Program-made: the position numbers and the translations under genes | Shown: positions 1-43,107 of the stretch, piece by piece | How the letters are laid out: the number at the start of each line of letters is the position of its first letter | Position numbering within the stretch: the stretch's first letter is position 1 | From: Stagnimonas sp. | GTDB lineage: Bacteria > Pseudomonadota > Gammaproteobacteria > Nevskiales > Nevskiaceae | Direction: 5' to 3' | DNA length: 43,107 nt | Assembly: GCA_030652575.1 (NCBI GenBank) | Contig: JAUSQI010000108.1 | Span: 1-43,107, forward strand | Notes under the pieces: generated by a model | What the model saw: the letters and a program-made list of their open reading frames with translations, nothing else | Databases searched by the model: none | Told to the model about the DNA's origin: nothing

Positions 1-819
1 GGTGAACATCGGGCTGCGATTCAGGCCGGCGCGGATGATCTCGTGCGTGCGTTCGTTGGTGTGCGTTATCCAGCACGACAGTTGCCGGGGATGCTGCCCG
101 GCCGACCCCATGAACCCGAACACCGGCACGCTTTCGCCGGCGCCACCGGGCATGCCGTCACCGGGTTGCTCCAGACACTTGCTGTAATCGATACTGCGTC
201 CGTCCAGCCGGGGCGGTGTACCGGTCTTGAGCCGCCCTTGCGGCAGCTTCAGCTCCTTGAGCCGCGCAGACAGCATCGTGGCCGGCGGGTCACCGGCACG
301 GCCAGCCGCATAGTGGTTCATGCCGACATGGATCTTCCCGTCCAGGAAGGTACCGGCTGTCAAGACCACGGTGCGACTGCGAAACCGGATGCCTACCTGC
401 GTCACCGCACCGACGACCCGGTCGCCTTCGACCATCAGGTCGTCCACCGCCTGCTGGAACAGCCAGAGGTTGGGCTGGTTCTCCAGCCGGTGCCGTATCG
501 CCGCCTTGTACAGGATGCGATCGGCCTGGGCCCGAGTCGCGCGCACCGCCGGACCCTTGCTCGAATTGAGGATGCGGAACTGGATGCCTGCCTCGTCGGT
601 CGCTGCCGCCATTGCGCCGCCCAGGGCGTCGACTTCCTTGACCAGGTGCCCCTTGCCGATGCCGCCGATGGACGGGTTGCAGCTCATCTGGCCGAGCGTC
701 TCGATGTTCTGCGTCAGCAGCAGCGTCGCCGCACCCATCCGGGCGGCCGCAAGCGCGGCCTCGGTGCCAGCATGGCCGCCACCAATCACGATCACATCGA
801 ATGTCTGCGAATCTTTCAT
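1..819 (-). CDS. mnmG: tRNA uridine-5-carboxymethylaminomethyl modification enzyme MnmG (GidA), N-terminal part
   Basis: This is the first 273 codons of MnmG; the 3' end lies beyond the window edge. MnmG is the FAD enzyme that, with the GTPase MnmE, installs the cmnm5 group at wobble U34 of certain tRNAs. The N-terminus shows the dinucleotide-binding motif [13 protein letters not shown] at about residues 10-22. It is followed by the family signatures [23 protein letters not shown] (in two parts around residues 46-68) and [18 protein letters not shown] further on. The start is the ATG whose complement lies at 817-819, which gives the standard N-terminus [15 protein letters not shown]. It is divergent from the histidine kinase at 975 across 155 bp. 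I see only weak promoter-like elements there, such as TTTACT and TAGATA separated by 16 bp on the minus strand. Identification is secure. Confidence 0.97.
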
Positions 820-974
820 AGGCAGCGATTCTAACGACTGTGGTCAATATCTACCCATCCAGCTATCAGAGTAAAAATTGCTCGTGGCAAAGGGCTCTTT
901 CGCGGGTTAACCTGTAAGAGAACACCCTACGTTGCGGCGACAGGGTTATTACTTTTCCAGATCGATTTTGGCGC

Positions 975-2939
975 ATGCACGGCACCGCAATGGATCAGCA
1001 CCATGGGATGCTGGCCACACCCGATTACCGCTTTTTGCTCGAGTCGCTGCCGGGGCCGGTCATGGTGCTGCTGCCGGATGCGCCGCGCTTCACCATTGCT
1101 ACCTGCAGCGATGCCTACCTAGCGGCCACGCTGACCCAGCGTGCGATCGTCGGGCAGGGCTTGTTCAAGGTTTTTCCTGACAACCCCGATGACCCCACCG
1201 CCGATGGTGTGCGCAATCTGCGTGCGTCCCTGGAGCGGGTGCTTGCCTCCAAAAGCGCCGACACGATGGCGCTGCAGAAATACGATGTCGCGCGCCCGGA
1301 TGGCAGCGGCTTCGAGGAAAAATGGTGGAGTCCGGTCAACACGCCCCTGCTGGAGAATGGCGAAGTCCGCTACATCATCCACCTCGTTTCGGAAGTCACC
1401 GACGAGGTGCTGCTGAAGCGCGAACGCGAGCGGCACGTAAAGGCACTGGCCGAGAGCGAGGCGCGCTACAAGACGCTCGCGGACAACAGTCCCGTGATGA
1501 TCATCCGTTGTCTGAATGCCCCAGGCTGGCCGATGCTGTACATGAGCAAGGCCGCGCTGGCGATCACCGGCTACGAGGTCGCCGAGTTTATCGAAGGCGG
1601 GCTGTTGTTCGGCACCTTGGTTCTTGCCGACGATATCGAACCGCTGCAGCAAAGCATCGCCGAACAGCTTGTCCGCGGGCCGGTAATCCAGACCAACTTC
1701 AGGCTGCGCCGCAAAGACGTGGAGATTCGCTGGCTCGAAGGCAACGTGCGGCTGCTCACCCTGCCAGGCCACGGCGAGGGTTACGAGGGCACTCTTACCG
1801 ACATCACCGAGCGCAAGACCGCCTCCGTGCTACTGGCCGAGCGGGCCGACGCGCTCGAGCGGGCCACGATCGCCATCAAGGCCGCGCGCATCGCGCCCTT
1901 CACTTGGCATGTGGCGCGCGACTTCGTCGAAACCGACGCGCTGGGCGAGACCCTGCACGGCTTGAGTGCGGGTGAAGCGCTGGGTACGATGGCCAGTTAC
2001 CTCTCGCGCGTGCATCCTGAGGATTCCGAAGCCCTGGCAGCCAGCCAGCGTCAGCTGGTCGAAACACGCCAGCCCGGCTTCATGCATGAGTACCGCACGA
2101 TCTCGGCACAAGGCCGTGTGCGCTGGCTGCGCAGCGTGGGCAGTCTCAACACCGACGACGGCCTGCTGCGCGTCACCGGCGCGGTGATGGACGCCACTAT
2201 CGAGGTCGAGGTGCAGCGCGCGCTCGAAGAACGCACCCGCGAGATGGAGCGGGCCAACGCCGAGCTGGACGAGTTCACCTACATCGCCAGCCACGATCTC
2301 AAGGAACCGCTGCGCGGCATCCACAACTACGCGCGCTTCCTCGCCGAGGACTACGCCGACAAGCTCGACGCGGGCGGCCAGCACATGCTCAAGGCCGTGA
2401 GCGAACAGGCCGACCGCATGCAGCGTTTGATCGAGGACCTGCTGGAAATCGCGCGTCTCGGCCGCGAGCCGATGAAGCAGAACGATATCGATCTCGACAA
2501 GCTGGTGGACGAGGTGCTGGCCTCGCTCAGCTTCTCGCTGGCCGAAAAGAAAGTGGACGTGCGCAAGCAGCCGCTCGGCCGCATCGTCTGCGACCGCGTG
2601 CGGGTGGGCGAAGTGTTCCGCAACCTCATCACCAACGCGCTCAAGTACAACGACAAGCCGGTGCCGGTGATCGAGATCGGTAGCCGTCCGTCCAGCACCG
2701 GCGAAACCGAGTTCTACGTGCAGGACAACGGCATCGGCATCAAGCCGGATTTCCACGCCCGCGTGTTCGCACCGTTCAAACGCCTGCACGCCAAGGACGC
2801 CTACGGTGGCGGTTCGGGCGTGGGGCTCGCCATCGTCAAACGCATCGTCGAGGCGCACGGGGGACATATCGGCATCCGCTCCGCGCCAGGTGCTGGTGCC
2901 ACTTTTCTATTCACTCTCAAGGGAGAACACCTCACATGA
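975..2939 (+). CDS. multi-PAS sensor histidine kinase
   Basis: A 654-residue cytosolic sensor kinase with no obvious transmembrane segment. Three PAS-like sensor modules occupy about residues 15-140, 155-280 and 295-415; the last two end in the typical linkers (GTLTDITERK, VTGAVMDATIE). A short coiled linker then leads to a HisKA domain with the phospho-accepting histidine H440 in YIASHDLKEPLRG. The HATPase domain has an N box (RNLITNALKYN), G1 (DNGIGI), F box (FAPFKRLH) and G2 (GGSGVGLAIV). The SHDLKEPLR H-box is the type found in bacteriophytochrome-like kinases whose partners are single-domain Rcp1-like regulators, and such a regulator follows at once with a 4-bp ATGA overlap. The start at 975 has no good Shine-Dalgarno, and ATG 990 is equally possible. 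The PAS ligand is not predictable from sequence. Confidence 0.93.
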   Translation: MHGTAMDQHHGMLATPDYRFLLESLPGPVMVLLPDAPRFTIATCSDAYLAATLTQRAIVGQGLFKVFPDNPDDPTADGVRNLRASLERVLASKSADTMALQKYDVARPDGSGFEEKWWSPVNTPLLENGEVRYIIHLVSEVTDEVLLKRERERHVKALAESEARYKTLADNSPVMIIRCLNAPGWPMLYMSKAALAITGYEVAEFIEGGLLFGTLVLADDIEPLQQSIAEQLVRGPVIQTNFRLRRKDVEIRWLEGNVRLLTLPGHGEGYEGTLTDITERKTASVLLAERADALERATIAIKAARIAPFTWHVARDFVETDALGETLHGLSAGEALGTMASYLSRVHPEDSEALAASQRQLVETRQPGFMHEYRTISAQGRVRWLRSVGSLNTDDGLLRVTGAVMDATIEVEVQRALEERTREMERANAELDEFTYIASHDLKEPLRGIHNYARFLAEDYADKLDAGGQHMLKAVSEQADRMQRLIEDLLEIARLGREPMKQNDIDLDKLVDEVLASLSFSLAEKKVDVRKQPLGRIVCDRVRVGEVFRNLITNALKYNDKPVPVIEIGSRPSSTGETEFYVQDNGIGIKPDFHARVFAPFKRLHAKDAYGGGSGVGLAIVKRIVEAHGGHIGIRSAPGAGATFLFTLKGEHLT

Positions 2940-3376
2940 TCGAATCCAACAAGGCGATTCTGGTTGTCGAAGACAACCCCGCCGATTTCTTTGCCACCGA
3001 ACGCGGCCTGCGCAAGGCCGGGCTCGCCAACCCCATCGTGCATGCCGAAAGCGGCGAGCAGGCGCTGGAGTATCTGTTCGGCACCGACCGTTACGCAGGC
3101 CAGGGCCCTCAGAAACCGGGCATCGTGCTGCTCGACATCAACCTGCCGGGCCTGAATGGCGGCGAGGTGCTGGAGCGCATCCGTGCCGAGGAGCGCCTGC
3201 GGCTGGTGCCGGTCATCATGCTCACCACGTCCAGCGACGAACGCGACGTGCAGATGGCGTATCGGCTGGGGGCCAACTCCTACATCCAGAAGCCCGTGGA
3301 TCTCGATGGTTTCATGGCCGCGCTCAAGCGGCTCAAGGACTATTGGTTCGAGCTGGTCATCCTGCCCAAGACCTAG
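2936..3376 (+). CDS. single-domain response regulator (Rcp1/CheY-like)
   Basis: A 146-residue stand-alone receiver domain with no output domain. It has the acidic pair E12-D13, the phospho-acceptor D67 in VLLDINLPG, the conserved Thr in MLTTSSDE, and Lys in YIQKPVD. The inserted loop before D67 (GTDRYAGQGPQKPG) and the C-terminal extension are typical of the Rcp1 type, which pairs with PAS/phytochrome kinases. The start codon overlaps the stop of the upstream kinase gene (ATGA at 2936), which implies translational coupling and strongly suggests the pair is cognate. The next gene begins 3 bp after its stop. It probably acts by protein-protein contact or as a phosphate shuttle to the REC domain of the following diguanylate cyclase; that part is inference. 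Confidence 0.93.
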   Translation: MIESNKAILVVEDNPADFFATERGLRKAGLANPIVHAESGEQALEYLFGTDRYAGQGPQKPGIVLLDINLPGLNGGEVLERIRAEERLRLVPVIMLTTSSDERDVQMAYRLGANSYIQKPVDLDGFMAALKRLKDYWFELVILPKT

Positions 3377-3379
3377 TCC

Positions 3380-4678
3380 ATGTTCGATACGAGTGGCAAT
3401 GCCCTGCGCCTGTTGATCGTCGACGACAACCCTGACGACCGCTTTTCGTACCGTCGCATGCTGGGCAAGGCCGACGACCAGCGCTTCGAGATTTTCGAAG
3501 CCGACAGCGCCGAGGCCGGGCTGGCGGCGCTGGCCACGCACAACCCGCAATTCCTGCTGCTCGATTTCCATCTGCCGGACGGCAATGGCATCGAAGTGCT
3601 GCGCCAGCTCCGCATGCAGCACCCGCGACTGCCGGTGGTCATGCTCACGGGCCTCGACGACGTCAACACCTCGGTTGCCGCCCTGCACGCGGGCGCCGAC
3701 GACTATCAGATCAAAGGCAAGCTCGACACCGACAGCCTGCTGCGTTCGATCCGCGGTGCGCTGCAAAAACGTGCGCTCGAAACCCAGCTCGTCACCGAGC
3801 GCGAGCGGATGGAGTTGTTCTATCGGCTGGTGGAAGCCTCTGACGACATGTTGCTCGTCATCCAGATGCCGGAGGGTCGCGTAATCGAAGCCAACCAGTC
3901 CGCCGTGCGCCAGCTGGGGCGGTCGCGTGAGTCGCTGCTCGACCCGACTCTCGATCTCTTGAGCGTGTTCCCGAACGCTGTCACGGTTTGGGCCACCCTG
4001 TCGCCTGCTGCACCGGCGCGCCGACTGGACTGCGAAGCGATTCGCGCCGACGGAACGCGACTGCCCATCGAGGTCAGTGCCAATCGGGTGGTGCTGGGCG
4101 AGAAGCTGTATTTCGTTGCGGTCTGCCGCGATGCCACCGAACGTCACGAGATGGAAGCGCAGCTGCGCCGCCTGGTGCTGCTGGACGCCCTCACCGGCGT
4201 CAACAACCGCCGTGCCTTCGACGAGCGTTTCGAGCAGGAATTTCTGCGCGCCGCACGCGGCCACGGGGCGCTGGGTCTGCTGATGGTGGATGTCGATCAC
4301 TTCAAGCTCTACAACGACACCTACGGCCATCAGGCCGGCGACAAATGTCTGCGGCAAGTGGCGCAAGCGCTCACCGCCACCTTGAAGCGCCCCAGCGATT
4401 TCGTCGCCCGCTACGGCGGTGAGGAGTTCGCAGTGCTGCTGCCCGATGCCGACATGGCCGGTGCTCTGGCTGCCGCAGAGCTGCTGTTGCAGCGAGTGCG
4501 CGAGCTGGCGTTGCCACATTCGACGTCGAGCGTCGGCGATTTCGTCAGCATCAGCATCGGCGTTGCCGTGGCCAAACCACCGGTGCGCGGCGAGCTTGAA
4601 AACTTCATGGCAAAAGCCGATCAGCGCTTGTATAAAGCGAAGCACGCGGGCCGCAATCGTGCGGTCAGCGAAGAGTGA
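3380..4678 (+). CDS. REC-PAS-GGDEF response regulator, predicted diguanylate cyclase
   Basis: A 432-residue protein predicted to make the second messenger c-di-GMP from two GTP. The N-terminal receiver domain carries acidic residues in IVDDNPDD and the phospho-acceptor D62 in LLLDFHLPDGNG. A PAS domain covers about residues 145-255 and ends in VAVCRDATERHEME. The C-terminal GGDEF domain has an intact active-site motif G346-GEEF-350. It also has a canonical inhibitory I-site R337-PSD-340, exactly five residues upstream, so product inhibition is expected. The signatures DALTGVNNRRAFDE and DVDHFKLYND are present. The gene starts 3 bp after the upstream regulator and is almost certainly co-transcribed with the kinase. 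No EAL domain is attached, so the protein is probably a pure cyclase. Confidence 0.95.
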   Translation: MFDTSGNALRLLIVDDNPDDRFSYRRMLGKADDQRFEIFEADSAEAGLAALATHNPQFLLLDFHLPDGNGIEVLRQLRMQHPRLPVVMLTGLDDVNTSVAALHAGADDYQIKGKLDTDSLLRSIRGALQKRALETQLVTERERMELFYRLVEASDDMLLVIQMPEGRVIEANQSAVRQLGRSRESLLDPTLDLLSVFPNAVTVWATLSPAAPARRLDCEAIRADGTRLPIEVSANRVVLGEKLYFVAVCRDATERHEMEAQLRRLVLLDALTGVNNRRAFDERFEQEFLRAARGHGALGLLMVDVDHFKLYNDTYGHQAGDKCLRQVAQALTATLKRPSDFVARYGGEEFAVLLPDADMAGALAAAELLLQRVRELALPHSTSSVGDFVSISIGVAVAKPPVRGELENFMAKADQRLYKAKHAGRNRAVSEE

Positions 4679-4721
4679 CGTTGCTCCAGACCCTTGAGTC
4701 CGAAATACGGCGACCGAATCC

Positions 4722-5141
4722 ATGCTGCAAAAACTCATCTACGCCAGCCAGGCCATCAAGCCGGTCGATACCGGTTCACTGCAGGCCATTCTCGAAACAG
4801 CCCGCATCCGCAACGAGAAGGACGGCGTCACCGGCTTTCTGCTCTACGCCGACGAGAGTTTTCTGCAGATCCTGGAAGGCGAAGAGGATGTGCTGACCGC
4901 GACCTATGGCCGCATTGCCGCGGACCCGCGCCACAGCGGCCTGCGGCTGCTGCAGCGCGTGCCCATCAGCAAACGCCGCTTCGGCAGCTGGACGATGGGC
5001 TTCGACCTGCCGGACACCAAGGCTTTGGGCAGCTTGCCCGGCTACCAGCCCTCCAAGCGTTATCCGCTGGTATCACCCGACCTGGTGCGCAATGGCACCG
5101 TCGCCGAGCTGATGCTGGGCCGCTACGCGCTGGCGGCCTGA
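4722..5141 (+). CDS. BLUF-domain blue-light photoreceptor
   Basis: A 139-residue protein consisting of a BLUF domain (FAD-binding blue-light sensor) and a short C-terminal cap. The photochemically essential residues are all present: Y7 in LIYASQA, N31 in RIRNEKDGVTG, Q49 in FLQILEGE, and W90 and M92 in GSWTMGF. The DPRH segment at 68-71 is also typical. There is no fused output domain, so it belongs to the short BLUF class that signals by protein-protein contact. It lies 43 bp after the diguanylate cyclase on the same strand, which suggests the cyclase or the kinase pathway as its partner. That is context-based inference; in other bacteria short BLUF proteins do act on c-di-GMP pathways or transcription regulators. 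It has no clear Shine-Dalgarno. Confidence 0.95.
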   Translation: MLQKLIYASQAIKPVDTGSLQAILETARIRNEKDGVTGFLLYADESFLQILEGEEDVLTATYGRIAADPRHSGLRLLQRVPISKRRFGSWTMGFDLPDTKALGSLPGYQPSKRYPLVSPDLVRNGTVAELMLGRYALAA

Positions 5142-5154
5142 TCGCAAGTCAGCA

Positions 5155-5481
5155 TTAAAACGGCAGCTTGCCGGTGAGCGTCTGCCACCACATCTTCCAG
5201 TCGCCGCGGTAGCTGAACCACGGTTGCTTGAAGCTGGCCGGCTTGTTGTGCTCATAGAAGAAATGCCCGACCCAGGCGAAGCCGTAGCCTTGCACAAAGG
5301 CCACGGCAATCAGCCACCAGGCTTGGCTAGCAACCGCAGCAAGTACCAGCAAAATGGCGAGTGACGAGCCGATGAAATGCAGCCGCCGACAAGTGCGGTT
5401 GCTGTGCTCGGACAAGTAATACGGGTAAAAATCGCTGAAGTGCAGGTAGCGGTTTGCCGGCACGGTTTGCTGCTGTTGCAT
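5155..5481 (-). CDS. Mpo1-like / DUF962 membrane protein
   Basis: A 108-residue protein of the DUF962 family, related to yeast Mpo1, a dioxygenase that shortens 2-hydroxy fatty acids. It has the family His motifs: HFSDFYPYYLSEH near the N-terminus, RLHFIGSS before the first membrane helix, and WVGHFFYEHNKPASF after the second. Two hydrophobic helices lie in between (about residues 37-75). I chose the ATG at 5481 because AAAGGT lies at proper spacing upstream and the protein then begins right before the conserved domain. An in-frame longer version back to 5616 has no conserved content. It is convergent with the BLUF gene (13-bp gap) and lies 76 bp downstream of the M14 peptidase on the same strand. 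Substrate in this organism is unknown. Confidence 0.85.
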   Translation of the reverse strand: MQQQQTVPANRYLHFSDFYPYYLSEHSNRTCRRLHFIGSSLAILLVLAAVASQAWWLIAVAFVQGYGFAWVGHFFYEHNKPASFKQPWFSYRGDWKMWWQTLTGKLPF

Positions 5482-5557
5482 GTCGTTACCTTTGGCGATT
5501 GGATGATCCGAAGTCTTGCCTGCGGGCTGCGCACTCACAACGGTAAAACCAGCCCTT

Positions 5558-6469
5558 TTAGGGAGCGTTGCGCAGCCAGTTGGGATCGCTGAGGCGCTGG
5601 AACAGCGGCGGCGCACCTTGAGGCAGGTTGCGCTCCAGCCACTTCAGCAAATCGTTCCAGATGCGCCCGCTCTGCGCCACCGTCGGCGAGGCCTCGCTGT
5701 GCGGCAGTTCGAGCGTGATGATGGGAATGCCGAGAAACTCGCCGGCGTAGTTGCCCAGCGAGCCGGGGTAAGTGCCAAGCTCGTTGAGGTTCAAGAAGCC
5801 CAGCCGCTGCGGCGGCGTGCGCGGGCCATCGAAATCCAGCACGCCATAAGGCGCGTGGATGGAAACGATGGCATCCGGCTTGAAGCTCTTGATCTGATCG
5901 ATCAGCCAGCGGGTCTCGGGTTCCGAACCGGCTCTTTTGCCGGGATAACGGCGCGGGTCGCTCTTGGTCTTGTTGTTCCAGTAGAGCGTCGCCTTGCTGT
6001 TCCAGTCCGGCGTCGGGAAATTGCGGTTGAGATCGACGCCGTTCGCGTTGACGCGCTTCGACACCTTGGCGAGCACGCCGTCCGGGTTGAGGCAGGGCAC
6101 CACGCGCCAGTAAAACGGCTGTTTTTCCTGGTCGGACAGACGACGCATCCACTCGAAGGTGACGGCAACCGACGACAGTTCGTCGCCGTGGATGCCGCCC
6201 ACCAGCAATACACGCTTGGCGGGGGTCTTGCTCTTCACCGACCGGTAGTCGCGCCAGAGAATCGGCTGGCCTTGCACGCTGGCGCTGCCTGCCACGTTCA
6301 GGCCGGCGCTTTTGCACTCGCCTGCAGGCACCGATTTGAGCTTGCCGGCCAGGTTGTTGCAGGCGCCTTCAAGCGAGGCCAGCGGTGCTGCCATCGCAAG
6401 GTGGGTATTTGCAGCGCAGACCGCAAAAATGAAAAGCCCGGCACGGAGCCGGGCGATCAATGCAGACAC
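5558..6469 (-). CDS. exported M14-family zinc carboxypeptidase, murein-peptide-amidase-like
   Basis: A 303-residue M14 metallopeptidase with a signal peptide (about residues 1-27, ending LAMA-AP). Zinc ligands H94 and E97 lie in GGIHGDE, the third ligand H205 is in SIHAPYG, and the catalytic glutamate E254 is in TLELPHSE. The substrate-carboxylate arginine R149 lies in NGVDLNRNFP. The size and HGDE form resemble MpaA/DUF2817-type peptidases that trim murein peptides. Periplasmic processing of cell-wall peptides is the likely job, but specificity is not proven. The start is a GTG at 6469, 2 bp after the dsbA stop. The signal-peptide codons contain an intrinsic terminator (separate entry), so expression from the dsbA promoter should be strongly attenuated. 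Confidence 0.9.
   Translation of the reverse strand: MSALIARLRAGLFIFAVCAANTHLAMAAPLASLEGACNNLAGKLKSVPAGECKSAGLNVAGSASVQGQPILWRDYRSVKSKTPAKRVLLVGGIHGDELSSVAVTFEWMRRLSDQEKQPFYWRVVPCLNPDGVLAKVSKRVNANGVDLNRNFPTPDWNSKATLYWNNKTKSDPRRYPGKRAGSEPETRWLIDQIKSFKPDAIVSIHAPYGVLDFDGPRTPPQRLGFLNLNELGTYPGSLGNYAGEFLGIPIITLELPHSEASPTVAQSGRIWNDLLKWLERNLPQGAPPLFQRLSDPNWLRNAP
6425..6454 (-). terminator. intrinsic terminator of cc4-dsbA, inside the M14 signal-peptide codons
   Basis: On the minus strand a perfect 7-bp GC stem (GCCCGGC at 6454-6448 and GCCGGGC at 6442-6436) encloses the loop TCCGT. TTTTCATTTTT follows immediately. This is a textbook rho-independent terminator located 18-45 bp after the dsbA stop codon. 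It also codes for residues about 6-15 of the M14 peptidase signal peptide. Confidence 0.85.
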
Positions 6470-6471
6470 GG

Positions 6472-7116
6472 TTACTTGCGTTCCTTCTTGATTTTCTCCA
6501 CCAGGAAGTCGACCACTTGCATGGCTTTTTCGGGGCTGCCCGCCATCGAGGCGCTGGTGATGTATTTACCGCCCACCACCAATGTCGGCACGCTGGTGAT
6601 GCCGTAGCTCATGGCCAGCTGCTGGGCGCGGCGCATGCGGGAATCGACCATGAAGCTGGACGTGTTCTTGTCGAAATCCGCAGGCGAAACCCCGGCTTCC
6701 TTCTGGAACAGCGCCTTCACCTGATCTGGCGTGTTCATCGGCTGGTGCCGCTCATGGATGGCGGCGAACAGCGGCTTGTGGATCTTCTCGCCCACGCCGA
6801 GCGCCTCGGCGATGTAGAAGGCGCGCATGTGCAGCTCGCCCACCGGGCTGCCGAGCGTGTTGGGCACGCGCTGGAAATCCGCATCGACCGCTTTCTTGGC
6901 CTTCCAGGCATCGATGATCGGGTCGGAGTGGTAGCAGTGCGGGCAGCCGTACCAGAAGAACTCCTCGACCGTGACTTTCTTGAGGTCAGCGGGTGCGACG
7001 ACCTCACGAACCTTCTTGTATTCCTTGCCTTCGGTGTAGTTGCCGGTGGCTTGGGCGCTGCATGCCAGGGGCGACAGCGACAAGGCCAGAAACAGCCCGC
7101 GTAACCAGTTTTTCAT
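6472..7116 (-). CDS. dsbA: thiol:disulfide interchange protein DsbA
   Basis: A periplasmic thioredoxin-fold oxidase that puts disulfides into exported proteins. It has a signal peptide (residues 1-23, ending SAQA), the active site C58-P-H-C61 in FFWYGCPHCYH, and the cis-proline loop SVPTLVV near the C-terminus. An inserted helical domain lies between them, as in all DsbA proteins. I chose ATG 7116 because the AGGA box lies 9 nt upstream. ATG 7122 (3 nt from the box) and TTG 7125 are also in frame. It sits 20 bp downstream of cytochrome c4, a linkage common in Gammaproteobacteria. DsbB is not in the window. Confidence 0.95.
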   Translation of the reverse strand: MKNWLRGLFLALSLSPLACSAQATGNYTEGKEYKKVREVVAPADLKKVTVEEFFWYGCPHCYHSDPIIDAWKAKKAVDADFQRVPNTLGSPVGELHMRAFYIAEALGVGEKIHKPLFAAIHERHQPMNTPDQVKALFQKEAGVSPADFDKNTSSFMVDSRMRRAQQLAMSYGITSVPTLVVGGKYITSASMAGSPEKAMQVVDFLVEKIKKERK

Positions 7117-7135
7117 GTGCATCAATCCTTAGAAC

Positions 7136-7777
7136 TTATTGCAGGCCAGCGACGTAGGAAGAGAGCGCGGCAATCTCGGCGTCGGTGAGCTTGGCAGCCA
7201 CGGCGCTCATGATTAGAGCGTGCTTGCTGCCGCCGCGTTCCCCATCCTTGCCCTTCTTGTAGCTGTTGAGCTGCAGCGTGGTGTAGGCGGCATTCTGGCC
7301 GCCGATGTGCGGGTAAAACGCCGCCGGGTTGCCCGCACCCGTGGGGCCGTGGCAACTGGCGCAGGCAGGCAGGCCTCGGGTGGCGTCGCCGGCACGATAG
7401 ATTTTCTGCGCGATGGCGATGGCGTCCTTGCTGGCAACACCGGGCACGGCCTTGAGTGCGGCGAAGCTCGCGGCGATATCGGCCATGTCCTGGTCAGACA
7501 GCAACGCAGCCTGCCCAGCCATCACCGCATTTCTGCGCTCGCCACTCTTGAACTGCTTGAGCTGCTCGGCGATGTAGGCCGAGTGCTGGCCCGCCAGCTT
7601 GGGCCACTCCGGATTGATGATGCCGTTGCCGCCAACCCCGTGGCAGGCCACGCAGGGCGCGCTCTTGGTGGCACCCGCAGTCGCATCACCTTGGGTGAAC
7701 GGATCGGCGGATGCGCCTTCAGCAAAACTCACGAGCGGTGCCAACAAGGCACAGGCAAGAAGGGCGCGCTTAATCAC
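7136..7777 (-). CDS. dihaem cytochrome c4
   Basis: A 213-residue periplasmic dihaem c-type cytochrome. The signal peptide (MIKRALLACALLAPLVSFAEG) is followed by two cytochrome c domains with haem motifs C42-VAC-H46 and C139-ASC-H143. Each domain has a later Met ligand candidate (AVMAGQA, LIMSAVA). Cytochrome c4 carries electrons from the bc1 complex to terminal oxidases. I chose the GTG at 7777, which has GGAG about 10 nt upstream and gives a normal signal peptide. An ATG at 7822 would add 15 residues and is less likely. It forms an operon with dsbA and is divergent from engB across 150 bp. A minus-strand TACAAT lies in that gap as a possible -10, with no convincing -35. Confidence 0.93.
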   Translation of the reverse strand: MIKRALLACALLAPLVSFAEGASADPFTQGDATAGATKSAPCVACHGVGGNGIINPEWPKLAGQHSAYIAEQLKQFKSGERRNAVMAGQAALLSDQDMADIAASFAALKAVPGVASKDAIAIAQKIYRAGDATRGLPACASCHGPTGAGNPAAFYPHIGGQNAAYTTLQLNSYKKGKDGERGGSKHALIMSAVAAKLTDAEIAALSSYVAGLQ

Positions 7778-7927
7778 TTTGAGTAGACTCCATTGGTGCA
7801 CAGCACCCCGAAAGCCTTGCATCAAGGCATTTCGCTGGCTGTGCGGCGGGCAGAAAATACCGTCATTGTAACCCAGCACTTTGCTGTTTTTGGCCGTCCC
7901 CCACGGCGCAAACCCCAACGAGTTCCC

Positions 7928-8605
7928 GTGTCCAAAACATTGTCTGACAGCCCCCCCGCCGCCGCCCGCTCACTGGCAGCCACGCCGCTCAACCCCTTTG
8001 TGCAGGCCACCTTCGTGATGTCGGCCGCCAAGCTCGATCAATTGCCACAGGACGAGACACCCGAGCTGGCCTTTGTTGGCCGCTCCAACTCCGGCAAGTC
8101 CTCGGCGCTCAACACGTTGTGCAACAAGAAGGCGCTCGCTCGGGTCTCGAAGACGCCCGGCCGCACGCAGCTCATCAACCTGTTCGATGTGCCCGGCGCG
8201 CGTCTGATCGACTTGCCCGGCTACGGCTTTGCCAAGGTGCCGGGCTCGGTGCGCAAGGACTGGGGCAAGCTGATCGGCGGCTATCTGGAAACCCGCTTCA
8301 ACCTGCGCCTGCTCATCGTCATCATGGATATCCGCCATCCGCTCACCGATCTCGACGAGCAGATGCTCGACTGGGCCAAGGCCGCCGAGCGGCCCTGCCA
8401 TGTGCTGTTGACCAAGGCCGACAAATTGTCGCGCGGCGCGGCAACCACCACCCTGCTGCAAGTGCGCGCGGCGCTGCAAAAATGGGGTGATGGCTTTACC
8501 GCGCAATTGTTTTCGGCGCACAGCAATATCGGCGTCGAAGAGGCGCGGGCGGCAATCCACGCGCATGTTCAGTCTGCAAACCTGGCGATCAGCAGCGGGC
8601 AATAA
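7928..8605 (+). CDS. engB: ribosome biogenesis GTP-binding protein EngB (YsxC/YihA)
   Basis: An essential GTPase of 225 residues that assists assembly of the large ribosomal subunit. It has a P loop ([14 protein letters not shown], about residues 49-62), a switch/G2 threonine region ([11 protein letters not shown]), G3 ([11 protein letters not shown]) and G4 (TKAD), followed by the G5-like FSAHSN. I chose the GTG at 7928, since the only in-frame ATG downstream (MSAAKLD) would cut into the conserved domain. The longer upstream reading frame covers the divergent promoter region. The N-terminus is about 15 residues longer than usual. Its stop codon lies inside the U-tract template of the opposing small-RNA terminator. 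It has no good terminator of its own on the plus strand. Confidence 0.95.
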
Positions 8606-8636
8606 AAAAGCCCGACAGCCTTTTGGGCTATCGGGC
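8604..8636 (-). terminator. intrinsic terminator of the small RNA
   Basis: On the minus strand GCCCGATAGCC (8636-8626) pairs with GGCTGTCGGGC (8620-8610) around CAAAA and is followed by TTTTTT (8609-8604). One pair is U-G on the minus-strand RNA but would be an A-C mismatch on the plus strand. The U-tract is also only on the minus strand, so the structure acts leftwards. The U-tract overlaps the engB stop codon. Confidence 0.85.
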
Positions 8637-8725
8637 GAACATCCGGCTATGGGAGCGCCGGAAATACCGCGCAGGGAGGGCGCGGGGAGCAGGGAAGGGA
8701 AGGCCGCTGCTCCGAAGTGATAGAC
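8604..8725 (-). ncRNA. candidate trans-acting small RNA with three C-rich loops (polA-engB intergenic)
   Basis: Seen on the minus strand in order are three stem-loops and a terminator. Hairpin 1 pairs GGAGCAG (8713-8707) with CTGCTCC (8692-8686) around a 14-nt loop containing CCTTCCCTTCC. Hairpin 2 pairs CCGCGC with GCGCGG (8685-8680 and 8672-8667) around CCTCCCT. Hairpin 3 pairs CCGGC with GCCGG (8661-8657 and 8647-8643) around GCTCCCATA. An intrinsic terminator follows. C-rich unpaired loops are the hallmark of sRNAs that pair with G-rich Shine-Dalgarno regions. Known context: E. coli Spot 42 (spf) lies between polA and yihA/engB in this same orientation, and the Pseudomonas sRNA ErsA occupies this interval. 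The architecture also recalls Xanthomonas sX13. The 5' end (around 8720-8735) is a guess, and no strong promoter was recognised. I see no open reading frame here. Confidence 0.72.
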
Positions 8726-8837
8726 GTGCGAATCCCTAAATAAGTTGCAAACTTTTTTGACGCCGCCGTCACCGATTCCGGACGGCCGCTTTCCAGAGCT
8801 TTGAAAATCAATTACTTAGCGCTTCTCTCGGGCGAGC

Positions 8838-8874
8838 AAAAAAGCCTTTGAACGACCGTTTATCGGCCAGCTTT
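8838..8874 (-). terminator. possible polA terminator
   Basis: Just after the polA stop on the minus strand, an outer AAAGC/GCTTT helix (8874-8870 and 8845-8841) encloses an inner GGCCG/CGGTC stem with loop ATAAA. A run of six T follows (8843-8838). The bulged geometry makes it weaker than the other terminators in the window. If real, it separates polA transcription from the small RNA. Confidence 0.45.
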
Positions 8875-8884
8875 ATGAGCCGCA

Positions 8885-11779
8885 TCAAGCACTTGCGTGG
8901 CCGGTGGCGGTATGTGCCGCATCCCAGTTCGAGCCGAGGCCAAAATCCGCGACCAGAGGCACGGCGAGCGGCGATGGTCGGCCACCCGTGCGGGTGTGCA
9001 GCACCCGCACCATCTGGTCGGCGAGCTGCGGCGCGAGTTGCGTCAAGAGGTCTTGAGGACCTTCGAACACCAGTTCGTCATGCACCTGCATGGTCATCAG
9101 CACGGTGGGCGCCTCGCGTGCCAGCCAGCCCTGCAGGTCGATCATGGCGAGTTTGACGAGATCGGCTGCCGTACCTTGCAGCGGCGCGTTGATGGCGGTG
9201 CGCTCGGCGTAGCTGCGCAGGCCCTGGTTCTTGCTGGCGATGTTGGGCAGGTAGAGGCGACGGCCGAACAGCGTCTCGACATAGCCCTGCGATTTGGCCT
9301 GCGCCTTGGTGCCGTCCATGTATTGCTTCACGCCGGGGTAGCGCGTGAAGAAGCGGTCGATGGTCGCCTGCGCCTCGCTGCGGCCGATGCCCAGTTGCTT
9401 GGCCAGGCCGAAACTGGAGATGCCATAGATGAGGCCGAAGTTGATCGCCTTGGCGGCGCGACGCTGGTCGCCGCTCACGTCTTCGAGCGGCAGGCCGAAC
9501 ACCTCGGCGGCGGTCGCCTGGTGGATGTCCTTGCCGGTCTGGAACGCCTCGACCAGCTTGGCGTCGCCGGAGAAATGCGCCATCAAGCGCAGTTCGATCT
9601 GCGAATAGTCGATGGAGCAGAGCAGATTGCCTTTCTCCGCGACGAAGGCCTGGCGGATGCGACGGCCCTCGACATTGCGCACCGGGATGTTCTGGAGATT
9701 CGGGTCTTGCGACGACAACCGCCCCGTCGCCGCCACCGCCTGGTGATAGCTGGTGTGGATGCGGCCGGTCTTGGGGTTGATCTCCAGCGGCAGCGACTCG
9801 GTGTAAGTGCTGCGCAACTTCGAGAGCCCGCGCCAGTCGAGGATGAGCTTCGGCAGCGGATGATGCTCAGCGAGCTGCTCCAGCACATCCTCGGCGGTCG
9901 AGGGCTCGCCTTTCGGCGTCTTGCCCAGCACCGGCAGACCCAGCTTGCTGTAAAGGATTTCGCCAAGCTGCTTGGGCGAGCCGATGTTGAACTCGCCACC
10001 CGCCGCCTCGTAGGCCTGCTTCACGTACTCGCCCATGCGCACCGCGAGTTCCGCACTGATGGTGCCGAGCAGTGCGGCATCCACCTTCACGCCAGTCTGT
10101 TCCATCTGGGCCAGCACCGGCACCAGCGGCATTTCGAGCTGCTCGAACACCTTTTGCAGCGCCGGCACCTCAGCGAGCTTGGGATACAGCGCGTGGTGCA
10201 GGCGCAGGGTGATGTCGGCATCCTCCGCGGAGTACTCCGCCGCCTTGTCGAGCGAGACCTGGTTGAAGGTGATCTGGCTCTTGCCCTTGCCTGCGACATC
10301 GGCGAACGAAATGGTCTTCACGCCCAGATATTTTTCGGCAAGCGTATCCATGTCGTGGCGATTGCCGCCGGCATCGAGCACGTAGCTTTCGAGCATGGTG
10401 TCGTAGGCGAAGCCCTGCACGCTGATGCCGTGCCGCACCAGCACGTTGCAGTCGAACTTGCCGTGCTGCGCGACTTTTTTCTTGGCCGGATTTTCGAGCA
10501 CGGGCTTCACCCGCGCGAGCACTTCCGCCATCGGCAGCTGCGCCGGTACGCCCAGATAATTGTGGGCGACCGGCACGTACCAGCCCTCGCCTTCCGTCAC
10601 TGCAAACGCGAGGCCCACCAAGCCGCACTGATTGCTGGCGATGGAGTCGGTTTCGGTGTCGAAACAGATGAGTTCGGCAGCTTCGAGTTGCGCCAGCATG
10701 TCGGCGAACGACGCTTCGTCGATGACGAGGATGGACTTGGTTTTAAGCGCAGGGACACCGGAAGCCATTTCTTGTGGACTGTCATTCCCGCGCACGCGGG
10801 AATCCAGTTCTGCACTCAGCGCAGCCGTCGTTTCAACGACCGAACCTGGATTCCCGCCTTCACGGGAATGACTAAGCTCTGTGCGAGAGTCGGCCGTCTG
10901 CACCGATGCGGTTGCAACCGCCGAACCGCCCACCTCCTCCGCCCAACGATTGAACCCCAGCCGCACATACAACGCCGCGAGAGCCGTCTTGTCTTCCGCT
11001 TGCTTCACGAGCGCGTCGAGTGCGAGCGGCAAGACCACATCGCACTTGATCGTAGCCAGCTCACGACACATCGGCAGCGTGTCGAGTGCTGCGCGCAGGT
11101 TCTCGCCGAGCTTGCCCTTCACGTCGCCCGCTGCGGCCATTACGCCTTCCAGCGTGTGGTGCTCGCCCAGCAGCTTCGCGGCGGTCTTGGGCCCCACGCC
11201 GGGCACGCCGGGGATGTTGTCCACGGCATCGCCCATCAGCGCGAGGTAATCAATGATCTGCTCGGGCGTCACGCCAAACTTTTCCAGCACCCCGGCAGGC
11301 CCCATGCGGCGGTTCTTCATGGTGTCGAGCAGGCTTACACGCTCGTTCACCAACTGCGCCATGTCCTTGTCGCCGGTGACGATCAGCACGTCCATGCCCG
11401 CCGCCTCGCCCTGCTTGGCGAGCGTGCCGATCACATCGTCGGCCTCCACATCGGGCACCACCAGCAGCGGCAAACCCTGCGCTTCGATCATTTCGAGGAT
11501 GGGCTTGAACTGCGCTTTCAAATCTTCCGGCGTCTCGCTGCGATTGGCCTTGTAGTCGGCAAAGATCTGGTTGCGGAACGAGGTGCCGCTGGCATCGAAC
11601 ACCACCGCGATGCGTGCGGTGTCGTGCTCGCGATGCAGGCGCTTGAGCATGTTGGCAAAACCGTAGATCGCGCCCGTCGGCTCGCCCTTGGCGTTGGTGA
11701 GCGGCGGCAACGCGTGATACGCGCGGAACAGCCAGTTGCTGGCATCGATGAGCAGCAGGGTTTGATTACAGTCAGTCAT
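8885..11779 (-). CDS. polA: DNA polymerase I
   Basis: A 964-residue family A polymerase for Okazaki-fragment maturation and repair. It has three domains. The 5' nuclease domain (about 1-290) carries the acidic clusters IDASNWLFRAYHA and VPDVEADDVIGTLA. The 3'-5' proofreading domain is intact: D374 and E376 in FDTETDS, and the later YSAEDADITLRLH. In the polymerase domain, motif A has D724 in SIDYSQIELR, motif B has RRAAKAINFGLIYG, and motif C has D901 in MQVHDELVF. It is about 35 residues longer than E. coli Pol I. The excess is explained by an in-frame REP-like doublet coding for about residues 303-333, in the linker between the nuclease and proofreading domains. The start codon sits in the centre of the perfect palindrome TCAGTCATGACTGA (11772-11785), and no Shine-Dalgarno is visible. 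lysA lies 108 bp upstream on the same strand; I see nothing recognisable in that gap. Confidence 0.98.
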   Translation of the reverse strand: MTDCNQTLLLIDASNWLFRAYHALPPLTNAKGEPTGAIYGFANMLKRLHREHDTARIAVVFDASGTSFRNQIFADYKANRSETPEDLKAQFKPILEMIEAQGLPLLVVPDVEADDVIGTLAKQGEAAGMDVLIVTGDKDMAQLVNERVSLLDTMKNRRMGPAGVLEKFGVTPEQIIDYLALMGDAVDNIPGVPGVGPKTAAKLLGEHHTLEGVMAAAGDVKGKLGENLRAALDTLPMCRELATIKCDVVLPLALDALVKQAEDKTALAALYVRLGFNRWAEEVGGSAVATASVQTADSRTELSHSREGGNPGSVVETTAALSAELDSRVRGNDSPQEMASGVPALKTKSILVIDEASFADMLAQLEAAELICFDTETDSIASNQCGLVGLAFAVTEGEGWYVPVAHNYLGVPAQLPMAEVLARVKPVLENPAKKKVAQHGKFDCNVLVRHGISVQGFAYDTMLESYVLDAGGNRHDMDTLAEKYLGVKTISFADVAGKGKSQITFNQVSLDKAAEYSAEDADITLRLHHALYPKLAEVPALQKVFEQLEMPLVPVLAQMEQTGVKVDAALLGTISAELAVRMGEYVKQAYEAAGGEFNIGSPKQLGEILYSKLGLPVLGKTPKGEPSTAEDVLEQLAEHHPLPKLILDWRGLSKLRSTYTESLPLEINPKTGRIHTSYHQAVAATGRLSSQDPNLQNIPVRNVEGRRIRQAFVAEKGNLLCSIDYSQIELRLMAHFSGDAKLVEAFQTGKDIHQATAAEVFGLPLEDVSGDQRRAAKAINFGLIYGISSFGLAKQLGIGRSEAQATIDRFFTRYPGVKQYMDGTKAQAKSQGYVETLFGRRLYLPNIASKNQGLRSYAERTAINAPLQGTAADLVKLAMIDLQGWLAREAPTVLMTMQVHDELVFEGPQDLLTQLAPQLADQMVRVLHTRTGGRPSPLAVPLVADFGLGSNWDAAHTATGHASA
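10781..10872. repeat. REP-like doublet (inverted palindromes) inserted in frame in polA
   Basis: Two 27-nt palindromic units face each other: 10781-10807 (GTCATTCCCG...GGGAATCCAG) and 10846-10872, its inverted copy. They match at 24 of 27 positions and are separated by 38 bp. Each unit is itself a hairpin built on ATTCCCG/CGGGAAT. In the polA frame it reads through as SHSREGGNP ... LDSRVRGND, a translation often seen when this repeat family lands in a coding region. No target duplication could be defined. No second full copy was found in the window. Confidence 0.85.
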
Positions 11780-11887
11780 GACTGATTATCGCCCCGTGCA
11801 GCAGCGCCTGTTCAAACAGCCAGCTCGCTGCGCGATGCCGTCGCGCGCTTGGTGCGATGCGTAAGCAGCAGGCCGTGACTTTCCAGC

Positions 11888-13135
11888 CTATGGCAGCAAG
11901 GTCTCACCACGCACCAAGTCATCGAGCGACTCGCGCGCGCGCACCAGATGCACCGCGTCGCCATCCACCATCACCTCGGCGGCACGGCCGCGCGAGTTGT
12001 AGTTGCTGCTCATGGTGAAGCCATAGGCACCAGCGGTACGCACGGCCAGCAGATCGCCTTCATGCACAGCGAGCGAGCGATCCTTGCCGAGCCAGTCGCC
12101 GGTTTCGCAGACGGGGCCGACCACGTCGTAGTTCCTGGCCGCTGCGTCGCTGCGCGACTGCACCGGCACGATGTCCATCCAGGCTTGGTACAGCGTCGGC
12201 CGCAGCAGATCGTTCATCGCGGCATCGACGATGCAGAAGCTTTTTTCTTCGCTGTGCTTGATCACTTCGACGCGCATCACCAACAGACCCGCATTGCCCG
12301 CAATGGCGCGGCCGGGTTCGCAGTGCACTTCAAGATCGCGGCCCGCGAGATGCGGCAGCAGCGTTGCGGCCCAGTCGCGCGGCTCCACCGGCACTTCATC
12401 CTTGTAGCGAACACCGAGGCCGCCGCCGACATCGATGTGCGTCAGCCAGATGCCCGCGGCCTGCAGGCGATCCACCAGAGCCAGCATGCGGTCGAGTGCA
12501 TCGACCAGCGGCGTGGCGTCGAGCAGCTGCGAGCCGATGTGGCTGGCGATGCCGGCGATGGCGATGCCCGGCAGGCGCGCGGCATCGAGATACAGGCGTT
12601 CGGCTTCGACGAGCGAAACGCCGAATTTGTTGTTCTTGAGGCCGGTGGAAATGTAGGGATGCGTCTTGGCGTCCACATCCGGGTTCACCCGCAATGCAAT
12701 GCGCGCCGTGGTGCCACGTGCGCTGGCAACGGCAGAAAGCCGCAGCAATTCGGATTCGCTCTCGACATTGAAACAGCCGACCTTGGCATCGAGTGCGGCC
12801 TCCATCTCGGCCACCGTCTTGCCGACGCCGCTGAACACGATCTTGTGCGGCTCGCCACCGGCGCGCAGCACGCGCGCGAGTTCGCCGCCGCTGACGATGT
12901 CGAAGCCCGCACCCAGCCGCGCCAGCACGTTCAGCACCGCCAAATTGCTGTTGGCTTTGACTGCGTAATGCACCTGATGCGGCACGCTGGCAAGCGCGTC
13001 GTCAAAGGCGCGGTAGTGACGCTCCAGCGTCGCGCGCGAATAGACATACAGCGGCGTGCCGAAGCGCTGGGCCAGTTGGCTGACGGGCAGGCCTTCGGCG
13101 TGCAGGGCGCCGTCTTTATTGAAGAAGTGATCCAC
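11888..13135 (-). CDS. lysA: diaminopimelate decarboxylase
   Basis: A PLP enzyme of 415 residues that catalyses the last step of lysine synthesis (meso-diaminopimelate to lysine plus CO2). It has the PLP lysine K60 in HYAVKANSN, the glycine-rich phosphate-binding HIDVGGGLGV, the CEPGRAIAG motif, the substrate-binding HIGSQ, and the active-site Cys in VVGPVCETGDWL. The start is GTG 13135 (family-typical N-terminus DHFFNKDGALHAEGLPV), 7 bp after the lptM stop. A longer frame reaching 13285 only reads through lptM in another frame. The lptM-lysA pair is common in Gammaproteobacteria, where dapF often follows. Here dapF is missing and polA follows. Confidence 0.97.
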   Translation of the reverse strand: MDHFFNKDGALHAEGLPVSQLAQRFGTPLYVYSRATLERHYRAFDDALASVPHQVHYAVKANSNLAVLNVLARLGAGFDIVSGGELARVLRAGGEPHKIVFSGVGKTVAEMEAALDAKVGCFNVESESELLRLSAVASARGTTARIALRVNPDVDAKTHPYISTGLKNNKFGVSLVEAERLYLDAARLPGIAIAGIASHIGSQLLDATPLVDALDRMLALVDRLQAAGIWLTHIDVGGGLGVRYKDEVPVEPRDWAATLLPHLAGRDLEVHCEPGRAIAGNAGLLVMRVEVIKHSEEKSFCIVDAAMNDLLRPTLYQAWMDIVPVQSRSDAAARNYDVVGPVCETGDWLGKDRSLAVHEGDLLAVRTAGAYGFTMSSNYNSRGRAAEVMVDGDAVHLVRARESLDDLVRGETLLP

Positions 13136-13142
13136 GAAAAAC

Positions 13143-13304
13143 TTACGGGCTGGGAGGAGTCTTGGGTTGCTCGGCGGCATCTTCCGCCGCAGGCGCGGGG
13201 GCATCGGCGGACGCGGCCTTCTTGGGCTCGGGCAGGCGCAGCGGGCCGGTCTGGCCGCAGGCGGCGAGAAGCAGTGCAGCGGCAAGGGCGGGCAAGGTTT
13301 TCAT
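13143..13304 (-). CDS. lptM: small lipoprotein LptM (YifL family)
   Basis: A 53-residue lipoprotein. The signal peptide and lipobox LLLAAC put the lipidated cysteine at C16, followed at once by the family motif CGQTGPLRLP. The tail is Ala/Pro/Glu-rich and disordered. LptM is known to help mature the LPS-transport protein LptD in the outer membrane. Position directly before lysA (7 bp) is the conserved context for this family. An in-frame ATG three codons upstream (13313) is possible. It is divergent from the esterase at 13387, leaving 82 bp for promoters of both. Confidence 0.85.
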   Translation of the reverse strand: MKTLPALAAALLLAACGQTGPLRLPEPKKAASADAPAPAAEDAAEQPKTPPSP

Positions 13305-13386
13305 GGGCGGCATTTTAACGGCCGTTGGCGCGCCGCGCGGTGGCTCAAGCAGAATCAGCATCCACCTTGCCGCCGCGACCCGCCCC

Positions 13387-14055
13387 ATGATCCGCACCGA
13401 AGACGCCGTCACCCTGAATCCGCCCGGCAAGCACACCGCCACCGTCGTCTGGCTGCACGGCCTGGGCGCGGACGGCAACGACTTCGTGCCCATCGTGCCG
13501 GAGCTGGGCTTGCCGAAAGATCACGGCATCAAGTTCATCTTTCCGCACGCGACAGTGAGGCCGGTGACCATCAACAACGGCTACGCCATGCGCGCCTGGT
13601 ACGACATCGTCGGCATCAGCCGCACCGGGCCGCAGGACACGCCCGGCATCCGCGACTCGGCCAAGCGCATCGCCGGCATTCTCGATGCCGAGATGACGGC
13701 CGGCATCGCCTCCACGCGATTGGTGCTCGCCGGGTTCTCGCAGGGTTGCGCGATGGCGCTGCACACCGGCCTGCGCTTTCACGCGCCACTGGCGGGCGTG
13801 GTCGGCCTCTCTGGCTATCTGCCGGTGGAAAGCACGGTGAAAGCCGAGGCGCACGCCGAGAATCTCCAGACGCCCTTTCTCATCGTCCACGGCACGATGG
13901 ACCCGGTGGTGCCCTTCGCTTTGGGCCGCGACTCGCGGGACATCCTGCGCGGCCTGGGCTATTCGGTTGAGTGGCACGAATACCCGATGCAGCATCAGGT
14001 GTGTCTGGAGGAAATCGAGCAGATCGGCGCGTTCCTGCGGGCGCGACTGGCTTGA
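13387..14055 (+). CDS. carboxylesterase/phospholipase, alpha/beta hydrolase
   Basis: A 222-residue cytosolic alpha/beta hydrolase of the short carboxylesterase (Abhydrolase_2) family. It has the oxyanion region VVWLHGLGADGNDF, the nucleophile S118 in LAGFSQG, D172 in VHGTMDPVVPF, and H203 in YPMQHQVCLEEI. The family usually has GHSV or GHEV around this histidine; here the preceding glycine is replaced by Gln, a mild change. It hydrolyses short acyl esters; the natural substrate is unknown. The ATG at 13387 gives the normal N-terminus, and upstream in-frame codons only read antisense through lptM. Its stop is 4 bp from the stop of the convergent amidotransferase gene. Confidence 0.9.
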   Translation: MIRTEDAVTLNPPGKHTATVVWLHGLGADGNDFVPIVPELGLPKDHGIKFIFPHATVRPVTINNGYAMRAWYDIVGISRTGPQDTPGIRDSAKRIAGILDAEMTAGIASTRLVLAGFSQGCAMALHTGLRFHAPLAGVVGLSGYLPVESTVKAEAHAENLQTPFLIVHGTMDPVVPFALGRDSRDILRGLGYSVEWHEYPMQHQVCLEEIEQIGAFLRARLA

Positions 14056-14059
14056 ACCC

Positions 14060-14746
14060 TCAGCCGGCTTCGAGATTTTCCAACAGCTTCAGCATCAGCC
14101 GGTTGTTGCCGGCAAAGCCGGGCAGGTCGGCGAGGATCGCTTCCGGCGTCTGCACATAGCGGCTGGCTGCAGGGCGTTCGGTGGCAAACCAGTCGCGGGC
14201 GTTGGCCGCAGTGACTTCAAGATGGAACTGGATGCCCGCGACGTTCGCGCCGTGGCTGAAGGCCTGATTGGCGCAGGCCGCACTCTGCATCAGCGGTTGC
14301 GAACCCAGCGGCAGTGCAAAGGTGTCGCCATGCCAGTGGAAGGCGTTGAAGCTGTCGGGGAAGCCCTTGAAAGCGGCGTCCTTGCGCGCGGCGGGCGCGA
14401 GCGTGACCGGATGCCAGCCCACTTCCACCTCGGCGTTTCGGGTTACCGGGCCGCCGAGCTGGTCGGCGACCAGCTGCGCGCCCAGGCAGATGCCGAGCAC
14501 GCGCTTGCCGGCATTGAGGCCGGCGCGGATCGACTGTTTCTCGCCCACCAGCCAGGGGTAGGCGGCGTGTTCGTAGATGTTCATCGGCCCGCCCATGACG
14601 ATCAGCCAGTCGTAGGCATCCGGCTTGGGCGCGGGCTCGCCGCGCTGCAGGCGCGAGCAGCTCACCGTGTGGTTGCGCGCGGCCAGCCAAGGGGCGATGC
14701 AGCCGAGGTCTTCGTGTTCCGCGTGTTGCAGCCAGTGGACGCGCAT
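14060..14746 (-). CDS. class I glutamine amidotransferase-like protein (GMP synthase-type GATase1)
   Basis: A 228-residue stand-alone class-I glutamine amidotransferase domain. The nucleophile C87 lies in LGICLGAQ, and H175 and E177 lie in IQFHLEV. The oxyanion segment is VMGGPMNIYE and the family motif is FHWHGDTF. Members of this group hydrolyse glutamine or, in related proteins, gamma-glutamyl compounds. No synthetase domain is nearby, so the acceptor is unknown. I chose ATG 14746 (MRVHWLQHAEHEDLG), the usual N-terminus for the family; the frame extends 16 codons upstream without conservation. It is divergent from the YhhN gene (66 bp). Confidence 0.88.
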   Translation of the reverse strand: MRVHWLQHAEHEDLGCIAPWLAARNHTVSCSRLQRGEPAPKPDAYDWLIVMGGPMNIYEHAAYPWLVGEKQSIRAGLNAGKRVLGICLGAQLVADQLGGPVTRNAEVEVGWHPVTLAPAARKDAAFKGFPDSFNAFHWHGDTFALPLGSQPLMQSAACANQAFSHGANVAGIQFHLEVTAANARDWFATERPAASRYVQTPEAILADLPGFAGNNRLMLKLLENLEAG

Positions 14747-14812
14747 GATTTTTGAGCTGAAGTAGAGAGCGGCAGCGTAAAGAATAGCTGGCACCTTTGT
14801 TAGCCTTGGCGC

Positions 14813-15463
14813 ATGCCCTCTCTCCTGATTGCCGCAGCACTGGCCAGCGGCCTTGCCACCATCGCCGGTGATTGGCGCGGCGTCCGCCGCCGCTGGTTCT
14901 ACCTCACCAAGCCGCTGACGACGCTGCTGATCCTCGCGCTCGCAGCCATCACACTAACGCACGCGCCGCGCTATCAAGCCTGGGTGATGGCGGCGCTGGG
15001 GTTCTGCCTGTTGGGCGATGTGGCGCTGATGTTCGCGGGCACGCGGGCCTTCGTGCTGGGTTTGTCGAGCTTTCTGCTCGGGCATGTGTTGTTCATCGCG
15101 GCGTTCGTCACCGATCTGCCGCTGGTGCCGCTGGCCTTGCCGTTAGTGGTCTGGCTTCTGGGCGGCGTTTTTCTGGCGGGCGTGCTGTCGTACGCGCGCT
15201 GGTTGCTGCCTCGCACCGGTCGGCTCAAACCGGCGGTATTGATGTATCTCACCGTGCTCACGGCGATGACACTGGCGGCTTTGCTGCGCGCCGCCGTCAG
15301 CGAGTCGCCGGCGGCGAACTGGGTCTGTGCCGGTGCGATGCTGTTCGCGGTGTCGGATGCCGTACTCGCCTATCGCAAGTTCGTCAGGGCACCTTGGTGG
15401 GGCCAGCCGGTCACACTGCTGACCTATTACCTGGCAATCGGCTTGATGGCATGGGCGTATTGA
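14813..15463 (+). CDS. YhhN/TMEM86 family membrane protein (lysoplasmalogenase-like)
   Basis: A 216-residue integral membrane protein with about eight hydrophobic helices. The family signatures are KPLTTLLIL near residue 33, LLGDVALMF near 66, LGHVLFI near 90, and SDAVLAYRKF near 180, with conserved aspartates thought to form the active site. Eukaryotic TMEM86B hydrolyses the vinyl-ether bond of lysoplasmalogens. The bacterial role is less clear. The next gene overlaps its end by 13 bp in a different frame, suggesting coupled expression. Confidence 0.88.
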   Translation: MPSLLIAAALASGLATIAGDWRGVRRRWFYLTKPLTTLLILALAAITLTHAPRYQAWVMAALGFCLLGDVALMFAGTRAFVLGLSSFLLGHVLFIAAFVTDLPLVPLALPLVVWLLGGVFLAGVLSYARWLLPRTGRLKPAVLMYLTVLTAMTLAALLRAAVSESPAANWVCAGAMLFAVSDAVLAYRKFVRAPWWGQPVTLLTYYLAIGLMAWAY

Positions 15464-16398
15464 ACCGCACGCTGCACAACTGGCGGCAGCAAGGCCGCAA
15501 GCGCCGACGCGCAAGCCTGCTGCTGGCCGCACTGCTGATCCCGGCCTGCACCTATCTGCGCGCGGCGCCGGAACCCGCCGTGGCCAATGCGCAGCTCACG
15601 GAGTTGTCGGGCCTCACGCGTTCGCTCGCCACCGACGACTGGCTGTGGGGCCATAACGACAGCGGCGATACCGCGCGCCTGTTCCGGGTGGGGCTGGACG
15701 GCAGCGATGGCGGCATCGTGCCGGTGCCCGATGCCGTTGCCATCGACTGGGAAGACATCGCCACCCTGCGCTGGCGCGGACAGCCGGCGCTGCTGATCGG
15801 CGACATCGGCGACAACTCTGGCAAGCGCGCGGCGATCACGCTGTATGCGGTGCGCGACCCCGGTGCGACCGGCACCCTTGCGCCGCTGCTGTGGCAGCTC
15901 AACCTGCGCTACCCCGATGGCCCGCGCGATGCCGAGGGGCTGGCGGTCGACCCTTTGAACGGTGACATCCTCATCCTCAGCAAACGCGAGCGGCCGGCGG
16001 TGATTTACCGCGTGCCGATGCCCGACAAGCCGCCCGCGCCGGGTGCGATTTTCACTGCCGAAAAACTCGGCCCCGTGCTGCACCTGCCCGTACCCACGGC
16101 GGTGGATCTGGCGGACGACCCGGTCTACGGCCTGCTGCGCGACTGGCCCACGGCGCTGGATATCGCCCCCGACGGCCTGAGCGCGATCGTCACCACCTAC
16201 AAGGATGCGCATCGCTACCGCCGCACGGCGGACGAGAGCTGGGCAGCGGCCTTTGCCCGCGTGCCGCAGCGCATCAAGCTGCCGCAATGGAAGCAGACCG
16301 AAGCCGGCGCTTTTACCGCCGATGGCCAGCGCTTTTGCGCCGGCAGCGAGCAGCGCGCAGGGTTTGCCTGCCTCACACTGCCACCACTCATGCCCTAA
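15451..16398 (+). CDS. predicted lipoprotein with beta-propeller-like repeats, function unknown
   Basis: A 315-residue exported protein that I cannot assign to a characterised family. A basic N-terminus and hydrophobic stretch end in LLIPAC, a plausible lipobox (C33) although Pro at -2 is unusual. The body has repeated blade-like segments: SGLTRS...DDWLWGHNDSGDTARLFRV, AIDWEDIATL, LLIGDIGDNSGKR, DAEGLAVDPLNGDILILSKR, and TALDIAPDGLSAIVTTYKDAHRY. These match the pattern of secreted, metal-binding six-bladed propeller proteins. The start ATG 15451 overlaps the YhhN gene by 13 bp. msrB follows after 88 bp, a gap with no clear promoter. Role unknown; it sits in an envelope-protein neighbourhood. 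Confidence 0.7.
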   Translation: MGVLNRTLHNWRQQGRKRRRASLLLAALLIPACTYLRAAPEPAVANAQLTELSGLTRSLATDDWLWGHNDSGDTARLFRVGLDGSDGGIVPVPDAVAIDWEDIATLRWRGQPALLIGDIGDNSGKRAAITLYAVRDPGATGTLAPLLWQLNLRYPDGPRDAEGLAVDPLNGDILILSKRERPAVIYRVPMPDKPPAPGAIFTAEKLGPVLHLPVPTAVDLADDPVYGLLRDWPTALDIAPDGLSAIVTTYKDAHRYRRTADESWAAAFARVPQRIKLPQWKQTEAGAFTADGQRFCAGSEQRAGFACLTLPPLMP

Positions 16399-16486
16399 CC
16401 GCATGGCTGCTATTCATCATGCTTTAAGCACCAATCCGTAACTAACGTGTCAGATTCAGTCCTACACGTCCTCAAGGTGCATCGCC

Positions 16487-16999
16487 ATGACCCGTCGCTC
16501 GCTACTCAAACTCTTCGGCCTGGCCCCCGTGGCCGCCTTCGTGGGCTGCGCCGAGGCCAAGGACGCCAGCACGAACAACACCGCCGTCGTCAGCAAGCTC
16601 AGCCATGCGGATTGGGAAAAATTGCTGCCGCCCGAGAGCTACCGCGTGCTGTTCGAGGAAGCCACCGAACGCGCTGGCACCAGCCCGCTCAACAAGGAAA
16701 AGCGCGAGGGTGTTTTCGTCTGTGCCGCCTGCTACAACCCGCTGTTCGACAGCGACAAGAAATTCGAGAGCGGCACCGGCTGGCCGAGTTTCTGGAAACC
16801 GCGTGATGCGGCGCTGGGCACCAAGATCGACAACACGTTTTTCTCGACCCGCACCGAATACCACTGCGCCCATTGCGGCGGCCACCAGGGGCATGTATTC
16901 GACGACGGCCCGGCACCCACTGGCCTGCGCTATTGCAACAATGGTGTGGCTTTGCGATTCATCCCCAAGGGCGAAGCCCTGCCTGCACTGAGAGGTTGA
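16487..16999 (+). CDS. msrB: exported peptide-methionine (R)-S-oxide reductase MsrB
   Basis: A 170-residue MsrB that reduces methionine-R-sulfoxide in proteins. The N-terminus has a Tat-like RRSLLKLFG motif and a possible lipobox at C21 (AAFVGC), so the enzyme is exported. The catalytic C150 lies in LRYCNNGVALRF, and the four zinc cysteines are C79, C82, C127 and C130. The WPSFW and HCGGHQGHVFDDGP signatures are intact. It ends 4 bp before msrA, and the two form a two-gene operon for repair of oxidised envelope proteins. How the exported enzyme is re-reduced is not evident; no MsrQ- or DsbD-like partner is in the window. Confidence 0.96.
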   Translation: MTRRSLLKLFGLAPVAAFVGCAEAKDASTNNTAVVSKLSHADWEKLLPPESYRVLFEEATERAGTSPLNKEKREGVFVCAACYNPLFDSDKKFESGTGWPSFWKPRDAALGTKIDNTFFSTRTEYHCAHCGGHQGHVFDDGPAPTGLRYCNNGVALRFIPKGEALPALRG

Positions 17000-17003
17000 T
17001 GGA

Positions 17004-17600
17004 ATGCGTATCCTGATAACTGCACTCGTTTCCCTATTGCCGCTGCTCGCAGAGGCCGCGTCGCCACCCCCTAAAACCGAAAAGGCCATCGTCGCTGGCG
17101 GCTGCTTCTGGTGCACGGAATCGGACATGGAGAAGATTCCGGGCGTGATCTCCGCCGTCTCCGGCTACATCGGCGGCACCGTCGCCAAGCCTACCTACGA
17201 GCAGGTGTCGAGTGGTCGCACGGGTCATACGGAGGCGGTGGAAGTGACTTTCGACCCCACCAAGATCAGCTACGCGCAGTTGGTCGAAAAGTTCTGGCCC
17301 ACCATCGACCCCACCGTGCAGAACCAGCAGTTCTGTGACCACGGGCCGCAATACCGCAGCGGCATCTACCCGCTCAACGACGCACAGATGCAAGTGGCTG
17401 AGGCCAGCAAGGCCGCCCTGGTGAAGAGCGCTCGCGTGCCGAATGTCTATACCGAGATCGTCCGCGCCGACACGTTCTGGCCCGCCGAGGCTTATCACCA
17501 GGACTATTACAAGACCAATTCGCTCAAGTACAAGTACTACCGCTACGGCTGTGGCCGCGACGCGCGTCTTGAGGAAATCTGGGGCGCTGCAAAGAAGTAG
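17004..17600 (+). CDS. msrA: exported peptide-methionine (S)-S-oxide reductase MsrA
   Basis: A 198-residue MsrA that reduces methionine-S-sulfoxide. The signal peptide (residues 1-18) is followed by the catalytic motif GGCFWC with nucleophile C34. YIGG, GHTEAVEV and CDHGPQYRSGIY follow, and further Cys lie at C37 and near the C-terminus (YGCGRD). GAGG lies 9 nt before the ATG. It is coupled to msrB. Its last 77 bp overlap, on the opposite strand, the end of the large Asp-box protein gene. Confidence 0.96.
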   Translation: MRILITALVSLLPLLAEAASPPPKTEKAIVAGGCFWCTESDMEKIPGVISAVSGYIGGTVAKPTYEQVSSGRTGHTEAVEVTFDPTKISYAQLVEKFWPTIDPTVQNQQFCDHGPQYRSGIYPLNDAQMQVAEASKAALVKSARVPNVYTEIVRADTFWPAEAYHQDYYKTNSLKYKYYRYGCGRDARLEEIWGAAKK

Positions 17601-20600
17601 GCCGCCGCCCTAGCCCCGCCAGAGCGATCAGCATCAGCAGCGTCGCACCGCCGAAGCTACCCCCGCCAAAGCGGCCTCCGGAAATTGAGCTGCCAGGCGT
17701 TTCGCCGCTGCCCGGACCCTGTGGGGGCGTATCGCCATCCGCTTTGAAGGTATAGAGCTGCACGCCACGTCCGAAGGTGCCGGCAAACAACTGCTTGTCG
17801 TCGCCCGGCTTCAGCACGAGCTGGTTCACCGGCACGCTGGGCAGATCGCCGAGCGGCGCCCAGGCCTTGCCGCTCAGATCGCTGGAGATAAACACCCCGA
17901 GATCGGTGCCGACAATCAGCTGCTCGCCACGCCGCACCACCGCACTGGCTACCGTCTGCGGCAGGTCACCGCTGATGCTGGTGAAGCTCTCGCCGGCATC
18001 GGTGGACTTGTAGAGGCTGCCGGTGCCGATGTCTGGGTTCTCGTCCAGATACTGGCCCGGCGGCGCCCAGCGTGCGGTCGAATAGCCGCCCAGCGCGACG
18101 TAAATGGTCTTCGGGTCCTGCGGGTCGATATGGATGTTGTAGACGTAGCGATTCGGTAGCCCTTCGGCCTTGGCGATGTGCCAGCCATCGGCGCTGCCCT
18201 TGGCCGGGGGCAACTCGCCACCGACATTGGTGGCGATGCCACGCTGGAACTGACCCGCCGCACCTGCCAGTTGGCAGGGGCCGCAGAAGCCGACATAGAT
18301 GGCATCGCCGCGCACGTCCAGCGAGCGGCTGCGTGCTTGATGGGCAGCACCCGTGGCCTCGTCGACCCCGAGATCAAACACGGTGGTCCAGGTCGCGTCG
18401 GTCGCCGCATTGGTGGTGACCGCCACCTTGGTGCCGGCGCCGACCAGGTGGTTGGCGTCCAGCGGGTCCATCATCCAGGGCGACAAAAAGTGGCCGGTGC
18501 CGAAGTCCGCCGAGGTGTAGATGCTGGCTGCGGTCTTGCCACCGTCGAGGCTGCGGACGATGGACAGGCCCGGCGTCGCCACATAGGCGGTCTGCGAATT
18601 ATCGGGGTCGACCGCCGCCCACATGCCGTCACCGACCCAGATGCCCACCTGCCGGCGGGTATCGGGCTCGATCTTGCCAGAGGCGTTGTCCTGGTTGCCG
18701 TAGTAGACGGTGCCGTCCTTGGCGGCCGCGATGCCGTAGTGCATCAGGGTGTAGAAGCCGTGGTTGGCGCCGTTCTGCCACTGGTTGTTGACGAAGTCGT
18801 CGAGCGGGCCACTGGAGTGCTGCTTGTAGACGCCGCCGTCGTTGCCGACGAACAACCAGACACCGCCCGCGTCGTCCGGGATGTAGATGCCGTCCTGCTG
18901 GTCCGGGTGGGTGGTGGTGCCGTTGACGAGGCCGTCGTAGGTCGGGCAGACCGGCACCGGGATGCTCACAGGCAGCGTCGGCGAGCCGACCAAGAATAGA
19001 CAGGTATCACCCGCAAAGTAGGTGCCGAACACATCCAGGCCCACCGGCGTGCTCTCGACCAGACCCAGCGGCGGCAGCGGCAGCCGGTTCTTCCAGAGTT
19101 CTTCGAGGCCGAAGGTCAGCCGGGTGGGAATGCCCGCCAGCTGCTGGGTCGGATCCGGCTTGATCCACATGTTGTACCAGGCCTGGATGCCCGGCCCGAC
19201 GCCGAGGGGAATCGGCACCACCAGCGAGGAGCCGGACGCCGGCGCATTAGCGATCAGACTGAGATCGTCGATGATGCGCGTCCAGCTGTCGCCGAAGTCC
19301 GAGGAGGCGTAGACGCCGTTGAGATTGGTCGCGCTGATGCTCACCAGCCCCAGCAGCTCGCACGTGGTCAGCACCAGCGGATTGAGGCCGATGCCCCCGT
19401 CCGGAATGCCTCCCAGGAGCAGGGCGCAGATCGAACCCAGGTCGGCCGGCAGTTCGCCTACGTCGATGTCGATGAGCGGGAAGCCGCCATTGAGCAGCAC
19501 CGCGTCCTGAACGATGGCATAGACGTAGTCATGGTTCTGGGCGTCGCCGATGGCGTTGCCCAGCTCGATGCGGCCAACACGCTCGTTGGGCGCAAAGCCC
19601 AGCGGCAGCAGGCCGGTCGGCGTCGGGGTGCCAACTCGCGCAAAGCTCTCGGCCTTGCCTGAGTCGGAGCGGTAGAGGCCGTTGCCCGGCGACTGCGGGG
19701 TGCCATCCGGGTACGGCGCCGCACCGGCGCGGAAACCCACCGCCGCCAACACCGGACAACCGTCGGCGCCACACTCGATACCGGTGCTGCCACCCGGCTT
19801 TTTCACCACCACATCCGTGACGAAGTTGGCGAACTGGCAGGGGCCGAGCGTCTCGACACCCGCGCACTCCGCCGACACTGGCAGCTTGACGTTGACGAAG
19901 CTCTCACCCGCGTCCGCGGAGCGGAACAGACCCTTGCTGGTGGCTGCGTAGATGATGCCGGGTTGCGATTGGTCGACCGCCAGCTCGAAGGCGAAGGCGC
20001 CATCCGGCACGCCGGCGGCATGATTCCAAGTCTGGCCGAGATCGTCGCTCCAGTAGGCGCCGAGGCCGACGTAGGAGTTGCCGCCCATGGTGTGCTCGCC
20101 GGTCAGCGCCAGCACCCTCCCCCCAGCGGCGGGAGTCCAGGCGACGCCGCTGTTGACCAAGGTCGGCAGGCCATCGCCGATCGGCTTCCAGAGATCGCCG
20201 AGGGTGGCCAGGTCTCCGTCCACCGTCTCGGTGTACCAGATGCCGCCGTTGGCAACCGCCGCGAACAGGCGTTTGGCCTCCGGGTCGTAGGCAAAGTTGT
20301 CGACGCGCCCCATGACCTCCGGATGGCCCATCACCGCATTGGCACTGTTGTAGTCGGGATCGCCAAGCTGCGGGCCCTGGCCGTAGTCCTGCCATTCGCC
20401 CTCGGCATTCGGCACGCTGGCCTTGTTGGCCAGCAAGGCATCCTTTTGCGCAACGGCGCGGCGCATCATGCCGGTGGGCAGGTTCTTCAGGTCAGCCAGG
20501 TCGCGACGGCTGAGGGCGACCTCGACCGTCGATTCCGGCAGGCGTGCCGAAACACAGAGCGAACTCCCAAACTCGGCATGGATGCGCTCGCTGTGTTCGA

Positions 20601-20802
20601 GGGCATAGGCTGGATTGAGCTGCAGCGAGACCGCCAGCGGATCGCGCTCCACGTAGCCCGCCGGGCAGATGCCAGCGTCTGCGCCCTGCTGCGAGCCTTG
20701 CACCCAGAGCACGCCAGCAAGTGATAGCAGCGCCACGACGCCGGTCTTGGGGAGCGAAGAAAAACGGCCCAGCGCGGACCGAAAGAAATTATTTGACCCC
20801 AT
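17524..20802 (-). CDS. large secreted Asp-box (sortilin/sialidase-like) propeller protein with GlyGly-CTERM
   Basis: A 1092-residue exported protein with a signal peptide (about residues 1-42). It contains at least five Asp-box (BNR) turns: SDDLGQTW, SADAGESF, SSDFGDSW, SLDGGKT and STDAGESF. These indicate one or two beta-propellers of the VPS10/sialidase-like fold. The C-terminus has a GlyGly-CTERM signal (ISGGRFGGGSFGG, then LLMLIALAGL, then GRR), which predicts type II secretion, rhombosortase cleavage and surface attachment. Oddly, the frame runs 25 residues past the arginines into the msrA end, so a frameshift or late stop is possible. The start is sure: AGGGAGG lies 7 nt upstream of ATG 20802. 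That Shine-Dalgarno sits in the loop of a short CCAG/CTGG hairpin. It is divergent from a subtilisin-like gene. Enzymatic activity is not evident and the function is unknown. Confidence 0.85.
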   Translation of the reverse strand: MGSNNFFRSALGRFSSLPKTGVVALLSLAGVLWVQGSQQGADAGICPAGYVERDPLAVSLQLNPAYALEHSERIHAEFGSSLCVSARLPESTVEVALSRRDLADLKNLPTGMMRRAVAQKDALLANKASVPNAEGEWQDYGQGPQLGDPDYNSANAVMGHPEVMGRVDNFAYDPEAKRLFAAVANGGIWYTETVDGDLATLGDLWKPIGDGLPTLVNSGVAWTPAAGGRVLALTGEHTMGGNSYVGLGAYWSDDLGQTWNHAAGVPDGAFAFELAVDQSQPGIIYAATSKGLFRSADAGESFVNVKLPVSAECAGVETLGPCQFANFVTDVVVKKPGGSTGIECGADGCPVLAAVGFRAGAAPYPDGTPQSPGNGLYRSDSGKAESFARVGTPTPTGLLPLGFAPNERVGRIELGNAIGDAQNHDYVYAIVQDAVLLNGGFPLIDIDVGELPADLGSICALLLGGIPDGGIGLNPLVLTTCELLGLVSISATNLNGVYASSDFGDSWTRIIDDLSLIANAPASGSSLVVPIPLGVGPGIQAWYNMWIKPDPTQQLAGIPTRLTFGLEELWKNRLPLPPLGLVESTPVGLDVFGTYFAGDTCLFLVGSPTLPVSIPVPVCPTYDGLVNGTTTHPDQQDGIYIPDDAGGVWLFVGNDGGVYKQHSSGPLDDFVNNQWQNGANHGFYTLMHYGIAAAKDGTVYYGNQDNASGKIEPDTRRQVGIWVGDGMWAAVDPDNSQTAYVATPGLSIVRSLDGGKTAASIYTSADFGTGHFLSPWMMDPLDANHLVGAGTKVAVTTNAATDATWTTVFDLGVDEATGAAHQARSRSLDVRGDAIYVGFCGPCQLAGAAGQFQRGIATNVGGELPPAKGSADGWHIAKAEGLPNRYVYNIHIDPQDPKTIYVALGGYSTARWAPPGQYLDENPDIGTGSLYKSTDAGESFTSISGDLPQTVASAVVRRGEQLIVGTDLGVFISSDLSGKAWAPLGDLPSVPVNQLVLKPGDDKQLFAGTFGRGVQLYTFKADGDTPPQGPGSGETPGSSISGGRFGGGSFGGATLLMLIALAGLGRRPTSLQRPRFPQDARRGHSRSGSTCT

Positions 20803-21074
20803 TACCAGCCTCCCTGGCTACGAAGATTTGTTGGGAGCCACATTGCTCACATCACACTCACGGCATGTTCTGCTCTGCGTGGATCACGCAAAATTGACGC
20901 CATATAAAGATTTAATCGACTTTGCAGACATTCTTCTGCGGCAGGCGACCACACCCTCTGATTCGGGAAGTCGCGTAAACCGGGAATGACTTCGTTCGTT
21001 ACGGATGGCAGAGGTCTTGCTTCACGGCCTGCCATCGGCGCTTTGGCGCTACTGATCGAATCCCGGGAGTTTTC
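20803..21074. promoter_or_regulatory. divergent control region with an operator-like dyad (TGCGTGGATCACGCA)
   Basis: This 272-bp gap separates two divergent secreted-protein genes. At 20876-20890 there is a perfect 6-bp-arm dyad, TGCGTG-GAT-CACGCA, of the size bound by dimeric regulators. Next to it lies the only AT-rich stretch of the gap (20891-20920), with a plus-strand TTGACG and TTTATA/TATATG-like boxes on the minus strand, but no clean -35/-10 pair. A second inverted repeat, GAAGTC/GACTTC, lies near 20968-20994. No riboswitch was recognised. Confidence 0.4.
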
Positions 21075-22796
21075 ATGTCTGTCGTCACCAACCGCACGTC
21101 TGCGACGTCCGCCCTGTTCGCAGGCCTGCTGTGGTCCGCCTTGAGCGCGTGCAGCAATCCGCAAGAGCCTGTGGCCGCAATAACACCGACAACACCGGTC
21201 ACGCCGCCGGTAATCACGCCACCGGTCGTGGTCCCGCCAGTTGTCGTCCCGCCGCCCACACCAACCGCCAAGGCCTTCGATGACGTGGTGGTGATCGCGG
21301 TGATCGACTCCAACATCAACCCCTATCACTGGGACTATCTCGCCGCCAAGATGCCCCAGGCCGGAACCGATGCAGCCCTGCCTTTGGATCAGGACCCCGC
21401 CACCTGGCTGCCGGGTCACCCCGGTGCCGCGGCTTTCAAGAGCTATCAGGCGCTCAACCTCACGCTGGATGCCACGGATCCCACACGTTCCACGGCCGAG
21501 CTGCACACGGCGGATGCCGCCGAGTGGGCCAAGATCAATTACTCCGAAGGCAGCAGCAACGACGCGGTCAACTATTACTGGATGCCCGGCACCAAGGTCA
21601 TCGGCCACGTCGCCTTCTCGCCCGGCTTTCTGGTCGACCCGGTGCTCGGCCAGCTGCTCGGCCCATCCACCGGCCCCATCGACACTTTCGCGGTCGACAG
21701 CCACGGCATCGGCACCTCAAGCGTCGCCGCCGGCAACATCCACGGCAGCTGCCCCAACTGCCTGATCGTCTATGTGCATGGCACCGCAGAGCAGGCCAAC
21801 GCCTGGGTGTCACAGCAAGACTGGATCGACCTGCAAACCAACTCCTGGGGGGCCAGCGTAATCGGCGGCCCGGTGCGTGATCTGGTCTACGCCGCAAGCG
21901 ACACCGAGTTGCAGCGCACCACCGTCGAGCGCGGTCAGGCCATTGTGTTCTCGGCCGGCAATGGTCTCGCCAACGACTTTGGCGCGCCGCACACCACGCT
22001 GCTCTCCAGTCAGAAAGGCCCGGACTGGATCATCAGCGTCGGTGCCATCTCGCCCGAAGACGACAGCAGCTACTTCGGCCACGGCAAGCCGGCGGATATC
22101 TCCAGCTATGGCGACGGCTATCCCTCCGCCACTGGCGGCGATGGCAGCGTCACGGCCAGCGGCCCGTTTGGTGGCACCTCCAACGCCGCACCGGTGATGG
22201 CAGGGATGTATGGCGAAGCCCTGCATCGCCTGCGAAAGCAACTACCGGGTGCCAGCCGCATGCAGGCGGATGGCGTCATTGCCGCTGGCCTGCTGCCCTG
22301 CGGGGCCGCCAACTCGGATTGCGCACTAGCCGATGGCCAGCTCACCGTGCACGAGCTGACGGCGGCACTGTTCCGCTCGGCGCAGTACACCGTCACCGGC
22401 ACCAACATCGGCAGCAGCCTGTTGGGGCTCTATGTCGAAATCCCGATGAGCGCCAACCAGAAGGAACTGGAGTTTCTCGCCGAGGGCCACGGCAGCCTGT
22501 TCGGCAAGCTCAAGGGCGATGAAAACTACGAAGCCGAACTGGCTCGCATCACCGGCTTTGCCACCGGCGAGTGGTTTGCCGAACAGGACGCTGACCAGAA
22601 GGCCTGGATGATTGCGGATTCCATCTGCCGCCAGGCCGCCTGGGGCAGCTGGGAGCATGGCTACACGGCGGGCAACGAGGCACCCGCCCTCTCACCCACC
22701 TGGCCGGTGCGCACCTACCTCGCCGAAGCCTGCCCGCTGACGCTGCCACCCGTGATCGCGGCGGAAAAGCTCTACTACGGCGGCTTGCCCTTTTAA
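21075..22796 (+). CDS. subtilisin-like (S8-type) serine protease lipoprotein
   Basis: A 573-residue exported protein. The lipobox SALSAC gives a lipidated C26, followed by a Pro/Val/Thr-rich linker (about residues 30-66). The catalytic domain shows an S8-type order: D78 in VIAVIDSNI, H210 in DSHGIGTSSVAAGN, N296 in FSAGNGLAND, and S369 in GGTSNAAPVMAG. The Asp motif (DSN rather than DSG or DTG) and the roughly 130-residue gap between Asp and His are larger than in classical subtilisins. It is therefore probably a divergent subfamily with an insertion. About 200 residues after the Ser form an extra C-terminal region with four or more Cys (LPCGAANSDCA, SICRQ, AEACP). It is divergent from the Asp-box protein, suggesting a functional pair. 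The stop overlaps that of the convergent fRMsr gene. Confidence 0.82.
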   Translation: MSVVTNRTSATSALFAGLLWSALSACSNPQEPVAAITPTTPVTPPVITPPVVVPPVVVPPPTPTAKAFDDVVVIAVIDSNINPYHWDYLAAKMPQAGTDAALPLDQDPATWLPGHPGAAAFKSYQALNLTLDATDPTRSTAELHTADAAEWAKINYSEGSSNDAVNYYWMPGTKVIGHVAFSPGFLVDPVLGQLLGPSTGPIDTFAVDSHGIGTSSVAAGNIHGSCPNCLIVYVHGTAEQANAWVSQQDWIDLQTNSWGASVIGGPVRDLVYAASDTELQRTTVERGQAIVFSAGNGLANDFGAPHTTLLSSQKGPDWIISVGAISPEDDSSYFGHGKPADISSYGDGYPSATGGDGSVTASGPFGGTSNAAPVMAGMYGEALHRLRKQLPGASRMQADGVIAAGLLPCGAANSDCALADGQLTVHELTAALFRSAQYTVTGTNIGSSLLGLYVEIPMSANQKELEFLAEGHGSLFGKLKGDENYEAELARITGFATGEWFAEQDADQKAWMIADSICRQAAWGSWEHGYTAGNEAPALSPTWPVRTYLAEACPLTLPPVIAAEKLYYGGLPF

Positions 22797-23287
22797 TCCA
22801 GTCGTCCCAGCGATTGCACCCAGAGCGCCGCGATCTGCTCCAGCGCGCTCTGGTCTTCAGCGTCGAAGCGACCGGGTTGGGGGCTGTCGAGATCGAGCAC
22901 GCCCAGCAGCGCGCCATCGCGCACCAGGGGCACAACGATCTCGGAATTGCTGGCCGCGTCGCAGGCGATGTGACCGGGGAAGGCGTGCACGTCTTCCACC
23001 ACCTGCGTCGTGCGGGTGGATGCCGCCGTGCCGCACACGCCCTTGCCAAGCGCGATACGCACGCAAGCCGGCTTGCCCATGAACGGGCCCAGCACCAGCT
23101 CGGTGCCGTCGAACAGGTAAAAACCCGCCCAGTTGAGGCCCGGCAGCGAGTGCCAGATGAGACTGGCGAGATTGGCGGCGTTGGCGATGCGGTCGCGCTC
23201 GCCATGCAGCAGCGCCTCGGCCTGTTGCAGCAGCAGGGCGTAGGTTTCTGATTTGCTGCTGGAGGTGTCGGTGTTCAGTTCGAACAT
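22793..23287 (-). CDS. free methionine-(R)-sulfoxide reductase (GAF-domain fRMsr)
   Basis: A 164-residue GAF-fold enzyme that reduces free methionine-R-sulfoxide, unlike MsrB, which works on proteins. Its three redox cysteines C75, C85 and C109 have the same spacing (10 and 24) as in E. coli fRMsr (YebR). They lie in GKPACVRIALGKGVCGTAA and HIACDAASNSEIVVP. NWAGFYLFDG and LGVLDLDSP are also typical. I chose ATG 23287; the frame runs further upstream without conservation. It is cytosolic (no signal peptide). Its stop overlaps by 4 bp the stop of the convergent protease gene. With MsrA and MsrB nearby, the window encodes three kinds of methionine-sulfoxide repair. Confidence 0.92.
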   Translation of the reverse strand: MFELNTDTSSSKSETYALLLQQAEALLHGERDRIANAANLASLIWHSLPGLNWAGFYLFDGTELVLGPFMGKPACVRIALGKGVCGTAASTRTTQVVEDVHAFPGHIACDAASNSEIVVPLVRDGALLGVLDLDSPQPGRFDAEDQSALEQIAALWVQSLGRLD

Positions 23288-23417
23288 GGCGGACTCGATG
23301 GCGGTGGCAAAGTTTATGCGAGCCGCCCGACGGCATAAACGTTTTGGCACTTTGCGGTGTCCATAACGCTCGCGTTACTCGACGCCGAACCCCTTGCGCT
23401 GATCCACGGAGACTTTC

Positions 23418-25514
23418 ATGAACCGTTTTGCCCTGCGCGCTTTCGCGCTCTCTGCCTCCGGCGCGCTTGCACTTGCCGCCCTCGCCGCCTGCGGCAAAAA
23501 GGAGCAGGCCCCGTCTGCCGATGTGACCCCGGCCGCTGCGGTGGCACCCGCCCCCAAACCCGTGGTGTCCGGCATCGACAAGAGCCATTTCGACGCCGCC
23601 ACACGTGCACAGGACGACCTCTTCCGCGCCGTCAACGGCAAGTGGCTGGATACTTTTCAGATCCCCGCCGACAAATCCAACTACGGCTCGTTCACCAAGC
23701 TCGATGACGATGCCGAAGCGCAGCTCAAGAGCGTGATCGAAGAGATGGCCGCCAGGAAGGAAGTGGCCGTCGGCAGCGAAGAGCAGAAAATCCGCGACTT
23801 CTACAACGCCTTCATGGATGAGGCCAAGCTCGAAGAGCTGGGCACCAAGCCGCTGGAAGCGACCTTTGCGCAAGTGGATGCGCTGACCGACAAGGCTGGC
23901 ATTTCGGCCTTGATCGCCAGCCTGGTGCGCGAGGGTTACAAGATGCCGCTGGTGCCCTACGTGCATCAGGACAACAAGAACGCCACCCAGTACATCGGCG
24001 ATCTCTACCAGTACGGCCTCGGCCTGCCGGACCGCGACTATTACCTGCTCAACGACGCCAAGTTCAAGAGCATCCGCGACGGCTATGTGGCGCACATCGA
24101 GAAGATGCTGACGCTGGCCGGCATCAAGGACGCCAACAAGGCGGCCAAGGACATCCTCGCGCTGGAAACCCGCCTGGCGAAATCGCAGTGGGACAAGGTG
24201 GAGAATCGCGACCCGGTGAAGGGCTACAACAAGCTCGATGCCGCCGCACTCAAAAAACTGACGGCTGAAATCGACTGGCCGGTGTATCTGAAAGGTGTGG
24301 GCTTCGACAGCCTGCCCGCAATCATCGTCAGCCAGCCCAGCTACATCACCGGCCTCGGCAAGGAGATCAAGGCGACGTCGCTCGATATCTGGAAGCTCTA
24401 CTTCAAATGGCAGGTGCTCAACAGCGCGGCGCCGTACCTCAACAAACCCTTCGTCGACGAGAACTTCGCCTTCTTCGGCAAGACCCTCAACGGCATCCAG
24501 GAAATCCGCCCGCGCTGGAAGCGCGGCGTCGAAGCCGCCGAAGGCGCGCTGGGCGAGGCACTGGGCAAGATCTACGTCGCCAAGTACTTCCCCGCCGAGA
24601 ACAAGGCGCGCATGGAGGCGCTGGTGGCCAACCTGCTGAAAGCCTACGAGGGCAGCATCCACTCGCTGACCTGGATGAGCGACGAGAGCAAGAAGAAGGC
24701 GCTGGAGAAACTCGGCAAGTTCAGCGTGAAAATCGGCTACCCCAACCAGTGGCGCGATTACTCGACGCTGGAAGTGAAGGCGGGTGATCTGGCCGGCAAC
24801 CTCGCCCGCGCGACGGCGTTTGATTACCAGCGCAACTTGAACAAGCTCGGCAAGCCGATCGACCGCAACGAGTGGGGCATGACGCCGCAAACCGTCAACG
24901 CCTACTACAACCCGGAGATGAACGAGATCGTCTTCCCCGCCGCCATCCTGCAACCACCGTTCTTCGACGTGAATGCCGACGATGCGGCCAACTACGGCGG
25001 CATCGGCGCGGTGATCGGCCACGAGATCAGCCACGGCTTCGACGACCAGGGCAGCCAGTACGACGGCGACGGCAACCTCAACATGTGGTGGACGAAAGAG
25101 GACCGCGTGAAGTTCGATGCGCTCGGCGCAAAACTCGCCGCGCAGTACGACCAGTACGAGCCGGTGAAGGGCTATTTCGTCAACGGCAAGTTCACGCTCG
25201 GCGAAAACATCGGCGACCTCGGCGGCCTCACCGTTTCGCACAAGGCCTATGTGCTGTCGCTGGGCGGCAAGGAGGCCCCGGTGATCGATGGCCTCACCGG
25301 CGATCAGCGCTTCTTCTACGGCTGGAGCCAGGTGTGGTCGCGCAAGTACCGCGAAGAGAACCTGCTGACGCGCCTGAAGACCGACCCGCACTCGCCCAGC
25401 GAGCAGCGCGCCAACGGCACGCCGGTCAACATCCCGGCCTTCTACAGCGCCTTCGGCGTGAAAGAGGGCGACAAGATGTTCAAGCCCGAAGCGGATCGCA
25501 TCACGATCTGGTGA
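23418..25514 (+). CDS. M13-family zinc metallopeptidase lipoprotein (neprilysin/PepO-like), copy 1
   Basis: A 698-residue M13 peptidase. The lipoprotein signal gives C25 in ALAAC, so it is membrane-anchored outside the cytoplasm. The zinc motif is H535-EISH-539 followed by GFDDQG, the third ligand is E596 in GENIGDLGG, and substrate-binding NAYYNPEMNEIVFPA is upstream. The C-terminal WxxxW/RxxP-like ending (KPEADRITIW) is typical for the family. GGAG lies 7 nt before the ATG. A close paralogue follows 55 bp downstream, and an intrinsic terminator lies between them. M13 enzymes cut oligopeptides; the physiological substrate here is unknown. Confidence 0.95.
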   Translation: MNRFALRAFALSASGALALAALAACGKKEQAPSADVTPAAAVAPAPKPVVSGIDKSHFDAATRAQDDLFRAVNGKWLDTFQIPADKSNYGSFTKLDDDAEAQLKSVIEEMAARKEVAVGSEEQKIRDFYNAFMDEAKLEELGTKPLEATFAQVDALTDKAGISALIASLVREGYKMPLVPYVHQDNKNATQYIGDLYQYGLGLPDRDYYLLNDAKFKSIRDGYVAHIEKMLTLAGIKDANKAAKDILALETRLAKSQWDKVENRDPVKGYNKLDAAALKKLTAEIDWPVYLKGVGFDSLPAIIVSQPSYITGLGKEIKATSLDIWKLYFKWQVLNSAAPYLNKPFVDENFAFFGKTLNGIQEIRPRWKRGVEAAEGALGEALGKIYVAKYFPAENKARMEALVANLLKAYEGSIHSLTWMSDESKKKALEKLGKFSVKIGYPNQWRDYSTLEVKAGDLAGNLARATAFDYQRNLNKLGKPIDRNEWGMTPQTVNAYYNPEMNEIVFPAAILQPPFFDVNADDAANYGGIGAVIGHEISHGFDDQGSQYDGDGNLNMWWTKEDRVKFDALGAKLAAQYDQYEPVKGYFVNGKFTLGENIGDLGGLTVSHKAYVLSLGGKEAPVIDGLTGDQRFFYGWSQVWSRKYREENLLTRLKTDPHSPSEQRANGTPVNIPAFYSAFGVKEGDKMFKPEADRITIW

Positions 25515-25528
25515 GTTGAAACTTTAGA

Positions 25529-25552
25529 GGCCGGCTGAAAAGCCGGCCTTTT
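25529..25552 (+). terminator. intrinsic terminator between the two M13 genes
   Basis: GGCCGGCT and AGCCGGCC form a perfect 8-bp stem with a GAAA tetraloop, followed by TTTT. It lies 14 bp after the stop of M13 copy 1 and 17 bp before the start of copy 2, so copy 2 is either attenuated or has its own promoter. Confidence 0.85.
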
Positions 25553-25569
25553 CCATTGGAGAAACCTTT

Positions 25570-27576
25570 ATGTCTTTCACCACACGTCGCCTCATGCTGG
25601 CGAGCGTCTGCCTTTGCACTTCGGCTGCATTCGCAGCACCCAGCTCGGGTGTGCTGCTGCAAAATTTCGACCCGGCGGTGCGGCCGCAGGATGACCTGTT
25701 CCGCCACGTCAACGGTGGCTGGCTCAGCAAAACCGCGATCCCCGCCGACAAGACCAGCTATGGCATCGACGGCCTGCTCGACGACCGCAATCAGGATTGG
25801 CTGAAAGCCCTGGTCGAGAACGCCGCGGCGAGTGGGGCGCCGGGCGAAGCGAAGAAGATCGGCGACCTCTACGCCGCCTACATGGACGAGGCGCACCTCA
25901 ACGCGCTGGGTGCCGCACCCGTGCAGCCACTGCTGGCCGAAATCGACGCCGTGCAATCACGCAGCGAACTGCCCGCGCTGTTCACGCAGCTGATGCTGCA
26001 AGGCGGCAACACCCCGGTGGGCGCCTACGTGCACCCGGATGCGAAGGATGTCAGCCGCTATTCGCTCGATCTGTATCAGTCGGGCCTCGGCCTGCCGGAT
26101 CGCGATTTCTATCTCGACAAGGGCGCGCGCTTCGTCAAGCTGCGCGCGGCTTATCGCAGCTACGCAACCGAGCTGTTCACGCTCGCCGGCGAGAAAAATC
26201 CCGCGGCACTCGCCAAACAGGTGATGGCCTTCGAGACCGCACTCGCACGCGTGCATTGGACCAAGGTGCAGAACCGCGATCCGGTAAAGACCTACAACCC
26301 GCGTACGCTCAAAGCACTCGCCAAGGAAGCGCCCGGCTACGACTGGGCCGCATGGCTCAAGGGCCTTGATCTCAACGTCGATGCCGTCGTGGTCAGCCAG
26401 CCGAGTTACCTCAAGGGCTTTGCCAAGCTTGCGCAGAGCAGCGACCTCGGCACGCTCAAGGCCTACGCCAAGCTGCGCGTGCTCGAAGCCTATGCGCCGT
26501 ACCTGAGTCAGCCCTTCTTCGATGCACGCTTTGCACTCCGCCGCGCACTCACGGGTGTCGAGCAGCCGCTGCCGCGTTGGAAGCGCGGTATCAGCACGGT
26601 GGAAAACAATCTCGGCGAGGCACTCGGCAAGCTCTACGTCGCCCAGCACTTTCCACCCGAGGCCAAGGCCAAGATCGCGGCACTGGTGCAGAACCTGCTC
26701 AAGGCCTACGCGCTCAAGATCGACACGCTCGACTGGATGAGCCCCGAGACGCGCATCAAGGCCAAGGAAAAACTCGCCAAGTTCACGGTGAAGGTCGGCT
26801 ACCCCGACCAGTGGCGCGATTACACCGCGCTCGAGATCAAGCCCGGTGATCTGATCGGCAGCCTGCAGAACGCCAATCGGTTCGAGCTGCGCCACAACTT
26901 CGGCAAGCTCGGCCAGCCGGTGGACAAGACCGAGTGGCAGATGACGCCGCAGACCATCAACGCCTACTACGATCCGCAGCAGAACGAGATCTGCTTTCCG
27001 GCTGCAATCCTGCAAGCACCGTACTTCGATGCGAGTGCGGACGATGCGGTGAACTACGGCGCGATCGGCGGCGTCATCGGCCATGAGGTGACGCACGGCT
27101 TCGACGACGAGGGCAGCCAGTTCGACGGCAACGGCAACCTCAACAACTGGTGGACGGCCGACGACCGCAAGCGCTTCGAGGCCAAGGCGAAGCAGCTCGC
27201 CAAACAGTTCGATGCCTATGAGCCGGTGAAGGGCCAGCACATCAATGGCGAGCTGACACTGGGCGAGAACATCGCTGATCTTGGCGGCATCATCATGGCC
27301 TACAAGGCCTGGCAGATTTCGCTCGACGGCAAGTCCTCGCCGGTGCTCGATGGCAAGAACGGCGACGAGCGTTTCTTCGCGGGCTATGCCGCCTCGTGGA
27401 TGACCAAGGTGCGCGACGAGGCGCTGGTGACACAGCTCAAGAGCGACCCGCACGCGCCCGCCGAGTACCGCGTCAATGGCGTGGTGGTGAACGTGCCGGC
27501 GTTCTACAAGGCGTACGACTTGAAGGCGGGCGACAAGCTGTTCAAGCCCGAGGCGGAGCGCGTCTCGATCTGGTGA
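25570..27576 (+). CDS. M13-family zinc metallopeptidase (neprilysin/PepO-like), copy 2
   Basis: A 668-residue paralogue of the preceding gene, alignable along its whole length from the FDPAVRPQDDLFRHVNGGWL region to the C-terminal KPEAERVSIW. The zinc motif is H505-EVTH-509 with GFDDEG, the third ligand is E566 in GENIADLGG, and NAYYDPQQNEICFPA is present. Unlike copy 1 it has an ordinary cleavable signal peptide (MSFTTRRLMLASVCLCTSAAFA) instead of a lipobox, so it should be soluble in the periplasm or secreted. GGAG lies 8 nt before the ATG. It is a tandem duplication with changed localisation. Confidence 0.95.
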   Translation: MSFTTRRLMLASVCLCTSAAFAAPSSGVLLQNFDPAVRPQDDLFRHVNGGWLSKTAIPADKTSYGIDGLLDDRNQDWLKALVENAAASGAPGEAKKIGDLYAAYMDEAHLNALGAAPVQPLLAEIDAVQSRSELPALFTQLMLQGGNTPVGAYVHPDAKDVSRYSLDLYQSGLGLPDRDFYLDKGARFVKLRAAYRSYATELFTLAGEKNPAALAKQVMAFETALARVHWTKVQNRDPVKTYNPRTLKALAKEAPGYDWAAWLKGLDLNVDAVVVSQPSYLKGFAKLAQSSDLGTLKAYAKLRVLEAYAPYLSQPFFDARFALRRALTGVEQPLPRWKRGISTVENNLGEALGKLYVAQHFPPEAKAKIAALVQNLLKAYALKIDTLDWMSPETRIKAKEKLAKFTVKVGYPDQWRDYTALEIKPGDLIGSLQNANRFELRHNFGKLGQPVDKTEWQMTPQTINAYYDPQQNEICFPAAILQAPYFDASADDAVNYGAIGGVIGHEVTHGFDDEGSQFDGNGNLNNWWTADDRKRFEAKAKQLAKQFDAYEPVKGQHINGELTLGENIADLGGIIMAYKAWQISLDGKSSPVLDGKNGDERFFAGYAASWMTKVRDEALVTQLKSDPHAPAEYRVNGVVVNVPAFYKAYDLKAGDKLFKPEAERVSIW

Positions 27577-27602
27577 TCACACGGCATCACCATGCTGCAT
27601 TC

Positions 27603-27626
27603 AAAGGCCGGAACTCCCGGCCTTTT
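27603..27626 (+). terminator. intrinsic terminator after M13 copy 2
   Basis: AAAGGCCGG and CCGGCCTTTT pair around AACTC, 26 bp after the stop codon. It is almost symmetrical and could act in both directions. It shares the core GGCCGG with the terminator of copy 1. Confidence 0.8.
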
Positions 27627-27693
27627 CATGTGCGCTTTCCAATCGCCGGAGGCTTGCGCTAGGCTGCATACCAATCAGTTTGTGGAGTCTGCA

Positions 27694-28527
27694 ATGTCCG
27701 CCACTTCCTTCGCGGAAATCATCACGCCCACCCGCCAGAGTGCGGATGCGCTCACTTTCACCATCACGGACGACTGGCTGCAGGGGCGTTCGTCCTTTGG
27801 CGGCTTGCAGGCCGCCTTCGCACTCATCGCCATGCGCCAGCTCACGGCAGTAGCCGCGCCGCTGCGGGTGCTGCAAACCACCTTCATTGCTCCCGTCGGC
27901 GGCGGCCAAGTCACCGTCACGGCCCGACTGCTGCGCGCGGGCAAATCGGTGACGCATGTCGAAGCGCGCCTGATGCAGGGCGAAGACACGCTCTGTCTCG
28001 TGGTCGGCATCTTCGGTGCGGCACGGGAGTCGGCGATTCAGATCCCGGTGGCCATACGCGAGGCACCACGTGGGCCAGACGGGCTCAAGGATCTGCCGTT
28101 TTTCGCCGGCGTCGCACCCAATTTCACCCAGCACTTCGTCTGGCGCTGGGCGGCGGGTGGCTTTCCGTTCTCCGGCAGCAGCGATCCCTTCACCCGCATC
28201 TGGCTCAAGCACCGCGCCCCCACAGGCAGCAGCGCGTTCGAGGCCGAGTACGCACTGGTCGGCCTTGCCGATGCCGTGCCTTCGCCGGCCGTCTCGATGA
28301 TGAAAACACCCAAGGCCGCCAGCTCGCTGACCTGGACGCTGGAGCTGCTGCGCGCCGCACCCGTGCATAGCGACGACACCGCGTTCGGCACGGGCCATAA
28401 CTTCTGGCGCATCGACAGCGACATCCATCAGGCGCAGGACGGCTACGTCGCCCAGACCGCCATCGTGGTCGCACCCGACAACCAGCCGGTGGCGCTGTCG
28501 CGGCAGGCCGTGGTCGTGTTCGCCTGA
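27694..28527 (+). CDS. acyl-CoA thioesterase family protein (double hotdog, TesB-like)
   Basis: A 277-residue protein with two hotdog halves. It resembles the TesB-like thioesterase superfamily: N-terminal DDWLQGRSSFGGLQAA (the W..G...GG.Q.A pattern that binds CoA esters), then VLQTTFIAPVGGGQVTVTARLLRAGKSVTHVEA, and a C-terminal half with RIWLKHRAP and SSLTWTLELL. It probably hydrolyses acyl-CoA; chain length cannot be told. GGAG lies 6 nt before ATG 27694. It follows the M13 terminator, so it is a separate unit, and its stop nearly touches the convergent alkyltransferase-like gene. Confidence 0.85.
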   Translation: MSATSFAEIITPTRQSADALTFTITDDWLQGRSSFGGLQAAFALIAMRQLTAVAAPLRVLQTTFIAPVGGGQVTVTARLLRAGKSVTHVEARLMQGEDTLCLVVGIFGAARESAIQIPVAIREAPRGPDGLKDLPFFAGVAPNFTQHFVWRWAAGGFPFSGSSDPFTRIWLKHRAPTGSSAFEAEYALVGLADAVPSPAVSMMKTPKAASSLTWTLELLRAAPVHSDDTAFGTGHNFWRIDSDIHQAQDGYVAQTAIVVAPDNQPVALSRQAVVVFA

Positions 28528-28528
28528 G

Positions 28529-28909
28529 TTAATCGAGCAGCGGGCTCGCATCGCCGGGCTTCCAGCCGTGGGCGGCGAAGCTGATCTTGCCATTCAGGAT
28601 CACCACGCCCTCCGCCTTGAGCAGCCGCTGCTGCTTCAAGTGACCGGGGCTGCTCTTGGGGATGGCGATCTTGCCTTGGGCATTGATGACGCGTTGCCAC
28701 GGTAGCCCTTCATATTCGGGTGGCACGTCGCTGAGCACTCTGGCGACCAGTCTTGCGCGACCCGGCCAGCCCGCTGCAAACGCCACGCCGGAGTAGCTCG
28801 CCACCTTGCCGCGCGGGATGCGCTGGATGGTTTCGAGAATGTCGCGCCGGGCCTTCATGAAGGCATCGGCCGTGGTCTTCGGTGGCCTGGGGCCACGAGT
28901 GAGTTTCAT
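28529..28909 (-). CDS. alkyltransferase-like protein (ATL, MGMT-related, no active-site Cys)
   Basis: A 126-residue protein with the fold of the DNA-binding domain of O6-alkylguanine-DNA alkyltransferase. The acceptor Cys of the PCHR motif is replaced by Trp (LPWQRVINAQG, W71). This is the signature of alkyltransferase-like proteins, which bind O6-alkylguanine and hand it to nucleotide excision repair instead of repairing it directly. The helix-turn-helix and base-flipping region is IPRGKVASYSGVAFAAGWPG.RARLVARVL. Its ATG overlaps the stop of the upstream DUF72 gene (ATGA-type overlap at 28906-28909), so the two are translationally coupled. Confidence 0.92.
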   Translation of the reverse strand: MKLTRGPRPPKTTADAFMKARRDILETIQRIPRGKVASYSGVAFAAGWPGRARLVARVLSDVPPEYEGLPWQRVINAQGKIAIPKSSPGHLKQQRLLKAEGVVILNGKISFAAHGWKPGDASPLLD

Positions 28910-29895
28910 CGCATTTCTCCGGCAATTACTGCCGCCAGCTTGAACAAGGTGAGCGGCGCGCTGCCCTCGGCCTTGTTGTTGGCGATGACGTAGACGGTGC
29001 CACCGGCATCGAGCGCACGCCTGGCGAGTTTGGCGACCGCCGCGCGGGTCGCGGGGTCTTCGTCCACCAGCTTGTCGAAGGGCCTGTATTTTTCCCGCGC
29101 TTCTTCGTACGCAAAGCCGGCTTGCAGCATCCAGCGAATCACCAAGGGTTCAGGGCGATGGCCGATGCGCTTCACCTGCTCGATCACGGAGAGGCCGGTG
29201 GGATGCACATTGACGCAATGCACCGCGGCATTGGCCTTGAGTGCCGCGAAGTAGCCGGGCGTGAGCAGCTCGCAGTCGCGGATTTCGACCGCGACCGGGA
29301 TGGGGCTTTGCAACCGCTGTAGAAACGCGCCGAGGCGCTCTGCAAAGTCAGCCGGCGAGAAGCGCGCACGACGTGGCAAGTCGGGAGAAAACTGCATCAC
29401 CCATACACCGGCCTTCACACCACAGCCTTCGAGAAACGGTTTGAGGATGGCCTCGCGCGCGTAGTCGGCATCGAGAAACAGCGGGTTGGGCGCGCCCTCC
29501 ATCTGCGGGTCGGTGAGGCCGCGATACGCCTTCACGGTGAAGCGGAAAGCCTCGCCCACTTGGGCGGTATAGCGGGCGTAGTCACCGATGTTGAGAGGCT
29601 GGTAAAAGGCGCGGTCAATGCTCACCGAGCGCAGCAAGGGGTGCTGCGCGTAGGCGCGCAAGCCCTCGCGCGAAACCTTGGCTTCGGGTGCGGCGCGGTT
29701 GTAGACGAAACCTGCCCAGCCTGGGAAATACCAGGACGAGGTGCCGAGATAGAGCTTGCTCGACGTGCGCGCCGCGAGTGCCGCCAGCTCGGCACTCAGT
29801 GGGGCAGGGCCGATGGGGCCTGTCGGTTTTCGCGGAGCGCGGGCTGGCTTGGGTGTTGGCGGTGGCGCGTCGTCGTCGCCGAAGAGATCGGCCAT
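28906..29895 (-). CDS. DUF72 (YecE family) protein
   Basis: A 329-residue TIM-barrel-like DUF72 protein. It has the typical LYLGTSSWYFPGWAGFVY N-terminal motif, SIDRAFYQP, FRFTVKAYRGLTDP, AVEIRD, and the C-terminal VIANNKAEGSAP. The biochemical role of DUF72 is unsettled. The first roughly 45 residues are a Pro/Ala-rich extension not part of the domain. The gene overlaps the alkyltransferase-like gene and lies 6 bp after phzF, so the three are probably one transcript with the histone-like gene upstream. Confidence 0.88.
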   Translation of the reverse strand: MADLFGDDDAPPPTPKPARAPRKPTGPIGPAPLSAELAALAARTSSKLYLGTSSWYFPGWAGFVYNRAAPEAKVSREGLRAYAQHPLLRSVSIDRAFYQPLNIGDYARYTAQVGEAFRFTVKAYRGLTDPQMEGAPNPLFLDADYAREAILKPFLEGCGVKAGVWVMQFSPDLPRRARFSPADFAERLGAFLQRLQSPIPVAVEIRDCELLTPGYFAALKANAAVHCVNVHPTGLSVIEQVKRIGHRPEPLVIRWMLQAGFAYEEAREKYRPFDKLVDEDPATRAAVAKLARRALDAGGTVYVIANNKAEGSAPLTLFKLAAVIAGEMR

Positions 29896-29901
29896 CGCGC
29901 T

Positions 29902-30801
29902 TTACTGCGGGATGCGGATGCGGCCTTCGCTCACGCGCACAGCGTGGCCGCCGACGCGCACCGCTACGACCTTGCCCTCAGCGATGGAGGCGCTGGCTTG
30001 CAGCAGGCTGGGGCGGCCCATCTCCACACCTTGATGCAGCGTCCAGGCGAACTCACCGTGCTCGCCGCGGGCGAGTGCATCGAGTGCCAAGGCCCCGGCA
30101 AAGGCAACGGCGGCACTGCCGGTGGCGGGGTCTTCGGTCACGCCAAGGTCGGGCGCGAACATCCGCGTGCGCCACTCGCCCTCGTAGCCTTTCGCAACGA
30201 TGTAGATCGCATGGCCCCAGCTGTTGGCGAGCAGGCGGCGTGCGGCGGTGGCATCGAAGTCGATGCCTTGCAGCACTTCCGGTTGACGCACCGTGACGAC
30301 CACGAAGGGGTTACCGCAGGACGCGAGCCGCACGCTGGTGATGGCGGCAGCGTCGATGCCGAGCACGGCAGGCAACGCGCCCACATCAAAGTCGGTGTCG
30401 CGTGTCTCTGGCGACTTGGCGGTGGTGAGTTCGCCGAACCAGGCTTGACCGTCTTCGCGCACCAGCCGCACCGGCACGAGGCCGACGTTTTCTTCCAGCA
30501 CGATGCCCGTTGCCTCTGGTGGCAACCAGCCGAGGTCGGCAAGCAGGCAAGCCGTACCGACAGTCGGATGCCCCGCAAAAGGCAACTCGGTGGCGGGCGT
30601 GAAGATGCGCACGCGCACATCCGCATCGGTGCGCGTGCCTTTAAGTACAAACACCGTCTCGCTCAAGTTGAACTCGCGCGCGAGCTGCTGCATCTGCGCG
30701 CTGTTCAAGCCATCAGCCTCCAGCACCACCGCCAGCGGATTGCCCGCGAAGGCAGTGTCGGTGAAGACATCCAGCGTGTGAAAAGGCAGCGTCGCCGTCA
30801 T
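29902..30801 (-). CDS. PhzF family isomerase-like protein
   Basis: A 299-residue protein of the PhzF/diaminopimelate-epimerase-like fold. It has the catalytic glutamate E48 in FNLSETVFV, ELPFAGHPTVGTA, and GVTEDPATGSAAVAFAG. PhzF isomerises an intermediate of phenazine synthesis, but most chromosomal homologues stand outside phenazine operons, as here, and have unknown substrates. I chose ATG 30801 (MTATLPFHTLDVF), 7 bp after the stop of the histone-like gene. The longer frame upstream overlaps that gene. Confidence 0.92.
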   Translation of the reverse strand: MTATLPFHTLDVFTDTAFAGNPLAVVLEADGLNSAQMQQLAREFNLSETVFVLKGTRTDADVRVRIFTPATELPFAGHPTVGTACLLADLGWLPPEATGIVLEENVGLVPVRLVREDGQAWFGELTTAKSPETRDTDFDVGALPAVLGIDAAAITSVRLASCGNPFVVVTVRQPEVLQGIDFDATAARRLLANSWGHAIYIVAKGYEGEWRTRMFAPDLGVTEDPATGSAAVAFAGALALDALARGEHGEFAWTLHQGVEMGRPSLLQASASIAEGKVVAVRVGGHAVRVSEGRIRIPQ

Positions 30802-30808
30802 CTGAAAA

Positions 30809-31690
30809 TCAATGCACCTGGCGCGACACACCCAGCAGGCGCTCGGCATCCTTGTTGCCGCGCAAGCCTTCGCCGTAGTCCGCGCGCAGCACTTGCTCGA
30901 CGACCGGGCCGGGCGGCTTCTTGACCTTGAGGGCGTACTTGAGCGCCTTCACATACTTGATCAGACCCCTGCGCTTTGAGGGTTTCGGCTTCGCCGGGCC
31001 GGCTGGCTTCGCCTTGACCGGCTTCGGTTTCTTGACGCGCAGATCCCAAACCGTTTTCTTCTTGGGTGCGGGGAACACCTGCGGTTTGGGTGCTGGCTTT
31101 TTCTTTTTCGCGACCGGCTTGGCGGCGGGCGTCACCGCACGCTTGGGCGCGACCTTGCGCGACGCAGCAACCGGCTTTTTGGCGGCGGCTTTCTTGGCAA
31201 CGGGCTTGGCCGCTGCCTTGGCAGCGACCTTGCTGCGGGTCACGACCAGAGGCTTTTTTGCAGCGGCTTTCTTCGCCACCACTTTCACAACTTTCTTGAC
31301 CGCAGGCTTTGCCGCCTTGAGCACGGGCTTGGCCGATTTAGCGCCGCGCACCGCAGCCAGCTTCTTGGCAGGTGCCTTCTTGGCAACGGCCTTGGCCACC
31401 AGCTTGCGCTTGGCGACCACGACTGGCTTCTTGGCCTTGGCTGTTGTCACCTTGCGCAGGGCAACTTTCGGCTTGGCGACTTTGCTCGCCACAAGCTTGG
31501 CTTTTTTCTTGGCCACGGCGGTCGGCTTTTTGACGACCTTGGCAGCAGGCTTGCTCGCTGCCTTCTTCGCAGCCGCTTTAGGCTTGACAGCCGCCTTGCG
31601 CTTGGGCACGCCGTAGGTTTTGGCAATCGCCTTGCCAATGGTCTTGCCCGTGCGGGTGGCGGTGGTTTTGGTCACGGCTTTTGAGGCCAT
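30809..31690 (-). CDS. Lys/Ala-rich histone H1-like protein with a C-terminal conserved-looking tail
   Basis: A 293-residue, extremely basic protein. Residues about 25-215 are low-complexity repeats of the KKPVAKKAAAK type, like histone H1 C-terminal domains and bacterial AlgP/HctB-like proteins. They are flanked by a less repetitive N-terminus (TRTGKTIGKAIAKTYGVPKRK) and a structured-looking C-terminus (RRGLIKYVKALKYALK and then DYGEGLRGNKDAERLLGVSRQ). Binding and compaction of DNA is the likely role, by composition. AGGA lies 8 nt upstream of ATG 31690. A good -10 (TATAGT, 31737-31732) lies about 40 bp upstream. Such repeats are prone to length change, so the copy number may vary between strains. 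Confidence 0.8.
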   Translation of the reverse strand: MASKAVTKTTATRTGKTIGKAIAKTYGVPKRKAAVKPKAAAKKAASKPAAKVVKKPTAVAKKKAKLVASKVAKPKVALRKVTTAKAKKPVVVAKRKLVAKAVAKKAPAKKLAAVRGAKSAKPVLKAAKPAVKKVVKVVAKKAAAKKPLVVTRSKVAAKAAAKPVAKKAAAKKPVAASRKVAPKRAVTPAAKPVAKKKKPAPKPQVFPAPKKKTVWDLRVKKPKPVKAKPAGPAKPKPSKRRGLIKYVKALKYALKVKKPPGPVVEQVLRADYGEGLRGNKDAERLLGVSRQVH

Positions 31691-31731
31691 TGGTGTCGTC
31701 CTGGCGTGTTGCCCATATTGCGTAGGCCGCC

Positions 31732-31737
31732 ACTATA
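31732..31737 (-). promoter_or_regulatory. candidate -10 box for the histone-like gene
   Basis: TATAGT on the minus strand, 42 bp upstream of the start codon, differs from the consensus at one position. No good -35 is seen 16-18 bp upstream. A small CCGAC/GTCGG hairpin lies between it and the preceding lipoprotein gene. Confidence 0.35.
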
Positions 31738-31757
31738 AACCCCCGACCCCTGTCGGC

Positions 31758-32060
31758 TTACTGAAACTTGCCGCCGGTGATGCGGCCTGCACCATCCAAC
31801 TCGCCGAAGTAACGCGATTTGTTCATGCGCAACTCCTTGGTGGCCATGTCGCCTGGCAGCACCAGCGTGACACCCGGATAGCGCGCGCGAAACTGCGCGG
31901 GTGTTGGCGTGGTGGCGATGAACTGGTCGAAGGCGGCGACATCGGTGACGAAGCCAGATACGGCGGCAGAGGCTGTCGGCACGGACGACTCCGGTGTGGC
32001 GGTGGGTGCAGCGCAAGCGGCAAGGCTCACCAGCGGTAGCAGCAGTGTGAAGGTTTTCAT
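31758..32060 (-). CDS. small lipoprotein of unknown function
   Basis: A 100-residue exported protein. The signal peptide with lipobox SLAAC gives a lipidated C16, followed by a short Thr/Ser/Pro/Ala linker and a compact domain (FDQFIATTPTPAQFRARYPG, VTLVLPGDMATKELRMNKSRYF, GRITGGKFQ). The end resembles small peptidase-inhibitor-like or META-type modules only vaguely, so I do not assign a family. A clear GGAG lies before the ATG. It is 34 bp downstream of aceF on the same strand and could be read from the aceEF transcript. Confidence 0.78.
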   Translation of the reverse strand: MKTFTLLLPLVSLAACAAPTATPESSVPTASAAVSGFVTDVAAFDQFIATTPTPAQFRARYPGVTLVLPGDMATKELRMNKSRYFGELDGAGRITGGKFQ

Positions 32061-32094
32061 GTTGGGCTCCAGACAATGAGTGATGGCAGGGGCA

Positions 32095-33780
32095 CTACAG
32101 CGTCAAGCGCCGCAGATCAGACAGCAGCTTGACCAGCACCACCGTAAACCGAGCCGCCTGAGCACCATCGATCACGCGATGGTCGTAGCTCAGCGACAGC
32201 GGCAGCATCAGGCGCGGTGCAAAGGCCTTGCCGTCCCACACCGGCTTCATCGTCGCCTTGCTCACACCGAGGATGGCAACCTCCGGGGCGTTGACGATCG
32301 GCGTGAAGCCGCCGGTCACGCCCAGGCCGCCGAGGCTGGAAATGCTCATGCAGCCACCGCGCATTTCATCCGGCTTCAGCTTGCCGTCGCGCGCCTTCTT
32401 GGCGAGCTCGCCGCAGTCGGTGGCGAGTTGTGCGACGCCCTTGGTCCAGACATCGCGCACCACCGGCACCACCAGGCCATTCGGCGTGTCGGCGGCAAAG
32501 CCCAGGTGGCAGTACTGCTTGAGGATGAGGTTCTCGCCATCGGGTGCGAGCGAGCTGTTGAACTCGGGGAACTGCCGCATCGCAGTGGCAATCGCCTTCA
32601 TCAAAAAGGGCAGCAGTGTCAGCTTCACGCCGCCGTCTTCGCTCGCCGACTTGCGGAAGCTCTCGAGGTCGGTGATGTCGGCCTCGTCGAACTGCGTCAC
32701 GTGCGGCACGTTGAGCCAGGCACGCGACAGATGCGCCGCACTCAGCTTGCGGATGCGCGCCAGTGGCTTGGTCTCGATGGCGCCGAACTGGCTGAAATCG
32801 ACGGCGGGGATGGGCGGGATGCCAGCACCACTGGTGGCACCCGCCGAACTCGGTTTCGCTGCGCCGCTACTCATGCGCGACTTCACGAAGGCCTGCACGT
32901 CTTCGATGGTGACGCGATCCTTCAGGCCAGTGCCTTTGACCAAGCTGACATCGACACCCAGTTCGCGCGCAAACTTGCGCGTTGCCGGGCCAGCATGGGC
33001 GCTGCTGTCGCCCGCCGCTGGCGCTGCCGCGGGCGGCGGCGGCTCCTTGGCGACCGCAGGCGGCGCACCGGCATCGGGCTTTGTCTCCGGGTCTTTCGCG
33101 ACCTCGGCTTTGGCACTCGGTGCCGCAGCGGGCGTTGCCGCTGCATCGGACTTCGCGCTGCCGCCGGCCACTTCGAGCTCGCAGATGAAGTCGCCGGGAT
33201 TGAGCTTGTCGCCGGCCTTGATCTTGAAGCCGCGCACGATGCCGGCGGCCGGGGCCGGCACTTCCATCGTCGCCTTGTCGGATTCGAGCACGATCATCGG
33301 CGCGTCCTTGGCGACCGTGTCGCCCTCGGCCACCAACACCTCGATCACCGGCACGTTCTGGTAGTCGCCGATGTCGGGCACGACCACTTTTTGCGTGCTG
33401 CTCGCGATGGGTTTGTCGGCGGTGGCTGGCTTGCTCGCTTCAGCCGCGGCCGGTACGGTCTTGGCCTGAGGGGCCGCTGCCTTTGCAGCGGGCGCCGGTG
33501 CAGCGGGCTTTTCTGCTTTGGGTGCTTCGGCTGCAGCACCCTCGGCCTCAAGCTGGCAGATCACTGCACCAGCCGAGAGCTTGTCGCCGATTTTCACCTT
33601 GAGGTTGCGCACGGTGCCGCCCGCAGGCGAGGGCACTTCCATCGTCGCCTTGTCGCTTTCCAGCACCAGCAGCACGCTGTCCTTGCCGATCTGCTCGCCA
33701 TCCTTCACCAGGATTTCGATGATCGGTACATCGTGGCTGTCGCCGAGGTCGGGCACTTTCACATCGATGAGATTGGCCAT
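32095..33780 (-). CDS. aceF: pyruvate dehydrogenase complex E2 (dihydrolipoyllysine acetyltransferase)
   Basis: A 561-residue E2 core of the pyruvate dehydrogenase complex. It has two N-terminal lipoyl domains with lipoylated lysines K44 and K169 in ESDKATMEVP, joined by Ala/Pro-rich hinges. The E3/E1-binding domain covers about 262-300 (ATRKFARELGVDV..VKGTG). The catalytic domain covers about 320-561 with active-site H534 in SYDHRVIDG. It starts 3 bp after aceE, and together they form an operon. No lpd (E3) gene follows within the window, so E3 must come from elsewhere. Confidence 0.98.
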   Translation of the reverse strand: MANLIDVKVPDLGDSHDVPIIEILVKDGEQIGKDSVLLVLESDKATMEVPSPAGGTVRNLKVKIGDKLSAGAVICQLEAEGAAAEAPKAEKPAAPAPAAKAAAPQAKTVPAAAEASKPATADKPIASSTQKVVVPDIGDYQNVPVIEVLVAEGDTVAKDAPMIVLESDKATMEVPAPAAGIVRGFKIKAGDKLNPGDFICELEVAGGSAKSDAAATPAAAPSAKAEVAKDPETKPDAGAPPAVAKEPPPPAAAPAAGDSSAHAGPATRKFARELGVDVSLVKGTGLKDRVTIEDVQAFVKSRMSSGAAKPSSAGATSGAGIPPIPAVDFSQFGAIETKPLARIRKLSAAHLSRAWLNVPHVTQFDEADITDLESFRKSASEDGGVKLTLLPFLMKAIATAMRQFPEFNSSLAPDGENLILKQYCHLGFAADTPNGLVVPVVRDVWTKGVAQLATDCGELAKKARDGKLKPDEMRGGCMSISSLGGLGVTGGFTPIVNAPEVAILGVSKATMKPVWDGKAFAPRLMLPLSLSYDHRVIDGAQAARFTVVLVKLLSDLRRLTL

Positions 33781-33783
33781 GAC

Positions 33784-36453
33784 TTACACCTGCCACGGAG
33801 CGGTGCGCTCCGGCTTGATGCCGTAGATCTTGATCGCCTGCGCCACACGCTCCTGCGGAATGGTGCCGAGATCGGCGAGCGCCTTGAGCGCCTTTACCGT
33901 CACCCAGCGGCGATCGACCTCGAAAAAGTCTCGCAGCGCCGGGCGGTTGTCGCTGCGGCCGAAGCCATCGGTACCGAGCACGTGGTAGGGCATCGGCACC
34001 CAGGGGCGAATCTGCTCGGGCCAGGCGCGAATCCAGTCGCTGGAGGCGATGGCAGGGCCGATCATGCCGCCGAGGCATTCCGCGATGTAGCTCTTGCGGG
34101 CCGGTTGCTCGGGGTGCAGCAGGTTCCAGCGCTCGACGGCGGCACCGTCACGGGCCAGCTCGGTGAAGCTCGGCACGCTCCAGACGTCGCTGGTCACGCC
34201 CCATTCTTCACGCAGCAAATCCGCCGCCGCAATCACCTCGCGCAGCAGCGCGCCACTGCCAAGCAGCTGCACATGCGGCGCGCCAGTGAACTCGTCGCTC
34301 TTCAACAGATACATGCCGCGTACGATGCCGCTCTCGACACCGGCCGGCATCGCCAGCTGCTGGTAGTTCTCGTTGTAGAGCGAGAGGTAGTAGTAGACGT
34401 CCTGGTGCTCGGCATACATCTCTTTCATACCGTGCTGGATCAGCACCGCCAGCTCGTAGCCGAAGGCGGGGTCGTAGGTGCGGCAGTTGGGGATGACACT
34501 CGCAAAGGTGTGGCTGTGGCCATCCTGATGCTGCAAGCCCTCGCCGTTGAGCGTGGTGCGGCCGGCGGTGGCACCCAGCAGGAAACCCCGCGCGCGCATG
34601 TCGCCCGCCGCCCAGGCGAGATCGGCGGTGCGCTGAAAGCCGAACATCGAATAGAAGATGTAGAACGGCAACAGCGCCACACCGTGATTGGCGTAGCTCG
34701 TGGCCGCCGCATTCCAACTCGACATCGCGCCCGCTTCGGTGATGCCTTCTTCGAGAATCTGGCCCTGGATGTCTTCCTTGTAATAGGCCAGCTGGCCGGC
34801 GTCTTCGGGGTTGTACTTCTGCCCGACGATCGAATAGATGCCGAGCGAGCGGAACATGCCCTCCATGCCGAAGGTACGCGCCTCGTCCGGGATGATGGGC
34901 ACCACGCGCTTGCCGATGTTCTTGTCGCGGCAGAGCGTCTGCAAAATCTGCACGAAGGCCATCGTCGTGCTGATCTCGCGCTCGCCGCTGCCGACCACGA
35001 TTTTCTCGAAGGTTTGCAGGGGCGGAATTTCGAGCGTTTCTTCCACCACGCGGCGCGCCGGCAGCGGGCCGCCCAAGGCATCGCGCCGCGCCTTCAGATA
35101 CTGGATTTCTGCCGAGTCTTCGGCTGGGCGATAGAACGGCGTCGAAGCAATCTGGTCGTCGGAGATCGGCACCTTGAAGCGATCGCGGAAGGCCTTGAGT
35201 GCTTCCTCGCCCATCTTCTTCTGCGAGTGCGTGACGTTCTGGCCTTCGCCCGCCTCGCCCATGCCGTAGCCCTTCACGGTCTTGGCGAGGATGACGGTCG
35301 GCGTGCCTTCGTGCTGGCTCGCGGCCGAGTACGCCGCATAGACCTTGTGCGGGTCGTGCCCGCCGCGATTGAGCTGGGCAATCTGCTCGTCGCTCCAGGT
35401 CGCGACCAGCGCCGTGAGCTCGGGGTATTTGCCGAAGAAATGTTCGCGCGTGTACGCGCCGCCCTTGGCCTTGAAGTTCTGGTACTCGCCGTCGACGGTT
35501 TCCATCATCGCCTGCAACAGCTTGCCGCTCTGGTCGGCCGCGATCAGCGGGTCCCATGCGCTGCCCCAGATCACCTTGATGACGTTCCAGCCCGCACCGC
35601 GGAAGGTGCCTTCGAGTTCCTGGATGATCTTGCTGTTGCCGCGCACCGGGCCATCGAGCCGCTGCAGGTTGCAGTTGACGACGAACACCAGGTTGTCGAG
35701 CTTCTCGCGCGCGGCAATGCCGATGGCACCGAGCGACTCCGGCTCGTCCATCTCGCCGTCGCCGCAGAAGCACCAGACCTTGCGGGTCTCGGTGTCGGCG
35801 AGGCCGCGGTGGTGCAGGTACTTCATCAGGCGCGCCTGATAGATCGCCTGGATCGGGCCCAGGCCCATCGAGACGCTGGCGAACTGCCAGTAGTCCGGCA
35901 TCAGCTGCGGATGCGGATAGCTCGACAGACCGGGTTCGAGCGCCTCCATGCGGAAGCGGTGCATCTCGGCCTCGCTGAAGCGGCCTTCGAGGAACGAACG
36001 CGCGTAAATGCCCGGCGTGTTGTGGCCCTGGATGTAGATGAGATCGGCGCCGTCCTTGTGATCGGGGCCTTTCCAGAAATGGTTGAAGCCCACGTCGTAG
36101 AGCGTGGCGGAGGACTGGAACGTCGCGATATGGCCGCCAATGCCGGCGTGCTCGCGGTTGGAGTTCACCACCATCGCCATCGCATTCCAGCGGATGATCG
36201 AGCGGATTTTCCATTCCAGCGCGTGATCGCCCGGCGAGCGCTCTTCCTGATCGGTCGGGATCGTATTCACATACGCCGTGTTGGCCGAGAACGGGATGTG
36301 CGCGCCGCTGCGCCGCGCTTTCTCCGTCAGCGCATCCAGCAGGAAGTGCGCACGCTCAGGGCCTTGCGACTTGAGCACGGACGCCAGCGCGTCCAGCCAC
36401 TCCTGGGTTTCGGTCGGGTCGTTGTCTGTTGCGATTGGATCGGGATTGCTCAT
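33784..36453 (-). CDS. aceE: pyruvate dehydrogenase E1 component (homodimeric type)
   Basis: An 889-residue thiamine-diphosphate enzyme that decarboxylates pyruvate and passes the acetyl group to AceF. It begins with NDPTETQEWLDALASVL and shows HIPFSANTAYVNTIP, the ThDP motif FCGDGEMDEPES continuing to the metal-binding NCNLQRLDGPVRGN, and YNENYQQ near the end. Length matches the E. coli type. No strong Shine-Dalgarno precedes ATG 36453. The upstream gap to topA (277 bp) holds a possible promoter, TTGCTG/TGGAAT spaced 17 bp, around 36530. Confidence 0.98.
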   Translation of the reverse strand: MSNPDPIATDNDPTETQEWLDALASVLKSQGPERAHFLLDALTEKARRSGAHIPFSANTAYVNTIPTDQEERSPGDHALEWKIRSIIRWNAMAMVVNSNREHAGIGGHIATFQSSATLYDVGFNHFWKGPDHKDGADLIYIQGHNTPGIYARSFLEGRFSEAEMHRFRMEALEPGLSSYPHPQLMPDYWQFASVSMGLGPIQAIYQARLMKYLHHRGLADTETRKVWCFCGDGEMDEPESLGAIGIAAREKLDNLVFVVNCNLQRLDGPVRGNSKIIQELEGTFRGAGWNVIKVIWGSAWDPLIAADQSGKLLQAMMETVDGEYQNFKAKGGAYTREHFFGKYPELTALVATWSDEQIAQLNRGGHDPHKVYAAYSAASQHEGTPTVILAKTVKGYGMGEAGEGQNVTHSQKKMGEEALKAFRDRFKVPISDDQIASTPFYRPAEDSAEIQYLKARRDALGGPLPARRVVEETLEIPPLQTFEKIVVGSGEREISTTMAFVQILQTLCRDKNIGKRVVPIIPDEARTFGMEGMFRSLGIYSIVGQKYNPEDAGQLAYYKEDIQGQILEEGITEAGAMSSWNAAATSYANHGVALLPFYIFYSMFGFQRTADLAWAAGDMRARGFLLGATAGRTTLNGEGLQHQDGHSHTFASVIPNCRTYDPAFGYELAVLIQHGMKEMYAEHQDVYYYLSLYNENYQQLAMPAGVESGIVRGMYLLKSDEFTGAPHVQLLGSGALLREVIAAADLLREEWGVTSDVWSVPSFTELARDGAAVERWNLLHPEQPARKSYIAECLGGMIGPAIASSDWIRAWPEQIRPWVPMPYHVLGTDGFGRSDNRPALRDFFEVDRRWVTVKALKALADLGTIPQERVAQAIKIYGIKPERTAPWQV

Positions 36454-36730
36454 ATCACTGCTGCCGTCGTCTGGACCTTGGGGATTACCCGCATGGTAAG
36501 TGCACCGGTGACCCAGTTGCCTAATTCCATAGGACTAACAGGGGTTCAGCAAAGGCGCAACGCGCCACTGGCTTTCATCGGGCCTTCGACCTTGGACCCC
36601 ATGAGAGGTACCGGCAAACGCAACCTCAGCAGGCTTGTGTACGGCTTCGCCTAATGGGCGAAACACATTGTTTTTCTCGTCGGGACTTGCTCCTGCCGCA
36701 TCCCATCTTCATTTGGCCAACCCTCTCGGA
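36454..36730. promoter_or_regulatory. intergenic region upstream of aceE, downstream of topA
   Basis: No gene or RNA was recognised. It contains a perfect TTCGCC-TAATG-GGCGAA hairpin (36646-36662) without a U-tract on the minus strand. The 8-bp palindrome CACCGGTG also lies near 36503-36510, about 50 bp upstream of aceE. A weak minus-strand promoter (TTGCTG, 17 bp, TGGAAT) is the best aceEF promoter candidate. A typical PdhR site was not found. Confidence 0.3.
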
Positions 36731-39172
<2,442 letters not shown>

Positions 39173-39189
39173 TTATTCCTGCACAGACG

Positions 39190-39215
39190 AAAACGCCCGG
39201 TGGATGACCGGGCGT
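39190..39215 (-). terminator. intrinsic terminator between smg and topA
   Basis: On the minus strand ACGCCCGGT and ACCGGGCGT form a perfect 9-bp stem around CATCC, running into TTTTCGTC. It ends transcription of smg about 70 bp after its stop and just upstream of topA. Confidence 0.75.
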
Positions 39216-39286
39216 GAGCTTATAAGCCTCGCGTGGCGGGCAATGCAACCCGACCACTCCTTATTAGTGCATCGGAAATCGCTTTC

Positions 39287-39754
39287 TCAATGCAGAAACG
39301 GCCCCGGCGCGTAGACCATGTCTTCGAGGTGCCAGGCACCTTCTTCTTCGCCCGGCTGGCTCACCAGAACCAGCAGGCAAACCCACTTCACACGTTCCAG
39401 ATCGACGTCGTCCTTGATCGCCAGCAGGCGCTCGATGACCAGTTCGCGCGACTCTGGGGTCAAGATGCCGAGCTGTTCGAGATAGAACAGGAAGCCGCGG
39501 CATTCGGTGGAGAGTTTGCTCATCTCCTCCGGCGCGTAGATGCGGATCACGCCCGGCGTGCCGAGCTGCGGGGCGCCCTGGCGCTGTTCTTCGAGGCCGC
39601 CCAGCCAGGCAAAGGCGTAATTGATTTCCTCGACGGGGAAACCTGCGGCGGAGAGTTCGTCCCGCAGAGTGTCTTGATACTCCGCGTCGTGAACCTCGGT
39701 GTCGTGATAGTTCTCGAACAAGAACATCAGCACATCCAGCACCGTTTCCTTCAT
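39287..39754 (-). CDS. smg: Smg / DUF494 family protein
   Basis: A 155-residue Smg protein (MKETVLDVLMFLFENY, then LSAAGF, then AFAWLGGL, RIYAPEEMSKLSTECRGFLFYLEQLGIL, and the C-terminal WVCLLVLVSQPGEE). Smg is always found with dprA and def-fmt in Gammaproteobacteria and Betaproteobacteria, but its function is not well established. I chose ATG 39754 from the conserved N-terminus. It lies 53 bp after dprA. Confidence 0.93.
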   Translation of the reverse strand: MKETVLDVLMFLFENYHDTEVHDAEYQDTLRDELSAAGFPVEEINYAFAWLGGLEEQRQGAPQLGTPGVIRIYAPEEMSKLSTECRGFLFYLEQLGILTPESRELVIERLLAIKDDVDLERVKWVCLLVLVSQPGEEEGAWHLEDMVYAPGPFLH

Positions 39755-39807
39755 GGCCGAACCCCTATCGGTTGTGAGGAGCAACTTGAATCGACACTAC
39801 CTGTAGA

Positions 39808-40908
39808 TCAGCGGCGTTGCAAGCGCATGAATCCACCGCCGGCCGCCGAGCCGGCGCGGCCGTCCAGTTCGAGCATCAAAAGTGCGGTGTTCACTTGCTC
39901 GGGCGACAGGCCGGTGGTCGTGATGAGTGCATCTACCGACTGCGGCGCGTCGGTGAGCGCGGCCAGCAGCGAGGCCGTTGCGGCATCGTCGCTGGTGGGT
40001 GCTACCGATACAGAAGCCACCGGCGCTTGCTCGCGCAGCCAGGCGCCGAGCTTGGGTGCCAATTCGAGCAGCACATCATCGACGCTCTCCACCAGCTTTG
40101 CGCCCTCGCGGATCAGCTGATGGCAGCCCTTGGCCAGCGGGTTGTGGATGCTGCCGGGGATGGCGAAGACCTCGCGGCCCTGCTCCATCGCGCGGCGGGC
40201 GGTGATGAGCGAGCCGGAGTCCCGCGAGGCCTCGACGACCAGCACGCCGAGGCTCAGGCCCGAAATGATGCGATTGCGGCTCGGGAAGTTTTGCGGCAGG
40301 GCCTCGGTGCCAGGGGCAAACTCCGACACCAGCGCGCCGCCGCCATCCAAAATCGCCTGCGCCAGCGCTTTGTGGCGCGCGGGGTAGACGCGATCAAGGC
40401 CCGTTCCACACACCGCGATGGTGGGCGCTTTTGCATCCAGCGCGCCGGCGTGCGCCGCGCCATCCACGCCAATGGCGAGACCACTGGTGATGAGCACGCC
40501 GCGCCTGGAGAGTTCAGCCGCAAAGCCGCGTGCGTTCTCAAGCCCTTGCGGGGTTGCGGAGCGCGCGCCGACCATCGCCAGCTGCGGTTGCGCCAGCAGC
40601 GCGCAGTCGCCGCGCACGAACAGGGCGAGCGGTGGCGTGGTGATGTTCTTGAGCTGCTCGGGGTAGCGGGCGTCTTGCAGAGTGACGAGGTGGCGATCAG
40701 CGCCGCCCGCAAGCCAGGCGGCATCGGCCTGCACTTGTGCGTCGTCTGCGTCGGGCAGCAACACTTTGGCGCGCTCAGCCCCGACCGACAGCCACTGCGC
40801 GGCGTTGGCGGCGCACACGGCATCGGCGCTGCCGAAGCGTTCGAGCAGCACCAGCGCATTGGCGTTGCGCAGCCCCTTGGCGCGGATCAGCCGCAGCCAG
40901 GCGAGCAT
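39808..40908 (-). CDS. dprA: DNA-processing protein DprA (Smf)
   Basis: A 366-residue DprA, the loader of RecA onto incoming single-stranded DNA in natural transformation. The Rossmann-like core has AMVGARSATPQGLENA, GLAIGVDGAAHAGAL, TIAVCGTGLDRVYPARH, SEFAPGTEALPQNFPSRNRIISGLS and EASRDSGSLITARRAMEQGREVFAIPGSI. The N-terminal SAM-like region and a C-terminal winged-helix domain (PQSVDALITTTGLSPEQVNTALLMLELDG) are present. The gene is complete and starts 3 bp after the LysM lipoprotein. Presence of dprA alone does not show that the organism is naturally transformable. Confidence 0.96.
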   Translation of the reverse strand: MLAWLRLIRAKGLRNANALVLLERFGSADAVCAANAAQWLSVGAERAKVLLPDADDAQVQADAAWLAGGADRHLVTLQDARYPEQLKNITTPPLALFVRGDCALLAQPQLAMVGARSATPQGLENARGFAAELSRRGVLITSGLAIGVDGAAHAGALDAKAPTIAVCGTGLDRVYPARHKALAQAILDGGGALVSEFAPGTEALPQNFPSRNRIISGLSLGVLVVEASRDSGSLITARRAMEQGREVFAIPGSIHNPLAKGCHQLIREGAKLVESVDDVLLELAPKLGAWLREQAPVASVSVAPTSDDAATASLLAALTDAPQSVDALITTTGLSPEQVNTALLMLELDGRAGSAAGGGFMRLQRR

Positions 40909-40911
40909 GGC

Positions 40912-42102
40912 CTAGCGTGCGATGGAGCCAGGCTCTGGATTGACGACGCGATCCAGGATGTGGATCGAGCGGTTGGCATCCATGATGAGGCCGTAGCTGA
41001 GGCCCGGCATCGTCTTGAAGACCATCAGCAGGCCGGAGTCGATGGCGGGCAGCACTTCCTGCTTGCCGGTGACGGGGTCCTTCACCTTGCGCGGTGCCTG
41101 CTTGATGCGCAGCACATGGCCCGGCTCCAGCCCCTGCTTGCTGCCGCGGTTGAGCGCGACGATCTGGTACTGGGTGATCTGCGACACGCCCTCGTAGACC
41201 GAGATGATCTTGCCGTCGACCGGCAGCGTGGGCACATGCGGATAGAAGTTGGCCTGGAAGTTCTCGGCCTCCGGCGGCATCAGCAGGTCGCCGGGCAGAA
41301 TCTCGCGGCGGGACTGCGTCAGCATGCCCTCGGCCGGTGTGCCGAAGGTCTTGATCTCGACCTCGCCCGAGGGGATGACCTCGTAGCCGAGCACTTCGCC
41401 GGTGTCGGGGTCCTTGTAGATGATGCCGCGCCGCACGGTGGAAAAATTGGGCGCGCTCGCGGCCGGCAGCTTCTTGATGAACACCGCCATGTTGGCACCG
41501 CCGATGATGTGCTCGTCGGCAAACGCCAAGATGTACGGCGCGCGGTTGATGGTGTCGAGATCGACGACGCGCGGGCCTTTCAGGAAGTTGCGGATCGCGT
41601 CGATCGGGATCGCCTGCAAGCCGTCGCCCAGCTGCGATTCGCGGATCTGCGGCGACAGCCGCTCCAGGTCTTCTCCCCGCGCCAGCACGGTGCGGCCGTT
41701 GACGTTGTAGAGCTCCAGCACATCGCCGGGGTAGATCTTGTGCGGGTTGGCGAGCTTGCCGTTGACGTACCACAGCTCGGGCCACTGCCAGGCATCGGCC
41801 AGATAGCGGTTGGCGATGCCCCAGAGCGTGTCGCCTTTTTTCACCACGTAGCGCAGCGGCGCATCGTCACGCAGGCCGTAGCCGGTCGCACCCGCCTGCG
41901 CCTGATTGAGGTCTTGCACCGGCTGCGCGTTGAGCGGCACGTTGGCCTGCGGATCGGGCGTGGTGGTCATCACCGGCGTCGATGCGGTTTCGGTGGCGGC
42001 CGGGGCAGTGACGCAGGCCGTGAGTAACGCTGCCATTGCCACAGCGCATAAACGCAGTCCCACAGGCAGCGAATACGGCCCGACAGCTTTATACTGCGTC
42101 AT
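40912..42102 (-). CDS. LysM-domain lipoprotein
   Basis: A 396-residue exported protein that accompanies dprA in many Gammaproteobacteria. The lipobox ALLTAC gives C30. A LysM peptidoglycan-binding domain covers about 84-130 (YVVKKGDTLWGIANRYL through NPHKIYPGDVLEL). A long C-terminal domain of unknown fold follows (for example NRGSKQGLEPGHVLRIKQ). GGGAG lies 8 nt before ATG 42102. It is divergent from def across 120 bp and heads the LysM-dprA-smg transcript. It probably anchors to the cell wall; role unknown. Confidence 0.92.
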   Translation of the reverse strand: MTQYKAVGPYSLPVGLRLCAVAMAALLTACVTAPAATETASTPVMTTTPDPQANVPLNAQPVQDLNQAQAGATGYGLRDDAPLRYVVKKGDTLWGIANRYLADAWQWPELWYVNGKLANPHKIYPGDVLELYNVNGRTVLARGEDLERLSPQIRESQLGDGLQAIPIDAIRNFLKGPRVVDLDTINRAPYILAFADEHIIGGANMAVFIKKLPAASAPNFSTVRRGIIYKDPDTGEVLGYEVIPSGEVEIKTFGTPAEGMLTQSRREILPGDLLMPPEAENFQANFYPHVPTLPVDGKIISVYEGVSQITQYQIVALNRGSKQGLEPGHVLRIKQAPRKVKDPVTGKQEVLPAIDSGLLMVFKTMPGLSYGLIMDANRSIHILDRVVNPEPGSIAR

Positions 42103-42222
42103 CTTGCGGCTCCCTTAGCAGCGTCGGTCGATTGTGGCATAAGTGCCTTGATCGTCAAACAGTTGCCGCCCAAAGTGCAAGTGATTGCGCAAGTCGTTTC
42201 GTATCTTCAAAGGAGCCCCGCC

Positions 42223-42732
42223 GTGGCCCTGCTCACCATCCTCCACGATCCCGATCCCCGTCTTCGCATCAAGGCCAAGCCCGTCACCGTATTCGACGCA
42301 CGCCTGCGCACGCTGATCGACGACATGTTCGACACCATGTACGACGCTCCCGGCGTGGGCCTTGCCGCGACCCAGGTCGCCGTGCCGCTGCGCGTTGCGG
42401 TGATGGACTGCGGCAACGAAGAAACCGGCGCGCAGAAGCTGGTGCTCGTCAACCCCGAAATCCTCGACCCTGCCGACAAGCAGGAGATGGAAGAAGGCTG
42501 CCTCTCGGTGCCCGACTACAAGGACAAGGTGCAGCGCTTCAACCGCCTGCGCCTCAAGGCGCTGGACGCCGACGGCAAGCCCTACGAGCTGGAAGCCGAA
42601 GGCCTGCTTGCCCAAGCCATCCAGCACGAGATCGACCATCTGGACGGCAAGCTCTACATCGACCTGCTCTCGCCCCTGAAGCGCGAGCGCTTCAAGAAAA
42701 AACGGCTCAAGGCCGAAAAGCGCGGCGATTGA
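42223..42732 (+). CDS. def: peptide deformylase
   Basis: A 169-residue metalloenzyme that removes the formyl group from nascent proteins. Its three motifs are intact: GVGLAATQ (44-51), EGCLSVP with metal ligand C93, and HEIDHL with H135, E136 and H139. The start is GTG 42223 with AGGAG 7 nt upstream. An in-frame upstream ATG at 42148 would add 25 residues without conservation. It is co-directional with fmt (25-bp gap). Confidence 0.97.
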
Positions 42733-42757
42733 TGCCGCTCGCAATGGGATTGCTCCC

Positions 42758-43107
42758 ATGAAAATCGTTTTTGCCGGGACGCCCGAGTTCTCGGTGGCCG
42801 CCCTCAACGCGCTGCATGCCGCCGGCCACGACATCGTCGGCGTCTACACCCAGCCTGACCGTCCCGCCGGTCGCGGCCAGCGGCTCACCGCCTCGCCCGT
42901 CGCCGCACGCGCCGTCGCGCTCGATTTGCCCGTGTTCAAGCCGGAATCGTTTCGCAAACAGCCCGAAGCCATCGACGAGCTGCGCGCCTTGGCACCCGAA
43001 CTGATGGTGGTGGTCGCCTACGGGCTGATCCTGCCGCAGGCGGTGCTGGATATCCCCGCACGCGGCTGCCTCAACATCCACGCCTCGCTGCTGCCGCGCT
43101 GGCGCGG
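42758..43107 (+). CDS. fmt: methionyl-tRNA formyltransferase, N-terminal part
   Basis: The first 116 codons of Fmt, which formylates initiator Met-tRNA; the rest lies beyond the window. The N-terminus [18 protein letters not shown], the tRNA-binding loop [34 protein letters not shown] and the folate-site [13 protein letters not shown] are all visible. It follows def, the usual operon partner. Confidence 0.97.

Follow-up and report, generated by a model that had tools for sequence, protein, structure and literature searches.

The DNA analysed here (hereafter the window) is a stretch of 43,107 nucleotides from a Stagnimonas sp. of the family Nevskiaceae, and belongs to a genome of 3.4 Mb in 177 contigs. 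Two ORFs, each compared with relatives by tblastn, frame the locus of interest: one on the plus strand at 7793-8605, which we take to be engB (yihA), and polA on the minus strand at 8885-11779. A small RNA of about 114 nt, recognised by its fold and by an Rfam match, is predicted between them on the minus strand (8602-8715), with polA as its upstream neighbour on the same strand and engB as its convergent neighbour. Inside polA itself, a palindromic repeat of the REP-like class lies in frame in the linker (10781-10867, minus strand); two relatives (L033 and L035) seem to carry other repeat-derived sequence in the same linker.

Folding of the minus strand at 8602-8715, in the polA–engB interval, gave three hairpins, each with a C-rich loop, and then a terminator; the fold has a minimum free energy of -57.8 kcal/mol (z -6.55) that was matched in none of 200 shuffles; the plus strand, compared with its own shuffles, was weaker (z -3.60, 1/200). 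Stem-loop 1 (8686-8713, minus strand), which is defined by the fold and by helix covariation, reads from 8713 to 8686 as 7 bp, a C bulge and 2 further bp, with the loop region CGGCCUUCCCUUCC and the C-rich loop CCUUCCCUUCCC at 8703-8692. The next two stem-loops, both on the minus strand, rest on the fold, the family alignment and helix covariation. Stem-loop 2 (8667-8685) has a perfect stem of 6 bp and the loop CCUCCCU at 8679-8673, the commonest form of which among relatives is ACUCCCU; stem-loop 3 (8642-8662) likewise has 6 perfect bp, and its loop GCUCCCAUA contains CUCCC at 8655-8651. The intrinsic terminator (8604-8636, minus strand), found by the fold, the terminator scan and the family alignment, consists of an 11-bp stem at 8636-8610 and then six U. 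Its loop is without a C run in the window and in L047, a locus of the same genus, and is C-rich in the other aligned copies; one possible pairing loop is thereby lost in these two.

A sequence-only reading of this DNA had placed a C-rich small RNA at 8604-8725 with three successive perfect stem-loops and a terminator. The locus, the strand and all of these elements stand, but the first stem is perfect only over its outer 7 bp and the ends shift: the 5' end most likely lies near 8714, 6-7 nt after a -10-like element, and the 3' end at about 8604-8602, where it overlaps the stop codon of engB. The same reading had noted a wobble pair in the terminator that would form only in minus-strand RNA, and this pair was indeed found as U-G on the minus strand and as a C/A mismatch on the plus strand. 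A simple terminator scan returned a single site, on the minus strand; since shuffles of the region average 1.0 sites, the scan is not what fixes the orientation of the RNA, which follows from the fold, the U run and conservation.

The window had no match at Rfam's own thresholds. When E values up to 10 were considered, the best-scoring match was anti-hemB (RF02837) at 8602-8688 on the minus strand (42.0 bits, E 1.3e-8), which aligned over the whole model and yet stayed below the gathering score of 49.5 bits. RF02837 matches were present in 55 of 58 Nevskiaceae genomes (above the gathering score in 15/58), and in 3 of 14 control genomes, where none exceeded the cut-off; weak matches alone are thus no proof. 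Homology of the window RNA to anti-hemB was established through intermediates, as it aligns with relatives that score above the cut-off and as the helices of this alignment covary. Of the family matches, 81 were carried on (8 were omitted, all under 30 bits), and 68 of the 81, from 52 of the 55 genomes, lay in the fetched flanks on the polA strand or convergent with engB; the fetched flanks of three genomes (G001, G016 and G036) held no polA/engB-linked copy. The alignment A1 was produced with MAFFT from 73 Nevskiaceae copies, after omission of six dissimilar copies, one duplicate and one copy cut by a contig end. RNAalifold predicted 29 pairs on A1, and the comparative folding of relatives that had been proposed as a check revealed compensatory changes, both sides being changed in 21 of these pairs; 95.9% of the alignment cells were paired, against 84.1% after shuffling and at most 49.7% after sliding. 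At least twelve of the 58 Nevskiaceae genomes carry two or three copies close together (in one of the multi-copy genomes, G035, a pair 229 bases apart and a third match far off on the same contig).

These data bear on one rival explanation, a strong terminator with GC-rich hairpins between convergent genes and no regulatory role. Terminators are expected in a convergent-gene gap, but three covarying stems exist besides the terminator, the loop cytosines are conserved (the CCC of loop 2 is invariant across the 73 copies) and the unit occurs in tandem copies, so that this explanation is considered extremely improbable.

Conservation outside the family was examined with a covariance model built from A1 (R1), which was searched with strict filters in 369 genomes sampled across the class as defined by GTDB. 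R1 matched in 117 of the 369 genomes, which represent 75 families. The window scored 81.3 bits with R1 and 64.9 bits with a second model (R2), values to be read in the light of its presence in both training sets; evidence independent of this training comes from the RF02837 matches in Nevskiaceae and from the flanks of the family and class copies. Flanks were examined for 122 R1 matches, among them that of the window; together these cover all 117 genomes, and additional copies within a genome were left out. Although the polA/engB position was not used in the R1 search, 99 of the 122 matches lie within 1.5-1.9 kb of polA and/or engB, as do 80 of the 95 that score 35 bits or more, and a polA/engB-linked C-rich sRNA is found in 99 of the 117 R1-matched genomes, from 64 families. 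The window RNA belongs to this family by its full-length model match, its polA/engB place and its C-rich loops. For the 23 remaining matches neither gene was found in the flanks, a few of these being close to a contig end; part of the 23 have short flanks, and others are probably false. In 4 of the 99 linked loci (L099, L104, L126 and L162) the sRNA is inverted at the same locus, on the engB strand.

A class alignment (A2) was constructed from 100 chosen loci (91 of 121 class loci, 5 polA-side loci and 4 from Nevskiaceae), a choice that excluded sX13, ErsA and a large number of weak or unlinked loci. On its 112 copies both sides were changed in 28 of 29 pairs, and 93.7% of the cells were paired against at most 52.0% after sliding, counts that lean to the R1 structure because A2 was fitted to R1. 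In addition, 40 polA-side loci, drawn from 80 R1-negative genomes among those listed, were searched with filters off: R1 gave an E value below 0.01 in 13 and nothing at that level in 27. The strict-filter search therefore misses true members, and some of the 117 may be false. Multiple copies were also seen at this scale, with five tandem sRNA copies beside polA in one genome (L218:263-1006) and four R1 matches in each of two others (G228 and G336).

The sigma-E/AlgU consensus consists of GAACTT, 15-18 nt and TC[TA]. Upstream regions were scored for GAACTT-N15..18-TC[TA], with base-composition shuffles (not dinucleotide shuffles) as controls. In the window the scan detected, on the minus strand, a -35-like element CAACTT at 8742-8747 (GAACTT is the commonest form in relatives) and, 17 nt from it, a -10-like element TCTAT at 8720-8724 preceded by G. 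The resulting CAACTT-N17-TCT (8747-8722) has one mismatch to the scored motif, and as its -35 is one base off the consensus the putative promoter may be weak. Among 74 distinct Nevskiaceae copies the motif is exact upstream in 40 (base shuffles 0.2%) and present with at most one mismatch in 67 (base shuffles 3.5%), the spacer of these 67 being 16 nt in 51, 17 in 15 and 15 in one. Across the class, 56 of the 122 matches carry it exactly (shuffles 0.1%) and 92 with at most one mismatch (shuffles 4.6%). It is exact, and in the same place, at the ErsA gene (L214), and transcription of ErsA was reported from experiment to be strictly sigma-22 dependent (PMC7565897). At the level of one mismatch it is absent upstream of the two sX13 genes (L165 and L178), of Spot 42 of E. 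coli, of an anti-hemB match (L172) and of a polA-side copy (L196), all of which differ from it by at least two mismatches; control by sigma-E is therefore not general. An RpoE model exceeded its cut-off in 57 of the 58 Nevskiaceae genomes, including the window's own; as it matched 2-23 times per genome, several ECF sigma factors may compete.

The RNA could also be a C-rich sRNA with a metabolic role, of the Spot 42 or sX13 type, with an ordinary or growth-linked promoter, the motif being a relic or being read by another ECF sigma factor. In its favour, the locus is the one used by Spot 42 and sX13, no motif precedes the sX13 genes that R1 detects, the -35 of the window is one base off, and several ECF factors may compete. 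The high frequency of the motif upstream of both the family copies and the class matches speaks against it, as does a search of 8300-9100 for a sigma-70-like promoter, which found none, and we regard it as unlikely. A second possibility is that the RNA is no independent gene but a processed 3' UTR product of the polA mRNA with its terminator. It does follow polA on that gene's strand, and polA transcripts would end at the terminator too; on the other hand, a conserved promoter-like motif stands just upstream of most copies, tandem copies each have a motif of their own (for example both in G038 and both in G047), the motif also precedes copies whose fetched flanks hold neither polA nor engB (for example L029 and L038), and the orientation is inverted in four class genomes. 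This origin thus appears very improbable. A trans-acting RNA with a sigma-E-type promoter is the reading retained below.

Relations to named sRNA families were assessed with R1, with R2 (which was built without sX13, ErsA and Spot 42 loci) and with Rfam scans of 80 class loci. The sequence-only reading had suggested covariance searches with the Spot 42, ErsA and sX13 models. The Rfam models for ErsA (RF01719), sX13 (RF02232) and Spot 42 (RF00021) gave no match in the window up to E 10, but the searches did link its RNA to anti-hemB, to sX13 and, more weakly, to ErsA; that the nearest Rfam family is anti-hemB, and that the promoter-like motif is ErsA-like and not Spot 42-like, go beyond what had been proposed. 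On 39 R1-matched class loci (L036 being the fortieth source) Rfam recognised sX13 in two and anti-hemB in five (in one of them twice), and in 32 of the 39 no Rfam sRNA reached its cut-off.

Anti-hemB corresponds to ncS04 of Burkholderia cenocepacia, a 105-nt RNA whose ends were mapped by dRNA-seq and RACE according to PMC5688073, and it is listed in B. pseudomallei in PMC3521395. Its CUCCCU-type loop stem, second hairpin and terminator align with the window RNA over the whole model, and three polA-downstream copies of other genomes (L196, L198 and L211) pass its gathering score, whereas the Rfam model is without the first stem and the window stays below that score. Among the 80 class loci RF02837 scores highest at L172 (65.7 bits), a locus with neither polA nor engB in its flanks and no sigma-E-type motif. 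Another contig of the window's genome (C40) carries a further candidate RNA of C-rich hairpins that ends in a terminator (L068:1640-1772, plus strand), which matches RF02837 weakly (30.4 bits) and at which a pattern scan did not find the sigma-E-type motif.

sX13 also lies downstream of polA and has three hairpins with C-rich loops, a likeness of design that had been noticed in the sequence-only reading and that the models bear out. The two sX13 genes overlap R1 matches (36.5 and 34.4 bits) and are matched by R2 (42.7 and 40.1 bits), in each case over the full model length, both models being untrained on sX13, and kinship of sX13 with the class-wide family is thus supported at the sequence level. 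Unlike the window RNA, sX13 has no sigma-E-type motif upstream of its genes. In sX13 three apical loops carry 4C or 5C motifs; the window RNA has three C-rich loops in which the C runs are three long, and runs of four or more C occur in loop 3 and the terminator loop of many relatives. According to experiments reported in PMC3771888, the action of sX13 depends on its C-rich loops and on G-rich sites close to mRNA translation starts, does not require Hfq and includes repression of hfq. The same paper remarks that sX13, Spot 42 and alpha-r7 RNAs have the polA place in common, and raises the question whether RNAs of this sort occur in other bacteria.

ErsA (Pseudomon-1, RF01719) resembles the window RNA by its position in the polA–engB interval (PMC8575079), its direction, the sigma-E-type motif, the terminator end and its C-rich parts. 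It is described as lowering the porin OprD, as acting with Hfq on algC and, previously, as a functional orthologue of Spot 42 (PMC8395346). It scored 19.9 bits with R1 and 27.4 bits with R2 (E 9.4e-5 in 87 kb). The best of five R2 matches in the whole E. coli record (strict filters) reached 27.7 bits in the bhsA region, a false match that indicates how high such matches can score; as ErsA is at about this level, its kinship with the family, which is most likely when score, place and promoter are combined, rests mainly on place and promoter.

Spot 42 (RF00021) has the place and direction beside polA that the sequence-only reading had equated with those of the window RNA, also citing ErsA for the same interval, and both comparisons hold. 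It differs by having no sigma-E-type motif and by the absence of a match between its Rfam model and the window. Sequence kinship of Spot 42 is unsupported: it scored 10.8 bits with R1 and 18.3 bits with R2 (E 0.013 in 87 kb), which is below the 27.7-bit false match, and it is not listed among the five strict-filter R2 matches in E. coli, while the E. coli gene scores 122.8 bits with its own Rfam model. Remote kinship to the family may exist. Finally, the double-hairpin or toxic sRNAs of RF02278 (ncS27, S17S) have CU-rich unpaired stretches predicted over ribosome-binding sites in PMC5688073 and PMC11722255; they share such stretches with the window RNA, but the window scores 12.8 bits against a cut-off of 50, and S17 lies beside coq7 and not polA.

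That related RNAs are found at this spot in many families of the class suggests a single old family behind several sRNAs now catalogued separately. In the openly licensed literature, no publication was found that joins the anti-hemB, sX13 and ErsA families. RNAs of this kind are already known; the present analysis adds the member in the window, its promoter-like motif, the occurrence of tandem copies and a covariance model for the class.

AGGGAG(U), which resembles a ribosome-binding site, is the complement of the conserved loops ACUCCCU and CUCCCU, and candidate targets were examined for such sites. hfq is an sX13 target by experiment, whereas the 27 hfq starts recovered from 30 Nevskiaceae loci and inspected by eye (the start in the window's own genome being uncertain) had no GGGAG, and GGGG in 2/27. 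AGGGAG was present at 4 of 30 csrA starts, the window's genome among them, and at 3 of 26 starts of FadL-type porins (27 of 30 loci, one of them lacking a start), a count that is uninformative because its background was unlike (mechanical ORFs, shorter stretch). At pilQ it was found in 12 of 22 starts (22 of 30 loci) and, with automatic gene calling, in 7 of 17, compared with 10 of 334 genes of the background (Fisher p 2e-6), a p value that ignores relatedness and concerns a gene picked because the window's genome carries the site; moreover, the rule by which starts were chosen tilts pilQ and background genes alike towards AGGGAG. By duplex energy, pilQ ranked in the top 5% in 3 of 14 genomes (one genus), with a median rank of 22% and a rank of 19% in the window's genome, so that pilQ is a predicted lead for some genera only. 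In one genus (L390, L401, L405 and L406) the pilQ ribosome-binding site CAGGGAGU is fully complementary to loop 2 (ACUCCCUG). The genome of the window contains 71 AGGGAG-N4..9-ATG places against 12 for the reversed pattern, an excess that mostly reflects Shine-Dalgarno sites; 30 of the 71 were examined, and 21 of these begin a frame of 60 aa or more. Target predictions are thus mixed and thin.

The structure, its conservation with compensatory changes, the position, the promoter-like motif and the link to anti-hemB and sX13 are computed properties of the locus. The RNA is probably an envelope-stress-induced, ErsA-like, trans-acting C-rich sRNA with a sigma-E-type promoter that represses through G-rich ribosome-binding sites. 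Transcription, sigma-E dependence, the use of Hfq, translational repression and the targets are proposed as follows. The RNA, of about 114 nt, would be transcribed from the minus strand under envelope stress from its own sigma-E (RpoE/AlgU)-type promoter, and its transcription would end at the intrinsic terminator. Its stable stems would display the C-rich loops, which may pair with AGGGAG-type ribosome-binding regions of several mRNAs and so block their translation, perhaps with Hfq, which is present in 57 of the 58 Nevskiaceae genomes. From the loop complementarity and the sX13 and ErsA precedents we infer such repression of several mRNAs under envelope stress, envelope proteins being the likely targets. 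The RNA would be one member of a polA/engB-linked C-rich sRNA family spread across the class, which would include anti-hemB, sX13 and, most likely, ErsA.

It is also conceivable, though we hold it to be somewhat less than an even chance, that the class, as GTDB defines it, inherited from its common ancestor a sigma-E-driven C-rich sRNA that lay between polA and engB and acted as a general envelope-stress repressor. Anti-hemB, sX13, ErsA and the many unlisted copies would then descend from this sRNA, and Spot 42 would either derive from it by losing sigma-E control or be its replacement. Given the polA/engB place, the motif counts and the loci that Rfam does not name, one can test directly, in laboratory species that pose no hazard, whether anti-hemB, sX13 and ErsA share an origin and whether their ancestor served in envelope stress; the covariance model of the family would annotate many genomes. 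The interest of this result lies in the connection that it draws, across the class, between named families.
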